Part shown: positions 1 to 64,000 of the stretch, piece by piece
Layout: every line of letters starts with the position of its first letter
Position numbering within the stretch: the first letter of the stretch is position 1
Assembly (NCBI RefSeq): GCF_017875325.1
Contig: NZ_JAGGMN010000001.1
Location: 2,376,140-2,440,139, forward strand
Direction: 5' to 3'
Source of the DNA: Methanofollis sp. W23
GTDB lineage: Archaea > Halobacteriota > Methanomicrobia > Methanomicrobiales > Methanofollaceae
Length of the DNA stretch: 64,000 nt
Notes under the pieces: generated by a model
Databases searched by the model: none
What the model was told of the DNA's origin: nothing
What the model saw: the letters and a program-made list of their open reading frames with translations, nothing else
Position numbers and translations under genes: made by a program

Positions 1-419
1 AACCCTGCACCGGGTGCGAACAGTGCAAGGAAACCAAGTGGTGCGTCATCGAAGGCGATGACTGGGCCGACCTTGCCAGAAAAATGCTTGAGGCCGAGGT
101 GGTCGTCCTCGGGTCGCCGACCTATTACTACGACGTCAACGGCCAGATGAAGAACTTCATCGACCGGACATATTCACTCTTCCATGACCGCAAACTCGCG
201 GGACGGAGCGCGGTGGCGGTGACTGTCTGCGCCGACCGCGGGTGCGAACGTTCGCTTGAGACGATCGAGGGGTTCCTGAATACTCACCACTTCTCGTACC
301 TCGGGTATGTCTGCGGGAAGGCGTATGCCCCTGGCGAGATTATGACCGACGCACGAGCGGTGAGGAAGGCCGACGAGGTCGCGCAGAAGATCGTGAATCT
401 CCTGCAGCCGCGTGATTAA
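1..419 (+). CDS. iron-sulfur flavoprotein / NADPH-dependent FMN reductase family (5' truncated)
   Basis: The reading frame is open from base 3 and gives the last 138 residues; the start lies before the window. The first visible residues contain a compact cysteine motif, CTGCEQCKETKWC. This spacing is typical of methanogen iron-sulfur flavoproteins, where it binds a 4Fe-4S cluster beside FMN. A flavodoxin-like segment GSPTYYYDVNGQMKNFIDR follows, the usual flavin-binding loop of the NADPH-dependent FMN reductase superfamily. The family moves electrons between ferredoxin and oxygen, peroxide or other acceptors; the specific acceptor here is unknown. The stop is TAA at 417-419, and the gene is followed by repeat DNA and the convergent cofH gene. 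The family call is firm and the physiological role is not. Confidence 0.8.
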   Translation, partial: PCTGCEQCKETKWCVIEGDDWADLARKMLEAEVVVLGSPTYYYDVNGQMKNFIDRTYSLFHDRKLAGRSAVAVTVCADRGCERSLETIEGFLNTHHFSYLGYVCGKAYAPGEIMTDARAVRKADEVAQKIVNLLQPRD

Positions 420-429
420 GTGGAGATCC

Positions 430-700
430 TGAAGAGGACGGGATGATGCGGTCCCCCTCTCTTCTTCGCAAGAAGGAAAGAATCTCTGTGGCGGGGGGCG
501 TGCCGCCCCCCAAACCCCCCGCCACACGATACGTCAAGGGTGGCAGCACACTCTTTATGGCCATCTATTCTGCCTTCCCGTCCCTATCGTGGTCCCGGGG
601 GTCCGGGCGGCACTCGCCCCCGGCCAAAGGGGTAGGAAGAGGGGTGACATCCATTCTCTCCACGACATATGGAGGGCTCTACAGAGCCCCTCTTTCCTAT
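430..700. repeat. intergenic mosaic repeat between the flavoprotein gene and cofH
   Basis: There is no credible gene here. A GC hairpin occurs near 490-511 (GCGTGCCGCCCCCC region). A CGCCACACGATACGTC segment follows. The GCCTTCCC boundary motif is at 572-579, with a second GC palindrome at 597-622. The end module GGGCTCTACAGAGCCCC at 673-690 lies 16 nt beyond the cofH stop. The same modules recur in nearly all long intergenic spaces of the window. Confidence 0.75.
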
Positions 701-705
701 CCCCC

Positions 706-1797
706 TCAGATCAATTCATACAATGTCGTCCGCTGCCGCAACGGCCGTCCCAGATCCTCAGTGATCCGGCGCATCGCCGAAGGGTCGAGATAATCGGCGT
801 CCTCTGCCCCGGCGTCGGTGGAGACCTCGTCATCGAACATCGTGCCGCCCAGGTCGTTGCACCCGGCCATGAGCCCGAGCTGCGCCAGCCTCGTCCCGAC
901 CTTTCCCCACGAGATCTGGATGTTCTCGAAGTTGTCCAGGAAGAGACGGGCAACCGAAAACATCAGCAGGTCTTCACGCCCGGTCGTGCCTGGCCGTGCG
1001 ATCCCGGCCTTATAGAGTGGGGTGTTGGTGTGGATGAAGGGGAGGGGGACGAGTTCGGTGAACCCATGGGTCCTGTCCTGGACCTCGCGCAAGACCCCGA
1101 GGTGGCGCACCCGGTCGGCCTCAGACTCGTAACTCCCGTACATGATCGTGGCCGTCGACCTGATCCCCATCTGATGGGCCTCGGTGATCACCCGGACCCA
1201 GGTGGCGGTGTCCACCTTCCGCGGGCAGATCACCTGCCGCACCTCGTCGACCAGGATCTCGGCCGCCGTCCCCTGGAGGGTGCCGAGCCCCGCGGCACGG
1301 AGGCGTTTGAGCACCTCCTTTGTGGATATCCCGCTCCGCTCCGCGGCAAAGGCCACCTCCTCGGGACTGCAGGTGTGGATGTCGGCATCAGGGAGGATCG
1401 CATGTACCCACCCGATCATCTCCTCATAGGAGGTGACGTCAAAGTCGGGGTGGACGCCTGAGAGAAAACAGACCTCGCTGACTCCGCGGTCGCGGGCAAG
1501 ACAGGCCCGACGCTCCACCTCTTCTCTCCCATGGAAATAGGCGCCAGGGTCGGTGGCCTTCCGCCCGAACCCGCAGAACCCACAGAGGTTCTTGCAGATA
1601 TTGGTGATGTGAAGGTTCTGGTTGCGCACATAGGTGACCGTCTCGCCGGCACGTTCCTGCCTGGCCTCGTCGGCGGCCGCCGCGATCTCCCACACCTGCC
1701 GGTCCCGCACCTTCAGGAGGGTGAGGGCCTCCTCCTCGGTCATCCGGTGGCCTGCACGCGTGTCTGAGAGTAGTACACTGATTTCGTCTCTGGGCAT
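706..1797 (-). CDS. cofH: F420 biosynthesis radical SAM enzyme CofH (FO synthase subunit 2)
   Basis: This 363-residue protein belongs to the radical SAM CofH/MqnC group. CofH joins L-tyrosine to 5-amino-6-ribitylaminouracil, giving the precursor that CofG closes into the deazaflavin FO of coenzyme F420. The cluster motif CxxxCxxC is visible as ICKNLCGFC after the typical lead-in VTYVRNQNLHITN, and MYGSYE matches the family's MYG(H)xE segment. The start is ATG at 1795-1797, with GGAGA about 12 nt upstream; the longer upstream frame runs into the neighbouring gene and lacks family similarity. No cofG is seen in the window. Methanogens often have CofH paralogues, so this could be a second copy. 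Its substrate is also the substrate of RibH, encoded about 4 kb away. Confidence 0.88.
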   Translation of the reverse strand: MPRDEISVLLSDTRAGHRMTEEEALTLLKVRDRQVWEIAAAADEARQERAGETVTYVRNQNLHITNICKNLCGFCGFGRKATDPGAYFHGREEVERRACLARDRGVSEVCFLSGVHPDFDVTSYEEMIGWVHAILPDADIHTCSPEEVAFAAERSGISTKEVLKRLRAAGLGTLQGTAAEILVDEVRQVICPRKVDTATWVRVITEAHQMGIRSTATIMYGSYESEADRVRHLGVLREVQDRTHGFTELVPLPFIHTNTPLYKAGIARPGTTGREDLLMFSVARLFLDNFENIQISWGKVGTRLAQLGLMAGCNDLGGTMFDDEVSTDAGAEDADYLDPSAMRRITEDLGRPLRQRTTLYELI

Positions 1798-1814
1798 AGG
1801 GGGGTTCTCCCGGT

Positions 1815-2486
1815 TTATTTCTGTTCTTTTCTGCGCCCGACCACAAAGTCGTAGACCAGCATCAGGACGATCAGGACGATGGCCACCTCGAGGATATGGA
1901 GGGGGAGGTAGCCGACGAGCGGGATCGCAAAGAGAGCCTTGCCTACCACCCACTCCTTCTTCACCGGTTCGATCTGCCCGCCGACCTCGCGGTAGACAGA
2001 GAGCTGATCTGGGGCCGGGTTGTTGTCTCCCATCGTGATATAGCCTGCATGCGGGGCAGTATACTCGGCGGTATGCCCGGTCTCGAGAGGCAACATCACC
2101 GTCTGGTTCGCTTCGACCCACATGAGGGCACGATGGATGATCGGGTTGACAGAGTCGGCGCCGTTGGGGCGATAGATGACCACGTCGCCATAGTCATTGT
2201 ATTTCACATACCCCGAGGCCTGGCCGTCCTCCCATGTCTGGAAGTCGCCATAACGCTCAGGGGCAGAGACGAAGACCAGGTCGCCGACGTTCATATTCGG
2301 GATCATGCTCCCTGATTCGATCGCCACCACCGCCGGCCAGGTCCCTGAGACCAGAAAGAGGACCAGGGCGATCCCTGCGACTACCGCGACCGCCCAGGCG
2401 ATGTCTCTGGCGATGGATACGGCAGGATGCTTGCTTGTCCTGATCTGTTCGATCACACCCGGTTTTTTGGCCGCTCTGTCAGACAT
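1815..2486 (-). CDS. signal peptidase I, archaeal/ER (S26B) type
   Basis: This 223-residue membrane protein cleaves signal peptides from secreted proteins at the outer face of the membrane. A transmembrane helix covers roughly residues 30-47 and is followed by the catalytic box IESGSMIPNMNVGD, with Ser60 as nucleophile. The second box contains IIHRAL, with His in place of the bacterial Lys, as in the archaeal and eukaryotic ER enzyme. A third box, GYITMGDNNPAPD, carries the conserved Asp. A second hydrophobic helix near the C-terminus is followed by a basic tail. It is on the same strand as cofH, with 17 nt between its stop and the cofH start, so the two may be co-transcribed although their functions are unrelated. 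Confidence 0.88.
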   Translation of the reverse strand: MSDRAAKKPGVIEQIRTSKHPAVSIARDIAWAVAVVAGIALVLFLVSGTWPAVVAIESGSMIPNMNVGDLVFVSAPERYGDFQTWEDGQASGYVKYNDYGDVVIYRPNGADSVNPIIHRALMWVEANQTVMLPLETGHTAEYTAPHAGYITMGDNNPAPDQLSVYREVGGQIEPVKKEWVVGKALFAIPLVGYLPLHILEVAIVLIVLMLVYDFVVGRRKEQK

Positions 2487-3067
2487 CTGTAGGGAGTTGT
2501 TAGGAGCGGCACATAATATAAATATAGGATCAGATCGCCGGGGGGGGGCGGGACATACCTGGCGACCAGGCAGTATTTTTCCTTGTTGCGACCCCCTTGA
2601 GTGGATCCTGAAGACACGTCAGGGGTTCACATCGATCAGGTTGCCGCCCTCCTCGTAGTATCACGGTTGCCATCTCGTGCCACGTGCGGAGGTGTGAAAA
2701 TCAGGGCCTGGTGAAATCCTTTTGAGATCCCCGGGCAGGTGAACGGTTCGCACGTGCGCCCGGAAAAGATGAGGATATACCATGAGCATATCCCACCACT
2801 CCCTGAGGCCTGACCATCGTCTTGAACCGAAGACTCTCCTTCCTGGGGGGCGGCAATGAGGCGGGGGTCTCACAGAGTGTCCTGTGCTGAAGGAGCGGGC
2901 ATAGATCCACACTCCCTGGAGACCCACGATCATGTTCAATCGCGTATGCGTGAGCCTCAGGGTCATGCTCGATTCTACAGAGCGAAAAAGATGAAGGCTC
3001 TCTTCACACCCCAGAACATCTCCTGGGACATCTCATGAAATATTCTAAAGCGGCCCTGAAATGTGTG
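2487..3067. repeat. intergenic region with mosaic repeat modules
   Basis: The first 100 bases hold the AT-rich promoter of the signal peptidase (AATATAAATATAG region near 2515) and a G-run. Positions 2802-2844 carry the reverse complement of the TTCAAGACGATGGTCAGG module. Positions 2878-2985 carry the block GAGACCCACGATCATGTTCA, then the GTGAGCC/GGGTCAT hairpin-like segment, and it ends in GATTCTACAGAG about 90 nt before the purE stop. Open frames here are repeat sequence and not genes. Confidence 0.7.
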
Positions 3068-3457
3068 TTACGCCGTGCCCAGGATCCGCGCCGCGAGGTG
3101 GGCGGCATTCTCCCCGCCGTCCACGGCGACACATGCGACCGGCACGCCCTTCGGCATCTGCACCACCGAGAGGAGGGCGTCAAGTCCGCCGAGGAGTGTA
3201 CCAGAGACCGGCACTCCTATCACCGGTTTTTTGGTCTTCGAGGCCACGACACCGGGGAGTGCCGCCGACATCCCGGCGATGCAGATGAAGACCGTCGCGT
3301 CCGAGGTCTTCACGTACTCGTCCAGGCGCTCGGGATCGCGGTGGGCCGAGATCACCTGGAGGTCATAGGTGATCCCATATTCGGCGAGTATATGTGTGGC
3401 CTTCTCGGCAATTGCACTGTCAGAGGCCGATCCGATGATGACTGCAACATCTGGCAT
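3068..3457 (-). CDS. purE: 5-(carboxyamino)imidazole ribonucleotide mutase PurE
   Basis: This 129-residue protein catalyses the carboxylation step giving CAIR in de novo purine synthesis. The N-terminus [17 protein letters not shown] holds the GSxSD nucleotide-binding loop, and [10 protein letters not shown] holds the catalytic His of the SAHR motif. The segment [14 protein letters not shown] replaces the usual AGGAAHLPGM loop, so assignment to the N5-CAIR mutase or AIR carboxylase subclass is uncertain. It is slightly shorter than bacterial PurE (about 160) but complete at both ends. It stands alone between two repeat regions; purL and purA are elsewhere in the window, so purine genes are dispersed. 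Confidence 0.9.
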
Positions 3458-4359
3458 GATGAATCCACTCTGTCTGCTTCCAAGATAGTGGGGCGGGATG
3501 GTTTATGCCTTCTCCTGCTCCTGGCAGAACTCTGAGGAGTGAACATTCACACACCCCGCCACACGATAGGCACAATCTCTTCCAGGATCTTTGTCCCGGC
3601 CTTCGTGATCTCACCGTCGTCCTGAGTGTCAGGGGGATGAGAGGGATCACTATCCTGGGAAGATGAGTTTGAGAGACAGGTCTTGATCTTCGAGAGCGCC
3701 CCCGATCCCCCCGCGCGATCGATAGGCGGTGGACGGCATTACGCTCTTCATGGCCATTGAGTGTGTCTTCCCACACAATCACGCCGGGGGCGCTGCCTCC
3801 GGACCCCCGGGATGAAGATTGGGGCGAGAAGGCTGAATCGAAGATCCTGAATGACTGGATGCCATCCTCGACCAATCGTGTGGCGGGGGGTCCGGGGGGC
3901 AAGGCCCCCCGGCGCGAGGCGGCGGGGAAGAGTCTAAAATATGAGATGAAGATAGGGTGGAGAAGGCAGAGAGACAATTATTCAGAAGGCGTCTCTGTTC
4001 TTTGCGTATGGGTCATGTCTGCCACAGATAGTTTCAAATCCCCATCAAAATCTCAGGAGCCGATCTTCTAGATCATTTTCATGGTAAATACTCTTGATGA
4101 CTATCTCTGCAGGGCCATTCGGTGATCTTCCGGCGTGGGTGTTCTGCTCTGAAGAAGGAGCACGGGTCCATCCCATGTCATTTTCATCATATATCCATGA
4201 GCCAGAGGTTCATACCCAATTCTACAAACCCAGAAATTCTTCCTTCATACCCCTTGTGCTCCACCGCCTCCAGGTCAGATCAAAATGTTCGTGAACGCCC
4301 CGGCACCCCTGCCCGGGGCAAATCTACATTGCCACGTACCGCGAATCAAACCTGTACCT
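3458..4359. repeat. long intergenic region with mosaic repeats
   Basis: This is the space between the divergent purE and aminotransferase genes. It has two GC palindromes, one at 3784-3802 (CCGGGGGC-GCT-GCCTCCGG) and one near 3889-3921 (GGGGGGTCC/GGCCCCCC), with the flanking segments CGGTGGACGGCATTACGCTCTTCATG and CGACCAATCGTGTGGCGGG. Positions 4140-4245 carry the GCTCTGAAG block and the hairpin module CCATGAGCC-AGA-GGTTCATACC, ending in AATTCTACAAACCC. No gene is supported here. Confidence 0.7.
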
Positions 4360-5951
<1,592 letters not shown>

Positions 5952-6002
5952 ACCGGCAGGAATAAAAGAAGACTGGAAAAAGGATCAATCGAGGAGATCA
6001 TC

Positions 6003-6410
6003 ATGACAATCAAACTTGGCTTCGTCGTGGCAGAGTTCAACCGCGACATCACCTATATGATGGAGATCGAGGCACAGGAACACGCGAAGTTCCTGGGCGC
6101 AGAAGTGACCGAGAGTTTCTACGTCCCTGGCGCCTACGACATGCCCCTTGCGATCAAGAAGATGCTGGAAGACGGGAAGGTCGACGCTGTCGTGACCATC
6201 GGGTGCGTCATCGAGGGTGCCACCCAGCACGACGAGATCGTGGTTCAGCACGCCGCTCGCAAGATCATCGACCTCTCCCTTGAGTACAACAAACCTGTCT
6301 CCCTCGGGATCTCAGGGCCTGGCATGACCAGACTCGAGGCCAACGAGCGGATCGACTATGCAAGACGTGCGGTCGAGTCGGCCATCAAGATGGTGCAGAG
6401 ATTAGGATGA
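6003..6410 (+). CDS. ribH: 6,7-dimethyl-8-ribityllumazine synthase
   Basis: This 135-residue protein condenses 5-amino-6-ribitylaminouracil with dihydroxybutanone phosphate. The substrate-binding motif FNRDIT is near the start, and [14 protein letters not shown] forms the phosphate/ribityl loop. [14 protein letters not shown] contains the catalytic His. Family members form 60-mer shells or pentamers; the assembly here cannot be predicted. Its stop overlaps the start of the next aminotransferase gene (ATGA at 6407), extending the operon. The aminouracil substrate is shared with CofH and so links flavin and F420 synthesis. Confidence 0.94.
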
Positions 6411-7549
6411 GAGCCCTCTCTGAGAAGGTCGGTGCCGTCGCCCCGTCGGCGACGATCGAGATCTCGGACGCCGCCAAGCGGATGAAGAGAGAGGGGATCG
6501 ACGTCATCTCTCTCTCCATCGGCGAACCCGACTTCGATACGCCCGACCACATCGTGCAGGCCTGTGCCGACGCCCTGAAGAGGGGCGAGACCCATTATGC
6601 CCCCTCGAACGGGATCCCTGAACTCCTGCACGCGGTGACCGAGAAGTGCCGGACCGAGAACCAGATCCCCTGCACCCCTGACCAGGTCATCGCTACCTGC
6701 GGGGCGAAGAGTGCCATCTACGAGGCAATGCAAGCCTGTCTCAACCCTGGCGACGAGGTGATCCTCCCTGACCCGGCGTGGGTCAGCTATGAACCCTGCG
6801 TCCAGATGGCCGGGGGCAGGGTCGTCCACCACATGATGGACGAGCCCGACTTCCAGCTCGACGACTCTCTCCTCGAACGGGTGGGCCAGAAGACCAGGAT
6901 GATCGTGATCAACTCGCCCTCCAACCCGGCCGGGACAGTCCTCTCGAAGGAGTCCCTGAACCTGGTCGCCGACCTCTGTGAGGACTATGACCTTCTCGCC
7001 CTCTCAGACGAGATCTACGAGAAACTCATCTATGGGAGAGAGCACGTCTCCCTTGCGTCCATCGGCGACATGGCCGAGCGGACGATCACCATCAACGGGT
7101 TCTCCAAGGCCTATGCGATGACCGGGTGGCGGCTCGGGTATGCGGTGGCCCCGCTCCCGGTCCTCCGCCAGATGGTCAAGGTCCAGCAGCACTCGGTCTC
7201 TCATCCGACCACCTTCGTGATGTGGGGCGGGGTGGCGGCCCTCACCGGCGACCAGTCCTGTGTCGAGGCGATGCGCCAGGAGTTCGAGCGCCGCCGGATG
7301 TACATGCTCGACGAGTTCGGGTCGATGGGCTACACGGTCGCCCCGCCTGACGGTGCCTTCTACGCTTTTGTAAAAGTGGAAGGCGACGACATGGCCATCG
7401 CGCACGAGTGGCTCAACGAGGCGCACGTGGCCGCGACGCCAGGCAGCGCCTTCAATGCCCCAGGCTGGATCCGCGTCAGCTATGCGGCGTCTCTTGAGAC
7501 TCTCAAAGAGGCGATGCACCGGATCAGGCTCTGGAAGAACACGAATTAG
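6407..7549 (+). CDS. class I PLP aminotransferase (aspartate aminotransferase-like)
   Basis: This 380-residue enzyme has the full set of class I motifs. [15 protein letters not shown] lies at the N-terminus and [11 protein letters not shown] at the small-domain hinge. [10 protein letters not shown] binds cofactor through Asn, and [10 protein letters not shown] holds the Asp/Tyr that hold [19 protein letters not shown] has the Schiff-base Lys, and IRVSYAAS the C-terminal substrate-carboxylate Arg. Aspartate is the likeliest donor. It is translationally coupled to ribH, making an operon of two aminotransferases around ribC-ribH. A paralogue occurs at 61101-62264. The start ATG at 6407 is supported by the overlap. 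Confidence 0.88.
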
Positions 7550-7569
7550 ACCGAGGCGGTGCCCAGGAG

Positions 7570-9336
7570 ATGAGAGAAAAGCCCGGTTTCGACGGCAGAT
7601 GCGACGTCGTGAGGGTTTTTCTCCTGACATTCTTTTTAGTATCTCTTTTCTCTGCCTCACTCTCACCTGTCGGAGCGATCGCCCCGGACGATTCTCACAA
7701 TGTCCTCCTCCTCCATTCCTATTATGATGGTCTCTCCTGGACCGACGACGTGACCGGGGGGGTACAGTCAGTCCTTGACAAAGAGGAGGGCGTCGTCCTC
7801 TACATCGAGTATATGGACATGCCACGGGTCAACTCCCCCGGGTATGAGGAGGAGTTGATCGAGCTCTTCAGGGTCAAGTATGCAGACGCCTCGTTTGATG
7901 CGATCATCTGTGCAGACGAGTACGCCTTCCATTTTCTCCGTGACCATCATGATGATCTCTTCCCTGGTGTCCCGGTCGTCTTCTGCGGGGTGAATTATTT
8001 TGAAGATGCCTATCTCGAGGGTTGGGACTGCACCGGGATCGTCGAGGCATACGATGTGGTCGGCACCATCGATGCCGCCCTTGCGCTTGACCCTGGAGTC
8101 AGGAGGATCTATGTCATCAATGACTGCTCAGAGACCGGTCTCTCCAACCAGAAGGTGATCGAACGAGCGGCCGGGGAATATCAGGGGCGCCTGGAGATCG
8201 TCTCCTCTGAAGGGCAATCCCTCGACCAGGTCCTGGACACTGTCGCCGCCCTTCCGCCAGACGCAATCGTCCTCCTGATGACCTTCTACCTGGATCAGGA
8301 CGGCACCTCGTACGACTATGACGAGGTCGTCGGCACGGTGAGCGCCGCCTCGCCGGTCCCGGTCTATGGGGTCTGGGATATCTACCTGGGGGAAGGGCTT
8401 GTGGGGGGCCGTCTCACCTCGGGAGAGGACCAGGGGACTGCCGCCGGGCGCCTTGCCCTGCGGGTGCTTGAGGGCGAGTCGGCGTCGAAGATCCCGGTCG
8501 AGGCCGATCTCCAGGGGACCTATAGGTTTGACTATCGACAACTGGACCGGTTCGGGCTCCAGGAGTCTGACCTGCCGGCAGGGAGTACGGTCATCCATGC
8601 CCCAAACACGGCCGTCGAGATCGACCGTGAGGTGCTCGCGGCGGTGATCATCGCCCTCGTGACTCTTCTCCTCCTGGTCGGGTTCCTGGCCTATACCATC
8701 CGCGTGAGAAAGAAGACCGAACATGCCCTGAAAAAGAGTGAGCAGAAGTTCCGCGAGATCGCGGAGCGGAGTTTTGACGTCATCTTCATCACCGATGCCG
8801 ACGGCGAGTACACCTACCTCTCCCCCTCGGTCAGGAGGGTCACCGGATATACCCCCGAGGAACTCGTCGGGAGGTCATACCGCGCGGGACTGCGTGAGAA
8901 ATGGAAAAAGATCGTAGAGGATGCAATCGCCGCCCTCAAGTCCGGCGAGGTCGTCGAGGGAGTGGAGGTCTGTTTCTATGCAAAGGACGGGTCGCCCAGG
9001 CACCTTGAGATCAATGCCGCTCCCATCATGGTCGAAGGGGCGGTGGCCGGGGCCCAGGGGGTGGTGCGCGACGTCACCGAACGCCGCGAGATGGAGCGTG
9101 TCCGTGAGGAGGCCTATGCCCAGATCGACCAGAACATCGCCCAGTTCGCCACCCTCGGCGACGAGATCAGGAACCCTCTCTCGGTCATCGTCGGGCTTGC
9201 CGATCTCAACTGCGATGAGAGGGACGCCGAGCAGATCCTCGAACAGGCCAGGATCATTGATGCGATCATCGACCGCCTCGACCAGGGATGGATCGAGTCC
9301 GAGAAGGTGCAGGCCTTCCTGAGAAAGCGGAATTGA
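7570..9336 (+). CDS. membrane sensor: periplasmic-binding domain, PAS, degenerate histidine-kinase box
   Basis: This 588-residue protein begins with a hydrophobic signal/anchor (about residues 16-36). A region resembling ABC-transporter substrate-binding domains follows (residues 42-330; NVLLLHSYYDGLSWTDDV, then VPVYGVWDIYLGEGLVGG). A transmembrane helix lies near 355-378, with a linker and one PAS domain after it (about 395-510, ending VVRDVTERREMER). The C-terminal segment FATLGDEIRNPLSVIVGLAD corresponds to the kinase dimerisation box of methanogen PAS sensors, but Glu occupies the position of the phosphorylatable His, and no ATP-binding domain follows. It probably senses an external ligand and signals by contact with another protein. 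It starts 20 nt after the aminotransferase and may belong to that transcript. Confidence 0.78.
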   Translation: MREKPGFDGRCDVVRVFLLTFFLVSLFSASLSPVGAIAPDDSHNVLLLHSYYDGLSWTDDVTGGVQSVLDKEEGVVLYIEYMDMPRVNSPGYEEELIELFRVKYADASFDAIICADEYAFHFLRDHHDDLFPGVPVVFCGVNYFEDAYLEGWDCTGIVEAYDVVGTIDAALALDPGVRRIYVINDCSETGLSNQKVIERAAGEYQGRLEIVSSEGQSLDQVLDTVAALPPDAIVLLMTFYLDQDGTSYDYDEVVGTVSAASPVPVYGVWDIYLGEGLVGGRLTSGEDQGTAAGRLALRVLEGESASKIPVEADLQGTYRFDYRQLDRFGLQESDLPAGSTVIHAPNTAVEIDREVLAAVIIALVTLLLLVGFLAYTIRVRKKTEHALKKSEQKFREIAERSFDVIFITDADGEYTYLSPSVRRVTGYTPEELVGRSYRAGLREKWKKIVEDAIAALKSGEVVEGVEVCFYAKDGSPRHLEINAAPIMVEGAVAGAQGVVRDVTERREMERVREEAYAQIDQNIAQFATLGDEIRNPLSVIVGLADLNCDERDAEQILEQARIIDAIIDRLDQGWIESEKVQAFLRKRN

Positions 9337-9421
9337 CTGGCGCAGGTTGATATGGCCTGGGCTCTACCTTCTGGAGTATGGTGAGAGAAGACAGGAGGGC
9401 GAACTGACGAAGGAGAGATTT

Positions 9422-9775
9422 GTGGTCCTCTGGCGCAGGGGCCCGGGAGTGCGGTGCCACTACCGCACCACCGACACGGAACGGTCCCTGGGAGAAGTCC
9501 TGGAAGAGATCCGCCCTCTTCTTGAGGAGAGCGGGGTCATCGTCGAGGTCAGGGTGGAAAAGGTCGCCGGGGACGTCTCAGAGGTCTCCTTCAATGGCCT
9601 CCCTCTGCAGGACCTGGTCGAGGAGATCGCGAAGGCCGAGGCCTATTGCAGCGGGCCTTCACGGATGGAAGAACTCGGTCATCCAGAGATCGCCTATGAC
9701 CCTGAGGTGCGTGTGGGGTGCGTCGTCCCTGAGATTATCTTCAGGAAGGCGGTCCTCATGGCGCTTGAAGAATAA
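9422..9775 (+). CDS. small conserved protein, DUF2703-like
   Basis: This 117-residue protein has no firmly recognised function. It resembles DUF2703 proteins in starting with a short beta-strand (VLWRR) and a basic/aromatic segment. An amphipathic helix follows (SLGEVLEEIRPLLEESG), then a strand pair, and then VSFNGLPLQDLVEEIAKAEAYC with a Cys near the end of the helix. I place the start at GTG 9422, preceded by AGGAG at 9411-9415. An upstream TTG at 9347 is in frame but lacks a ribosome-binding site and adds residues unlike the family. It lies 85 nt after the sensor gene on the same strand. The family assignment is tentative. Confidence 0.6.
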   Translation: MVLWRRGPGVRCHYRTTDTERSLGEVLEEIRPLLEESGVIVEVRVEKVAGDVSEVSFNGLPLQDLVEEIAKAEAYCSGPSRMEELGHPEIAYDPEVRVGCVVPEIIFRKAVLMALEE

Positions 9776-9780
9776 TCGTC

Positions 9781-9790
9781 TTATTTATAT
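9781..9790 (+). promoter_or_regulatory. TATA box for the Yip1-family gene
   Basis: TTATTTATAT lies about 25-30 nt before the ATG at 9815, the usual archaeal TATA-to-start spacing for a leaderless message. This spacing also favours ATG 9815 over the upstream in-frame TTG and GTG codons. Confidence 0.6.
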
Positions 9791-9814
9791 GGTTTGGCTG
9801 TGCCAGAGATCTCT

Positions 9815-10462
9815 ATGAGTCATTGGATGGTCGACCTCCTCCTCAACCCTGACACCTTCTTCAGGGAAAGGGCTGACCAGGAGGCTGGACTGAAATTCCC
9901 GTTGTTGTGCGTCCTGTTGGCCGGGCTTGCGATGGCACCGGGGGCGTACAAGTCGGTCGAGATCACAGGATCCCTCTTCTCTCCTGAGATGCAGTCGTAC
10001 ATGTGGTTTGGCGGGCTCATTGCGGCTATTTTTGTGGTGATCACTGCGTTTTTGATGTTTATCGCAGTGGCGATAGTGTTCTATCTCATCTCTGCGGCAT
10101 TCAAGGGTCAGGGAGATATAATAAAGACATTTGAGGTGGCCGGGTATGGATTTCTCCCGATGGTCTTTGGGAGTATCCTCTCGTCTGCGGTGTATTATTA
10201 TTATGCTCCATCCATAGCGCTTCCGCAGGTGGACCCGACCACGGAGGCCGGGATGGAGGCAATGGGCCAGGCGATCGCCAGTGCGCCGATGACGATGATC
10301 TCCGCCATCCTCGGGATCCTCTTCCTCCTCTGGTCTGCCAATATCTGGATCTTCGGGATGCGGCATGCACGCGCCCTCACCCTGCGCCACGCCCTCATCA
10401 CCGTCGGTCTGCCGGTGGGGATATATATTATTATTCAGATCTGGTCCCTGGGAGTTCTGTAA
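9815..10462 (+). CDS. Yip1-domain membrane protein
   Basis: This 215-residue integral membrane protein has about five hydrophobic helices. The N-terminal soluble stretch MVDLLLNPDTFFRERADQE is typical of prokaryotic Yip1-domain proteins, where a conserved P-x-x-F segment precedes the first helix. Helices are visible around FPLLCVLLAGLAMA, FGGLIAAIFVVITAFLMFIAVAIVFYL, FEVAGYGFLPMVFGSILSSAVYYYY, MISAILGILFLLWSANIWIF and HALITVGLPVGIYIIIQIW. Its role is unknown; in archaea these genes often neighbour exported CARDB-type surface proteins, as here (the next gene starts 2 nt later). The pair may form a membrane/surface unit. Confidence 0.75.
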   Translation: MSHWMVDLLLNPDTFFRERADQEAGLKFPLLCVLLAGLAMAPGAYKSVEITGSLFSPEMQSYMWFGGLIAAIFVVITAFLMFIAVAIVFYLISAAFKGQGDIIKTFEVAGYGFLPMVFGSILSSAVYYYYAPSIALPQVDPTTEAGMEAMGQAIASAPMTMISAILGILFLLWSANIWIFGMRHARALTLRHALITVGLPVGIYIIIQIWSLGVL

Positions 10463-10463
10463 T

Positions 10464-11621
10464 ATGCGGTCGCTGTGGATATGGTGCATGGTCTTCCTCT
10501 TTCTCCTCCCTACAGCTGCAGTGGCATACAATGGCGAGGAGAAAGCGGCGAGGGTGGCGGTCCTTGATACCCAGACCGATCCTGCCGTCCTGATGCCCGG
10601 CGACGAGGCGACGGTGCGGGTGACGGTGAAGAACACGGCCGATGAGAGTGTTGCGGTCAGCAGCGCAAAGCTGTACACCGAAAGGAACGTGATGGTGCTT
10701 GACAGCCCGTACCAGTCATTTGGGGCCATCGGCCCGGGGAACACGGTCAACTTCACCTTCAGGGTCAAGGCCTCGTTGAGTGAAGGATTTTTTTATCCGG
10801 TCTTTGTCCTCGATTTCAGGGACGCGGGTTCGCTCAGGTACCCGGTGCCGGTGAAGGTGGATGGGACCGAACCAAGACTCTCCATCTCTGACAGGCCAGA
10901 CTCGTTTGTCAGGGACAGGAAGGATATGGTGAGAGTGCAGGTGAGCAACCCGCGTGACGGTCCGGTCAATGGGGTCTCGGTCGTTCTCTCTGGCCAGGAC
11001 CTTGAGATCACCCCGACGAGCGCCTTCATCGGGGGGCTTGAACCTGACGAGGCGGGCGAGACCACCTTCAACATCACCCCCACCGAAGAGATGGACCTTG
11101 TGTTCACGCTCAGGTACCGCAACGGCGACAACCAGCGGAGCAAAGAGGTGACCCTCCCGATCGTCTTCTCTGAGGACAAGAAACGGGCCGAGATCGTCGT
11201 CTCCGGGGTGGAGGTCACTGCCGAGGGCGGGCATTACCGCGTGAACGGCGACGTCACCAACACCGGACTCGAGGTGGCGAAGGCGGTGGTGATCACCACC
11301 GGGGCGCCGGCGGTGCCTGTGGACCCCAACCGCGCCTATCCGGTTGCGTCCCTCGACCCAGACGACCTCGCGAACTTCGATGTCACGTTCACCGCGGAGA
11401 ACGTCACCGAGGTGCCCCTGGTCATCGAGTACAAGGATGTTGACGGGAACACCTATTCGACGACGGCGATGGTCGGAGTCAAGCCCGCCCTGTCTGATGC
11501 AGGGGAGGAGGGAAGCGGGTCTTTCCCTGTGCTCGCGGTGGTGCTGGTCCTCGTGGTCGCGGTGATCGCCGGGGCAGTGATCTTTCGGTCATGGAAGAAG
11601 GCGAAGGAGAACGAGTCATAG
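10464..11621 (+). CDS. exported CARDB/COG1361-type surface protein with C-terminal anchor
   Basis: This 385-residue protein has a clear signal peptide (MRSLWIWCMVFLFLLPTAAVA). The exterior part contains repeated beta-sandwich units with the CARDB-like phrase PGDEATVRVTVKNTADESV, followed by units around VRVQVSNPRDGPVNGVSVVL and YRVNGDVTNTGLEVAKAVV. A C-terminal helix (FPVLAVVLVLVVAVIAGAVIF) and a basic tail anchor it. COG1361 proteins are secreted, S-layer-associated or linked to export machinery in methanogens. The ATG at 10464 follows the Yip1 stop by one base, indicating tight coupling. An earlier in-frame start would lie inside the Yip1 gene and would disrupt the signal peptide. Confidence 0.78.
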   Translation: MRSLWIWCMVFLFLLPTAAVAYNGEEKAARVAVLDTQTDPAVLMPGDEATVRVTVKNTADESVAVSSAKLYTERNVMVLDSPYQSFGAIGPGNTVNFTFRVKASLSEGFFYPVFVLDFRDAGSLRYPVPVKVDGTEPRLSISDRPDSFVRDRKDMVRVQVSNPRDGPVNGVSVVLSGQDLEITPTSAFIGGLEPDEAGETTFNITPTEEMDLVFTLRYRNGDNQRSKEVTLPIVFSEDKKRAEIVVSGVEVTAEGGHYRVNGDVTNTGLEVAKAVVITTGAPAVPVDPNRAYPVASLDPDDLANFDVTFTAENVTEVPLVIEYKDVDGNTYSTTAMVGVKPALSDAGEEGSGSFPVLAVVLVLVVAVIAGAVIFRSWKKAKENES

Positions 11622-11690
11622 TGGCGGCGGCGTACATCCCGCACGAGGATAGGCAGAGGACAGCAATCCCCTCTTCATGATCATTTTTGT

Positions 11691-11761
11691 GCCTTCCCGG
11701 CCCCATCGCGGTCCCGGGGGTCCGGGGGCGCCGCGCCCCCGGTGTGATTGTGTGGGAAGGC
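11691..11761. repeat. 71-bp palindromic element bounded by GCCTTCCC and GGGAAGGC
   Basis: GCCTTCCC at 11691-11698 and its exact complement GGGAAGGC at 11754-11761 enclose a perfect 9-bp hairpin, CCGGGGGCG (11722-11730) and CGCCCCCGG (11734-11742), with a 3-nt loop. This is one of the cleanest copies of the GC-palindrome module; a second similarly bounded copy lies at 16512-16579. Confidence 0.85.
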
Positions 11762-11797
11762 GATTGAGTCACCCTTGCGTCGAGAAGAAGTGAGGAG

Positions 11798-11821
11798 TTC
11801 TACAAAGCAGGATTTGTAGAA
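11798..11821. repeat. head-to-head junction of two end modules
   Basis: TTCTACAAA (11798-11806), a 6-nt spacer GCAGGA and TTTGTAGAA (11813-11821) form a perfect 9-bp inverted repeat where a right-end module (GTGAGGAGTTCTACA) meets a left-end module (TGTAGAATTCTGCATG). A comparable junction with a different arm sequence, TCTATGG/CCATAGA, lies near 35634-35662. Confidence 0.75.
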
Positions 11822-12195
11822 TTCTGCATGGGGCGAGATCATGCCTCATGCATATGAGATGAATACTTCTCGTCGCGTGATCTCCTCTATTAAGACAGGA
11901 AAACCATTGGGAACTGTGTTCACTTCGCCGCCGCCGCAGCGTTCGATGTGGGAAGGCAATTTAATTGCGCTTGTGTTGGGGATTGGCAGATTTTTCTCCA
12001 AAAGGTGATATTTACGATCATGTTCAGGGTACCCCTTCATCGATACGTCAGAGCGGGTTTCTGATCATTCGTCTCCTTCCAGCCGCATTCCCTCGGAACC
12101 CACGACGAGGATAGGGGGAAGACGGCACTTAAACGGTATTCCTCTCCATTGCTCTCTCGTACATGAACACCCTGACGTTCGTCTCGGACCCATGT

Positions 12196-13473
12196 TCATC
12201 CGGTCGCCTGCCACCGGTACGAGAGGGCGACCCCGGTCCCGACCAGGAGGAGGCCGAGGAGGTACACCCTTGCCTCGAGTTGCGCCAGGAGGAAGAGGGA
12301 GAAGAGCACCCCGAGGACCGGGATGACCGGGACCGGTCCGAGCGCGAGGGGAACCCTGAAGGGCCTTGCGGTCTCGGGCATCCGTATCCTGAGAACGATG
12401 ACAGTGGCATTGATGAGGACGAAGGTGAGGAAGAGGGCGAGGTTGGTGAGGTTGGCGACAAAGGCGATCTCGCCGGCGAGGGTGGAGAGTGCGGCGACGG
12501 CGCCCACCCCCGCGACCGCAACCCATGGAGTTCCAAACCGCGGATGGACGGTCCCGAGTGGGGACGGGAGGGACCCCGCCGCCGCCATCCCATAGGCAAG
12601 ACGTGAAGCGGCGACGATAAGCAGGAGCGTGGTGTTCGCCGTCGCAAAGAGGGCGACGACCGTGAGGACGGTGAAGGCCTGTGCCCCCAACGCGGCCCCG
12701 GCGATCTCGGCGAAGGGCGCCTGCGACCCGGCAAGCCCTTCCCATCCCATCACCGAGACGGCGCTGAGAGTGACGAGCATATAGAGCACGACGACGATGG
12801 CCAGGGCGATGACGACCGCCTTCGGGATCGTCTTCTCTGGATTTTTCGTCTCCTCGGCAAGTTTCACCATCTCTTCAAACCCCATATAGGCAAAAAAGAC
12901 CAGGGCCGCCCCCTGAAACACTCCTGGGAGACCGAGTGGGGCCTCCAGATAGTCCACCTCCCCGAGGTGCGGGAGACCGATGAGGACGATGGCCACGATC
13001 CCCCCGATCTCGACCATCGTCATGGCGATGGCAGAGAAAGCGGTCTCGCGGATCCCCCTGATCGAGAGCAGGGAGAGCCCGGCGATGAGGAGCATCGCCA
13101 CCGGAATTACCGGAAGAGGGGTCGCCTCCCCGAAGTAACCGCCAAACCCGAGGGCGACCGTCGCCGCAGAGAGGACGCCGGAGAGGAGGATCAGCCACCC
13201 GATCACAAACCCGGCCCGCCCGCCAAAGCCCTGCGAGACATAGGCATATTCGGCCGAGGCCTTCGGGAACATGGACGCGAGTTCGGCATAGGAGAGCCCG
13301 GTGCACGAGGCCATCACCGCCGAGAGCCCGAAGGCCGCCCAGACAGCATTGCCTGCAAGCCCGGCCGCCTCGCCGAGGAGGGCATAGATCCCGGCACCCA
13401 GGATGATCCCGACGCCGGTGAGGGTGACCTCTGCCAGACCGAGTTCCCGGCGCAACCCTCCGCCCCTGTCCAT
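12196..13473 (-). CDS. amino-acid permease, APC superfamily
   Basis: This 425-residue protein has about 12 transmembrane helices. The N-terminal LGLAEVTLTGVGIILGAGIYALLG carries the glycine-rich unwound first helix (GxGIxxGxGI) that binds substrate in APC transporters. SYAELASMFPKASAEYAYV and the loop after helix 6, MGFEEMVKLAEETKNPEKTIPKAV, are family hallmarks. It should import an amino acid or polyamine by proton or sodium coupling, with the substrate unknown. The start ATG at 13471-13473 is supported by a TATA box about 25 nt upstream on the minus strand; longer upstream frames run through the promoter. It is divergent from rpoL. Confidence 0.87.
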   Translation of the reverse strand: MDRGGGLRRELGLAEVTLTGVGIILGAGIYALLGEAAGLAGNAVWAAFGLSAVMASCTGLSYAELASMFPKASAEYAYVSQGFGGRAGFVIGWLILLSGVLSAATVALGFGGYFGEATPLPVIPVAMLLIAGLSLLSIRGIRETAFSAIAMTMVEIGGIVAIVLIGLPHLGEVDYLEAPLGLPGVFQGAALVFFAYMGFEEMVKLAEETKNPEKTIPKAVVIALAIVVVLYMLVTLSAVSVMGWEGLAGSQAPFAEIAGAALGAQAFTVLTVVALFATANTTLLLIVAASRLAYGMAAAGSLPSPLGTVHPRFGTPWVAVAGVGAVAALSTLAGEIAFVANLTNLALFLTFVLINATVIVLRIRMPETARPFRVPLALGPVPVIPVLGVLFSLFLLAQLEARVYLLGLLLVGTGVALSYRWQATG

Positions 13474-13494
13474 ACGCCCAATAATCCCGGCGCT

Positions 13495-13503
13495 TGATAT
13501 AGA
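13495..13503 (-). promoter_or_regulatory. TATA box of the permease gene
   Basis: On the minus strand TCTATATCA lies about 22-30 nt before the permease ATG (13473), consistent with a leaderless transcript. It shares the 91-bp divergent spacer with the rpoL promoter. Confidence 0.6.
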
Positions 13504-13530
13504 TTCCCGGGCCAGGGACGGGTACCCATA

Positions 13531-13540
13531 TCTATATACT
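13531..13540 (+). promoter_or_regulatory. TATA box of rpoL
   Basis: TCTATATACT lies 25-34 nt before the rpoL ATG at 13565, the standard distance for a leaderless archaeal transcript. Confidence 0.6.
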
Positions 13541-13564
13541 CTTCTGCCCACCACCTATCTTTAC

Positions 13565-13843
13565 ATGGATATCAAGATCCTGGAGCGTGAAGAGGACAAG
13601 GTGCGGATGGTCCTGAAGGGGCAGGGCCACACCTTCATGAACGCCCTCACCGAGGAGCTCCTCACCGACCCCTCGGTCGACGTGGCAAAATATGTGATTA
13701 TGTACCAGTTCTCGGAGCCTGAACTCTTCGTCACCACCAAAGACGGCAAGGACCCGATCGTCTCGATCCGTGAAGCCTGCGCCCGTCTCACTGTCCAGTG
13801 CGACGAGCTTCTCGAAGAGGTCAGGGCAAAGACCACGGCCTGA
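13565..13843 (+). CDS. rpoL: DNA-directed RNA polymerase subunit L
   Basis: This 92-residue protein is the archaeal Rpb11 equivalent, which pairs with subunit D to nucleate polymerase assembly. MDIKILEREEDKVRMVLKGQGHTFMNALTEELL matches the family's dimerisation region, including the GxxHTFxNxL signature that resembles the bacterial alpha N-terminal domain. The C-terminal helix ends with ELLEEVRAKTTA. The start is the first ATG, with a TATA box about 30 nt upstream. The methyltransferase gene begins 11 nt after the stop and is probably co-transcribed. Confidence 0.92.
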   Translation: MDIKILEREEDKVRMVLKGQGHTFMNALTEELLTDPSVDVAKYVIMYQFSEPELFVTTKDGKDPIVSIREACARLTVQCDELLEEVRAKTTA

Positions 13844-13854
13844 AGGGCCTGAAG

Positions 13855-14469
13855 ATGCCCAGGAACGCCGCAGGTTTTGACCGGATCGCCACGCAGGTGT
13901 TTGCCCCTCTCTATCCGGTCGTCGCGAGAAGACTTCTCTCCTGGGCCGGGACCGAGAAGGGGCTTTGTGTGGACCTCGGTGCGGGTCCAGGTCTGCTCGG
14001 GATCGAGGTTGCCGCACACTCAGAGATGGAGGTGCTCGCTCTCGATCGCGATCCTGAGATGCTCTCTTTTGCCGGCCAGCACATCAGGGAGGCCGGGCTC
14101 TCAGGGAGGGTCGGGTCGCTTCTCGGCGACGTCCATGCCCTCCCCTTCTGCGACAACACTGTCGACCTTTTCGTCTCTCGTGGCTCGATTTTTTTCTGGG
14201 AAGACCGCCCGCGGGCCTTTTCTGAGATCTTTCGCGCCCTTGCTCCGGGCGGGACCGCCTACCTGGGCGGGAGTTTTGGCACCCCTGCCATCAAAGAAGA
14301 GATCTTTGCCGAGATGCGGCGGAGAAATCCTCACTGGGACGAGGACGTCGCACGCCGGAGCGGGCGGGGACGGCCCGCCACGCTGACCGCTGCCCTCTCC
14401 AGCGCCGGTCTCCACGACGCCGGGATAAAAGATGAGGAGACCGGGTTCTGGGTCGAGATCAAAAAATGA
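13855..14469 (+). CDS. class I SAM-dependent methyltransferase
   Basis: This 204-residue protein has the Rossmann methyltransferase signature. Motif I is VDLGAGPGLLGIEVA, the acidic end of strand 2 is VLALDRDPEM, the adenine-side motif is GDVHALPFCDNTVDL, and the post-motif is IFRALAPGGTAYLGG. The fold is like the UbiE/Methyltransf_11 group, and the substrate cannot be inferred. The ATG at 13855 follows GAAG and fits the family N-terminus; a more upstream ATG would start inside rpoL. The CTGTAG repeat end module begins 5 nt after its stop. Confidence 0.82.
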   Translation: MPRNAAGFDRIATQVFAPLYPVVARRLLSWAGTEKGLCVDLGAGPGLLGIEVAAHSEMEVLALDRDPEMLSFAGQHIREAGLSGRVGSLLGDVHALPFCDNTVDLFVSRGSIFFWEDRPRAFSEIFRALAPGGTAYLGGSFGTPAIKEEIFAEMRRRNPHWDEDVARRSGRGRPATLTAALSSAGLHDAGIKDEETGFWVEIKK

Positions 14470-15417
14470 TGGCTGTGTAGAAGTTTTCTAGACGGCGATC
14501 TCTGCGGGGGCGCGTGCCGCCCTCGGCCTAAGAGGGGGAAGGCGGGTGACACACATCCGCCCACATGATGGGTGAGGGGGTACCATGAGGTCATCCCAAC
14601 ACCCTCCCACCCAGAAGAGAACTTTAGATACCCCCTTTTCGTTATGGATCCATGCATTCATGCTTTCCCCCATCTTCTCGCCGGGGGCTACGCCCCCGGA
14701 CCCCCCCGAGATGAAGAGAGGGGCGGGAAGGCACAATCAACCGCTATGAAGAGCGTAATGCCATCCACCGCCACTCTTCATCAGCAGGGGGACCCGGGGG
14801 GCGCGTGCCGCCCAGTGGAGGATACGGCGTCGCACTCCTCGAAGGGAGGCCTTCAAGTTCAAGACGATGGTCAGGCCTCAGGGAATTGTAAGATATGCTC
14901 CATAAAAATGATCCTGACGATCAACCGGGAGGTTTGTATGATGATCTCTCCTCCCCAAGATCCTCCATACCCGAGATCCAAAATCCTGCTCTGAAGGGGG
15001 GAGCACAGGTCCACGCACCATGGAGACCCACGATCATGTTCATCACGTATGCGTGAACCCCACGTTCATGCCAGATTCTACAGAACCGAATGATCGAGCT
15101 TCTGCCTTCTCGTCCTTCTCTGGATCCCCAGGGCCCGGGTGGCAGGACCCCCGCCATGGAGTTGCAAGCAAAAGAGCATTTCGATATGCCCTGTCGCCCT
15201 CCATTGCAAAACTTTCACCGTCCTCTCGCGCCTGAAGGAGACCTCCCTGACCTTCCCACGACGAGGAGAGGGAGGGTGGCCACCTGGTGCTCTTCCCGCG
15301 TGGCCTCGTGCTCCCAGGGAGGAACACAGATCAGTGCGCGATCCAGAGACCCACGCTCATGTCCATCGCATCTGCGTGAGCTCCAGGTTCATGCCGGATT
15401 TTACAGACCTAAAATGA
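14470..15417. repeat. 948-bp convergent intergenic region of mosaic repeats
   Basis: Starting 5 nt after the methyltransferase stop there is a GTGTAGAAG end module, a GCGGGGGCGCGTGCCG palindrome and the perfect hairpin CCGGGGGC-TAC-GCCCCCGG (14681-14699). GGGAAGGC follows, then the module around TTCAAGACGATGGTCAGG (14838-14889). Two tandem copies of the GAGACCCACGATCATG block plus TGAAC/GTTCA hairpin end in ATTCTACAG at 15072-15082 and TTTTACAGACC at 15398-15410. The last lies 8 nt from the aIF2-beta stop. No gene is supported. Confidence 0.75.
14681..14699. repeat. GC hairpin module, TAC loop
   Basis: CCGGGGGC (14681-14688) and GCCCCCGG (14692-14699) are exact complements with loop TAC. Compare loops CCG at 11731, AGC at 16550 and CCT at 20259: arms are constant and the loop varies. 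Confidence 0.8.
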
Positions 15418-16029
15418 TCAGATCCGTTCGGTGAAGAGGATCGATCCCGAGATCTTGGTGATACGTACCTTCACCGTCTGGCCCGGCTTTGCCTTGGAGA
15501 CATACATGATGTACTTCCCGATCTTGACGACCCCGTCCCCGCGCCTGGAAATGGACCCGATGGTGACGTCGAGTTCCGAACCTTCTTCCAGTTGATTGGT
15601 CGGGGCCTCGGTGCGTGCACGCCGTTTTTTCACCGGCCGATGCCCGCCGCAGGCGTCGCACTTGAGGAGCAGCACCCGCCCGTCTTTGACCAGCCGCGTA
15701 TCTGGCCGCCCGCACTCAGAACAGATCACGTAGTCTTCAACGAATTTCTTGATCGCCGAGTTGATCATCGTCTCGTCGAACTTTCCGTTGAAGACGGCAC
15801 GACTCCCTTCAATCTTTCCTGCGGTCCCGAGTTCGCCGACCAGGACCTTCATCAGCTGTTCAGGCTCGCGCCTGATGTACCTGGCGACGTCGGTGAAGTT
15901 CTCGATGACCGTGGTCTTGCCTTCAAGGTAGACCTTCGCGTCCGGGATATGGAACCGATCAGAGGTGTCTCCGATTTCGGTGATATTGGCGTAGGCCTTT
16001 TTCAATAACTCTTCATAGGGATCTGCCAT
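15418..16029 (-). CDS. translation initiation factor 2 subunit beta with C-terminal TRAM domain
   Basis: This 203-residue protein is aIF2-beta, part of the heterotrimer that delivers initiator tRNA to the ribosome. The N-terminal half contains [22 protein letters not shown], the family core. A zinc ribbon follows, [12 protein letters not shown] ... LLKCDACGG (CxxC...CxxC). Beyond the usual 135-140 residues lies a basic linker ([10 protein letters not shown]) and a TRAM-like beta-barrel around [25 protein letters not shown] ... [10 protein letters not shown], an RNA-binding module. The fusion is a methanogen feature. The start ATG at 16027-16029 is preferred over one 9 nt upstream because MADPYEELL is the typical opening. 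The repeat end module begins 8 nt after the stop. Confidence 0.9.
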
Positions 16030-16511
16030 GCGGTACATTATTGCCGGGAGGGGTTATAAGAGGTGGCTCCCTCCCTGCGGGATCGTAATGTCGCGGGTTT
16101 CGCCGCGGCCCTGTAAAAATGGATTTATAGAATTATTCCTTCGAATGCCTCCCCTACGGGGGGGCGTGCCGCTCGAAGATCGACTCTGTAGAATTCAGCA
16201 TGAGCCCCGGACTCACGCATAGGGAATGAATATTCATGGGGATGAAGATAGGAATAGGAAGGCAGACGCCCGATCATTCAGGAGATGCATCTGCAATATA
16301 GCTCTGTAGAATTCCTCAGGTTTGCCATCTCTGCAGGGGAAGATAGGGGAACGCAGTTGAATCGCGCGTGCACCCAGAAAAGGTGAGGGGTTACCATGAA
16401 AATGATCCTGAAGATCATATCTCCTGGATCATAGAAGGGTTTGAATCCACCATACACCTTCGGGACTAATACGCAGAGTGCGGACCCATCTCCTGCATGA
16501 TCGGCCCTCTT

Positions 16512-16579
16512 CCTTCCCGCCCTTATCGCCATCCCGGGGGTCAGGGGGCAGCGCCCCCGGCACGAGGGTATGGGAAGGC
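16512..16579. repeat. GC palindrome element bounded by CCTTCCC and GGGAAGGC
   Basis: CCTTCCC (16512-16518) and GGGAAGGC (16572-16579) flank GGGGGC (16544-16549)-AGC-GCCCCC (16553-16558). It is the same organisation and size as 11691-11761, with a different loop and spacer. Confidence 0.8.
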
Positions 16580-17247
16580 GTGATGATCGTGGGTGCCGTC
16601 TCACGCCGGGGGTTGCACCCCCCGGAACCCCCCACGACGAAGATATGCAGAGGGCGGCGATGAAACCGGATCTTCCAGATCCCCAATCGCGAGGAGAAAG
16701 ATCCTCTTAAACTCTGTAGCGCTCCTCAGAACGATTTTCATCGCGTATACTTGAACCCCACCCTCATGCCCGATTCTACAGAGTTGAAGACATTTTTGTC
16801 CATCGTCTCGCGCCAGGGGAAGACCCCACCCTTGAGCCCCTGGAATGGGGATCGGCGGGGGGCGGCGATCTGGTGATCTTCCCGCATGGTGTCCTGCTCT
16901 GAAAGAGGGACACAGAGCGGTGCATGACCTCAAGACCCATGATCATGTTCATCTCGTATGCGTGGATCCCAGGATTCATCTCTGATTCGAGAGAGCCAAA
17001 AATCCAGGGTTTTTTCACGTTTGTCTCGTGCGCACCCTGCCACACGACAGGGTAGAGGATTGCAACACCCTCTTCATGTCGGTCAATCCCGTCTTCCCTG
17101 ATGCGGCGGCCTATGGCGAGGAGGAAAGGGGAGTTCAGGCCCCCTGGAAAAATGGGTATTCGAGATCTCGCGTGACCCCCCCGTGCGATTCTGGTGTGAC
17201 GCGCCGGTCTGGCCCTGGTCAGAGATCATGGAGGACTCCTGGAGATG

Positions 17248-17256
17248 GATATATAG
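17248..17256 (+). promoter_or_regulatory. TATA box of purL
   Basis: GATATATAG lies 25-33 nt before the purL ATG at 17281, consistent with a leaderless transcript. Confidence 0.6.
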
Positions 17257-17280
17257 TTCCCGAAACCCACCTGTGAGTAC

Positions 17281-19356
17281 ATGCTGTCTGCCGATGACCT
17301 TGGGTTCATCACCGGAACACTGGGCCGCGCCCTCACCGACGTGGAATCCGCGTGCTTCGAGAACCTGTGGAGCGAACACTGTTCATATCGTTCGACCAAG
17401 TCTGTTCTCAAGACTCTCCCGACCGAGGGGGAAGACGTAATCCTCGGACCAGGGGACGATGCTGCGGTCGTCCGGTTCTCCGACGACCTCGCGGTCGTCG
17501 TCGGGATGGAGAGCCACAACCACCCGAGTTATGTCGATCCCTATGACGGGGCGGCGACCGGGGTCGGCGGGATCGTCAGGGACATCATCTCGATGGGTGC
17601 CCGCCCCATCGCCCTGATGGACCCCCTGTATTTCGGGTCTCTCGACGGGGAGAAGACCAGGTACCTCTTCGAGCACATCGTCGGGGGTATCGGGGGCTAT
17701 GGCAACTGCATCGGCGTCCCGGTGGTCCGGGGCGAGACAGTCTTCGACCCTTCGTACCAGGGCAACCCGCTGGTCAATGTCGTCTGTGTCGGTGTCGTGG
17801 ACCCTGACCACTACCTCACCGCACGGGTGAAGGCGCCAGGGAACCGTCTGGTCCTCTATGGATCGTCCACCGGGAGGGACGGGCTTGGCGGGGCCTCGTT
17901 CGCGTCACGTGATCTCTCAGAAGATTCAGAAGCTTCAGAGCGGACAAGTGTGCAGATCGGCGACCCCTATACCGAGAAACTGCTCATCGAGGCAACCTGC
18001 GAGATGGCCGCCACCGGAAAGGTCCTGGCCTGCCGCGACCTCGGGGCCGCCGGGCTCGCCGGGGCCTCCTCTGAGATGGCGAGCAGTTTCGGAGCGAAGA
18101 TCGTTGCAGACAGGGTCCACCTCAGGGAAGAAGGCATGAATGCGGTCGAGATCATGCTTGCTGAGTCGCAGGAACGGATGCTCGTCGAGGCTGCTCCCGA
18201 GGACGTCGCCCTCATCGGCGCGATCGCCGAGAAGTACGACCTGCGCTGGAGCGAGATCGGGGAGGTGATCGCCGAGCCGCGCTATATCGTTGAGTTCGAG
18301 GGGACGGTGGTCTGCGACCTTCCTGTCGACCTCCTGGTCGGCGGGACACCAGGGTGTGCCCTGCCAAAGACGCCAAAGGCCCCGGACACCACCTACACTC
18401 CGCCTGAGGGCGCGCTCAAGACCCTGGCCCTTGCCGTCCTCTCGCACCCTGACGTCGCCTCCAAGGAGTGGATCGTCGAGCAGTACGACCACCATGTGCA
18501 GCTGCGGACCGTCTCCACCGATCACGACGCAGGAGTTCTGCGCCTGGGTGACGCCGCTCTGGTCCTCTCGTGCGGGTGCAACCCCCGCCAGATCGCCCTG
18601 GCGCCCTACGAGAACGCCGCAAATGCGGTCTACGAGAATGCGGCGAACCTCGCCTGCCTCGGCGCCCGGCCTCTCTGTATCGTGAACTGCCTCAACTTTG
18701 CCAGTCCCTCTCATCCTGAGGTCTTCTGGGAGATGGAGCAGAGCGTGCTCGGCCTCGGCGACATGGCCCGCGCCCTCGACGCCCCGGTCGTCGGCGGAAA
18801 CGTCTCGATGTACAATGAGAGCGACGAGTTCGGGACCGAGATCAAACCGACCCCGACGATCGGGATGGTCGGGAAGGGTCCGGTCCGCCGGTGGACCGCT
18901 CCTGCGGCCGGCGACCGCCTCGCCCTTGTCGGGGCGACCGGGGCGCACCTCGGCGGGTCGGTCCTGGACGCGGTGACCGGATGCGGCGGTGCGGCCCCGC
19001 CAAAGGCCGACCCGGCAGTGATGGAGAAGGTCAGGGACCTGGTGGCGGCCGACGCCCTCACCGGGGCGACCGACCTCTCGAAGGGCGGACTGATCGCCGC
19101 CCTGGCCAAACTTGCGCCCGACGCCGAGGTCGCGATCACTGGCGACGACCCGCTCGTCGCCCTCTTCTCAGAGACCTACGGACGGTTCCTCGTCGCGTTC
19201 AAGGACGAGGCGGCCCTCGAAGGCCTGGAGTACCAGGTCATCGGCACCGTCGGCGGCGAAGGCCTGCGCCTGACCGTCGGCGACGAGGCGTTCTCCCTCT
19301 CGCGCGAAGAGATCGAGGAGGCCCGCACCTCGATCACGCGCCTGATGCGCTTCTGA
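17281..19356 (+). CDS. purL: phosphoribosylformylglycinamidine synthase subunit PurL
   Basis: This 691-residue enzyme uses ATP and glutamine-derived ammonia to convert FGAR to FGAM in purine synthesis. The catalytic His is in [13 protein letters not shown] (about residue 33). The nucleotide site is GPGDDAAVV, and [18 protein letters not shown] is the hallmark small-PurL loop. A second AIRS-like half follows, with [15 protein letters not shown] and later [14 protein letters not shown]. The length fits small PurL, which works with separate PurS and PurQ; those genes are not in this window. The 3' end overlaps the convergent flavodoxin gene by 23 bp. Confidence 0.95.
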
Positions 19357-19816
19357 TCACCCGGGCCAGTCTCTCTGGTCCGTCCCCTTTTTTCAGGTCC
19401 TTCGCGGAGGCATGAAAAGTGCCGACGACGCTCAGCCCACGCGCTCCGAGGGCTTTTGAGAGTTTTTCCAGGGCCCCCCCAGGCACGGCGCCGCTCGTCG
19501 CGAAGGCTACCGCCGTTTTTCCCTCGCAGTTCCTGAGTCCGGCAATGATCGCGTGCGCGGCAGGGGTCGGGTTCCCGGCCCAGACCGGTGTCCCGATCGC
19601 GACGAGGTCATATGCCCCGACATCGATCTCGGCGGGTTCGATCTCGGCCTTCTCCCCGCGGCGCGCCCGTGGCGCCCCCTTGAGATACATCATCACCTTC
19701 GAGTAATTGGCGCGGTCCCTGACTTCGACCAGGTCTGCCCCGACGATCTCGGCGGCACCTTTCGCCAGGGCGCGGGTCTGCCCGGTGCCAGAGTAAAAGA
19801 TCATGCAGGTCTTCAT
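19334..19816 (-). CDS. flavodoxin-domain protein
   Basis: This 160-residue protein has a flavodoxin-like fold. The N-terminal [19 protein letters not shown] is the FMN phosphate-binding loop (T/SxTGxT). [20 protein letters not shown] forms the loop against the isoalloxazine ring, and [20 protein letters not shown] is the last conserved block. It belongs to the group of short flavodoxins common in methanogens, probably an electron carrier or FMN-dependent reductase partner. It is convergent with purL and overlaps its end. It is followed upstream by a 1.47-kb repeat region, so it appears monocistronic. Confidence 0.87.
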
Positions 19817-21286
19817 GGAGGAGTCCTTGACTGGCAGGGGTATGAGGGTTGCGGCGGGGCATGCTCGTGTTGGGGATGAAGCAAAAGCACGCTTCAGGCA
19901 TACCTGACGAAAGTCTCAGATTACGGCTCTGTAGAGAGCCTCACCTCTTCTGGGTGCACGCGTGATTCTCTCACCTCCGCTCCTGAATCTCGCCGGGGGC
20001 GCGGCCCTCGAACCCCGGGAACGGAGATTGGGCCGGGAAGGCGTATTCGAAATCTATGAAGAGAGTCCCGTCCGCGATCTACCGTGTGGCGGGGGGTCTG
20101 GGGGGTCGAGAACGCGGCAAATGTTCTATGAGCATATCCCAACACTTTTCCTGCCCTCCCCTACCCAGAAGAGAGCAGGAGATATAGTGAAGAAGTCCTC
20201 TCCTTTTCGTTGCGGGTCCATGCATGCATTCATGCCTCCCCCCCACCGCGCCGGGGGCCCTGCCCCCGGGCCCCCGGGATGAAGATAGGGTGGGAAGGCA
20301 GAGTGATGATCGTGACGATGGGATGCGGACCCCTGCCGCTCTTCATTAGCGGGGGGTCCGGGGGGGGCACGCCCCCCGGTGAAGGATGGGGCGTCGCACT
20401 CCAGGAAGGAAAGTCTTCAGTTCAAGACGATGGTCAGGTCTCAGGGGGTTGTGGGATCTGCTCTATGGTTAAGGGCGGCAGGGGAGTGGTGTTCCTACTG
20501 GTGTCCTGCTCTGAAGAACACCGTGAACGTGATCTCTCATTTGATCGCCAGGTCTCCCGCGAGCGGACAGGGAGGCCTCCTGATCGACGACGACGCCCCT
20601 GACTGACCTCTTCACCTTCGCACCTTCGCACCTGGTTCGTACCCGGCGAGCGCGAAGATGGCAGCCCGGAAAGAACCTCAGTCCTGACTGGATTTTGGTA
20701 CTGGAGTACAGAGAGAGAAGTGTGTACAGTTCCCCCTGGTAATTCGCACACGATCCAGAGAACACCCGGCACCCATGGTGGCCAGGTGTACGGGGAGAAA
20801 ATGCGAATGAGTGGGGGAAACCTGGCACGCACGCCTGGTCGACCGATCAGACGCGGCATATGCGTTTTATTCCAGGGGTAAACCAGGTGCGAAGAAAAAA
20901 AATGACTCTCCATGGGGCGGAAGGGTCCATCTCTCTGAGGCTATCCCAGAACTCTCCTGCTTCTCTCTCTGAAGATCGAGAGAGATGATGGTGGAGAAGC
21001 CCTCGCCTCTTCGTAGCGCACACATGCATCCATGGCCTTCCCCCCACTGATGAAGAGTGGCCAGAGATCGCATTCCCCTCTTCATGATCATCTCTTTCCC
21101 TCCCGAGAATTTTGGGATATGTTCATAATCTATTCTACCTTCCCTGTCCGCTCTTCGTCCCAGGAGTCCAGGAGTAGCACCCCGGCGAGAAACTATGGGA
21201 GGGGAGGGAGGTGCGTCACGCTCGTACCCGGGAGAGGTGAGGGTTTCTCTAGGGCCGATCTATTCGCTAAAAAATAATGCCGCCCC
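19817..21286. repeat. 1.47-kb intergenic region of mosaic repeats
   Basis: Visible items are a hairpin/end module GGCTCT-GTAG-AGAGCC (19926-19941) followed by CTCACCTCTTCTGGGTG, and the GC hairpin CCGGGGGC-CCT-GCCCCCGG (20251-20269) with GGGAAGGC after it. A GGGGGGTCC/GGGGGGCAC palindrome lies near 20351-20380, and the TTCAAGACGATGGTCAGG module at 20402-20450. Positions 20600-20990 look unrelated to the repeat and hold no convincing gene. The region ends with degraded modules (21000-21260) and a T-rich tract on the minus strand after ilvC. Confidence 0.7.
20251..20269. repeat. GC hairpin module, CCT loop
   Basis: CCGGGGGC (20251-20258) and GCCCCCGG (20262-20269) are exact complements around CCT. 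GGGAAGGC follows about 30 nt later, as in the other copies. Confidence 0.8.
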
Positions 21287-22312
21287 TCACTTCTTTTTGA
21301 ACTGCGGCATCACACCCCTGATCTCCGCCCCGACCACCTCGAGGTCGTGCTCCTCGTCGGCGCGGGTCAGGGCCGTGAAGACCGGGCGGTTCACCTGGTT
21401 CTCCAGGATCCACTCCTTTGCAAACCGCCCATCCTGGATCTCCTCGAGCACCTCCTGCATCGCCGCATAGACCTCAGGTCCGACGACGCGCGGCCCGCGT
21501 GTCAGGTCGCCGTACCTGGCGGTGTTCGAGATGACCCCGCGCATCTCAGAGAGCCCTCCCTCATAGATGAGGTCGACGATGAGCTTGAGTTCGTGGCAGA
21601 CCTCCAGATAGGCCATCTCAGGCGCGTACCCGTTGGCGACCAGGGTCTCGAACCCGGCCTTGATCAGGGCCGAACACCCGCCGCAGAGCACCGCCTGTTC
21701 CCCGAAAAGATCGGTCTCGGTCTCCTCCCTGAAGGTGGTCTCGAAGACCGCCGCCCGCGTCGCCCCGATCCCTTTCGCATAGGCAAGGGCGACGTCCCTC
21801 GCGTCCCCGACGGCGTCCTGTTCGACGGCGATGAGCGCCGGCACGCCCGCGCCCTCCTCGTACAACCGCCTGACCAGGTCGCCCGGGCCTTTTGGCGCGA
21901 CCATCACGACATTCACGTCTGGCGGGGGGACGATCTGTCCATAATGGATGTTGAACCCATGGGAGAACATCAGGGTCTTGCCGGCAGAGAGCCCTGGCCT
22001 GATGGACGCCAGATAGGCCCGCGCCTGCTCCTCGTCAGGGAGGAGGACCTGAACGACGTCGGCCTGCTGGACCGCGTCCGCGACCTGGAAGACCTCGATC
22101 CCGTCTTTGATGGCGTTTTCCCAGCTCTTTCCCGGCCTCACCCCGACGATCACATCGAGGCCCGAGTCCCTGAGGTTCAGCGCCTGTCCGCGCCCCTGGG
22201 ACCCGTAGCCAATGACTGCAATCCGTTTTCCGGCCAGCACGCCCAGGTCGGCGTCTGCGTCAAAGTACTTCTCAACCATCTGCACCACGCGCTTAGTGCT
22301 ATCGAAGTCCAT
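21287..22312 (-). CDS. ilvC: ketol-acid reductoisomerase (class I)
   Basis: This 341-residue enzyme converts acetolactate or acetohydroxybutyrate to the dihydroxy acid in valine, isoleucine and leucine synthesis, using NAD(P)H and magnesium. The Rossmann motif is [19 protein letters not shown], with the specificity loop [23 protein letters not shown] and [17 protein letters not shown] form the active-site region. [16 protein letters not shown] and [19 protein letters not shown] contain the metal-binding acidic residues. The length is that of class I enzymes. It stands apart from ilvBN genes and is divergent from mptA. Confidence 0.95.
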
Positions 22313-22421
22313 AAATAACTATAGTGGGTACCTAAAATTACTACAAATTGGCGCTTTTCGGTTCTCTGGACGGCGTCAAACCGAAAATAAAACTACTTTC
22401 CAATGATTGAGGGTAATGAGA

Positions 22422-23357
22422 ATGGATCTGCCTGATGTACAGTCGACGTGTCCGGATGTCAGAATCAACCTGACGCGGGTCGGCGTAAAGAATGTAAAAA
22501 AGCTCGTTGAAGTGTCCCGCCCCGAAAAGCGTCCTGTCGTTTTCATCTCTAATTTCGACGTATATGTCGACCTCCCCGGAAGCCTGAAGGGTGCGAACCT
22601 CTCCCGCAACTTCGAGGTGATCGACGAGGTACTCCAGGAGGCCATCGACGGAAAGGTCACCGAGATCGAGGAACTCTGCAGCGTTGTCGCGAGAAAACTC
22701 CTTGACCACCACGAGTATGCAGAAAGAACCGAGATCCAGATGCGCAGCGAGTTTATGGTCCGCCGCGAGACCCCGGTCTCCAAGACTGGGTGCCATGAAG
22801 TCGTGAAAGTCTATGCACGTGCCGTTGCAAAGAGGAACGGGGGCAACCCGATCATCAGGAAGAGCATCGGTGCTGAAGTGACCGGCATGACGGCCTGCCC
22901 GTGTGCTCAGGACATCATGAAGGACTATGCGGTCCACGTGATGCAGGACCTCGAGGTTGAACCAGAGAAGATCGACGCCTTCTTTGAGAAGGTGCCGATG
23001 GCCACGCACAACCAGCGCGGGCGCGGCTTCCTCTGTATCGAGACCGATGATGAATCCCACGTCTCCCTGGAATCAATCATCAACCTGCTCAAGGCCTCGA
23101 TGAGCGCCTCGATCTATGAACTCCTCAAGCGCGGCGATGAGAATTATGTCGTGATGCAGGCACACTCCAATGCCCGCTTTGTCGAGGACTGCGTCCGCGA
23201 GATGGCCAGGAGGGTGGTCCAGGAATTCGGCGACCTGCCTGGCGACTCCGCGATCCTCGTGCGTCAGACCAATGAGGAGAGCATCCACCAGCATGACGCC
23301 TACGCCGAGCGGAAAGCGACACTTGCCGAGCTCATCAACGAGCTGAACGGCGAATAA
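22422..23357 (+). CDS. mptA: GTP cyclohydrolase MptA (FolE2/IB family)
   Basis: This 311-residue iron-dependent enzyme opens GTP to make the cyclic phosphate used in methanopterin synthesis, the C1 carrier of methanogenesis. DVQSTCPDVRINLTRVGVKNVKKL is the conserved N-terminus. GMTACPCAQDIMKDY contains the Cys typical of the type IB family, and MATHNQRGRGFLCIET and NARFVEDCVREMAR complete the core. ATG 22422 is chosen because GAGGG lies 9 nt upstream and MDLPDVQ fits the family. TTG 22407 and ATG 22416 are in-frame alternatives. A T-run 4 nt after the stop looks like a terminator. Confidence 0.9.
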   Translation: MDLPDVQSTCPDVRINLTRVGVKNVKKLVEVSRPEKRPVVFISNFDVYVDLPGSLKGANLSRNFEVIDEVLQEAIDGKVTEIEELCSVVARKLLDHHEYAERTEIQMRSEFMVRRETPVSKTGCHEVVKVYARAVAKRNGGNPIIRKSIGAEVTGMTACPCAQDIMKDYAVHVMQDLEVEPEKIDAFFEKVPMATHNQRGRGFLCIETDDESHVSLESIINLLKASMSASIYELLKRGDENYVVMQAHSNARFVEDCVREMARRVVQEFGDLPGDSAILVRQTNEESIHQHDAYAERKATLAELINELNGE

Positions 23358-23869
23358 GTATTTTTTGACGCGGGAGAGGCCCTTTAGAGGAGGGTCTCTC
23401 CTGGCGGAGGATGGCACACTCCTCTTCAGGAACTTCGAGTGCGCCCCGGGGTGAGTGTGAGTCATCCGCCTTCCCCCATCTGCGTATCTGGGAGCGGCCA
23501 ACCTTCCTCCAATATGCGCCATCCTGGGGATTTACTATGTGGTCATCCCAGAATTTTTCCGCCCTCCTCCTCACTGATGAGCGCGATGGATGACAATGAA
23601 GAGATACCTGCTTCTCCATGCCGGAGATTCTGCCCTCGACCCTCAGGATGGGGACAGGGCCGGGAAGGCAGAGAAAAATATGCTCACTCTGCCCTCCTCC
23701 CCATCTTCATCCCTGAGCTCAGGGGGCGCCGCACCCCCAGCATTGATGGTGGGGGAGAGCAGTGAAGTGCACACGGTCTCCACCGATACTCCGGTTCTGG
23801 AAAAAGAGAAAAAGCACGCGGCGAGAAATTGATATCGCCTATGCGTGGACCAGAGGTTCATGCCGGATT
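23358..23869. repeat. convergent intergenic region with repeat modules
   Basis: After the mptA terminator there are GC palindromes near 23720-23760 (GGGGGCGCCGCACCCCC followed by GGTGGGGGAG). The hairpin/end module at 23838-23880 (GCGTGGACC-AGA-GGTTCATGCCGGATTCTACAAAAC) runs into the last codons of the PAS sensor gene on the minus strand. No independent gene is supported. Confidence 0.7.
23361..23367 (+). terminator. poly-T terminator of mptA
   Basis: TTTTTTG follows the mptA stop codon by 3-4 nt; short U-rich tracts serve as intrinsic terminators in archaea. Confidence 0.5.
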
Positions 23870-26719
23870 CTACAAAACTTTTTTCTGCGAACTCTCGCAT
23901 CCCCTCGCCTGTTCAGACAGGGGCAGGACCACCGCGAGGACCGCCGGCCCCTCCCCTCCCCAGTCGGTGAGCGGGATATACCACCTCTGCTCGCCTTCCT
24001 CGCTCTCATCCCTGACTGGTGTGCCCTTCTTGAGGGCCGCCCTGATCTCTTCTGGGGGTGTGGCCGCGGGCTCGATCTCCCCTGGCCTGACCACGAGGTG
24101 ATCCGCCGCCGCCTGCGCCAGCACCTGGACGACACTTTTCAGGTCATGGCGCGCCGACTCCAGTGCCCTCTCCAGGTCTCTTCTCTCGGTGATCTCGTTG
24201 CCGATACAGGTCACCCCTTTGAGCCGTCCGTCCGGTGCATATACAGCATGGTTGGTCCAGGAGAACCAGAGGCGCCTGCCGTCCCTGGTGACAGTCTCGT
24301 TCTCGCAGGTCTGGAATTGCTCAGGGGCGGTGCAGATCGAGTGCACCAGGGCCCGCAGGTCGCGGCCTGAAGACTCCACTTCCGGAGTGATCAGGCCGAC
24401 CACGTCCCTCCCGATCACCTCCTCCCTGGTGTAGCCGAAGCACTGCTCGGCAAAGGCGTTGAGAAACAGCACCCTGCCCTCGGGGTCAAGGGAGAGGATG
24501 ACCGAACTGGCCTGCTCGACCAACGCCCTGTACTCTTCTTCGCTCCTCCTGAGTGCCATATCTGCCTCGACAAGGGGGCCGATATCCCTGACTGCTTCGA
24601 TCGCCCCGATCCGCTCTCCGGTATCATCGAAGAGTGCCGTGGCTTTCCCCCATACATGGACCCCTGCCCCCCTCTTTGCCGCCGGACAGTAGGCACTCCC
24701 GACGACCGTGTCTCCCAGGCGTTCAAACTGGAGGTAGCCTGGCGGCGGTGCGTCTCCAGTTCCGACCAGGTCGAGGAGGACTGGACGGCGTTCGCCATAG
24801 AAGGGGACGGCATAGGCATGTCCCCCCTCCCCGATAATCGCTTCTTTCCTGACCCCTGAGATCTCCTCCATCGCCCGGTTCCAGGCAACCACCTGCCCGG
24901 CCGCATCGACGACGACGGTGGCGTCGGGAAGAAATTCGATGATATCGGCGAGTTGCCGGTTTGTCCGTCTGCTCTCTTCCTGCGCCTCGCGCTCAAGGGT
25001 GATGTCCCTGAAGAACGTGGCAACCTCATGCACGGTTCCGTCCACGACCCTGACCGGGGTCATGGAGACTTCGAAGATCTTCCCACAGGCCCGCACCTCG
25101 CTCTTCGCCGGCCGCCCCTCCCGCAGGACCCCCTCCTGCATCCCGTCAAGGGCGGCATAGAGGGGACCTGCCTCGTTTTTTCCAGTCCGCTTGAAGAACC
25201 GGCCTGCTCGCTCGTTGACCGCGAGCACCTCTCCCTCTGGATTGGTGAGGACCACCAGGTCGAAAGAAGCGTCAAGCAGGGTCCGGGCCCGTTCCCGGCT
25301 CCTCTTCAGGGCCAGGCGGGCATGTCGACGGTGGAGGGCCACGGCGGACTGGCGGATGAACGCCTCGATCACCGCTCTTTTCCTCGTGACCTCCCCCTGA
25401 TCTGCCAGGACCACCACATTCCCCAAGAAGGTCTCGTGCGAGATGAGGGGGGCGTACATGTGCCCCTCCCCTCCGTACCTCATCTCTGCAGCAGGGTAGC
25501 CGGGCAGGGAAACCTTCTCGTAGAGCCGACTCTCTCCATATGCCCTGATCTCTGGCGTCATGGGATAGTGGCCCCCATACAGTCCGTGAGCCCGCCCCTC
25601 GTCCTCTCCCTCACTCTCCATGACGGCTTCGACAGAGAACTCCCCCTCTTCACGGGCATATGAAGAGACGACGACCGCCGCATCAGGGAGAAGTGTCTGG
25701 ATCTGTCTGCCGATGAACCCAAAGATCTCGTCGTCGTCCTCCATCTCGACGAACGCCATCGCGGTCCTTGAGAGGAATGCGGTCTCCTCAGTATGGAGTC
25801 TCTGCTCCTCTTCGGCATGTTTCTGGGTGCTGATGTCCCTGGCGATGGTGGAAGCTCCGACCACCCGCCCCCCTTCATCTCTCACCGGCGAGACCGAGAT
25901 GGCGACATCGACCCTGGACCTGTCCTTCCTGAACCGGACCGTTTCGAGCCGGTCGATACTTCTGCCCACCTCGATCTCCTCCTGGACAGTCTGAATTTCG
26001 TCTTTTTTTTCGGGTGGGACGAGGCGGTCAAGGGTCTGCCCCATCATCTCGTGTGAAGTGTATCCGTACAATCGTTCAGCGCCCTGGTTCCATGACACTA
26101 CTTTTCCGTCAAGGTCTTTGCCGATGACGGCGTCCTCTGTCGACTCGACGATGTTGGCCAGGAAGGTCCGCACCCTCCAGGTCTTTTTCATTTCGGTAAG
26201 ATCTTCCAGGATGATCGTCGTCCCGTGTCCTCCCTCCTCAAAGGTGGTCGGGAGGATCTTGGCCCTGAAGATGCTCTCATCCCCCCATGCCACCTCAGGG
26301 ACCACCACCTCGCCGATGGGGCGGTCCTCAAGGACCGAGAGCACCAGGGGGGTGGTGATGATCGGGAGACCGGACGACGTAACCGGGGTTCCAAGGAGGT
26401 CTTCCTTCTTCATTCCTGAGAACGAGAGGAACGGGGCATTGATCTGGAGGACCCGGGCCTCGTCATCAAGGACTACGATCAGATCACTGGAATATTCAAG
26501 GAGAGCGGAGATGGGAAGGCGCTGGGAGGCGGTGTAGACCTTGGCAGCCCCATAGGTGCGCATCTCTGCCTGGCCCGAGATCAGGAGCATCTCAAGGTAC
26601 TTTGCGACAGAGTTGCGGTTCAGCCCCACTTTTCGTGAGATGTCTGAGATACTCAGACCTTTTGGATTCTGGCGCAATATTCGCCTGATATCCCTGAGAA
26701 TTTCTGGTCCATCCCCCAT
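23870..26719 (-). CDS. multidomain sensor: winged HTH, PAS repeats and GAF, no kinase domain
   Basis: This protein has about 949 residues. A winged-helix segment opens it (EILRDIRRILRQNPKGLSISDISRKVGLNRNSVAKYL). PAS domains follow, beginning at DLIVVLDDEARVLQINAPF and at ESTEDAVIGKDLDGKVVSWN (ending STIARDISTQKHAEEE). A GAF domain comes next (IFGFIGRQIQTLLPDAAVVV ... VIEAFIRQSAVAL), and then at least three more PAS units. There is no histidine-kinase or cyclase output domain, so it probably binds DNA and responds to redox or a ligand. The ATG at 26719 is chosen because a TATA-like AAATTTAA lies about 30 nt upstream; ATGs at 26743 and 26803 are alternatives. It is divergent from frhADGB. The stop TAG lies in the TTTTGTAGAATCCGG motif of the adjoining repeat. 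Confidence 0.82.
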   Translation of the reverse strand: MGDGPEILRDIRRILRQNPKGLSISDISRKVGLNRNSVAKYLEMLLISGQAEMRTYGAAKVYTASQRLPISALLEYSSDLIVVLDDEARVLQINAPFLSFSGMKKEDLLGTPVTSSGLPIITTPLVLSVLEDRPIGEVVVPEVAWGDESIFRAKILPTTFEEGGHGTTIILEDLTEMKKTWRVRTFLANIVESTEDAVIGKDLDGKVVSWNQGAERLYGYTSHEMMGQTLDRLVPPEKKDEIQTVQEEIEVGRSIDRLETVRFRKDRSRVDVAISVSPVRDEGGRVVGASTIARDISTQKHAEEEQRLHTEETAFLSRTAMAFVEMEDDDEIFGFIGRQIQTLLPDAAVVVSSYAREEGEFSVEAVMESEGEDEGRAHGLYGGHYPMTPEIRAYGESRLYEKVSLPGYPAAEMRYGGEGHMYAPLISHETFLGNVVVLADQGEVTRKRAVIEAFIRQSAVALHRRHARLALKRSRERARTLLDASFDLVVLTNPEGEVLAVNERAGRFFKRTGKNEAGPLYAALDGMQEGVLREGRPAKSEVRACGKIFEVSMTPVRVVDGTVHEVATFFRDITLEREAQEESRRTNRQLADIIEFLPDATVVVDAAGQVVAWNRAMEEISGVRKEAIIGEGGHAYAVPFYGERRPVLLDLVGTGDAPPPGYLQFERLGDTVVGSAYCPAAKRGAGVHVWGKATALFDDTGERIGAIEAVRDIGPLVEADMALRRSEEEYRALVEQASSVILSLDPEGRVLFLNAFAEQCFGYTREEVIGRDVVGLITPEVESSGRDLRALVHSICTAPEQFQTCENETVTRDGRRLWFSWTNHAVYAPDGRLKGVTCIGNEITERRDLERALESARHDLKSVVQVLAQAAADHLVVRPGEIEPAATPPEEIRAALKKGTPVRDESEEGEQRWYIPLTDWGGEGPAVLAVVLPLSEQARGCESSQKKVL

Positions 26720-27211
26720 ATGTGCCGGGACATATACCGGCATTCTTAATTTAAATTCTTTTGTGGCGATCTGCGTTATTTTGTGCGCGTTCCCTGGAAT
26801 CATCCTGATTTTTCCAAATTCTATTTGAACGCTCTCTAGGAGATCAGGTATGGCAACGGATCTCTGAATCGTTTTCAGAATATTTCATGATATAAATGGT
26901 ATGTTTCTGTTTTTACCCGCAATTGTATCATATTATTCATTATAATAGATTTTAGGGCGGAGTTCATATTTTATTCGGCAGATATTATGAGGCGGGGGCA
27001 ATATTATCGTATTGTGCGAGAATACTCAATCGAAGTCTGTTCGTTTTTCCTGATATTTTGTAAAGCCCTGGTTTTAAATCGAAAGCTATAACTAAACGCT
27101 TGAGGTAATTGCTTCTAACGTACTTCTGTGGTACGTGTCACACCTATTGCACAGGTTCGAAAACATAAGTATCGCTGTTTGAACAATCCGAATCGAAATG
27201 AGGCGATATAT
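26720..27211. promoter_or_regulatory. divergent regulatory region between the PAS sensor and frhADGB
   Basis: This is 492 bp of AT-rich DNA with no gene, in strong contrast to the GC-rich repeats elsewhere. Toward frh, TTTTAAAT near 27072 is the best TATA box, which would give a leader of roughly 100 nt. In that leader is the inverted repeat ACGTAC (27118-27123)-7 nt-GTACGT (27131-27136), and an imperfect one, GTTCGAAAACA (27155-27165) with TGTTTGAAC (27176-27184). GAGG at 27200-27203 is the frhA ribosome-binding site. These repeats are candidate operators; no binding protein can be named. Confidence 0.55.
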
Positions 27212-28579
27212 TTGTCGAAAGTTGTAGAGATTTCCCCAACCACGAGGCACGAGGGCCACACCAAACTCGTGCTCAAGATAAACGACGAAGGCATCGTCGA
27301 GCGTGGTGATTGGCTCAGTCTGACCCCTGTACGGGGCATTGAGAAACTCGCCGTAGGCAAGTCGATGCACCAGGTGCCTAAGATTGCCTCCCGCGTGTGC
27401 GGTATCTGTCCGATCGCCCACACGCTCGCGGCTACCGAGGCAATGGAAGCGTCGGTCGGCTGTTATGTCCCAGAAGATGCAATGCTCCTGCGTTACATCC
27501 TTCAGTGTGCGAACAGGCTACACAGCCACGCCCTGCACAACATCCTCTCCCTGCCCGACATGTACCTGCCGGGTACCGACACCAAGATCAACCCCTTCAC
27601 TCCTGAAGAACCAGTCCGCTCGGTCGCCCTGCGGATCCAGAAACTCCGTGAAGTCGGGCAGACGGTCGGCGAGATCGTCGGCGGTGAGGCAATCCACCCG
27701 TCCAACCCCCGTGTCGGCGGGATGTACAAGAACATCACCCCACGGGCTAGAGAGAAGATTTACGACCTCGCGAAAGAGGCCCTGCCTCTTGCCCGCGACC
27801 ACATGGAGTTCATGATCTCAGTCTTCAAGAACTTCCAGAACAGGGACACCGTCGAAGTCGGCGGCATGGAAGTGCCGGTTCCCGACACCTTTGGGTTCCA
27901 CAACCAGGGCTACATGGCAACCGCCCCGGTCTACGGCAGTTCCAGCCTTGACGACGACCCGACCTGGTTCCCTGAGCGCTGGACTGAGGTCAGGCCCTGG
28001 GACTGGTACATGGGCGAGACCGAGATCGATTACGACGAGCCCAACTACCCGATCGGGGGGACCACTCCGGCAGGCAACAAGGCCTGGCCGCAGATGGAGG
28101 CCTGCATGGGCGTGCCCCTGTACGACGGCCAGCCGGTCGAGGTCGGGCCGCGTGCCCGTATGGTCCAGTACAGGAACTTCGACCTGAAGGGCGCGATGGG
28201 CCTCCAGATCGCCCGGCAGATGGAGTACATGGACTGCATCTATGGCATGATGGAAGCGGCCGACGCACTCAACACCTCAGGCAAGGTCCTTGCCGACGAG
28301 ATCCCGCAGGGCGACGGCACCCTTGGCTGGGCGGCCAACGAAGCCCCGCGTGGCAGCGACGTCCACCTTGTCAAGGTCAAGGACGGCCGGGTCCGCTGGT
28401 ATTCATTGCTTGTCCCGACCACCTGGAACTTCCCGACATGCAGCCGGGCACTTGAGGGTGCACCATGGCAGCTCGCCGAGGTCATCGTCCGTGCGTATGA
28501 CCCGTGCGTCTCCTGTGCGACCCACATGCTGGTGGTCAACGAAGACAAGAGGATAGTGGCTCAGAAACTCATCGAGTGA
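27212..28579 (+). CDS. frhA: coenzyme F420-reducing hydrogenase, large (NiFe) subunit
   Basis: This 455-residue catalytic subunit oxidises hydrogen and passes electrons through FrhG to the FrhB flavin that reduces F420. The first NiFe ligand motif is RVCGICPIAHTL and the second is DPCVSCATH near the C-terminus. Seventeen residues follow the terminal His, the expected peptide removed by the maturation protease FrhD. I choose TTG 27212: GAGG lies 8 nt upstream and MSKVVEISPTTRHEGH matches FrhA openings. The frame is open back to 27128, but those residues (RKHKYRCLNNPNRNE) lie in the leader and do not fit the family. It is the first gene of frhADGB. Confidence 0.95.
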   Translation: MSKVVEISPTTRHEGHTKLVLKINDEGIVERGDWLSLTPVRGIEKLAVGKSMHQVPKIASRVCGICPIAHTLAATEAMEASVGCYVPEDAMLLRYILQCANRLHSHALHNILSLPDMYLPGTDTKINPFTPEEPVRSVALRIQKLREVGQTVGEIVGGEAIHPSNPRVGGMYKNITPRAREKIYDLAKEALPLARDHMEFMISVFKNFQNRDTVEVGGMEVPVPDTFGFHNQGYMATAPVYGSSSLDDDPTWFPERWTEVRPWDWYMGETEIDYDEPNYPIGGTTPAGNKAWPQMEACMGVPLYDGQPVEVGPRARMVQYRNFDLKGAMGLQIARQMEYMDCIYGMMEAADALNTSGKVLADEIPQGDGTLGWAANEAPRGSDVHLVKVKDGRVRWYSLLVPTTWNFPTCSRALEGAPWQLAEVIVRAYDPCVSCATHMLVVNEDKRIVAQKLIE

Positions 28580-28590
28580 GAGTTGCACGC

Positions 28591-29127
28591 ATGCTGTTCC
28601 GAGAGATCGTGGTGGTGGGATGTGGGAATCCACTCTTTGCCGACGATGGCTTTGGCCCTGCAGTCGTTGAAGAACTGCAGAAACTTGACCTGCCAGAGAA
28701 GGTCAAGGTGATCGACGGCGGCCTGGGTGGCCCGCACTATCTTTTTACTCTGATGGCGCACTCCGACGAACCGGTCAAAAAATTGATCGTCGTCGATATT
28801 GCTGACTTCGGGGGAAAACCCGGGACACTTGTCCGCCTGACACCCGAAGACCTCCCTCCCGGCAGTTACCGGGACGTCCACTCATGGAATATGGTCGAGC
28901 CACTCCAGTTACTCAAGGACCGGGTCGAGATCGCGATCATTGGATGCCAGCCAAAGCGTGTGACCGAACCCAATGTTGAATTGGGTCTCTCGGATGAGGT
29001 TGAAAAGGCCATTCCCAAAGCGGTACGTCACGTACTCAAAGAAATTGGGGTGGATGATGGGGCTACTATCAAAGTTAAAGCAGATCTTGGGGAGGAAGGA
29101 ACGACCCCGGCCCAGGGAGGCCCATAA
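28591..29127 (+). CDS. frhD: F420-reducing hydrogenase maturation protease
   Basis: This 178-residue endopeptidase is the HycI/HybD family enzyme that trims the C-terminus of FrhA after nickel insertion. VVGCGNPLFADDGFGPAVVEEL is the conserved nickel-sensing loop with its acidic ligand, and LIVVDIADFGGKPGT and DVHSWNM correspond to the other metal-binding segments. ATG 28591 is used; a GTG at 28576 overlapping the frhA stop would add five residues and is a reasonable alternative given the tight coupling. The last 74 bp overlap an in-frame start of frhG in another frame. Confidence 0.92.
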   Translation: MLFREIVVVGCGNPLFADDGFGPAVVEELQKLDLPEKVKVIDGGLGGPHYLFTLMAHSDEPVKKLIVVDIADFGGKPGTLVRLTPEDLPPGSYRDVHSWNMVEPLQLLKDRVEIAIIGCQPKRVTEPNVELGLSDEVEKAIPKAVRHVLKEIGVDDGATIKVKADLGEEGTTPAQGGP

Positions 29128-30160
29128 AGGTGCGGTTGAGCCGGTAACGGCGGAGACCAGGCCTGAAATGAAGCCATCTGAAGGGAAGGGATCAACAAAG
29201 GGAGTTCAGAAACCCACGCCCGCTCCGGCGACACGTCCTGAGCCTGTAAAGGTTTCAAAAGAGGATACGGTTGCTGAAAAGCCTGCTAAAACGGTTGAAG
29301 CCAAAACAGAAACGGCACAACCGACACCCAGACCCAGAATGAAACCTTCCGAGATCGATGTGGAAAAAAAGGTGGAAAATACGAAGGAGGAAATGCCTGT
29401 GGTAGAGAAGATTACCGTAGGACACGTGCACCTGAGTGGCTGTACCGGGTGCCTTGTGTCCTTTGCAGACAACTACGAAGGTCTCTTCAAGATCCTTGAT
29501 GATTATGCAGACCTCGTGTATGCACTGACCCTTGTGGATGTCAGGCAGATCCCAGAGATGGACGTCGCCCTTGTCGAGGGGTCGGTCTGTCTCCAGGACA
29601 AGAGCTCAGTGGAAGAGATCAGGGAAGCCAGGGAGAAGGCAAAGATCGTCGTCGCCCTTGGTGGCTGTGCGGCATACGGGAACATCACCCGGTTCTGCCG
29701 CGGTGGCCAGTGGAACCAGCCTCAGATGGAGTCGTACGTCCCGATCGGTGAACTGATCGACGTCGACCTGTACATCCCTGGCTGTGCACCTACTCCCCAG
29801 CAGATCAGGAACGTCTGTATCATGGCTTACCTGCTGCTGAAGGGGACCGACGAGCAGAAGGAGCTCGCGGGCGCCTATCTCAAGCCGCTCATGGACCTTG
29901 CCCAGCGCGGCGACGAGGCATGCGGCTGCGACCTGATGTACGACGTCATCAACCAGGGCCTGTGCATGGGCTGTGGTTCATGTGCGGCGGCATGCCCGGT
30001 CCGTGCGGTCAGCATGGAATATGGCAAGCCAAACATCGACCGTGACCTCTGCATCAAGTGTGGCGCCTGCTATGCCCAGTGCCCGAGGAGTTTCTTCAAC
30101 TTCGATGTGATGAACGAGTTCGAAGGAATTTCAGAACTCATAAAAGGAGTCATGGAGTGA
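29054..30160 (+). CDS. frhG: F420-reducing hydrogenase, gamma (iron-sulfur) subunit with unusual N-terminal extension
   Basis: From ATG 29054 the frame encodes 368 residues. The C-terminal 250 are canonical Frh[18 protein letters not shown] binds the proximal cluster, followed by [14 protein letters not shown] and PGCAPTP. Two 4Fe-4S motifs follow, [16 protein letters not shown] and [12 protein letters not shown]. The first 115 or so residues are extra: a short amphipathic helix, [16 protein letters not shown], then a Lys/Pro/Glu/Thr-rich linker that may extend or anchor the subunit. Overlap with frhD argues for coupling. Inside the extension, AAGGAGG at 29384-29390 sits 8 nt before GTG 29399, exactly where ordinary FrhG would begin ([15 protein letters not shown]). 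One gene may thus give a 368- and a 253-residue form. Confidence 0.88.
29384..29401 (+). promoter_or_regulatory. internal ribosome-binding site and GTG start within frhG
   Basis: AAGGAGG (29384-29390) is the strongest Shine-Dalgarno match seen in the operon. It lies 8 nt before the in-frame GTG at 29399 and only 2 nt before the in-frame ATG at 29393. The codons AAG GAG GAA would encode TKEEM in the long form, so the match could also be an accident of a Lys/Glu-rich stretch. Confidence 0.55.
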
Positions 30161-30170
30161 GGTGAAAGAG

Positions 30171-31034
30171 ATGGTACTCGGTAATTACAAGTCTGTGGTT
30201 GCGGCACGCAGCACTGACAATGAGATCCTGAAGGGTGCCCAGGACGGCGGCATCGTCACCCAGCTCTTCGCGTACGCGCTTGAAGAGGGGATCATCGACG
30301 GCGCCATCGTCGCAGGGCCTTCTGACGAACCCTGGAAGCCAGAGCCGGTCATTGCGACCAGCAAAGCAGAACTTCTCGCGGCCCGCGGGACCAGATACAC
30401 CCTCTCCCCGAACATCTCCCTCCTCAAGGAGGCGACCCGCAGTTACGGTCTTGACCGGATCGGTATCGTTGGCACCCCGTGCCAGATGCAGGCGGTCCGC
30501 AAGGCCCAGCTCTACCCGATCGGGATGCGGGACGTCCCTGACAAGATCGCCCTTGCAGTCGGGATCTTCTGTATGGAGAACTTCCCGTACCAGGGTCTTG
30601 AGGCGATGGTCGAGGACCACTGCAATGTCAAACTCGAGTCGGTCAAGAAACTCGACATCGGGAAGGGCAAGTTCTGGGCCTACACCGAGCGCGGTGCGGT
30701 CGCCCAGATCCCGCTCAAGGTTACGCACAAGTATGAGCAGCCTGGCTGTCATGTCTGCCTGGACTATGTCTCCAATCTTGCGGACGTCTCGACCGGATCG
30801 GTCGGCGCCCCAGACGGCTGGAGCACGGTCTTTGTCAGGACCAAGAATGGTGAGAACGCCTGGTCGAAGGCAATTGGTGCAGGATGCTTCGAGACCAAGC
30901 CTATCGAGGAGGTCAAGCCAGGTCTTGACCTTGTCAAGAAGCTTGCGACCGACAAGATCACCAAGAACCAGAAGACTCTGGATGAACGTGCGACCTTTGG
31001 CGTGGGCAAGGGTCTGCGCAACCCTTACCTCTAA
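30171..31034 (+). CDS. frhB: F420-reducing hydrogenase, beta subunit (FAD/F420-binding)
   Basis: This 287-residue flavoprotein subunit transfers hydride to F420. [19 protein letters not shown] is the standard start. [22 protein letters not shown] and [16 protein letters not shown] are the FAD/F420-site segments, and [18 protein letters not shown] carries cysteines for the iron-sulfur cluster. ATG 30171 is preferred over GTG 30162 on family grounds, with GAGGTG about 8 nt upstream. It is the last gene of the operon and is followed by a T-run. The subunit order A-D-G-B is the normal one. Confidence 0.95.
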
Positions 31035-31037
31035 TCC

Positions 31038-31046
31038 TATTTTTTG
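31038..31046 (+). terminator. poly-T terminator after frhB
   Basis: A run of six T residues begins 5 nt after the frhB stop (CCTATTTTTTG), a typical archaeal U-rich termination signal for the frhADGB transcript. Confidence 0.5.
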
Positions 31047-31131
31047 CACGTCCTTGAATGGGCCGGAAGGGTGCAGGTCGGCTGCAGTCTTCTGTCTTCT
31101 TGCGATTAGATAGATTTCGAACTCTCAAAAA

Positions 31132-31141
31132 CTTTATATAG
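31132..31141 (+). promoter_or_regulatory. strong TATA box for the 68-residue protein gene
   Basis: CTTTATATAG is a near-consensus archaeal TATA box 31-40 nt before ATG 31172; GGGGGA lies just before the start codon. This shows the small gene has its own promoter after the frhB terminator. Confidence 0.6.
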
Positions 31142-31171
31142 TTTCACTCGTGTAGGTCCGCGACGGGGGAC

Positions 31172-31378
31172 ATGCTTGATATGACAACACAGATCTCGTT
31201 TGACGATCTCGTGGAGATGCCTTTTTTTGAGGGGATTGTGGCACTGGCACTGGCACAGATGGGCGAACTCACGCTTGTAGTCGGGGAACGACCTGCTCGA
31301 TCAGATCAGGTGGAGAAAATGGTGGATGAGATCGTCAGGACACTGAGGCCAGAGGATATGCCCCGCGTCCAGGCCTGA
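31172..31378 (+). CDS. 68-residue protein of unknown function
   Basis: I do not recognise a family. The protein is small, acidic at the N-terminus and soluble-looking: MTTQISFDDLVEMPFFEG, then a hydrophobic helix IVALALAQMG, the strand LTLVVGE and an amphipathic helix SDQVEKMVDEIVRTLRPED. A well-placed TATA box and a G-rich ribosome-binding site support it as a real gene; ATG 31181 is an alternative start. It lies just downstream of frhADGB and is convergent with the DUF2124-like gene, the stops being 1 nt apart. Confidence 0.55.
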   Translation: MLDMTTQISFDDLVEMPFFEGIVALALAQMGELTLVVGERPARSDQVEKMVDEIVRTLRPEDMPRVQA

Positions 31379-31379
31379 T

Positions 31380-31865
31380 TCATCCCTGGTAGATGGTCAC
31401 GGGATCGATGGTCGCGTCGATGAGGAGGTCGAAGGTGATTCTGTCGGTCCATCCGGCCTTCTCGAACATGCTCATGAAACAGACCCCGACAGGTCTGGCC
31501 TGCGGGTAGTTTGCAAGGATGGCGGCGGTCTCTTCTGCGCTGACCTCGATATTGGGCATCGCAAGTCCGCCCATGATCACGACCACCTGCGGCTCCAGGG
31601 TTCCAGCCTGGTCACTGATCTGCATCCCGATCCCTGGTGCGGGCGTGATCTCTCGCGCCTTCTCTTCGTCGAGGAACGGAACGAAGACATGTTTTAAGGG
31701 GAGTTTCCTGACGGCAAAGGTCAGGAGTTCGATGAAGGGGGTGCAGGTACCTGGACAGCCATAGTAGACGATCTGCGCGCCTTCGGGGAGGCCTGCATTG
31801 TCAAGATACTCTTTGAACGGCCTGAGTATCCCTGGGACTCCTTTGAGGTGTTCTTTCGCGTTCAT
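31380..31865 (-). CDS. conserved archaeal protein, DUF2124-like
   Basis: This 161-residue protein resembles DUF2124, a family confined to methanogens and relatives and of unknown function. A central segment IVYYGCPGTCTPFIELLTFAVR has a CPGxC-type motif with two cysteines. VVVIMGGLAMPNIEVSAEETAAIL and GVCFMSMFEKAGW follow, the latter with another Cys. The arrangement suggests a metal or cofactor-binding alpha/beta protein. The start at 31863-31865 gives MNAKEHLKGVPG. It converges on the 68-residue gene and lies head-to-tail with the 40-residue membrane protein gene 42 nt upstream, so those two may share a transcript. Confidence 0.65.
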   Translation of the reverse strand: MNAKEHLKGVPGILRPFKEYLDNAGLPEGAQIVYYGCPGTCTPFIELLTFAVRKLPLKHVFVPFLDEEKAREITPAPGIGMQISDQAGTLEPQVVVIMGGLAMPNIEVSAEETAAILANYPQARPVGVCFMSMFEKAGWTDRITFDLLIDATIDPVTIYQG

Positions 31866-31907
31866 ATACAGAGATCCCCCGGGAATATATTAATCGTGGC
31901 GTTGTCT

Positions 31908-32030
31908 TTATGCGAGTATCATCTGACCGAGAAAGACGACGGTGATGATGGTCATCGAGATAAAAATGATCCCGCCGATAAAGAGGAGTGCCTGGTTGAA
32001 TTTGCCATTTTTGGATGTTTTTTCATCCAT
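31908..32030 (-). CDS. 40-residue single-span membrane protein
   Basis: This frame encodes a 40-residue peptide. It has a charged head, MDEKTSKNGKFNQ, a single hydrophobic helix, ALLFIGGIIFISMTIITVVFLGQ, and the end MILA. The shape (basic/acidic head, one helix, short tail) is typical of small regulatory membrane subunits. GAGGGTG lies just before the ATG, and a TATA-like TTTATT lies about 25 nt upstream on the minus strand. It is divergent from the PspC gene (66-90 nt between starts) and upstream of the DUF2124-like gene on the same strand. Its function is unknown. Confidence 0.5.
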   Translation of the reverse strand: MDEKTSKNGKFNQALLFIGGIIFISMTIITVVFLGQMILA

Positions 32031-32095
32031 CGCACCCTCGTTTGACTGGAGAATAAATGAAGGTGTTGGATTGATCCTCTCCAAAAGGGCTAATT

Positions 32096-32371
32096 GTGGA
32101 TGAGGTCAATGATGGAAGGATGGCAGAGAAAAGGCTGCTCCGTCCCAGGGAAGGGCGGATGATTGCGGGGGTGTGTGCGGCGCTTGGAAACTACTTCGGT
32201 GTCGACCCGACATGGGTCAGGATCGCCTGGGCAGTCCTCACCCTGATCACGCAGATCATTCCGGGGGTCGTCCTCTATATCCTCGCCGTGATCATTATCC
32301 CTGAGGAGGAAGAAGGGGAAGAAGGCGTCCTTGATGCAGAATATGCGATAAAGGAGGAGAAAAAAGTCTGA
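32096..32371 (+). CDS. PspC-domain membrane protein
   Basis: This protein has 91 residues from GTG 32096, or 83 from ATG 32120. KRLLRPREGRMIAGVCAALGNYFGVDPTWVRIAWAVL is the PspC signature: a basic start, the RxxxGVCxGLAxYF box and then the first helix. A second helix (IIPGVVLYILAVIIIP) and an acidic tail follow. PspC proteins in bacteria help sense envelope stress, and in archaea the role is unknown. ATG 32120 gives the more typical start MAEKRLLRPREGRM, but it lacks a well-spaced ribosome-binding site. It is divergent from the 40-residue membrane protein. Confidence 0.8.
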   Translation: MDEVNDGRMAEKRLLRPREGRMIAGVCAALGNYFGVDPTWVRIAWAVLTLITQIIPGVVLYILAVIIIPEEEEGEEGVLDAEYAIKEEKKV

Positions 32372-32739
32372 ACCCTCCCAAAAATTATTTTCCTTCACTG
32401 ACCCTAGGAGTCGGTGATGACATTCCGGTACGCCGCCAGGATGGGGAAGACGTCCCGGTCTTTTATCAGGGAGATCCTGAAAGTCACTGAAAACCCTGAA
32501 GTCGGTTCTGTAGATATTCTCTGGGCAGGTATCTGTGGCGGGGAGGCGTGCCGCCTCCTGGTCCCCCCGCGAGCGAGAGGCGGTGGCCGGCATTACGCTC
32601 TTCATGACGATTGAGTGTGCCTTCCCGGCCCTATCTTCATCCGTGGGGTCTGGGGGCAGCGCCCCGGGCAAGAAGATGAAGGAAGGTGGTTGGACCACGC
32701 TCGCACCCAGAAAAGATAAGGGTTTCTACGGGGCCCTGA
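32372..32739. repeat. intergenic repeat modules abutting a decayed gene
   Basis: GGTTCTGTAGATATTCTC (32505-32522) is a diverged end module. It is followed by GTGGCGGGGAGGCGTGCCGCC, CGGTGGCCGGCATTACGCTCTTCATG, a GCCTTCCC boundary, the GGGGGCAGCGCCCCGGG hairpin (about 32651-32667) and GCACCCAGAAAAGATAAGGGTTTCTAC. Repeat sequence runs directly into the 5' end of the pseudogene. Confidence 0.68.
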
Positions 32740-33827
32740 AGTCATCTCTTTTGCCGGAGGTTTCCAAATCCTGGCCTTATTCAGGTTGATGAGATTGAAA
32801 AGGCGGCCCGATTGGTCTTTGGATCCAAGGATGCCGCCGCCCTCCAGTACGCCGCCACCGAGGGGCATCTGCCTCTCAGGGAGTTCATCGCCGGGCGCGA
32901 CAGGCAGAGGCTCGGGCTTGAGGTCGGGCCCGAGGAGATCCTCATCACCAGTGGTTCGCAACAGGCCCTCGACCTTATCGGCAAGGTCGTTCTTGACCCA
33001 GGCGATGCGGTGGCGACCGAGCGTCCTGGATATCTGGGTGCCATCCAGGCCTTTTCCCTCTATGAACCCCGTTGCTGTCCTGCCCCTCTCGAAAAGGACG
33101 GACCTGACCTCGGTGCCCTGGAGAGGGGGCTCGATGAGCAGGAGGTCAGACTCTTCTATGGCGTCCCAAACTCGCAGAATCCCTCAGAGATCACCCCGTC
33201 GCGGGAGAAAAGAGAAGATATAACGTCTCTCCTCGACGGAACCGGCACGCTCTTTGTCGAGGACGACGCCTATGGCGGACTGCGGTTCTCAGATCGTGCT
33301 ATGCCCCCGGTAAAGAGGTATCTCCCTGATACGACGATCCTGACCGGGTCCTTCTCGAAGGTCGCGGCGCCGGGACTGCGTGTCGGCTGGATCTGTGCGG
33401 AACCTGCGATCCTTGAGCCCCTCGTTGTGGCGAAGCAGGCGTCAGACCTCCATTCCAGCACCCTTGACCAGAGGATTCATCGCCCGATATCTTCTGAACA
33501 CCGATGTCGATGCGCATGTCAGGGAGATCTGCAGGGTCTACGGTCGGCACTACGCTTTGATAACCGCCCTGATCGATGACCTCTTCCCTGACAATGTCGT
33601 CCGCACCGATCCAGATGGCGGAATATTTCTCCTAGTGACCCCCCCTCCTGATCTCCTCAATGACGCTTTTCGAGCGTGCCCGTGCCGAGCAGGTCGCAAT
33701 CCTTCCTGGCCTCCCGTTTTATGTGGACGGCGGCGGGGAGCATATGGTCCGCCTGAATTTTTCGAACGCCGATGAGGAGAGGATCACCGAGGGAATGCAC
33801 CGCCTCGCGCGAGCCATCGGCGTGTAG
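32740..33827 (+). pseudogene. decayed PLP aminotransferase (2-aminoadipate/MocR-like aminotransferase domain)
   Basis: Recognisable pieces lie in three frames. EVISFAGG starts at about 32740; after a shift near 32757 the frame reads FPNPGLIQVDEIEKAARLVFGS. ITSGSQQALDLIGKVVLDPGD, DDAYGGLRF and ILTGSFSKVAAPGLRVGW follow, the last with the PLP Lys. A one-base insertion near 33473 moves to RGFIARYLLNTDVDAHV, and a third shift near 33665 leads to LFERARAEQVAILPGLPFYV and the end IGV at 33827. The true N-terminus is missing and repeat DNA takes its place. Three frameshifts make sequencing error an unlikely sole cause. It ends 1 nt before the convergent antiporter gene. Confidence 0.82.
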
Positions 33828-33828
33828 A

Positions 33829-35013
33829 TCAGGCAGGATCTGTGGACCCCCTATAGAGCCAGTTCCGGTAGACGATCGGGGTGATCACCGTCGTGAGCAG
33901 ACTCATCATCACGATGGCCACATAGACCCCCTGGTCGATGAGCCCCTGGTTGAGCCCGATGAGGGCGACGATCATCGCCACCTCTCCACGCGGCACCATC
34001 CCGAACCCGATGATCAGCGAGTTCCTGGTGCTCACCCCCTGGAGACGTGCCGGGATGCCGCAGCCGATCAGTTTGGTGATGACGGCCATGACAGTGAGGG
34101 CGATGAGGAAGAGCATGATGTCTGGAGTGAGGGCGTTGATATCGACGAGGATCCCGAGCGAGACAAAGAAGATCGAGGCGAAGATGATGTGCAGGTACTC
34201 GGCCCCCTCCTTGAGGTCGCGGGAATGGACGAGGTCGACGCCTTTGAACGAGATCCCGGCGATGAAAGCCCCGATGATCGCCGAGATCCCGACGAACTCG
34301 GCTCCCATCGCGAAGAAGAAGGCGGCGGCCATCGCGGTGATGAAGACGAACTCAGGGTAGCGCCGTGCGAACGGGGTCCTGTCAATCCATTCGAGGAGGG
34401 GAGCGACCAGTTTGATCCCGACCGCTCCGGCGACGACAATGAAGGCGAGGTCTTTGAAGACGGTGGTCGCCACCGTAAGCAGGGAGAAAGTACCTGAGAC
34501 CACATCAACAGAGACCGAGAGGGCAATGAGGGAGAGGACGTCGTCGATGACTGCGGTCCCGATCACCGCCCTGGCCGCGGCGCTGTTCAACTGTCCCATC
34601 TCCTTGAGGACATTGGCGGTGATCGCGATGCTCGTGGCGGTCATTGCAGTCCCGACAAAGACCGCACTCCCGAAGGGATATCCCATCGCCTCTGCAAGCC
34701 AGAACCCGCCGATCCAGGGCACCGCCACCCCAAAAAGTCCGATGACAATATATCGCCGGTCAAGAAGGTCCTTGAGATCGAACTCCAGGCCGATGACAAA
34801 GAGGAGGATCACAGCCCCGAGGGCGGCAAGACTCCTGACAAAGTCGGTATAAGTGATGAGAGCAAGAAAACTCGGGCCCACAATGAGGCCGACCAGGATC
34901 TCGCCGACGACGGCAGACTGGTTGATCCTGGATGCCACAAGGTAGCCGGTGAGCGCCACAAAGAGGAGCAGGCTCATCTGGAACTCGATGGTCGTCTCGA
35001 TCCCGGTGCTCAT
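33829..35013 (-). CDS. CPA2-family cation/proton antiporter (Kef-type)
   Basis: This 394-residue protein has about 12 transmembrane helices of the sodium/proton exchanger fold. SAVVGEILVGLIVGPSFLALI is the N-terminal conserved helix pair, and VILLFVIGLEFDLKDL follows. FVGTAMTATSIAITANVL and AVIGTAVIDDVLSLIAL hold the paired acidic residues used for ion binding. There is no cytosolic TrkA-N (RCK) domain, unlike full-length KefB/C, so control would need another protein. It should exchange Na+ or K+ for protons across the membrane. The 3' end nearly touches the pseudogene end. Confidence 0.88.
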   Translation of the reverse strand: MSTGIETTIEFQMSLLLFVALTGYLVASRINQSAVVGEILVGLIVGPSFLALITYTDFVRSLAALGAVILLFVIGLEFDLKDLLDRRYIVIGLFGVAVPWIGGFWLAEAMGYPFGSAVFVGTAMTATSIAITANVLKEMGQLNSAAARAVIGTAVIDDVLSLIALSVSVDVVSGTFSLLTVATTVFKDLAFIVVAGAVGIKLVAPLLEWIDRTPFARRYPEFVFITAMAAAFFFAMGAEFVGISAIIGAFIAGISFKGVDLVHSRDLKEGAEYLHIIFASIFFVSLGILVDINALTPDIMLFLIALTVMAVITKLIGCGIPARLQGVSTRNSLIIGFGMVPRGEVAMIVALIGLNQGLIDQGVYVAIVMMSLLTTVITPIVYRNWLYRGSTDPA

Positions 35014-35877
35014 GGAGAGGAGTGAGACTTTCGGGTATTAAAGGGGTGTGCCCTCTCTCTTTCGTGTCTGGCCAGGAACGATATCTCGTCCCCACGATGA
35101 GCAGAACGAGAAAATGGCTTGAAAACATTTAGGAATTTCAAGGATGGATCTCTCTGCGGCGAAATGACCATTTGAAAATCAGAGATATTTTCTGCGGACA
35201 ATATCCCGGGACTTTCTGGATTATGCATATCCCCCAGAATTAAAACACTCTTTCCGTCAGGGGCGTGCCATCCCCGGACTCCTGGAATGAAGATTGGGGG
35301 AGGGCCACACCTTCTCTTCATGATCTTCTCTCTGCCTTCCGTCCCATCACAATCCAGGGAGTCCAGAGGCACTCGTCCCCGGCGCGGGCGGATGGGAGGG
35401 GGATGGATGCATGGGTACACAAAGAAGAGAAAAAGTTCTCTCATCTATCATCTCTCTCTTCTCCAAGAGGAGAACTGGGGCGTTTTGCGATACCCTCATC
35501 CTCAATGACGTTTGCACCCCATGTCTTGCATGGAGATCAGGTCAGGAAGACAGGGGGCCGATCATCTGGACGGTCATTCTGTCCCATGCGTATCAATCCA
35601 GAAAGAGATCGATGAGGGAAACCCTCCTCCAGATCTATGGGGCCAGACATCGGCTCCATAGAATTCTGCATGAAGCGAGATCGCACCTCATGCATATGTG
35701 ATGAAAATTTCTCATGGCTTGATCTCCCATATGAAGACAGGAAAATCGGTGAAGGGCTCTACAGATCCCAACTTTCGAGATCATTTTCAAAGCCTTTGCT
35801 CTTCTTGAGCGCGGGTGCCAGGGGGGCGGCGAGGGCGATTGTTCCCCTGCTCGCCTTTCTGGTCGTGAGGAACAAGA
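35014..35877. repeat. intergenic repeat region
   Basis: Positions 35014-35230 are AT-richer DNA upstream of the antiporter with no clear feature beyond a likely promoter. From 35235 a GGGGCGTGCC palindrome and CTCCCTTTTC-like diverged boundary motifs appear. The junction TCTATGGGGCC/GGCTCCATAGA lies near 35634-35662, with the hairpin module GCATGAAGCGAGATCGCACCTCATGCATATG after it (35666-35700). Close similarity to 11813-11890 extends into AAGACAGGAAAA. No gene is supported. Confidence 0.68.
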
Positions 35878-36534
35878 TCAGGGGAGGGGGGCCAGGGGTC
35901 GTGCTCCTCCAACCTCGCCGAGCACGGTCAGGCAGGTCCCGCCATTGCCCAGGTGGCAGACCGCCACCGTCTCGGTGGTGAACTGATAGGGGAGCGGGAG
36001 CCTGGTGTCCTGATCTCCTGCGTCCCCGACCCCGAGAGTGATATGCGGCGAGTAGCGGTCGCCGGCATGGGCGGCCCTGAACTCCCTGATATAGTCGAGG
36101 AACCCGCGGTCGGGCACCTCGCCCTTCCTGACCGCAAGCATTCCGGGTGCGGTCTCGCTGAGGGCAAAGGGGGTGAGGCCGTGGACGACCTCGTCGTGGA
36201 GTGCCCGCAGGGGGGGTGCCGGGGCGATATCAAATCCTGAGACCGGATGGCCGGGTGCGGTCATGACACTGGAGACCCCGGTGAGGGTGAGACTGAGAGG
36301 CCGGTGCCGGCCCCAGATCTCTGCAAGATCGTCACAGACCGCGGTGAGGTCGGCGGCCCTGATCGGTGCCATGGCAAGGGTGATATGGGCGATCCCTCCA
36401 CCCGGGCCAAGGAGGACGCCCCGGTCACGGCTCCGCCTGATCAATGTCCTGTTGATCCGGCCGACCTCGCTCCGGATCTCTGCTGGCGGGATAAGGGCAA
36501 TATCAACGGCGATCGTCTCTTCATCCTGGTGCAT
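35878..36534 (-). CDS. 2H phosphoesterase superfamily protein (2'-5' RNA ligase-like)
   Basis: This 218-residue protein carries the two HxTx motifs that define 2H phosphoesterases: IAHITLAMAP near residue 50 and SPHITLGVGD near 165. The two histidines act on 2',3'-cyclic or 2'-5' phosphodiesters in RNA or nucleotides. The first motif is preceded by LLGPGGG rather than the typical RNA-ligase opening (MRxFIAI), so it may belong to a divergent subgroup with an unknown substrate. ATG 36532-36534 is chosen, with AGGAG about 12 nt upstream; an upstream start at 36642 would overlap the divergent FKBP gene. Confidence 0.72.
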   Translation of the reverse strand: MHQDEETIAVDIALIPPAEIRSEVGRINRTLIRRSRDRGVLLGPGGGIAHITLAMAPIRAADLTAVCDDLAEIWGRHRPLSLTLTGVSSVMTAPGHPVSGFDIAPAPPLRALHDEVVHGLTPFALSETAPGMLAVRKGEVPDRGFLDYIREFRAAHAGDRYSPHITLGVGDAGDQDTRLPLPYQFTTETVAVCHLGNGGTCLTVLGEVGGARPLAPLP

Positions 36535-36623
36535 GGAGGTAGAGATCTCCTCTGAGATGATATGCTTTTCCTGCCCCTTGCCCGGGCCACAAACTACTTT
36601 ACTTCCCACTCCGCAGGTTGGGT

Positions 36624-37055
36624 ATGTCAGAGCAGGCAGCACATGGGAGCACGGTCACGCTTCATTACACCGGTACCCTTGAAGACGGCCGCATATTCGG
36701 GACTACCACCGGGGGTGCCCCGCTGGTCCTGACGATCGGGGGGGGCGAATATCTCCGGGCCTTCGAGGAGGAACTTCTCGGGATGGTCGCAGGAGAGAAG
36801 AAGGCATTCACGCTTGATCCTGAGAAGGCCTATGGCGAGTGGCGGGAAGGGCTCGTGGCCGAGGTGCCTCGTTCGGCCTTCGGAGAAGGCCCGGCGCCTG
36901 AACCTGGCGCCAGTTTCCTGGCAGAACTCTCCGAAGGGGAGAAAGTACCGGTGAGGGTGGCGGCGGTCACCGAGGAGACGGTTGTCATCGATGCCAACCA
37001 CCCGCTTGCAGGAGAAATCCTCTGTTTCGAGGTCGAGGTCGTGGCGATCTCGTAA
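36624..37055 (+). CDS. FKBP-type peptidyl-prolyl isomerase
   Basis: This 143-residue protein resembles short archaeal FKBP/SlyD isomerases that speed protein folding. HGSTVTLHYTGTLEDGRIFGTT is the N-terminal FKBP strand pair. IGGGEYLRAFEEELLGMVAGEKKAFTL corresponds to the conserved IGxGxxIPGFExALxGM segment, with PEKAYGEW following. An insert-in-flap region (VAEVPRSAF ... VPVRVAAVTEETVVIDANHPLAGE) ends in the DANHPLAG motif typical of the SlyD subgroup, and EILCFEVEVVAI closes the barrel. ATG 36624 is the first sensible start. It is divergent from the 2H phosphoesterase gene. Confidence 0.88.
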   Translation: MSEQAAHGSTVTLHYTGTLEDGRIFGTTTGGAPLVLTIGGGEYLRAFEEELLGMVAGEKKAFTLDPEKAYGEWREGLVAEVPRSAFGEGPAPEPGASFLAELSEGEKVPVRVAAVTEETVVIDANHPLAGEILCFEVEVVAIS

Positions 37056-37425
37056 GACCTGGGCCGAGATTTTTCCCTCTTTTTGCTCTATGTCCGTCCC
37101 GGAAGTCTCCTGGTGCCTGACCGCTCTCTCAAACCAGAACGCACCTCCCGGTGAATTCTGAATCCCAGGCCCTGTAGAAATTTTCACTGGTTCTTTGTAC
37201 AGATACGCCGCCCCCACCTTTCTCACCGCATGTGCCAGGGTCCATCAAGTCGCGTGAGGCCCACCCCTGACGCATACCATATCTCGCAGAGCTTTTTTTC
37301 TCTCATATTCCGGTCATCAGTCCTGAGTCTGTGTCTATTATGCGAGGGCGATTGACCTGAACCCTTGAACTGTTTGCGTGGCCTGATGAGATACCTTAAA
37401 GTGGGCATCCTTTGAAACTCAATGC
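37056..37425. other. intergenic region: terminator, degraded repeat, DUF432 promoter
   Basis: T-rich tracts at 37071-37085 (GATTTTTCCCTCTTTTTG) probably terminate the FKBP transcript. CCCTGTAGAAATTTTCAC at 37169-37186 is an end module, and 37245-37300 contains a GTGAGGCCCACCCCTGACGCAT fragment of the hairpin module. TACCTTAAAGT near 37391 is a TATA-like box about 30 nt before the DUF432 start. Confidence 0.55.
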
Positions 37426-38133
37426 GTGTACGGCACCCACGACCTTGCTTACCATTACAAAAGAGAAGGTTTTTCTCTGGGGTTCGAGCAGGACGGAGGC
37501 AGATATTGCTACCGCCGGGTATTGAACGGCGACCAGAAGGAACACCTCCTCCTCACCTCTGGCGGGCGGGTGATCATCAACCCGGTCGAACCGCTCAACC
37601 TCCCGAAGAACATCTGTCACGCCCTCCTCGTCGAGTTCGATCATCTCTCCATCGAACCGGGCGCGAGGTCGACGGTCTACCTCACCTTCCCCATCGAGAT
37701 CGCCGTCTTTGTTGCGGGCCGGGGGAACCTGGAGGTTCTGGATGTCTTCTCGTGGAATGCCCAGAAATATACCCTGTACGGCTCGTCTGACGACGGGACG
37801 ATCGCGAGATACTGGAGGAGCCCGACCCATGCCACTCCGCCGCATCTCGACCCCTTCAAAGAAGGGTTGCTCACCCTCACCATCAGCAACACCACCAGGG
37901 ACTGGGTCGACCTCTCCAGGGTGGTCCTTGAGGGCACGGGCATGAAGATCTATTATGACGAGGAGAGGGTCTCGATGCAGGCCAGGATGCGGTTGGTCAG
38001 TACGATGGTCGCCGAGACCTCGTTCCGTGACCGCCCCTTTGCCGAAGGACAGAAAAAAGCGCTTGAACTCTACCTGGGACGGGGGATCCCTGGCGTTGAG
38101 CGCTCGCGGTTCCTGATGGACCAGGGGTTATGA
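37426..38133 (+). CDS. DUF432 protein
   Basis: This 235-residue protein belongs to DUF432, an archaeal family that commonly sits next to MscS-type channels. The sequence is beta-rich and soluble. Conserved-looking pieces are VIINPVEPLNLPKNICHALLVEFDHL, ARSTVYLTFPIEIAVFVAG, KYTLYGSSDDGTIARYWRS and VVLEGTGMKIYYDEERVSMQA. The start is GTG 37426; ATG at 37422 is out of frame, and a TATA-like box 30 nt upstream implies a leaderless message. The stop overlaps the ATG of the channel gene, so the two are translationally coupled, suggesting DUF432 works with the channel. Confidence 0.8.
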   Translation: MYGTHDLAYHYKREGFSLGFEQDGGRYCYRRVLNGDQKEHLLLTSGGRVIINPVEPLNLPKNICHALLVEFDHLSIEPGARSTVYLTFPIEIAVFVAGRGNLEVLDVFSWNAQKYTLYGSSDDGTIARYWRSPTHATPPHLDPFKEGLLTLTISNTTRDWVDLSRVVLEGTGMKIYYDEERVSMQARMRLVSTMVAETSFRDRPFAEGQKKALELYLGRGIPGVERSRFLMDQGL

Positions 38134-39065
38134 TGGCAGAACCCGAACTTAATGTCTCGTTCCTGGAAACCATCGACTGGTGGCAGATTTTCACCATCCT
38201 CATCCTGATCGTCGGGGCGGCCTTCATCGCGAAGATCCTGACCATCTACCTCAAAAAGGCACTTACCGACAAGATCAAGCGCAGTCAGCTCGATCTCCTC
38301 CTCAAGATCGTCAATTATGCGGTGCTGGTCATCGCCGTCCTCATGATCCTCCCGTACTTCCAGGTCGAACTGGGCGGGCTGCTGGTGGCCGGCGGGTTCC
38401 TCTCGATCGTGGTCGGTATCGCCAGTCAGAGTGTGCTTGGCAACCTGATCTCAGGGCTCTTCCTCATCGTCGAGCGCCCGATCTCCATCGGGGATGATAT
38501 CAAGATGGGGAGTGTGGGGGGCATTGTCGCGGACCTCAACATCTTCTCGACGATCGTCAAGACCTACGACGGCGTCTATGTCAGGATCCCAAATGAAACG
38601 GTTTTCACCTCTGAGATCACAAATTATGTCGCTCACGCGGCGAGGCGGTTCAGTTATGTCGTCGGGATCCCGTACGATGCCGATGCCGGGCGTGCGATCG
38701 AGATCATCAAAAGGGTGGTCCTTGAGCATCCTTTTGCCCTCAAAAACCCGGAGCCGACGATCTATGTCCAGGAACTCGGCGACAATTCGGTGAATATCAG
38801 GGTGATGATCTGGGCGCCGGCGAGCGAATGGTGGGGAGTGTACACCGACCTCCTCTGGAAGATCAAGGCCGAACTTGAGTCAAACGGGATCGAGATACCC
38901 TTCCCGCAACGGGTGGTCTGGTTCCAGAACGAACTTGCTCTTCAGAAGGGACGACGGGCGGGAGAGGAACCCGTCCCCCAGCCCGAACCGCCCACGTTCC
39001 CTTCGACCGGTGCGGACAATGCGTCGCCTCTGGTCTCTGACGCCGAAGGCGATGAAGGAAGGTAG
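38130..39065 (+). CDS. small-conductance mechanosensitive channel, MscS family
   Basis: This 311-residue membrane protein should release solutes when membrane tension rises. Helices lie at about 15-35 (IFTILILIVGAAFIAKIL) and 60-80. The pore helix region GGLLVAGGFLSIVVGIASQSVLGNLISG has the glycine/alanine-rich packing of MscS TM3. The cytosolic beta domain starts with GLFLIVERPISIGDDIKMGSVGG and includes VKTYDGVYVRIPNE. A proline-rich tail (PVPQPEPPTFPS) follows. ATG 38130 overlaps the DUF432 stop; a second ATG at 38133 is equally possible. The HEAT-repeat gene follows after 5 nt. Confidence 0.92.
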   Translation: MMAEPELNVSFLETIDWWQIFTILILIVGAAFIAKILTIYLKKALTDKIKRSQLDLLLKIVNYAVLVIAVLMILPYFQVELGGLLVAGGFLSIVVGIASQSVLGNLISGLFLIVERPISIGDDIKMGSVGGIVADLNIFSTIVKTYDGVYVRIPNETVFTSEITNYVAHAARRFSYVVGIPYDADAGRAIEIIKRVVLEHPFALKNPEPTIYVQELGDNSVNIRVMIWAPASEWWGVYTDLLWKIKAELESNGIEIPFPQRVVWFQNELALQKGRRAGEEPVPQPEPPTFPSTGADNASPLVSDAEGDEGR

Positions 39066-39070
39066 ATGTT

Positions 39071-39580
39071 ATGGATAAAGAGATCTCCAGTCTGATAGAG
39101 GCACTTTCAAGTGAGAATATTGACGAACGCCATGCGGCCGAGGACGGGTTGGAGGCGAAGGGCGAGGAAGCGATCCTCCCGCTCATCGAGATCCTGACCG
39201 AGGGTGAAGAGAGCACCTGTTGGTACGCCGCCAGGGTGCTCGCGAGGATCGGGGAACCCGCGATCAAGCCTCTCCTGCTCACGATGATCGTCGAGAAGGA
39301 CCGGGGGTTCAGGCGCTATGCGGCGGCGGCCCTGGGGTCGATGGGCGAGGTGGCGGTGGCGCCCCTCATCGAGGGCCTCTCGACCGAGGACAGGGAGCTT
39401 CGCGGGTTTGTCGCCATGGCCCTCTGCCGGATCGGTACCCCGGCGCTCGCCCCGCTCAAGCACATGCTCAAGGAGGGCGACGAGGTGCAGCGGATGTGTG
39501 CCTCGCTGACGCTCTGGAAGATGGGCGAGGAGGGGATCGGCGACCTGGTCGAGGGGTTGGGCGAGGAGAAGACTTCCTGA
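39071..39580 (+). CDS. HEAT-repeat protein
   Basis: This 169-residue protein is built of about five short helical repeats of the PBS-lyase HEAT type. Units are visible as ILPLIEILTEGEESTCWYAARVLARIG, IKPLLLTMIVEKDRGFRRYAAAALGSMG, VAPLIEGLSTEDRELRGFVAMALCRIG and LAPLKHMLKEGDEVQRMCASLTLWKMG. Such proteins are scaffolds for protein contacts. Its position 5 nt after the MscS gene suggests a cytosolic partner of the channel, which is inference. The repeat end module begins 20 nt after its stop. Confidence 0.85.
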   Translation: MDKEISSLIEALSSENIDERHAAEDGLEAKGEEAILPLIEILTEGEESTCWYAARVLARIGEPAIKPLLLTMIVEKDRGFRRYAAAALGSMGEVAVAPLIEGLSTEDRELRGFVAMALCRIGTPALAPLKHMLKEGDEVQRMCASLTLWKMGEEGIGDLVEGLGEEKTS

Positions 39581-41186
39581 AGGGATCTCTGTTTATAGGG
39601 CTCTGTAGAAAGAAATCCTCTTGATGAATCTATTCGCCGGGGGATCGGCCGCCCCCCGGACCCCACTGCCACACGATAGGCCGGGGTCGGCAACCTCCTC
39701 TTCATGATCATTGATTGTGCCTTCCCAACCCCATCTTCCTCCCAGGGGTCCGGGGACAGGGCCCCAGGCGCGAGGCTATGGGGAGGTGAGGCACACACCT
39801 CCTCCCCACTTCGTGGTGCACCCGTGTATTCGCGCCAGGGGCGGCGAGCCCGCCGGTAGAGGATAAGGATCAGGATTTCTGGAAGGAAGTGCTTTGGTTC
39901 GAGGAGATATTCACCCCAAGAGAGTTGTGGGATGTGCTCTTAATTTTGTAGAACCCCTCACCTATTGTAGGTACGGCGATGGAACAAAGCCCTTACCAAT
40001 TCTCCGTCTTAAGAAAGATACAACGACAGAAAATTATCATCTCGTACGCGTGAGGCGTGATCTCGCCTCGTATTAAATTCTACAGGCCCTTTTCATAGTT
40101 TTTTCTCCGGTCTCCGTCCGCCCCCCGTCGCAAAGAAACGCCAAAAAAATTTCTACAGGGCCTGAAATTTGGGATTACATGGATAAAGGGATCTGGTATG
40201 GACAAGAATCTGGTTTCCCCCGCGCAAAGATAGGCGGTGGACGGCATTACGCTCTTCATGGTGATTGATTGTACCTTCTTGGCCCCATCTTCATCCTGGG
40301 AGTCCGGGCGGCACTCGCCCCCGACCGAAGAGATGAGAGGGGGGGCGACACACATCCCTCCCCACAATAAGTGAGGACTTCTACAAAGCCAGAATTTCAG
40401 ATATTTACGGAAAGTGCGCTCAATAAAATCGTTCCTACAACGTACGCCCGTCTCAGGCATACAGATGAACGCGCGTTTGTTCTCTCTCGTGGCAGGAGAT
40501 GTACGCAGAACATATAAGGAGACGGATGGTGTGTCCGACCGGCGGACCGGTCGTGGAAAAATGAGGTCCTCCTCCTTCTCAATCCATTATGGGTGCGTGA
40601 AACCAATGGAGGGGTTTATATTTGGCGATTTTCCGAGTATATTTTCCAGACATCTCCTCTCGATATGAGTGTCCGGGCGTAGAGTATGGCTGGTCTTTCT
40701 CTGGAGTGCACAAGAATCTATGCAGTCGGGACAGAAACGTCTTCATGCCCGACAGCGAAGGTCACATCTGCTCACCCCCACGGCGGGAGGCGCTCCTTCC
40801 GGTGTCATACCCATGCCTGATCTCCCGGTTTTTGTCGCTGTGGTTTTCATACGCCTCTGTATCTATAGTCAGAGATTCGGGGCAGATGTAGCCTCCCCAA
40901 AGAATGTTTGGAAAAAGGGGATCTATAGAAATCCCCCTGATGTTCCTGATGCAGAGGGGTGCACCCGCCTTCCCATAGTCTTGCGCCGCGGGCGACGCCC
41001 CCAGACCCCCGAGATCGAGATTGAGCAGGGAAGGCAGAATGGGCGACTGTGGCAAGAATGCTGCCGTCTTCAGTCCAGGGGGTACAACCGGCGCAAAGAG
41101 GGGAGTGGCACGCGATCAAAAGATCACTCTGACAGATCTATGAGGGGATCACCCCCCAACCCCAAAACCATCTCTTTTGCCGCGTG
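39581..41186. repeat. 1.6-kb intergenic region of mosaic repeats
   Basis: CTCTGTAGAAAGAAATCCTC begins at 39601. Modules then follow: GCCGGGGGATCGGCCGCCCCCCGG (near 39633-39658), GCCACACGATAGG, GCCTTCCCAACCCC, GGGGACAGGGCCCC and CGCGAGGCTATGGGGAGG. At 40047-40077 is a GTGAGGCG-TGATCT-CGCCTCGT hairpin with ATTAAATTCTACAGG. A second set spans about 40130-40395 (ends ACTTCTACAAAGCC) and a third about 40925-41130. Positions 40400-40900 contain a TATA-like ACATATAAGG near 40510, but I find no convincing gene there. Confidence 0.68.
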
Positions 41187-41375
41187 CTACCCGTCGTACA
41201 TCCCATAGATCCAGATGATGAGATCGAGGGAGACCTCGATCAGGAGGGGCATCAGAAGCGTAGAGAGCACCGCAAGGACACAATGTCCGACCGTCCCCAG
41301 GAACAAGCCGAGTCCTGAGAGAAGGAACGAGATCATTAAGGCTAAAATTGGCGGTGCCATCCATAAAATAGACAT
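41187..41375 (-). CDS. small hydrophobic membrane protein (62 residues)
   Basis: This protein is almost wholly hydrophobic, with two or three short helices: WMAPPILALMISFLLSGLGLFLGTV, then HCVLAVLSTLLMPLLIEVSLDLIIWIYG. The pattern vaguely recalls the two-helix YqaE/Pmp3 proteins, but the match is weak and I do not assign it. The start is ATG 41373-41375, or the in-frame ATG 15 nt later. It sits in a 240-bp stretch free of repeat modules and is divergent from the ABC transporter operon, both of which support it as real. Confidence 0.5.
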   Translation of the reverse strand: MSILWMAPPILALMISFLLSGLGLFLGTVGHCVLAVLSTLLMPLLIEVSLDLIIWIYGMYDG

Positions 41376-41449
41376 TCCCAGGAAAAATTCTTCATCCGAC
41401 CCCTTGCGAAAAGTACAACTACCGTGGAGTACACCCCAGGGCGAGGGGG

Positions 41450-42358
41450 ATGCGAGAGGTCATCAGGGCGGAGAACCTGGTAAAACGCTTCGGTGATGTT
41501 GTCGCCGTGAAGGGAGTCACCTTTTCTGTCGCCGAAGGTGAGGCCTTCGGGTTCCTGGGCCCCAACGGTGCAGGCAAGACGACGACGATGCGCATGGTCC
41601 AGTGCGTCTCCCCCAGGAGCGGAGGGCACCTGGAAGTGCTGAGGATGGACCCAGCCACCCATGCACGCGAGATCAAGGCCCTCCTCGGAGTCGTCCCCCA
41701 GGAAGACAACCTCGACCCCGAGTTGACCGGATATGAGAACCTCCGCACCTATGCCCGCTACTTCGGGATCGCGAAGGATGTGGCCGAGGAGCGGATCGCC
41801 AGGCTCCTTGCATTTGTAGAGATGGAGAAGAAACAGGACGTCATCATCGAACATCTCTCTGGCGGGATGAAACGCCGACTGGTCCTGGCTCGCGCCCTGG
41901 TCAACGACCCCAGGATCCTTGTCCTCGACGAGCCGACCACCGGGCTCGACCCGCAGGCCAGGCACCTGATCTGGGAACAGCTCCAGGGGCTCCAGGCCGA
42001 AGGACGGACGATCGTCCTTACCACGCACTATATGGAAGAGGCGGAACGGCTCTGCGACCGCCTCGTCATCATGGACCATGGCGGCGTCCTCGTCGAAGGG
42101 TCGCCGACAGACCTCATCGACCGGACGATCGGCCGCCAGATCCTCGAAGCCGAGGCGGTGCCTGCGGTCCTCTCCTGCCTCGACCGGCATGGAGCGAGGT
42201 ACGACCTGGTTGGCGGGTCGGTCCTTGTCCCGACCGACGACCCTACACAGATGACCGCCGCCCTCCTCCAGGAATGCGGGTCGATCAAACTTGCAACAAG
42301 GCCCACGACCCTTGAAGACGTCTTCCTCAAACTCACCGGCAGGAGACTGCGCGAATGA
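41450..42358 (+). CDS. ABC transporter ATP-binding protein (ABC-2/NodI-like)
   Basis: This 302-residue ATPase drives an ABC-2 type exporter. Walker A is GPNGAGKTTT, the Q-loop is VVPQEDN, the signature is LSGGMKRRL, Walker B is ILVLDEPTTG and the switch His is in LTTHYMEEAERLCDR. The C-terminal 80 residues form the small domain seen in NodI/DrrA-type subunits (PTTLEDVFLKLTGR at the end is characteristic). The stop overlaps the permease ATG (ATGA at 42355). The substrate is unknown. Confidence 0.92.
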   Translation: MREVIRAENLVKRFGDVVAVKGVTFSVAEGEAFGFLGPNGAGKTTTMRMVQCVSPRSGGHLEVLRMDPATHAREIKALLGVVPQEDNLDPELTGYENLRTYARYFGIAKDVAEERIARLLAFVEMEKKQDVIIEHLSGGMKRRLVLARALVNDPRILVLDEPTTGLDPQARHLIWEQLQGLQAEGRTIVLTTHYMEEAERLCDRLVIMDHGGVLVEGSPTDLIDRTIGRQILEAEAVPAVLSCLDRHGARYDLVGGSVLVPTDDPTQMTAALLQECGSIKLATRPTTLEDVFLKLTGRRLRE

Positions 42359-43125
42359 GAGAGCAACTCAGCGGCCTGGCATGGGCGGTCTGGCGCAGGA
42401 ACCTCGACGTCTTCTCCAAGACCTGGCAGGTGAACCTCATCCCGCCGGCGATCGAACCAGTCCTTTACCTCCTCGCCCTGGGGTTCGGAGTCGGAGCATT
42501 CATCACCGACATCGAGGGCGTCCCGTACATCAGGTTCATCGCCCCGGCCCTCTTTGCCGTCTCGGTGATGAACGCCTCCTTCTTCGAGTGCACCTATGGG
42601 AGTTATGTCAGGATGTACTACCAGAAGACCTTCGATGCCATCGTCGCCACCCCGGTCACGATCGAAGAGGTGATCGCCGGGGAGATCCTCTGGGGTGCCA
42701 CCAGAAGTCTCATCTCTGCCGCGATCATCCTCCCGGTCCTCATCCTCTTCGGGGTTGTCGACCTCCCTGGCTCTCTCCTCCTTGTCCCCTTCGCCTTCGC
42801 CGCCGGGCTCCTCTTCGCCTCCATCGGGATGTGCTTCACCGCCGTCATCCCCAACATCGAATCGATCAACTACCCGGCCTTTCTCTTTATCACGCCGATG
42901 TTCCTCTTCTCAGGCACCTTCTTCCCCCTCGACCTCCTGCCCGCCCCCCTCCAGGCCCTCGCCCTTGCCGTTCTGCCCCTTGCCCATGTCGTCAACGTGG
43001 CGCGAGCCCTCACCCTCTCGACAGGATGGGATCTCCTTCTCCTCGGGCTCCTCTGGATCGGGACCATCGCCCCCATACTTTTTTTCTTTGCACTCAGGCT
43101 GATGAAACATCGGCTAATCATATAA
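42355..43125 (+). CDS. ABC-2 type transporter permease (NodJ-like)
   Basis: This 256-residue protein has six predicted helices. WRRNLDVFSKTWQVNLIPPAIEPVLYLLALGFGVG is the ABC-2 N-terminus. MNASFFECTYGSYVRMYYQKTFDAIVATPVTIEEVIAGEILWG is the conserved cytosolic loop that contacts the ATPase. FITPMFLFSGTFFPLDLLPAPLQALA is the ABC-2 signature near the last helices. With the upstream ATPase it forms a complete two-gene exporter, likely a homodimer of each subunit. Confidence 0.92.
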   Translation: MREQLSGLAWAVWRRNLDVFSKTWQVNLIPPAIEPVLYLLALGFGVGAFITDIEGVPYIRFIAPALFAVSVMNASFFECTYGSYVRMYYQKTFDAIVATPVTIEEVIAGEILWGATRSLISAAIILPVLILFGVVDLPGSLLLVPFAFAAGLLFASIGMCFTAVIPNIESINYPAFLFITPMFLFSGTFFPLDLLPAPLQALALAVLPLAHVVNVARALTLSTGWDLLLLGLLWIGTIAPILFFFALRLMKHRLII

Positions 43126-43174
43126 GACACAGACCAGAGCGGTTAATACCGGTCACTGCAATTTTTTGAGTGAC

Positions 43175-43834
43175 ATGAGCACGGAGCCTGCATATGCCGG
43201 ATGGATCGGTTTTTCCAAGAACCGGTTCGAGGCACTCACCGACGGGATCTTCGGGATCGCCATGACCCTTCTTGTGGTCGGGCTCAGCGTCCCGGCGGTG
43301 GCCACGATCACCGGCACTGTCGAGATCGAGGAGACGCTCTCGTCCCTCTTCCCCGACTTCGTCCATTATTGCATCGCCTTCCTCATTCTGCATGGGATGT
43401 GGGTCTCCCACCATGCCCTCTCCCAGAAGATGGAATATATCGACCGTCGGTTCCTGGACCTCAACTCTCTCCTGCTGTTGAGCGTCGCGATCATCCCGTT
43501 CTCCACCTCATTTGCCGGGGACTTCCCTGAATCCCCAGTTGCCGCGATGGTGCTCGAGGTCAACCTCCTTGCTGTGGGCGGTTTTCTCCTGGCCCAATGG
43601 ACCTATGTCGCCTCCAACACGGACCTGCTCAGGCCTGGTATCCACCAGAACGGCCTTTCCCCTGGAATGCGCCTCGCCGCGGTCATCCCTGTCCTCTCGT
43701 TCCTCGGGATCGCCGCCGCCCTGCTGGGTTCGGCCTGGAGTACAGGAATCTATCTGCTGGTCCCGGCGGCAATATTCGTGATAAAACGACTTTCACAGAT
43801 CAAAGAGAATGAAGATTGTCAGGTCCTGGTCTGA
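43175..43834 (+). CDS. TMEM175-family potassium channel-like membrane protein
   Basis: This 219-residue membrane protein has the family signature RFEALTDGIFGIAMTLLVV, equivalent to the (R/K)xxAxxDGxxAI pore-helix motif of TMEM175 channels. It is followed by five more helices. HGMWVSHHALSQKMEYIDRRFLDLNSLLLLSVAIIPFSTSF is the second typical block. Prokaryotic members have one six-helix repeat and form tetrameric potassium-permeable channels. ATG 43175 is used rather than TTG 43166. GGTTAATACC about 30 nt upstream may be the TATA box. Confidence 0.82.
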   Translation: MSTEPAYAGWIGFSKNRFEALTDGIFGIAMTLLVVGLSVPAVATITGTVEIEETLSSLFPDFVHYCIAFLILHGMWVSHHALSQKMEYIDRRFLDLNSLLLLSVAIIPFSTSFAGDFPESPVAAMVLEVNLLAVGGFLLAQWTYVASNTDLLRPGIHQNGLSPGMRLAAVIPVLSFLGIAAALLGSAWSTGIYLLVPAAIFVIKRLSQIKENEDCQVLV

Positions 43835-43923
43835 GGGGAGGGTGCTTTGAAAGATGCAGCCGCACCCTGATGAGAAGAGGCACATCCTCGGGTGTCGCGA
43901 GAAACGAGTCTCTCATCTCCCTG

Positions 43924-44292
43924 TCAGTCCAGCACCTCCTCGTCCTCCGCATCCCAGGCAGGGTCGACGATCGCGAGGATCACGAGATCGTCTTCCCCGG
44001 TATTCTCAAGGCTCTGGACCGCACCGGGGGGGATATAGACTACCTGGCCAGCAGAGACCTGAGCCGACTCCTCATCGATATGCATCACCCCCTCACCAGA
44101 GAGGACATAATAGGTCTCAGAGGAGGTCCTCAACCGGTGGGGACGCGAGGCCTCGCCAGGAGCAAGATAGGCATGAGCGATTGAACACCGGTTCCTGCAT
44201 TCTGGCTCATTTTTCGGGTGGAGGATCTCCCTGAGATGTGTGCGATCTCTGGCAGTGAAGAGCGGAGTGGTCCTGATCTCCCTGATCAGCAT
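43924..44292 (-). CDS. cupin-domain protein lacking usual metal ligands
   Basis: This 122-residue protein has a single cupin barrel. Motif 1 reads SRPHRLRTSSETYYVLSGEG, where HxH has become HRL. Motif 2 reads PPGAVQSLENTG, where the metal-binding His has become Gln. Two of four metal ligands are thus missing, pointing to a binding or regulatory role, or an atypical metal site, rather than standard catalysis. The N-terminal MLIREIRTTPLFTARDRTHLREIL resembles sugar or aldehyde-type cupins found in methanogens. It is monocistronic and convergent with the TMEM175 gene. Confidence 0.8.
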   Translation of the reverse strand: MLIREIRTTPLFTARDRTHLREILHPKNEPECRNRCSIAHAYLAPGEASRPHRLRTSSETYYVLSGEGVMHIDEESAQVSAGQVVYIPPGAVQSLENTGEDDLVILAIVDPAWDAEDEEVLD

Positions 44293-45033
44293 GAAGGGAG
44301 ATGTCGTGGAGAGCAGAAAGAGATGTGGGTCAGATCAGGAGAGACGACCTTTCGGTCAGACAAAAAACCAATGACACAGATCTTCACCAGGACCCAGACG
44401 CGAGTTCAGGGTCCTGTAGAGGGGCTTTCATTTCTGTTCTGTTAAACCTGGCCTGGAGAAAATCCCATCAATTCTTAATCAGCATATTATACACTCGTTT
44501 TCCCACTTCCTCGGCAGGGGGCGCTGCCCCCAGACCCCTGAGGACCATGATGAGGGCGTGAGGGCAGAATAGATAACTATGACAGGAATGTTGTAGTCCT
44601 CGACCCAATCGTGTCGCAACAAGCCCCCCGCAGAGATAATCGTCCAGAGGGTCTCGACACGGCCATCAAAAGAGGATCTACAATGCAGTTTTGAGCAGAT
44701 CTCCAGATTATAATGGATCCTTGATCCCCTCAGATCAGCGGGCAGAGATCAAAAAAGCGCTCTGTAGAATCTCTCACCACTTCTTGGTGCGAACATAACT
44801 CCTCCGCCTTCCCACATCTCCGCGCGAGGGGCGCGGCCCCATGACCCCGGGGATGAATATTGGGGCTGGAAGGCACATTCAAAGTTCTTGAAGAGGGTAA
44901 TACGGCCTTCGACCAATCGTGTGGCGTGGGTCCAGGGGTGCAACCCCTGGTGCGGCCGAAGTGGGAAAGCATGTGATCTGAAGGCTACTCTGACAGATCT
45001 ATGCAGGTCCTACAGAGCCAAAAAAAGAAGAAT
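44293..45033. repeat. intergenic region with mosaic repeats
   Basis: A GTCCTGTAGAGGGGC end-like motif is at 44410-44425. The hairpin GGGGGCGCTGCCCCC is near 44518-44532 with CAGACCCCTGAGG after it, and CTCTGTAGAATCTCTCACC at 44760-44778. CGCGAGGGGCGCGGCCCC at 44822-44839 is followed by CTGGAAGGC, then CGACCAATCGTGTGGCG (near 44911) and GGTCCAGGGGTGCAACCCCTGG. The end module CCTACAGAGCC is at 45009-45019, 15 nt beyond the stop of the PKD gene. No gene is supported. Confidence 0.7.
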
Positions 45034-47517
45034 TTATCGCCGCCTCACAAAGAGGACGACAAGCCCCACGGCAAGCAGGGCCAACACCACTCCCACAACC
45101 CCGGGCGACGCGGGCTGCGCGGTCGTCTCGGTCGTAGTCACGTTCCCTGTTGGTTCAGACAGGACGGAGTCGGTGGTCTCGGGTTCTTCTGGCACAGTTG
45201 TCTCCTCGGCATCGAGGCCGCTCTCTGACAATGCCCCCTCGGGGATGATCGTCATCCCTTCACCGACGGCGATCGCGAAGTACGAGAAGCCAGGACTGAC
45301 CGCCTGATAGTACACGCGAGTATTGGTCTCTTTGACCACTTCAGTCCTGAGCGGTTGCCAGGTCTCATCATCGTACCACCAGAGCACGATATCTCCTGCA
45401 CCGGCATCATGGTCCTTGAGCCATGACTTGAGGACGTCGAAGGAGAAGACGATCTCTTCAATGTCGTCTTCCATCGCATAGGTCATGTCTGCCAGGAGAT
45501 ACTGGTAGACCGCGGTCTCCAATCCCTCCGGCTCATCAGAAGCCTTCTTCAGAGAGAGCCTGATCCCGTCGATACGGTCGGCGGCAGTGACCTTGACCTC
45601 TGAGACACCAAGCCCCTTGAAAGTGAAGACAACCGAGTCACCTGAATTCAAGCCACTCCGTACCCCCACATTCGAGGAAGTGCCGCCTCCCCCACCTCCT
45701 GAACTCGAGCGGCGGGTGGACTGGGTGGTGACTGTGATATAACTCTCTCGGGTCAGGGTGTCATCTGTCTCGCCGTCAGAGACAGTGAGAGAGACAGTGT
45801 AGGTCCCTGATTTCTTGTAGACATAGGTCGGGTGCTGGAGCGAGGAACTCCCGGTCCCATCCCCGAAGGACCACTCCCAGGTGGTCACGTTCCCGGTCGA
45901 AGTGTCATTGAAGTGGACGGTGAGTGGAGTCTTCCCTGAGGTGGTGTCCGCGGTGAAGTTTGCGGCAATGGGCTTTGGTGCAGACTCCTCAACCGTGACA
46001 TAATCCTTCATGGTCAGGGTGCGGTTTGCAGTGCCGTTCGAGGCGATGAGCGTGACATTGTAGGTGCCAGCCTCCTCGTAGGTATGGACCGGGTTCTGGA
46101 TATCTGACGTCCCGTTGTCACCAAAGTCCCACGACCATGCAGTCGGGTTCCCGGTCGAGAGGTCGATGAACTTCACGACGAAAGGCATAGCGCCCGTGGT
46201 CTCATATGCGGTAAAGTTCGCCATAAGAGGCCTGGACGAAGGAGTGATCTCAAGAGAGTCGGGCATCACATAGGTGTCATCGTTTGTCCCATCAGAGATG
46301 GTGAGCGTGACATTGTAGGTCCCTGGCGTCTGGTAGTAGTGGATCGGGTGTTGTTCGGTCGAGTTGGCGCCGTCACCAAAGTCCCATGCCCACGTAGTCG
46401 GGTCGCCGGCCGAGGTGTCGGTGAACTGCACCTTCAGCGGCGTCTCGCCCGCGGTGATGTCGACCGAGAAGTTGGCCTCAAGAGGCGCCGGTGATGTGGA
46501 CTCTTTCACGTCGATATACCAGGTGCGAGCCTCGGTCTTTGTCAACTCTCCATCTGAAACCGTGAGCGTGACATTATATGGTCCGGGTGCGGCATAGACG
46601 TGGCTCGGGTGCTGTTCGGTCGAGTTGGCGCCGTCACCAAAGTCCCATGCCCAGGTGGTCGGGGCGCCGGCCGAATTGTCGGTGAACTGCACTGCAAGCG
46701 GCGCCTCGCCTGAAGTCACATTCGCGGTAAAGTCGGCCCTGAGATCAGGAGCCCCTGGCTGGCTCTGATGGAGCGGGAGAAAGTCGACATTATTCTCGGT
46801 TAAATAAAAGGGCTCTTCACAGATGCCATCACTGTCACTGTCAGGATGGGTCTCTGACCATCCATCGCCGTCAGGTGTCGCCCAGAAATTCCCACCAAGG
46901 TACGGACCAAGAAGGATATTTTCTCCTTCCGTCTTTGTTTGATTCCAGACGTATATGTTTTGACCTGATAACCTGACATTCTCTGTGTTCTTGAAGCGGT
47001 TGTTGAAGATGGTGTTCTCGGCACCCTCTATGATCTCAAGCCCTGGACCCTTGTTCTCTGAGATCGTACACTTATGGACCGTACATCCCGCAGTGTTCTC
47101 AAGTTTTATCCCCACACGTTCACAGTTAAGAGGATTTGCACCCAGGAGTTCAACACCTGTTCCACCCCTTACCACGCACCCCTCGTCAAAACTATTCAGG
47201 TACACATTTGCAATCGTGACATTTCCCCTGTTTTCCACCAGGATCCCGGTACGGTCTGAACCGGTGCCATTGGTCATGATAGTATAACCATGACCATCGA
47301 GAAGGACGTCATTCGAACCTATCGTAATGAACGTACCATTGTAGGCTCCATAGAACGAGTTTTTGAGTATATAATGTCCTGGTTCTGTGATCTCAGTTGG
47401 ACCGGTAATCTCTACCGGATCAGTTGGCGCCCCTGCTGCAACTCCTGCACAGCAGCAGAGGGCCATCATGAGGCCGGCTACAATTGGTAGCCACCTCCAA
47501 TGTATGATCTTACTCAT
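45034..47517 (-). CDS. surface protein: beta-helix domain, four PKD domains, PGF-pre-PGF-like domain, C-terminal anchor
   Basis: This is an 827-residue exported protein. Residues 1-29 are a signal peptide (WLPIVAGLMMALCCCAGVAAGAP). Residues 35-250 form right-handed beta-helix repeats of the NosD type (NTAGCTVHKCTISENKGPGLEII). Four PKD domains follow, each with a WDFGDG-like core (WAWDFGDGANSTE twice, WSWDFGDNGTS, WEWSFGDGTG). A serine/glycine linker leads to a methanogen surface-protein domain (SVVFTFKGLGVSEVKVTAAD). A Thr/Glu-rich stalk and ASPGVVGVVLALLAVGLVVLFVRRR at the C-terminus look like an archaeosortase-type sorting tail. It probably coats the cell or mediates adhesion. The first two PKD units share a 41-bp identical DNA stretch. 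Confidence 0.85.
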   Translation of the reverse strand: MSKIIHWRWLPIVAGLMMALCCCAGVAAGAPTDPVEITGPTEITEPGHYILKNSFYGAYNGTFITIGSNDVLLDGHGYTIMTNGTGSDRTGILVENRGNVTIANVYLNSFDEGCVVRGGTGVELLGANPLNCERVGIKLENTAGCTVHKCTISENKGPGLEIIEGAENTIFNNRFKNTENVRLSGQNIYVWNQTKTEGENILLGPYLGGNFWATPDGDGWSETHPDSDSDGICEEPFYLTENNVDFLPLHQSQPGAPDLRADFTANVTSGEAPLAVQFTDNSAGAPTTWAWDFGDGANSTEQHPSHVYAAPGPYNVTLTVSDGELTKTEARTWYIDVKESTSPAPLEANFSVDITAGETPLKVQFTDTSAGDPTTWAWDFGDGANSTEQHPIHYYQTPGTYNVTLTISDGTNDDTYVMPDSLEITPSSRPLMANFTAYETTGAMPFVVKFIDLSTGNPTAWSWDFGDNGTSDIQNPVHTYEEAGTYNVTLIASNGTANRTLTMKDYVTVEESAPKPIAANFTADTTSGKTPLTVHFNDTSTGNVTTWEWSFGDGTGSSSLQHPTYVYKKSGTYTVSLTVSDGETDDTLTRESYITVTTQSTRRSSSGGGGGGTSSNVGVRSGLNSGDSVVFTFKGLGVSEVKVTAADRIDGIRLSLKKASDEPEGLETAVYQYLLADMTYAMEDDIEEIVFSFDVLKSWLKDHDAGAGDIVLWWYDDETWQPLRTEVVKETNTRVYYQAVSPGFSYFAIAVGEGMTIIPEGALSESGLDAEETTVPEEPETTDSVLSEPTGNVTTTETTAQPASPGVVGVVLALLAVGLVVLFVRRR

Positions 47518-47735
47518 TGCATCACCTCATCGGCAGAAGGGATCTGACGCATGCCCGGACCACAGGAGGCACATGATGTGGAGTGGGAAATGAGAGATAC
47601 CCGCAGCCCGGAGATGCAGTCTGAGCAATCCGCCCAGCACGTAGTGGATACCCAATATAGTATATAATGTTTATTATACTCCGAGACTACATATAATATC
47701 TCAAGAAGAGAAAGATTCCCTGGCCAATATGGGGA

Positions 47736-47748
47736 CGGTTTATATATC
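47736..47748 (+). promoter_or_regulatory. TATA box upstream of a 16-codon ORF
   Basis: CGGTTTATATATC is a near-consensus TATA box. AGGAG at 47765-47769 and ATG at 47779 follow at normal spacing, so transcription and initiation signals are complete although the ORF is very short. Confidence 0.55.
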
Positions 47749-47778
47749 GGGTGCGTTCCCAATCAGGAGATAATCGGC

Positions 47779-47829
47779 ATGGGCCTGCGCTCTTCGAGCG
47801 CGATCAAAACGTACATCACGATCATCTGA
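47779..47829 (+). CDS. possible 16-residue peptide or leader ORF
   Basis: The frame reads MGLRSSSAIKTYITII and then TGA. It is preceded by AGGAG with 9-nt spacing and by a strong TATA box about 35 nt upstream. A second AGGAG and an in-frame-independent ATG (47849) follow 19 nt after the stop, but that second frame runs into repeat DNA and is not called. The ORF may be a leader peptide, a true microprotein, or chance start signals on a small non-coding RNA. Confidence 0.3.
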   Translation: MGLRSSSAIKTYITII

Positions 47830-48298
47830 GGCCAGGAGATCCCTACAAATGACAAAAACAACCCCGGAAAACCCCTTGCTCTCCCGGGAAAAATCAATGG
47901 AAACCATGTTCTATTCGCCGCCTCCACCCATCCTCATCGTGTGGAGCCCGGAGGCGGCACGCCTCCGCACCCCGAGGATGGAGATTGGGTTGGGGAAAGC
48001 AGAATAGATGACCACAAAGAGAGTGCTGTCGTCCTCGACCAAATCATATGGTGGAGGTATAGGAGTGCACCTCCTCAGCGCGAGCATGTTGGAAGACATG
48101 TGATCAGAAGGCCACTCTGAGAGATCGACGGGGGTCTCTCCAGAACCAAAAGAGAGGTCTTTTCTCTACCCGTCGATCATAGAATCAGGGCCATATCCTG
48201 ATCAAGAACCAGATCTTCTGGCCAGGTAGGGGAGAGAAGATCTTCGCGAGTCCCCGGAGCGACAGGGCTTATATCCTTTTCACACACCTTTTCTCTAT

Positions 48299-49336
48299 AT
48301 GACCTCTGCCAGGCATGAGAACAATTTTGATCTTCTGCGCCTCAGTTCAGCGCTGGTCATCATCATATCTCATGCCTATGCACTCCAGATCGGATATGAG
48401 TCGATGTACCGATTTGACCCGATGATATTTTTCGGGACCACCGCCCTTGCCTCGCTCTTCGTGACCAGCGGCTACCTGATCTCGCTGAGCTGGACCTATC
48501 AGCCTGATCTCAAACGGTTTATGTGGAAGAGGATCCTCAGAGTGTTTCCTGGCCTGATACCCGCGATCATCTTCACGCTCATTATTATTGGCCCCATTGC
48601 AACGACCTTCTCTTTTTCCGAATATTTCATAGCCCTCCTCTCCCCTGAATCCCTGATGGCGCTGCCATTTTTTAACAATGGTGCATGTATCGGCCTCTTC
48701 GATCAGAACCCGGTCACATTTGTCAATGCCTCACTCTGGACGATCCCGGTGGAGTTCGGAATGTACATCCTCGTCGCCTTCCTCGGGGTCATAGGATGTC
48801 TCAGGAAAAAAGGGGTCATCCTGGGTCTGATCCTGGTGAATTTCCTGATATGGATTCTCTTCTATCCGGACCCAAGCCTTTCGAAGGTCAGGTTTACCCT
48901 CTATTTCCTTATCGGGGCATATCTTGCCCTACATCACTCTGATCACCAGTATCACCCGGCAGTGGCCTGTATCCTGGCAGGCCTCCTGATCGTTGCTGCT
49001 TCGAGTCCGCTCTATGAGTTTGCCGCGTTGATCGCCGTCCCGTACCTTGTCCTCTGTGTTGCTCACCTCAAGATACCCGCCCTCAACAGGTTTGGAAAGA
49101 AGGGGGACTTCTCCTATGGCGTCTACATCTATGCCTACCCAATCCAGCAGACGCTCATCGTCCTGCTCGGGACCGCTCTCCCGCTCTGGCTCTATTGTCT
49201 TCTCACGATCGGGTTGACCTTCCCGCTTGCCTACCTCTCCTGGAACCTCATCGAGAAGAAGGCCCTGGCCCTGAAACAGGTGCAATTGACCCCTGGACGT
49301 TTCCCATGGCCTGAAGGCCGGTTCTTTTTTAAATGA
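48299..49336 (+). CDS. acyltransferase family 3 membrane protein
   Basis: This 345-residue protein has ten or so transmembrane helices and belongs to the Acyltransf_3/OafA family that O-acylates surface polysaccharides or lipids. RHENNFDLLRLSSALVIIISHAYA contains the typical N-terminal R/D-L-L-R block and the essential His in helix 1. FVTSGYLISLSW, MWKRILRVFPGL and the extracellular-side segment FVNASLWTIPVEFGMY (SLWTIPVE is a family hallmark) follow. The N-terminus is at a TATA-proximal ATG, suggesting a leaderless message. The acceptor is unknown. Confidence 0.87.
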   Translation: MTSARHENNFDLLRLSSALVIIISHAYALQIGYESMYRFDPMIFFGTTALASLFVTSGYLISLSWTYQPDLKRFMWKRILRVFPGLIPAIIFTLIIIGPIATTFSFSEYFIALLSPESLMALPFFNNGACIGLFDQNPVTFVNASLWTIPVEFGMYILVAFLGVIGCLRKKGVILGLILVNFLIWILFYPDPSLSKVRFTLYFLIGAYLALHHSDHQYHPAVACILAGLLIVAASSPLYEFAALIAVPYLVLCVAHLKIPALNRFGKKGDFSYGVYIYAYPIQQTLIVLLGTALPLWLYCLLTIGLTFPLAYLSWNLIEKKALALKQVQLTPGRFPWPEGRFFFK

Positions 49337-49834
49337 AGACCTCTGGAGAGATCGTCTTGATGGCTCTCTCTGACAGGGGGCGGGCTACGACACAATAGAG
49401 TCGAGGACAGTAACGCCCTCTTCATGTTCGCCCCTTATGCCTTCCCGGATCCATCGTCGTCCCTGGGGTCAGGGCGGCAACTCGCTCCCGGCAGGAAGAG
49501 AAGGAAAAACCCACGCGATCAGAAAGCCACTCTGACAGATCTATGAGAGTTTTTAGAGAGCCATTTCTTTGGCCTTGTAGAAATCCTCACCTATACTTCG
49601 TGTGAGCGCGACTTGTCTGCCTTCCCATAGGCTTCTGCCAGGGGCGCTGCCCCCGGCAGGAAATAAAATCCATGAGAGTTTTAAGAGAGACAAGCGAACC
49701 CACGACCTCGAACACTCAGACTCAGAGATCGCCAGACCTCCGACCTGCCCTCAAGGTCTCAGACCGGTAAATTGTACCCTCTGAAGACTCCAAGAGGGAA
49801 CCTTTATAGTGTTCTGTTGTCACTGAAGCTTTGC
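49337..49834. repeat. intergenic repeat blocks and gap promoter
   Basis: Block one (49370-49550) has GCCTTCCCGGATCCATC and GGGGTCAGGGCGGCAACTCGCTCCCGG. Block two (49570-49670) has CTTGTAGAAATCCTCACC at 49576-49593 and the hairpin CCAGGGGCGCTGCCCCCGG at 49637-49655. CTTTATAGT (49802-49810) is the TATA box of the GAPDH gene, 25-33 nt before its ATG. Confidence 0.65.
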
Positions 49835-50854
49835 ATGATCAAGGTCGCAATCAACGGATACGGCACCATCGGCAAACGTGTCGCCGATGCAGTCGCCGCT
49901 CAGCCCGACATGGAGGTCATTGGGGTCTCGAAGACGAAGCCAAGCGCTGAAGGTTTCGTCGCGAACCAGCGCGGCTACCCCCTCTACATCACTGAGATCA
50001 ACCGCAAGCCTCTCTTCGAGGAGGCCGGGATCAAGGTCGCCGGTGACGTCACCGAGATGATCAAGCAGGCCGACATCGTCGTCGACGCCACCCCTGGCGG
50101 GATCGGAGAGAAGAACAAGAAGCTGTATGAACTCCACGGCGTCAAGGCGATCTGGCAGGGCGGCGAGGACCACGAGGTCGCAGGCTTCTCCTTCTGTTCA
50201 AGTTGCAACTTCGAAGAGGCGAAAGGGCGCCAGTTCACCAGGGTGGTCTCCTGCAACACCACCGGGCTCTGCCGGATCATCCAGGCGGTGGACGAAGGCT
50301 TTGGAGTACAGAAAGTACGGGCAACGATGGTCAGACGCGGTTCAGACCCCGGTGAAGTGAAGAAAGGCCCGGTCGACGCCATCGTCCTCAACCCCGTGGA
50401 GATCCCGAGCCACCACGGCCCTGACGTCCAGAGCGTCCTCCCGCAGATCGAGATCACGACCATGGCGATGATCGTCCCCACCACCTTCATGCATATGCAC
50501 GCCCTCCAGATGGAACTCAAGACAGAGGCCACCAGGGAAGAGATCCTTGAGATCATCGAGGCACACCCCAGGATAGGACTGGTCAGGAGCGCCACCGGGA
50601 TCAAGAGCACCGCCGAACTGAAAGAGTTCGCGCAGGACATGGGGCGCCCGCGCGCCGACCTGTACGAGAACTGCATCTTCGCCGATTCGATCGGGTTTGT
50701 CGGGAAGGAACTCTTCATGTTCCAGGCCATTCACCAGGAAGCCGACGTTGTCGTCGAGAACGTCGACGCGATCAGGGCGATGATGAACGGCGCCGGGGAC
50801 GCCGCAACCTCGATCAGCATGACCAACAAGGCCCTCGGGTTCCGTGCCATCTGA
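49835..50854 (+). CDS. gap: glyceraldehyde-3-phosphate dehydrogenase, type II (archaeal)
   Basis: This 339-residue archaeal phosphorylating GAPDH interconverts glyceraldehyde-3-phosphate and 1,3-bisphosphoglycerate, in methanogens mainly for sugar synthesis. MIKVAINGYGTIGKRVADAV is the Rossmann start, and DATPGGIGEKNKKLY is the family cofactor loop. VVSCNTTGLCRII has the catalytic Cys near residue 140, and PSHHGPDVQSVLP has the conserved His block. ATG 49835 is chosen over upstream 49772 because a TATA box lies about 30 nt before it and the extra residues have no family match. tyrS follows after 35 nt. Confidence 0.95.
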   Translation: MIKVAINGYGTIGKRVADAVAAQPDMEVIGVSKTKPSAEGFVANQRGYPLYITEINRKPLFEEAGIKVAGDVTEMIKQADIVVDATPGGIGEKNKKLYELHGVKAIWQGGEDHEVAGFSFCSSCNFEEAKGRQFTRVVSCNTTGLCRIIQAVDEGFGVQKVRATMVRRGSDPGEVKKGPVDAIVLNPVEIPSHHGPDVQSVLPQIEITTMAMIVPTTFMHMHALQMELKTEATREEILEIIEAHPRIGLVRSATGIKSTAELKEFAQDMGRPRADLYENCIFADSIGFVGKELFMFQAIHQEADVVVENVDAIRAMMNGAGDAATSISMTNKALGFRAI

Positions 50855-50889
50855 AGAAGTTTAATCCTCATAGCACCCCAACTCTTTTT

Positions 50890-51831
50890 ATGGATCCATA
50901 CTCTCTTGCCACACGCAATACTGTCGAGATCGTCACCGACGAGGAGTTGCGGGCTCTCCTTGAAAAGCCCGTCAAGCGAGTCTACGCAGGCTACGAACCG
51001 AGCGGCGAGATCCACCTCGGCCACCTCGTGACCATCAACAAACTCATAGACCTCCAGAAGGCCGGATTTGAAGTGACCGTCCTCCTTGCCGATCTCCATG
51101 CCTTCCTCAACCACAAAGGCACGCTGGAAGAGGTGCGGGAGACCGCGGAGTACAACCGCCGGTGTTTCGAGGCCCTGGGACTGACAGGAGCGAACTACGT
51201 GATGGGCACCGACCTCCAGCTCAACCCCGAGTACGAACTTCTGGTCCTCCAGCTCTCCCAGGAGGTCACCGTCAACCGCGCCCACCGTTCGATGGACGAG
51301 GTCGGGCGCGGGATGGACCACCCGGCCGTCTCGCAGATGGTCTACCCGATCATGCAGATGGCCGACATCGCCCTCCTCGGGGTCGACGCTGCGGCCGGCG
51401 GGATCGACCAGAGAAAGATCCACATGCTCGCCCGCGAGCATCTCCCTGGCATGGGCTACTCCGCCCCGGTCTGCATCCACACCCCCATCATCAATGGCCT
51501 GGACGGGAAGAAGATGTCCTCCTCTGCCGGCAACCTCATCTCGGTCGCAGACTCGGAGGAGACGATCAGGAAGCGGATGAAAAAGGCCTTCTGCCCGCCT
51601 GAGATCGAGGAGAACCCGGTGCTCCAGGTGCTCCAGCATCATGTCTTCCCCCGCTTCGAGACGGTCACGATGCACCGCCCGGCAAAGTTCGGCGGCGACC
51701 TGGAATTTAAATCCTACGCCGAGGCCGAGACAGCGTACGCCGGCGGGACGATCCACCCGCTGGACCTCAAGAACATGACTGCTGACTACCTCGTCGAGAT
51801 CCTCGCCGGGGTCCACGACGCCGTCGTATAA
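50890..51831 (+). CDS. tyrS: tyrosyl-tRNA synthetase
   Basis: This 313-residue class I synthetase charges tRNA-Tyr. The HIGH-equivalent motif is HLGH at residues 42-45 (PSGEIHLGHLVTINKLIDL), and the KMSKS-equivalent is GLDGKKMSSSAGN near residue 210. YEPSGE and QMADIALLGVDAAAGGIDQRKIHMLAR fit archaeal/eukaryotic TyrRS, which lack the bacterial S4-like C-terminal domain, so the short length is normal. It starts 35 nt after gap and is followed by rio1 at 14 nt, forming a run of translation and ribosome genes. Confidence 0.95.
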   Translation: MDPYSLATRNTVEIVTDEELRALLEKPVKRVYAGYEPSGEIHLGHLVTINKLIDLQKAGFEVTVLLADLHAFLNHKGTLEEVRETAEYNRRCFEALGLTGANYVMGTDLQLNPEYELLVLQLSQEVTVNRAHRSMDEVGRGMDHPAVSQMVYPIMQMADIALLGVDAAAGGIDQRKIHMLAREHLPGMGYSAPVCIHTPIINGLDGKKMSSSAGNLISVADSEETIRKRMKKAFCPPEIEENPVLQVLQHHVFPRFETVTMHRPAKFGGDLEFKSYAEAETAYAGGTIHPLDLKNMTADYLVEILAGVHDAVV

Positions 51832-51845
51832 GGTGAGAGGAAAGT

Positions 51846-52643
51846 ATGGGCAAGGACAGAGACGGACGGGACTTTGACAGGAAACTCGAAGAACTGGGCG
51901 TCAGGATCAAAGACGAAGACGCCAGGAAGGTCAGAGGAGAGGTCTTCGACGAGGTGACCCTCCTCGCCCTGTACCGGCTTGTCCACAAGAAAAAACTCTC
52001 GGCGGTGGGGGGGTCGCTCTCTACCGGAAAAGAGGCAAATGTCTTCCTGGGCGAGCGGGACGAGAACCTGGTTGCGATCAAGATCTACCGGATGCGGACG
52101 GCGAACTTCAAGGCGATGGCCGACTACATCATCGGCGACCCGAGGTTTGTCTCGGTCCGCCGGACACGCAAGGACATCGTCTTCACCTGGACGAGGAAAG
52201 AGTTTGCAAACCTCAAACGGGCATATGAGGCCGGCGTCCCGGTCCCTGAGCCCTATGCCTTCGACCGCAACATCCTGATCATGGAGTTCCTCGGCGAAGA
52301 CGAGGTGCCGGCGCCCCAGATCCGGTACATCGACCTCCCTGAACCGGACGCGACTTATCGCGAGATCATCGAGAACATCACGACGCTGTACCAGAAGGCC
52401 CGCCTCGTCCATGGGGACCTGAGCGAATTCAATATACTCTGGGTGGACAACAGGCCCTATATCATCGATATGGGCCAGGCGGTCACCCGCGAGCACCCGA
52501 ATGCCGGCACTTTCCTGGTCAGGGATATCAGGAACATCAACCGTTTCTTCTCCTCGTTCTGCGAGGTGGAAGACGAGGAGGTGCTCATGGAGCAGGTGAC
52601 CGGCGGGGCGATCAGACCACTCCGCGAGAAGAAAGATTGGTGA
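51846..52643 (+). CDS. rio1: RIO1-type atypical serine kinase/ATPase
   Basis: This 265-residue protein of the RIO1 group acts in late maturation of the small ribosomal subunit. The phosphate-binding loop reads GGSLSTGKEANVFLGE (STGKEANVY class, diagnostic of RIO1). VAIKIYRMRTANFKAM has the ATP-binding Lys. LVHGDLSEFNILWVD is the catalytic loop with its Asp, and PYIIDMGQAV is the metal-binding DxGQ. An N-terminal helical region precedes the kinase core. The following gene encodes a Dim2/Pno1-like KH protein, a known partner, and overlaps or abuts it. Confidence 0.93.
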   Translation: MGKDRDGRDFDRKLEELGVRIKDEDARKVRGEVFDEVTLLALYRLVHKKKLSAVGGSLSTGKEANVFLGERDENLVAIKIYRMRTANFKAMADYIIGDPRFVSVRRTRKDIVFTWTRKEFANLKRAYEAGVPVPEPYAFDRNILIMEFLGEDEVPAPQIRYIDLPEPDATYREIIENITTLYQKARLVHGDLSEFNILWVDNRPYIIDMGQAVTREHPNAGTFLVRDIRNINRFFSSFCEVEDEEVLMEQVTGGAIRPLREKKDW

Positions 52644-52648
52644 ATGAG

Positions 52649-53191
52649 ATGACAATACAGGAGATCAAGATCGGAACGCAACGGATTGGCGCCCTCATTG
52701 GAAAAGGAGGAGCCACGAAGAGAAAGATCGAAGAGAATACCGGGAGCACCATCAGGATCGACAGCGAAGAGGGCGACGTCCATATCGAGGGCGAGGACGC
52801 CTTCGGGGTGCTGCGGGCCGCGGATGTGGTCACCGCCATTGCACGAGGGTTCTCTCCTGAGCGGGCCTTCGTGCTCTTCGAGGACGAGGATATGGCCATT
52901 GAGATCATCGATCTCTCTGAGATCGACCCCTCCCCCAAACAGCAGGAACGTCTGCGCGGACGGATCATCGGCAAGGCCGGGAAGGGTCGTCAGCAGATCG
53001 AAGACATGACCAGGGTCGAGATCTCGGTCCAGGGAAAGACGGTGACACTCATCGGCATGCCTGAAAAACTCAGGACCGCACGGGCCGCCATCGAAATGTT
53101 GATCAATGGTGCCCAGCACGAGACGGTCTTCTCCTTCCTTGAGAAGAAGCGGCGCGAAGCGCGCGAGGACATGCTGGGGTATTACTACTGA
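52649..53191 (+). CDS. KH-domain RNA-binding protein (Dim2/Pno1-like)
   Basis: This 180-residue protein has two KH domains. The first carries IGALIGKGGATKRKIEENTGSTIRID and the second LRGRIIGKAGKGRQQIEDMTRVEI, both with GxxG loops. EDAFGVLRAADVVTAIARGFSPERAFVLFEDE links them, as in archaeal Pno1/Dim2 factors that bind the 3' end of 16S rRNA with RIO1. ATG 52649 has GGTGA 5 nt upstream; GTG 52640, overlapping the rio1 stop, is an alternative. Genomic pairing with rio1 supports a role in small-subunit assembly. Confidence 0.9.
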   Translation: MTIQEIKIGTQRIGALIGKGGATKRKIEENTGSTIRIDSEEGDVHIEGEDAFGVLRAADVVTAIARGFSPERAFVLFEDEDMAIEIIDLSEIDPSPKQQERLRGRIIGKAGKGRQQIEDMTRVEISVQGKTVTLIGMPEKLRTARAAIEMLINGAQHETVFSFLEKKRREAREDMLGYYY

Positions 53192-53230
53192 CTGGCATTA
53201 TTGCCAATGGAAAGAGATATACAAATTACT

Positions 53231-53239
53231 CTATATATC
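53231..53239 (+). promoter_or_regulatory. TATA box of hel308
   Basis: CTATATATC lies about 55 nt before the hel308 ATG (53292), predicting a leader of roughly 30 nt that contains the ORB-like box at 53271-53288. Confidence 0.6.
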
Positions 53240-53270
53240 TCACGATCTGGAATCAAATGTTCAAGTGTGG

Positions 53271-53288
53271 AGTGGAAATAAAGGGGTC
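53271..53288 (+). promoter_or_regulatory. ORB-like (Orc1/Cdc6-binding) box in the hel308 leader
   Basis: AGTGGAAATAAAGGGGTC is identical over 18 nt to the minus-strand ORB at 58011-58037 (CCAGTGGAAATAAAGGGGTC). It differs from other ORBs only at the two bases before AGTGG (GG, not CC). It lies 4-21 nt before the hel308 start codon, downstream of the TATA box. Confidence 0.6.
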
Positions 53289-53291
53289 TAT

Positions 53292-55496
53292 ATGAAAGTG
53301 ACTGACCTCCCCATCCCGGCGCCCCTCAAACAATCGTACACGACAAAGGGCATCAAGAACCTTTACCCGCCACAGGAGGAGGCGGTCAGGTGCGGGATCT
53401 TCGACGGAAAAAATCTTCTTTGCGCCATCCCCACCGCAAGCGGGAAGACCATCGTCGCAGAGATGGCGATGCACCGCCAGGTGGGGGTGGGGGGCAAGTG
53501 TCTGTACATCGTCCCGCTCAAGGCGCTGGCCAGCGAGAAGTACGAGGACTTTTCTGAGAAGGGGCTTGCGGTCGGGGTGGCGACCGGGGACCTGGACCGG
53601 CGCGACGCCTACCTGGGCAGGAACGACATCATCGTCGCGACCTCTGAGAAGGTCGACTCATTGCTCAGGAACAAGGCGCCGTGGCTCGGGGAGATCACCC
53701 TGCTCGTCGTGGACGAGTGTCATCTCGTCGGGTCTGAGGACCGCGGGGCGACCCTTGAGATGGTGATCGCCAAACTTAGGCGCAGGAACCCGGAGATGCA
53801 GGTGATCGCCCTCTCGGCCACGGTCGGAAACCCCGGTGCCATGGCCGGGTGGCTGGACGCCGCACTGGTGACCAGCGAGTGGCGGCCGGTCGACCTGCGC
53901 GAGGGGGTCTACTGGCAGGGGGCGATCCACTTCGAGGACCATACCCGCAGGGTGCCGGCGCCCTCGAAGGACGATGCCCTCAACCTCTGCCTGGACACCG
54001 TCGACGAGGGGGGGCAGTGCCTGGTCTTTGTGAACAGCAGGCGGAATGCCGAGGCCTTCGCAAAGAGGGCGGCATCAAAATTAGATCTCTCCGACCCAGC
54101 CCTCGAATCGGCGGCCGACCGGATCAACGGGCGGGCCTCGACCGAACTGGGCCGGACGCTCGCGCGTTGCGTGAAAGGCGGGGCGGCCTTCCACCATGCG
54201 GGGCTCGCCGCCGCCGAACGCCACGAGGTCGAGGAGGGATTCAGGGCAGGGGCGATCAAGGTCATCTCCTCGACCCCGACCCTTGCCGCAGGCCTGAACC
54301 TCCCTGCCAGACGGGTGATCGTGCGCGATCACCTCAGGTTCGGCCAGAACGGGATGGCCAGGATCCCGGTCGGCGAGTACAAGCAGATGGCCGGGCGGGC
54401 CGGGCGGCCCCACCTCGACCCATATGGCGAGGCGGTGCTCACTGCAAAAGGGGAAGGCGAAGGGAAAGATCTCTTTGAGACTTTTATCGAGGCGCCGCCT
54501 GAAGAGGTCCACTCGCAGTGCAATGCCGAGAACGCTCTCAGGTCCCATATCCTCTCTCTGATCACCACCGGGTTTGCAAAGAGCCGCGCCGAGGTGCTCG
54601 ACTTTATGGAGACGACTTTCTATGCCTACGAGCACCAGGGGCAGCACTCGACCATCCAGGAGACGGTCGAGCGGGTCGTCGACGACCTGGTAAGGGCAGA
54701 GATGGTCGACGAACTCGACGAGTGGCTCGAAGGGACCACGTATGGGAACCTGGTCTCCAGACTCTATATCGATCCGAGGACGGCCGAGGCGGTCGTCGAG
54801 GCGCTGAGGTTACAGCCCGCATTCTCAGATTTCGGGGTGCTCGAACTCCTCTGCGAGACCCCTGACATGCTCACCCTCTTCCTGCGCAAGGCCGACTACG
54901 AGGTCGTCGACCACTTCCTTGCCAGTCACCGCGACGACCTCTGGACCGGGGTGCCGTACGGATATGACGAGCGCGAGCATTTCCTCCAGAGTGTCAAGAC
55001 CGCCATGCTCCTCCTCAACTGGGGCGAGGAGGTGACCGACGAGATGATCTGCGAGCGCTTCAATGTCGGGCCAGGCGACATCCACAACAAGGTCGAGACC
55101 GCAGTCTGGCTCATCTACGCCACCTCCCGTCTTGCCCACCTCTTCGCCCCTGACCTCGAGACCTCGATCGCCGAACTGGGGACCAGGGTGAAGCACGGGA
55201 TCAAGCGTGAACTCCTCCCCCTGATCAAACTCCGCGGGATCGGGCGGGTGCGGGCGAGAAGGCTCTTCAATGCAGGGTTCACCACCCCTGAAGATCTCAA
55301 GAACGCCGGCGTCAGGAGACTCGCCCCTGTCCTTGGTGAGAAGACCGCGGCCAGTGTCATCGTCCAGGCGGGCGGGAAGGTCGAAGAGGGAGAAGAAGTT
55401 GATCCAGATGTGAACGAGGTCAACGAACCGATCCCAGAACCTCCAGGCGAACACCAGACTTCGTTGAGTGCATTCGGAGGAACCAACCATGAATGA
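53292..55496 (+). CDS. hel308: Hel308 family superfamily 2 DNA helicase
   Basis: This 734-residue ATP-dependent 3'-5' helicase works at stalled replication forks and branched DNA. The Q-motif region is YPPQEEAVRCGI and Walker A is IPTASGKTIVAEMA. Motif II is LLVVDECHLVG (DECH), motif III is LSATVGN, motif IV includes FVNSRRNAE and motif VI is QMAGRAGRPHLDPYGEA. A winged helix and ratchet domain follow, then a helix-hairpin-helix near 670 (IKLRGIGRVRARRLFNAG). The C-terminal tail has an acidic linker. ATG 53292 is used; the frame is open upstream into the KH gene. It overlaps cgi121 by 8 bp. Confidence 0.93.
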   Translation: MKVTDLPIPAPLKQSYTTKGIKNLYPPQEEAVRCGIFDGKNLLCAIPTASGKTIVAEMAMHRQVGVGGKCLYIVPLKALASEKYEDFSEKGLAVGVATGDLDRRDAYLGRNDIIVATSEKVDSLLRNKAPWLGEITLLVVDECHLVGSEDRGATLEMVIAKLRRRNPEMQVIALSATVGNPGAMAGWLDAALVTSEWRPVDLREGVYWQGAIHFEDHTRRVPAPSKDDALNLCLDTVDEGGQCLVFVNSRRNAEAFAKRAASKLDLSDPALESAADRINGRASTELGRTLARCVKGGAAFHHAGLAAAERHEVEEGFRAGAIKVISSTPTLAAGLNLPARRVIVRDHLRFGQNGMARIPVGEYKQMAGRAGRPHLDPYGEAVLTAKGEGEGKDLFETFIEAPPEEVHSQCNAENALRSHILSLITTGFAKSRAEVLDFMETTFYAYEHQGQHSTIQETVERVVDDLVRAEMVDELDEWLEGTTYGNLVSRLYIDPRTAEAVVEALRLQPAFSDFGVLELLCETPDMLTLFLRKADYEVVDHFLASHRDDLWTGVPYGYDEREHFLQSVKTAMLLLNWGEEVTDEMICERFNVGPGDIHNKVETAVWLIYATSRLAHLFAPDLETSIAELGTRVKHGIKRELLPLIKLRGIGRVRARRLFNAGFTTPEDLKNAGVRRLAPVLGEKTAASVIVQAGGKVEEGEEVDPDVNEVNEPIPEPPGEHQTSLSAFGGTNHE

Positions 55497-55995
55497 GTGT
55501 GAAGTGAAAGAGGCGGTCATCAAGGTGGACTCGCTCCCGGGCTTCCTGAAGAAGATGGCCGGGATCGCCGAGATGTACCAGACCCATATCATCTGTTTTG
55601 ACGCGGACGAGATGGCCGGACGTGGGCATGCCGAGAAGGCGGTGAGGCATGCGGTGCGTTCATGGCGGGAAGGCCGGGCGATCTCAAGGTCGCTGGAGAT
55701 GGAGGCCCTCCTGTACGCCGCCGGGACGCGGCAGTGCCGGATCGGGACCGAGATCGGGCTTCACGAGGGTACGAACCGCTCCTATGTCTGCTTCTGCCCA
55801 CCTTCCCCTGAGGCCGCCAAGACCTTAGGCGAGATGGTCAGGTGGGCGGACGAGGACTGGGAGGAGATCGACCCCTCCAGGCAGGCGCGGTTGATGGAGC
55901 GCTTCGAGATCACCGAGGAAGAACTTGAAGCCGCAGACGGAAGGATCACACTTCTCGTTTACGAGCGCGTCGCCCTTCTCGAGATAAACCGATAA
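55489..55995 (+). CDS. cgi121: KEOPS complex subunit Cgi121
   Basis: This 168-residue subunit of the KEOPS complex makes t6A at position 37 of ANN-decoding tRNAs; Cgi121 binds the tRNA 3' end. Family features are THIICFDADEMAGRGHAEKAVRHAV, then GRAISRSLEMEALLYAAGTRQ and IGLHEGTNRSYVCF. ATG 55489 has GGAGG 8 nt upstream and overlaps the hel308 stop, so the two are coupled. Linkage with hel308 is seen in other archaea. The repeat end module starts 7 nt after the stop. Confidence 0.9.
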   Translation: MNECEVKEAVIKVDSLPGFLKKMAGIAEMYQTHIICFDADEMAGRGHAEKAVRHAVRSWREGRAISRSLEMEALLYAAGTRQCRIGTEIGLHEGTNRSYVCFCPPSPEAAKTLGEMVRWADEDWEEIDPSRQARLMERFEITEEELEAADGRITLLVYERVALLEINR

Positions 55996-57460
55996 TTCGT
56001 CCCTGTAGAAATCCTCACCAATTCCTGGAGTGAACGCGACTCACCTACCTTCCTACACTTCCGTCCTGGGGGCGCTGCCCCGGACCCCTGAGATGATGAC
56101 GGGACCGGAAAGGCATAATGGGGGATTGTGATGAAAGTGCCGCCATCCTCGACATACCGTGCGGCGGGGGACCAGGGGGTGCAACCCCCCGCCACAGAGG
56201 GGTGCTGCCCCTGCCCCCAAGGAACCCTCTTCATGGTGATCCATGCTACCTTCTCTGCTCAATCTTCATCAGGGAGTTCAAGGGGGAAATGAGTGAGAAC
56301 AAATTCAAGAATAATTCTCAATTTTTAGTTCTGTAAAATTCCACATGAACCCCGGGTTCACGCATATGGGATGAAAATTTTTCGTCGCTTGATCGCTCAA
56401 CTTCAAGACCGAGGAACTGATGGAGAGTTCGTGTCATCACCGCCCTGACCTATCTTCGGTCCGTAGGAGGTCCAGGGAATTTCCCCCAGCGCGAGATGAC
56501 GGTGAAGACTCTACGATAGGGAGAGTCGATCCATATGAAGAATTTTCTATCCTCCCCATATCATCTTCAACATAATATTACGAGTTCAAACACTGATGCA
56601 AACCTGAAGAGACTATCGTCTCGAACTGAAGGCTTTCCTTCCTGGAGTATTACGCCCTATCCTCCACCTGGGGTCTGGAAAGACAAGAATGCATGCATGG
56701 ATCTGCAAGGAAAAGGGGAGGATTTCCTCACCATATCTACCGCGCTCTTCTGAGTGGGGGAGATCTGGAGAGTTTTGGGATGACCTCATAGCGATTGGGC
56801 ATGAACCTGGGGCTCACGCATGCGGGATAAACATGACTGTAGACCTTTGGATCGTGCACTGATGTGTGATCCTCCTTCTGAGCACATACCACGCGGGACG
56901 ATATCGGATGACCATCCTCGCTCGTCCTCATTGTGGGGAGAACAAGCGCCAGCAGGTTCAAAAACATCAGTGACAATCCTGCGATTGAGGGCGGGACATC
57001 TGATCATCTCATCTTCCCACACCCTCTGGATGAAGATTGGGACTGGAGGGCATAGGGCACTGCAGTCCTCGCTCTCTCGTGTGGTAGATATGAGCAAAGT
57101 GAACATGAGAAGGTCTCTGAGCTTCGAGGTGTGACCGAAGGGAACTTGAGAAAATTATGGCCCTGTAGAAATCCTCTTGATGACTATCTCTGGCGGGGTG
57201 CTGGCCGCCCCCCGCACCCCCCGCGTCAAGATAGGTCGAGGATGGCAGCACTCTCGTCACAATTTCCCATAATATCTTCCCGCCCCTATCTTCCTCCCAG
57301 GGGTCGGGGGGAGCGCCCCCGGCGCGAGGCTATGGGAAGGCGGATGACACACATTTTCCACACGAGAAGTGAGGATTTCTACAGAGCTAAAATTATGAGT
57401 TTTCGAGGGCTGAGCGCAAACCTTCGAGCGGCACGCCCCGCACCAAAAAGAAAAAATAAT
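55996..57460. repeat. 1.46-kb convergent intergenic region of mosaic repeats
   Basis: It starts with CTGTAGAAATCCTCACC at 56003-56019, 7 nt after cgi121. GGGGGCGCTGCCCCGG (near 56068) and GGCGGGGGACC/GGTGCAACCCCCC (near 56162-56190) follow. CTGTAAAATTC leads to the palindrome TGAACCCCGGGTTCA (about 56346-56360). The reverse copy of the TTCAAGACGATGG module is at 56598-56645, and a hairpin block GCATGAACC-TGG-GGCTCACGC at 56799-56822. The complete element 57162-57386 is last. Open frames here are not genes. Confidence 0.75.
57162..57386. repeat. complete 225-bp repeat element with perfect terminal inverted repeats
   Basis: CTGTAGAAATCCTC at 57163-57176 and its exact complement GAGGATTTCTACAG at 57371-57384 bound a unit. 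It contains a GGCGGGGTGCTGGCCGCCCC palindrome, a CGTCAAGATAGG segment, the GGGGGGAGCGCCCCC hairpin, GCTATGGGAAGGC and CACACGAGAAGT. This is the clearest full-length copy; it has no coding capacity. Confidence 0.8.
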
Positions 57461-57949
57461 CTATCCCTGTGCATGTGAGATGATATGCAGCAACTCAGGG
57501 ACGATGATCTGCTCGGTGGCAAGGGTGACCGCCCCGGTCGATCCTGGAACACAGAAGATCACTTTTCCCCCGGCGACTCCGGCGGCGGCACGCGAGAGGA
57601 GGGCCGAAGTCCCGATGTCCTTATACGAGAGCATCCTGAAGAGTTCCCCGAACCCCTCGATCTTCTTCCCGAAGAACGGTTCCACCGCCTCAATGGTGCA
57701 GTCGTCAGGGGTCAACCCCGTCCCGCCATTGAAGATCACGGCATCGGCCACCGAGAGCGATTTGAAGAGCGAGGCCCTGATCGCCTGGAGATCGTCTTTT
57801 ACAATCGCGGTGTGCACGACACGATACCCTGCCGCCTCAAGGAGGTCTCGGATCGCCTTCCCGCTTGTGTCGGTCTCTTCGGTCCGCGTCGAGGAGACGG
57901 TCACCACCGCGACGGTCACCTCGATATCTTTGATATGTTCTGGTTTCAT
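57461..57949 (-). CDS. moaB: molybdenum cofactor biosynthesis protein MoaB/MogA family
   Basis: This 162-residue protein adenylylates molybdopterin (or tungstopterin) before metal insertion. VAVVTVSSTRTEETDTSGKAI starts the fold. VIFNGGTGLTPDDCTIEAVEP is the molybdopterin-binding loop with the conserved Asp, and FRMLSYKDIGTSALLSRAAAGV and FCVPGSTGAV complete the active-site edge. In methanogens it serves the formylmethanofuran and formate dehydrogenases. It borders the origin region and reads away from it. The start is ATG 57947-57949. Confidence 0.92.
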   Translation of the reverse strand: MKPEHIKDIEVTVAVVTVSSTRTEETDTSGKAIRDLLEAAGYRVVHTAIVKDDLQAIRASLFKSLSVADAVIFNGGTGLTPDDCTIEAVEPFFGKKIEGFGELFRMLSYKDIGTSALLSRAAAGVAGGKVIFCVPGSTGAVTLATEQIIVPELLHIISHAQG

Positions 57950-58010
57950 CAGGAGTCCTCCCAGAGTGATTGATCCCTACCCCCAGATACCACTTGTGGA
58001 CGACAGAGAA

Positions 58011-58037
58011 CCCCGACCCCTTTATTTCCACTGGAAC
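58011..58037 (-). promoter_or_regulatory. origin recognition box (ORB) 1
   Basis: On the minus strand the core reads GTTCCAGTGGAAATAAAGGG followed by GTCGGGG, matching the archaeal ORB pattern (TTCCA-N-TGGAAAC-AAAGGGG with a G-rich tail). It faces the origin from the moaB side. Confidence 0.78.
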
Positions 58038-58173
58038 AAAAGAAACGAAGAGCAGAGAAAAATAGGAGTGTTTTACTCATTCTCGACCCATGATCCCGGC
58101 TTCATCCCCCATGAGATAACCTCCAGGAAGAGGTTAAAACCACATGAAACCCTTTCTCCTCGTTTAAATAAAA

Positions 58174-59057
58174 GATCGAGATCACTCCTGATCATAATTA
58201 GATCATGGACGATCAGACCTCAAATCACCCCTGATCATACCCAGGATCACCCCCAATCATGGCCACATCTCCCATGATCATACCCAGGATCACCCTCGAT
58301 CATACTGATCACAGACAGATCCTCCGTGATCATACCGCTGATCTCCTCAGATGATACCTCTGATCATCAACAACTCTGATCGCCAGATCATTCTGATTGT
58401 CAGATTGATTGTCGGATCTCTGATAATTCTGATCCCTCATAATTCTGATCTCTATGAGATCCCTGTGATCAGTCTCTAGAGATCCCTGTGATCAGAGATC
58501 ACCCTGATCCTCCTGGTTCTCCTGACCCTCCCAGTTCCCCTGATCCCCAGATATTTTGATCACGGAGACCACAGATCACCCCTTCATCTTGATCCCTGAT
58601 CGTCATCTCCGCGATTTTCGACAGTCATGATTTTCGATTGTTATGATTTTTATGACCTTTGTAATTCTTGACCTCCCTGGTGATAGGTCATCATGACCTT
58701 TGATTTTTCAGGATCTCTGATTTTCAAGATCCTTGATTCCTGAGATCCCTGAGTCCCATCTGTTTTGATCCCTCTACCCCTCGATCTCTATGAGTGCAGA
58801 TCATACTGATCTCTGATTCTCACTTCTCTGGATCTCCATGATTCTTTGATCCCGACAATTCCTTGATCTCTATGATTTCAGATCGAGATGATCCTGGATC
58901 CATGATCAGGATCCAATCTGATCCTTGATCTGAAATCTATTGGAGAATTGATCTGCTGGATCACAGAGAAGAGATCTACGATCAGATCACGCGCCGATCC
59001 CTGATCACTGATCATGATCTGACCAGATCAGCGTGATCTCTGATCTCTGATCAGATC
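58174..59057. repeat. GATC-dense tract (about 60 GATC sites in 0.9 kb)
   Basis: By direct count about 62 GATC tetramers fall in 885 bp, against about 3-4 expected by chance. They are embedded in variants of TGATCCCTGATC, AGATCACC and CTGATCTCTGATC. Local direct repeats include TGATCATACCCAGGATCACC at 58232 and again at 58275, and GAGATCCCTGTGATCAG at about 58456 and 58479. The tract has no open frame and no fixed period, so it is not a CRISPR array. Confidence 0.85.
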
Positions 59058-59110
59058 GGATATATAGTACAAGTCGCGAACCATACCACAAGCTGTTTTT
59101 CACTGTATAA

Positions 59111-59136
59111 AAGGAAAACAGGATCCTGTTTTCCTT
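59111..59136. repeat. 26-bp perfect palindrome
   Basis: AAGGAAAACAGGA (59111-59123) is followed directly by its exact complement TCCTGTTTTCCTT (59124-59136), centred on GGATCC. It lies 2 nt before ORB 2 and just after the GATC tract. Confidence 0.85.
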
Positions 59137-59138
59137 GC

Positions 59139-59166
59139 GTTTCCAATCGAAACAAAGGGGTGGGGG
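59139..59166 (+). promoter_or_regulatory. origin recognition box (ORB) 2
   Basis: GTTTCCAATCGAAACAAAGG continues as GGTGGGGG, an ORB with the inverted TTTC/GAAA core and a long G-rich tail. Confidence 0.78.
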
Positions 59167-59232
59167 TGATCGCTTGTGATCATGCGAGATCAGGCTGATT
59201 TTTCAGAAAAGAGGATCATATTTATAGGTTAT

Positions 59233-59253
59233 CTCCAATGGAAACAAAGGGGT
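59233..59253 (+). promoter_or_regulatory. origin recognition box (ORB) 3, overlapping the orc1 promoter
   Basis: CTCCAATGGAAACAAAGGGG and a following T make an ORB whose right end runs into GGTTATATCCC (59251-59261), the best TATA box for orc1. Binding of Orc1 here would be expected to block its own promoter. Confidence 0.75.
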
Positions 59254-59311
59254 TATATCCCCTCCCCACCATGAGATTAGTGTTTACTCTACTCGCTCTG
59301 CAGTTGATATT

Positions 59312-60595
59312 ATGTCTGAAAATGATGATCAACCCCTTGGTCTCTTCCAGAAATTCCTGAGCAACAACCGTATTTTCAAGAACCGGGAAGTGCTCAGGCA
59401 CTCATACCGACCACAGATCCTCCCCCACAGGCGCCCCCAGATCGATGCGATCGCCTCCATCCTCGCCCCTGCCATCAAGGACGAAACTCCCTCGAATATT
59501 CTCATCTATGGGAAGACCGGGACAGGGAAGACTGCCTGCGTCCGGTACGTCGGGAGCGAACTTGAGAAGGTCGGCGCCGGGGTCGGGACCGGGTGCCGGG
59601 TGGTCCACCTCAATTGTGAGGTGATCGACACCCAGTACCGTGTCCTCGCCCAGATCGCCAAGAGTCTTGAGGACCTGGATGCTACCGCAAGTGACCGCGC
59701 CCGCGCTCACATCCCGATGACCGGGTGGCCGACCGACCAGGTGTACGCCGAACTCAAGAACCAGCTTGAGGCGACCGGGGGGGTGCTCGTGATCGTCCTC
59801 GACGAGATCGACAAACTCGTCAAAAAAAGTGGGGACGAGACCCTGTACAACCTCACCAGGATCAACGCCGACCTCCAGGGCTCGAAGGTCTCGATGATCG
59901 GGATCTCCAATGACCTCAGGTTCACCGACTTCCTCGACCCCCGCGTCCTCTCCTCTCTCTCTGAAGAGGAGATCGTCTTCCCCCCATACAATGCCCCGCA
60001 GCTCTGCGACATCCTTGCCCAGCGCGCTGAGATGGCCTTTGTCGAAGGAAGTCTTGAAGAAGGGGTCATCCCGCTCTGTGCCGCCTTCGCCGCCCAGGAA
60101 CATGGGGACGCCCGCCGCGCCCTCGACCTCCTCCGCGTCTCAGGGGAACTTGCAGACCGCGAGAACGCTGCAGAGGTGAAGGAGAAGCACGTGCGCATGG
60201 CCCTTGAGAAGATCGAGACCGACTCGATGATCGAGTGCATCTCGACCCTGCCCACCCAGAGCAAGGTCGTGCTCTACTCGATGCTCCTCCTCGAGCAGAT
60301 GGACAAGAAGATCTTCACCTCTGGCGAGGTGACCAGGGTCTACCGCGAGGTCTCGCGGATCGTCAACATCGACCCCCTCACCCATCGACGGATCACTGAT
60401 CTTATCTCAGAATTAAATATGCTCGGGGTGATCAACACCCGCGTCGTCTCGAAAGGCCGATATGGAAGGACAAAAGAGATGTGGTTTGACAGCAACACGA
60501 AGAAAATACAGGAAGTGCTCGCGAAAGACCCGAGGCTTTCTGAGGAACGTCTCGCCCAGGTCGACCTCAACCGCCTGAAGGCATCGTTTCGGTGA
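59312..60595 (+). CDS. orc1/cdc6: origin recognition protein Orc1/Cdc6
   Basis: This 427-residue AAA+ initiator binds ORB sites and loads the MCM helicase. Walker A is IYGKTGTGKTACVRYV and Walker B is VLVIVLDEIDKLV. Sensor 1 lies in VSMIGISNDLRFTDFLDPRV and sensor 2 near HGDARRALDLLRVSGELA. The C-terminal winged helix (after about residue 310) includes VYREVSRIVNIDPLTHRRITDLISELNMLGVIN and KGRYGRTKEMWF, the wing that contacts ORB DNA. The N-terminal basic patch FKNREVLRHSYRPQILPHR is normal. It is downstream of the origin and coupled to the Lrp gene (overlapping GTGA). Confidence 0.95.
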   Translation: MSENDDQPLGLFQKFLSNNRIFKNREVLRHSYRPQILPHRRPQIDAIASILAPAIKDETPSNILIYGKTGTGKTACVRYVGSELEKVGAGVGTGCRVVHLNCEVIDTQYRVLAQIAKSLEDLDATASDRARAHIPMTGWPTDQVYAELKNQLEATGGVLVIVLDEIDKLVKKSGDETLYNLTRINADLQGSKVSMIGISNDLRFTDFLDPRVLSSLSEEEIVFPPYNAPQLCDILAQRAEMAFVEGSLEEGVIPLCAAFAAQEHGDARRALDLLRVSGELADRENAAEVKEKHVRMALEKIETDSMIECISTLPTQSKVVLYSMLLLEQMDKKIFTSGEVTRVYREVSRIVNIDPLTHRRITDLISELNMLGVINTRVVSKGRYGRTKEMWFDSNTKKIQEVLAKDPRLSEERLAQVDLNRLKASFR

Positions 60596-60600
60596 TTGCA

Positions 60601-61092
60601 ATGGATGACAAAGATCGTTTGATCCTCTATATCCTGGAGGAAAACAGCCATGTTCCGATCGAAGAACTGGCAACCATGGTAGAGCTCCCTGCACATGACG
60701 TCGAGGACCGGGTCAGGGCGCTGGAGGCAGCAGGGGTCATCAGAAAATACTGCGCGGTCATCGACTGGGAAAAAGCCGGTGACGGTGCGGTCACCTCGAT
60801 CATCGCCCTGAAAGTCTCCCCTGAGCGCAATTACGGCTATGACAAGATCGCCGAGCGGATCGCGCGGTTCAGAGAGGTGAAGACTCTCCGTCTGGTCTCA
60901 GGGCGCTATGATTTTATCGTCGTCGTCACCGGGCGGACGATGCAGGAGGTCGCCCGTTTTGTCTCAGAGCACATCGCCCCCATGGAGCAGATCACCGAGA
61001 CCGCGACCCAGTTCGTGATGAAGACCTATAAGGAGAATGGGACGCCGTACGATGAGCGGATCGCCGGGGAGCGTCTCCCGTACTCATTCTGA
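60601..61092 (+). CDS. Lrp/AsnC-family transcriptional regulator
   Basis: This 163-residue protein has an N-terminal helix-turn-helix (MDDKDRLILYILEENSHVPIEELATMVELPAHDVEDRVRALEAAGVIRKYCAVID) and a C-terminal RAM ligand-binding domain (VTSIIALKVSPERNYGYDKIAERIARF ... LRLVSGRYDFIVVV). The family binds amino acids and controls metabolic genes. The adjoining aminotransferase, 8 nt downstream, is a likely target or co-transcribed partner. ATG 60601 is used; GTG 60592 overlaps the orc1 stop. Coupling to orc1 would tie its level to the initiator. Confidence 0.9.
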   Translation: MDDKDRLILYILEENSHVPIEELATMVELPAHDVEDRVRALEAAGVIRKYCAVIDWEKAGDGAVTSIIALKVSPERNYGYDKIAERIARFREVKTLRLVSGRYDFIVVVTGRTMQEVARFVSEHIAPMEQITETATQFVMKTYKENGTPYDERIAGERLPYSF

Positions 61093-61100
61093 GGTGACAG

Positions 61101-62264
61101 ATGCGGGACTTTATATCTGAACGGGCCAGGGAGATCCCTCCGTCAGGGATCAGAAAATTCTTTGACCTCTGTATTGGGATGGACGACGTCATCTCCCTTG
61201 GGGTCGGCGAACCAGACTATTCAACCCCATGGAATATCAGCGAGGCGGGGATCTACTCGATCGAGCAGGGAGTCACCTCGTACACCTCGAACAGGGGCCT
61301 TCCTGCCCTGCGCGAGACCCTTGCCGCCGACCTGGCGCGCCGGTATGGCACCGCCTATTCGGCCGAGGATGAGATGATCGTGACGACCGGGGTCTCAGAG
61401 GCGGTCGACATCGCGATCAGGGCGGTCACCGATCCCGGTGACGAGATCCTCGTTATGGACCCGAGTTATGTCAGCTATGCTCCCTGCGTTACCCTGGCGG
61501 GTGGTCGCCCGGTCCCGCTCCCATGTCTGGAGAAGGACCGATTCAAGGTGACTCCTGAGGCATTGATGGAGCGGATCACTCCGAAGACCAAGACGATCCT
61601 CCTCAATTACCCGAACAACCCGACCGGCGGGATCATGGACAGGAGCGACTACCAGGCACTTGCCGATATCCTGGTAGACCACGACCTCCTCCTCATCTCA
61701 GACGAGGTCTACTCTGAACTCACCTATGAGGGGACCCACTGCTCGCCGGCCTCGCTTGACGAACTTCGTGAGCGCACGATCACGCTGAATGGTTTTTCCA
61801 AAGCCTATGCGATGACCGGATGGCGTATCGGGTATCTGTGCGCTCCCAAGGAGATCTGCGACGCCGCCCTGAAGATCCATCAGTATGTGATGCTCTGCGC
61901 CCCAGTGATGGGCCAGGTGGCTGCGCTGGCGGCTCTGCGGCAGGCAGAAGAGGACAAAAATAAGATGGTCCGCGAGTACCGTCTCCGCCGCAACCTCTTT
62001 GTCGAGGGGCTGAACCGGATCGGGCTGCAGTGTCATATGCCGCAGGGTGCCTTCTATGCCTTCCCCTCGGTGAAGGCGACCGGGCTTACAGACGAGGAGT
62101 TTGCCGAAGGACTCCTGAAGGAGGAGAAAGTCGCGGTCGTGCCTGGCAGTGCCTTTGGCCCGGCCGGGAAGGGGCATATCAGGTGTTCGTATGCCACGAG
62201 TCGTGAGGACCTTTCAGTCGCAGTCGATCGGATGGGCGAGTTTGTCACCAATCTCCGCGGCTAA
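61101..62264 (+). CDS. class I PLP aminotransferase
   Basis: This 387-residue enzyme is paralogous to the one at 6407-7549. ISLGVGEPDYSTPWNI, YTSNRGLPALRETLA, LNYPNNPTGG, SDEVYSELTYEG and [17 protein letters not shown] (PLP Lys) are present, as is IRCSYATS near the end. Pairing with an Lrp regulator is common in archaea, where such enzymes act on aromatic amino acids, aspartate or alanine; the donor is not decided here. GAGGTGACAG precedes the ATG. A T-run follows the stop. Confidence 0.9.
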   Translation: MRDFISERAREIPPSGIRKFFDLCIGMDDVISLGVGEPDYSTPWNISEAGIYSIEQGVTSYTSNRGLPALRETLAADLARRYGTAYSAEDEMIVTTGVSEAVDIAIRAVTDPGDEILVMDPSYVSYAPCVTLAGGRPVPLPCLEKDRFKVTPEALMERITPKTKTILLNYPNNPTGGIMDRSDYQALADILVDHDLLLISDEVYSELTYEGTHCSPASLDELRERTITLNGFSKAYAMTGWRIGYLCAPKEICDAALKIHQYVMLCAPVMGQVAALAALRQAEEDKNKMVREYRLRRNLFVEGLNRIGLQCHMPQGAFYAFPSVKATGLTDEEFAEGLLKEEKVAVVPGSAFGPAGKGHIRCSYATSREDLSVAVDRMGEFVTNLRG

Positions 62265-62277
62265 GATCCGCGCGATC

Positions 62278-62284
62278 TTTTTTT
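62278..62284 (+). terminator. terminator after the aminotransferase
   Basis: GATCCGCGCGATC (62266-62278) forms a short hairpin and seven T residues follow, giving a combined hairpin and U-tract for the orc1-lrp-aminotransferase transcript. Confidence 0.5.
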
Positions 62285-62347
62285 GCCGGTTCATCTGATC
62301 CTGATCTGTTCTGTATGACCATTGTCTGACAATTCCAGCCTGCTGGA

Positions 62348-62370
62348 CCCCCTTGTTTCCACTGGAGATA
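62348..62370 (-). promoter_or_regulatory. origin recognition box (ORB) 4, beyond the orc1 operon
   Basis: On the minus strand the sequence is TATCTCCAGTGGAAACAAGG then GGG, a good ORB with one base change in the AAAGGGG part. It faces back toward orc1, so the ORBs bracket the whole orc1-lrp-aminotransferase unit. Confidence 0.7.
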
Positions 62371-63224
62371 TCGATATTACTCATTATATTTTATTCTTGA
62401 GATGTGTTGGGGTGTGAGATGTTTGGGGCTTTTTTTAGAGTGGAAACCCTTCTTGGGGTGGAGTGAAGGTGTATGATTTTGAAGAATGTTCTCGTCGCCT
62501 GGTTCTGCGAGTTCAGGAGAGATGTCGATCTGATCTGGGCCCGGTCGGGTATATTCATATAGAAGGGAAGATTCCCAGCGCCTGTAGAGATCTCCCATCG
62601 ATTTTTGGTGGGAGGGTATTCAATCGCCTTCCCCCATCGATCGCCCCGGGAGGTTGTGCCCCTGGACCCCCGCGACGAGGAGAGGGGGGGTGGCCATCCA
62701 GTGATTCCTGCAGGTCTCTCTCTCTCCCAAAGAGGACCATAGATCAGTGCACGATCCAGAGACCCACACTCATGTTCAATTGCGTATGCATGAGTCCCGG
62801 GTGCATGCTGAATTCTCCATATTTGAGATATGAGGATCCTACAGATGCTCTGCACAGTCTTGATGGGTATCTTCTGGACGTGCATTCATTTCGAGTATAT
62901 CCCGAACCTCCATGAGACGCGACCATCATCTTGAACTGAAGGCTTTCCTTCCTGAAATTCAGAACTCTCCCCTCCACCGGATTTATGGATGGCAATAGGG
63001 ACGTGAAGATGAGATGTGATCCTCCGCCAATTTTCATCGGCAGGGGCCCGGGGGGCGGCCAGCACATCCCGGGGAACGCTGCCCCTGGCGCGGTGGTGTG
63101 GAAAGGCATGAATACATGGGTGCGCAACGAAAAGGGGAGGATCTCCCTACCATCATCCTGGAAGGGGTGGCGCGGGATGGGGATGGGGATGGGTCCATGC
63201 CGGGACCGGCGCGACTACTCTCAG

Positions 63225-63389
63225 GGTGTTTCTCAGGGTAACACGGGGGAGTGGGTGGTCCTCCATACGATCATGGGCTTTGCCTTCATGATGTTGATGG
63301 CCGTTCATATCATCCTGCACATTCCCTTTTACTGCACTATCAGACGGTCTCTCTCGGGATCAGGAGAGGAGATGGGTGACCAGAAGTGA
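63225..63389 (+). pseudogene. possible remnant of a DUF4405-like membrane gene
   Basis: The frame contains EWVVLHTIMGFAFMMLMAVHI followed by ILHIPFYCTIRRSL. This resembles the last helix of DUF4405/cytochrome b-like membrane proteins, with paired His residues and a Gly four residues after the first. Only one helix is present and the upstream part is repeat DNA, so it is either a fragment or a very small membrane protein starting at GTG 63255. Confidence 0.3.
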
Positions 63390-63454
63390 GGAGTCGGGGC
63401 CCCTGAGGATATACTTTTATCATCATGTATCGCCCCAAATTACATGATATAGAC

Positions 63455-64000
63455 ATGTCGTGCACCATCATTGTCGGAGGATTTTTTGGGGATGAAGGAA
63501 AGGGCAAAATCGTCGCGCATATTGCCCACCAGGACCATCCCTCTATTATATCGAGAGGAGGCGTGGGCCCGAACGCCGGACACACCGTAACCGTTGGAGA
63601 CCAGAACTACGGCGTGCGGATGATCCCGTCGGGTTTCGTCTATCCTGACGCAAAACTCTGTATCGGGAGCGGAGTGCTCGTCGACCCCAGAGTCTTCCTC
63701 AAGGAGATCGACCTCCTCGGCGTCGACGGCCGCGTCTTTGTGGACGGGCGCTGCGGCGTCATCGAGGAAGAGCATGTAGCACGCGACCGCGGCAGCGATC
63801 ACCTGGCCAAGAAGATCGGATCGACCGGAACCGGGTGCGGGCCTGCAAACTCTGACCGGGTGTTGCGGACCTCAAGGCAGGCGAAAGACGTCCCAGAACT
63901 CTCGTCATATATCATCGACGTGGCGGAAGATGTCAATGCGGCCATCAACCGCGGCGAGAACGTCCTCCTCGAAGGAACCCAGGGGTTCGGGATCTCCCTG
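63455..64000 (+). CDS. purA: adenylosuccinate synthetase (3' truncated by window end)
   Basis: The first 182 residues of the enzyme that joins IMP and aspartate using GTP, the first step to AMP. MSCTIIVGGFFGDEGKGKIV carries the GDEGKGK phosphate loop and catalytic Asp/Lys. SRGGVGPNAGHTVTV is the IMP-site block (usual R-x-xGxxNAGHT), and GSTGTGCGPANSDRVLRTSR is the switch loop. NVLLEGTQGFGISL at the cut end is the GTP/IMP-binding QG segment. Archaeal PurA is about 340 residues, so around half is missing. A TATA box 36-45 nt upstream supports ATG 63455. Confidence 0.95.
   Translation, partial: MSCTIIVGGFFGDEGKGKIVAHIAHQDHPSIISRGGVGPNAGHTVTVGDQNYGVRMIPSGFVYPDAKLCIGSGVLVDPRVFLKEIDLLGVDGRVFVDGRCGVIEEEHVARDRGSDHLAKKIGSTGTGCGPANSDRVLRTSRQAKDVPELSSYIIDVAEDVNAAINRGENVLLEGTQGFGISL

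Follow-up and report, generated by a model that had tools for sequence, protein, structure and literature searches.

A dense GATC cluster at the putative orc1 replication origin of Methanofollis and the methylases that may act on it

The intergenic region considered here lies within a 64,000-nucleotide stretch of the genome of Methanofollis sp. W23 (the window, to which all positions refer). On one side it is flanked by a gene for a molybdenum cofactor synthesis protein of MoaB/MogA type (57461–57949, minus strand; TIGR02667 with an E-value of 3.4e-49, below the cut-off of that model, and TIGR00177 above its cut-off), and on the opposite side by the orc1/cdc6 replication initiator gene (59312–60595, plus strand; NF001625, E-value 1.6e-180). 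Most of the region is taken up by a tract of 62 GATC sites (58174–59057), which ends about 255 bp ahead of the orc1 start codon. As a sequence-only reading of this DNA had proposed, the tract thus sits just upstream of orc1 and between opposed ORB-like repeats: an inverted copy, CCCCTTTATTTCCACTGGAAC, at 58017–58037 (minus strand), and two forward copies (plus strand) at 59140–59166 and 59231–59257, the latter just before orc1. Those relatives that have enough upstream sequence carry a counterpart of the inverted ORB at the distal end of the region. Between the tract and the forward ORBs lie a block conserved across the genus (GGATATATAGTAC...ACAAGCTGTTTTTCACTG, 59058–59112), which borders the tract, and a perfect 22-bp palindrome, GGAAAACAGGATCCTGTTTTCC (59113–59134), with counterparts in loci L102–L111. 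Since its arms are kept and its centre differs in the clade of genomes G005, G011 and G009, the palindrome may be a dimeric binding site or a hairpin, independent of GATC. Inside the tract, a stretch without GATC (58602–58711) is AT-rich, with 68% AT at 58611–58670, and could possibly be an unwinding element.

The adjacency of orc1/cdc6 to ORB repeats in opposed orientation is the layout of archaeal Orc1/ORB origins, and from this layout we infer that the moaB-orc1 region is a replication origin. Several single-contig genomes in the collection likewise start just before this orc1, and the GC skew of sampled stretches gave no origin mark at the tract. Directly 3' of orc1 there is also a gene for an Lrp/AsnC-type regulator (60592–61092; matches below model cut-offs), which might conceivably act as an origin regulator.

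A direct count gives exactly 62 GATC in the 884 bp of the tract, in line with the approximate figure (about 62 in 885 bp) that first drew attention to it. The accompanying estimate of 18 times chance is correct against an expectation of 1/256, but it overstates the contrast because the ordinary GATC rate of the W23 genome is already 8–11 per kb in most sampled stretches; the roughly sixfold excess over the rate of the window itself (10.2 sites expected) is fairer. The background was assessed in 15 sampled stretches of the same genome together with the window, and by genome-wide pattern scans. Over these stretches and the window, about 300 kb of sampled sequence, 885 bp contain 8.5 GATC on average (s.d. 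4.1), with a maximum of about 20 outside the tract. Dinucleotide-preserving shuffles of the tract (n = 1000) yielded 27.7 ± 3.6 GATC and never more than 41, and therefore the excess resides in the tetramer itself. In a genome-wide scan for three GATC within 22 bp, the tract accounted for 11 of 96 such places and none of the other kilobases listed held more than three, leaving the tract as the sole cluster; a blastn search with the tract found no second copy elsewhere in the genome. Identical tracts at non-origin sites, which the sequence-only reading had named as counter-evidence, were thus found by neither approach. That reading was also right that the tract is no single simple tandem repeat: its internal repeats are short, imperfect arrays of 7, 9, 16 and 22 bp, and the spacing of GATC is irregular, mostly 5–36 bp. 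GANTC was rejected as the true motif, since the tract has 4 such sites where 2.2 are expected, and AGCT, GTAC and CTNAG, the motifs of other methylases of Methanomicrobiales, show no enrichment in the tract region, in which no known RNA was found either.

A GATC cluster stands in the orthologous place in all 11 Methanofollis genomes with a readable region, and comprises 23–96 GATC in up to 1.5 kb. In the interval from the inverted ORB (or, in one genome, the contig start) to the conserved block there are 10–84 sites, at densities of 4.6–9.4 GATC per 100 bp versus about 1 elsewhere. The maximum number of GATC per 400 bp is 15–46 in Methanofollis, whereas 77 other Methanomicrobiales, in which the cluster was not seen, have a median of 5 and a maximum of 12. 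The enrichment is therefore shared by relatives, as had been anticipated, but as a trait of the genus only. It is a non-coding motif cluster at a putative origin, in an orthologous place in relatives, as in the clusters treated by Blow et al. (2016, PMC4752239). A mild excess of GATC ahead of orc1, 12 per 400 bp, was noted in Methanoculleus sp. FWC-SCC1 and in one Euryarchaeota MAG (L020 and L018), and is perhaps a weaker form of the cluster. Within Methanofollis, the repeat units and the bases flanking GATC vary between species and the common element is GATC, as expected if a recogniser of four base pairs, such as a methylase, is what counts.

Comparison of close species supports the earlier suggestion that the GATC tetramer in the tract is itself under selection. 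In close-species alignments, GATC positions were the same in 251 cases and changed in 4, versus 266 and 34 for neighbouring bases. In two close pairs that bear a DpnA-like enzyme (see below), GATC was kept in 58 of 59 cases versus 74% for other tetramers (G006/G008; Fisher p = 2e-6) and in 41 of 48 versus 24% (G001/G004; p = 3e-16). The first of these, at 7% divergence, is the cleanest pair because, in alignments of more distant genomes, GATC itself serves in part as the anchor. When columns lying in a GATC of either genome are considered, the difference holds in three pairs (p = 2e-6, 0.02 and 3e-16). In the pair bearing Dam, G005/G011, GATC positions counted in this manner change as fast as others, and it is the site count alone that is retained (26 and 29).

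Which enzyme might write on these sites? A Dam-like methylase had been suggested, and this held in part. Dam (PF02086, D12 methylase) is absent from the W23 genome, and attention therefore turned to PF01555 enzymes, of which W23 has a stand-alone methylase of 262 aa (G000:C1:698245–699030) with no endonuclease gene apparent beside it. Its neighbours, sugar-isomerase-like and aminotransferase-like by inspection, recur in three other genomes. Among plasmid proteins, this beta-class methylase is best matched by second methylases from DpnII-type systems. One of them, on pSRQ700, is 49% identical over 97% and has a D12 methylase on one side and a DpnII endonuclease on the other, in a system that we take to be LlaDCHI (GATC). 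In a phylogenetic tree, the W23 enzyme groups with DpnII-type second methylases, not with CcrM, at moderate support (89/72), and it is accordingly classed as DpnA-like (M2.DpnII); from this kinship it is predicted to recognise GATC. An identity as CcrM (GANTC) is disfavoured: the enzyme scores 239.8 bits on the CcrM model, whose cut-off is 830, and the C-terminal extension of CcrM is missing in the alignment.

The DpnA-like enzyme is found in eight Methanofollis genomes, and three others (G003, G005 and G011) lack it and encode a full Dam relative (E-value 1e-77 or better), that of G005 matching DpnM (2dpm) with an E-value of 3e-52. Across 199 Methanomicrobiales genomes, 134 have Dam and 36 the DpnA-like enzyme; the two occur together in 5 genomes versus 24 expected by chance, an avoidance whose p-value is inflated by genome relatedness, with bearers of the DpnA-like enzyme spread over four families. 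The two enzymes stand in for each other, and thus they most likely share a common target, GATC; it is plausible that nearly every Methanofollis genome has a GATC adenine methylase. Since Dam is present order-wide (134 of 199) and the cluster in one genus, the methylase does not need the cluster: it occurs without one in Methanomicrobiales at large, and within the genus the two broadly go together, G009 being a partial case. C5-methylases (PF00145) include enzymes that recognise GATC, but only 5 of 12 Methanofollis genomes have any, and they therefore cannot account for a genus-wide cluster. In addition, G002, which also has the DpnA-like enzyme, encodes a more distant D12 methylase (G002:C1:1768877–1769581, L148), possibly part of a restriction system. 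The search for a GATC-binding protein, also prompted by the sequence-only reading, yielded no SeqA relative in 12 Methanofollis genomes at E-values up to 1, with a positive E. coli control; in the control search, Methanosarcina acetivorans gave a weak match below the curated cut-off.

One genome offers a view of what may follow when the writer is lost. The DpnA-like gene of G009 (L279 2739–3133, G009:C13) has lost about 130 internal codons, covering residues about 107–236, and its frame is changed. Dam was not found in this MAG of 88% completeness, and an intact enzyme may have been missed because G009 is a single assembly at that completeness. Its cluster is the smallest and thinnest of the genus (10 sites in 218 bp, 4.6 per 100 bp) and still well above background. 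The coincidence of the thinnest cluster with a broken enzyme is suggestive of a natural loss. G009 groups with the Dam-bearing G005 and G011; therefore, the ancestor of this group probably had a DpnA-like gene, which Dam replaced later in G005 and G011.

The comparisons above show the cluster and where it lies, that it is conserved, that GATC in it is under selection, and that two enzyme types are present and replace each other. We propose, with moderate confidence, that the tract belongs to the Methanofollis replication origin and responds to methylation. The stand-alone adenine methylase, DpnA-like in most species and Dam in others, would methylate GATC. A replication fork leaving the origin would then render some 30–90 sites within a few hundred bases hemimethylated at once, and until the methylase caught up, the origin would be marked as newly copied. 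The hemimethylated state might delay or permit the re-loading of Orc1/Cdc6 and MCM, either by way of a reader protein or because methylated adenine influences how the duplex opens next to the ORBs. Given that no SeqA was found in the genus, the reader would be another protein, or there would be none and methylated adenine would itself act on duplex opening. Our search of the literature found no methylation data or methylome papers for any Methanofollis. A bolder version, which we offer tentatively and rate as somewhat less than an even chance, is an adenine-methylation clock at an Orc1/ORB origin that arose independently of bacteria, in which a reader unlike SeqA would limit re-initiation, enzymes of Dam and DpnA type would replace one another as the writer, and loss of the writer would lead to decay of the array.

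Other explanations should be considered. The most durable of them, although unlikely, is that the GATC are sites for an origin protein (Orc1, a nucleoid protein or another factor) that reads unmodified GATC, methylation being incidental. This would fit a tract placed between ORBs, selection on GATC, the absence of detectable SeqA, and the lack of a cluster in most Dam-bearing genomes; however, a protein that acts by binding alone would not usually use a four-base palindrome whose flanks are free and whose spacing is irregular, and in G009 the broken methylase coincides with the thinnest cluster. Less likely again is that methylation of the cluster regulates the transcription of orc1 instead of origin firing, like the promoter GATC clusters of some bacteria. 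The tract does share its intergenic region with the orc1 start codon, but it spans several hundred bases and extends in the direction opposite to the promoter, as far as the inverted ORB close to moaB, and promoter methylation switches need only a few GATC sites.

One may also argue that short GATC units simply multiplied by slippage or unequal exchange in tolerant intergenic DNA and that GATC has no function. Short imperfect tandem arrays do exist in the tract, unit types vary between species, and GATC positions in the G005/G011 pair are replaced as fast as the background; nevertheless, we regard this as quite improbable, because close pairs keep GATC while the rest of the units changes (p = 2e-6 and 3e-16), the species-specific units are all GATC-rich, which is unexpected from slippage alone, and the tract is unique in the genome. 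Finally, it is scarcely credible that origin methylation is a strand mark for mismatch repair or a shield against some endonuclease: the stand-alone methylase would suit this role, but no endonuclease gene is apparent beside it in W23, and no genome-wide need for GATC is visible, since GATC in sampled stretches outside the tract is only slightly above the trinucleotide expectation.

A methylation-responsive origin of this kind would bear on how archaea stop an origin from firing twice. A dense, selected cluster with a writer that has been swapped and once broken is a concrete and testable system, Methanofollis species can be cultured, and the lineage resembling G009 is a natural loss experiment. 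If the proposal is true, origin control by GATC evolved on at least two occasions, around different initiators, and the reader would be a new protein to be found.

Among known systems, the obvious comparison is E. coli, in which GATC and Dam time DNA replication and oriC contains roughly 11 GATC. By analogy, the Methanofollis cluster looks like an archaeal counterpart of this bacterial timing: the origin is dense in GATC, and W23 has a predicted stand-alone GATC adenine methylase. However, the Methanofollis origin is of archaeal Orc1/ORB type rather than a DnaA origin, the sites between ORB and conserved block number 10–84 rather than about 11, no SeqA was found in the genus, and the W23 methylase is DpnA-like rather than Dam, which within Methanofollis is found in G003, G005 and G011. 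The second methylases (DpnA/M2) of DpnII-type systems, the closest relatives found (49% identity for that on pSRQ700), differ in turn, as on pSRQ700 the enzyme is part of a three-gene restriction system and in Methanofollis it stands alone.

A closer parallel in archaea is provided by haloarchaea, in which CTAG clusters upstream of orc1/cdc6 accompany a conserved stand-alone m4C methylase (Blow et al. 2016, PMC4752239). Both systems place a motif cluster before orc1/cdc6 at an archaeal origin and link it to a stand-alone methylase, but in Methanofollis the motif is GATC and the predicted modification m6A, the cluster is limited to one genus though the methylase is order-wide, and two enzyme classes alternate. 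Methylase-linked motif clusters also occur at bacterial origins, with TTAA in Arthrobacter and CTCGAG in Nocardia (PMC4752239), though these are dnaA origins with other motifs. As for the enzymes, a 2023 survey found a Dam-like stand-alone GATC methylase, HG3, in 15 of 19 Methanomicrobiales genomes (PMC10609329), and HG3 very likely corresponds to the Dam that we find in 134 of 199. The passages of that survey covered here report no GATC cluster at an origin, and W23 has the DpnA-like enzyme instead. Methanobacterium, Halorubraceae and Nitrososphaerota have Dam-like GATC methylases as well (PMC10609329). In the literature covered, no GATC array at an archaeal origin was found. The sequence-only reading had held that a GATC system in a methanogen would be new; in view of the haloarchaeal CTAG clusters this applies less to the principle than to its form, and what appears to be new is that the motif at an archaeal origin is GATC, with adenine as the predicted target base, and that the enzymes are exchangeable.
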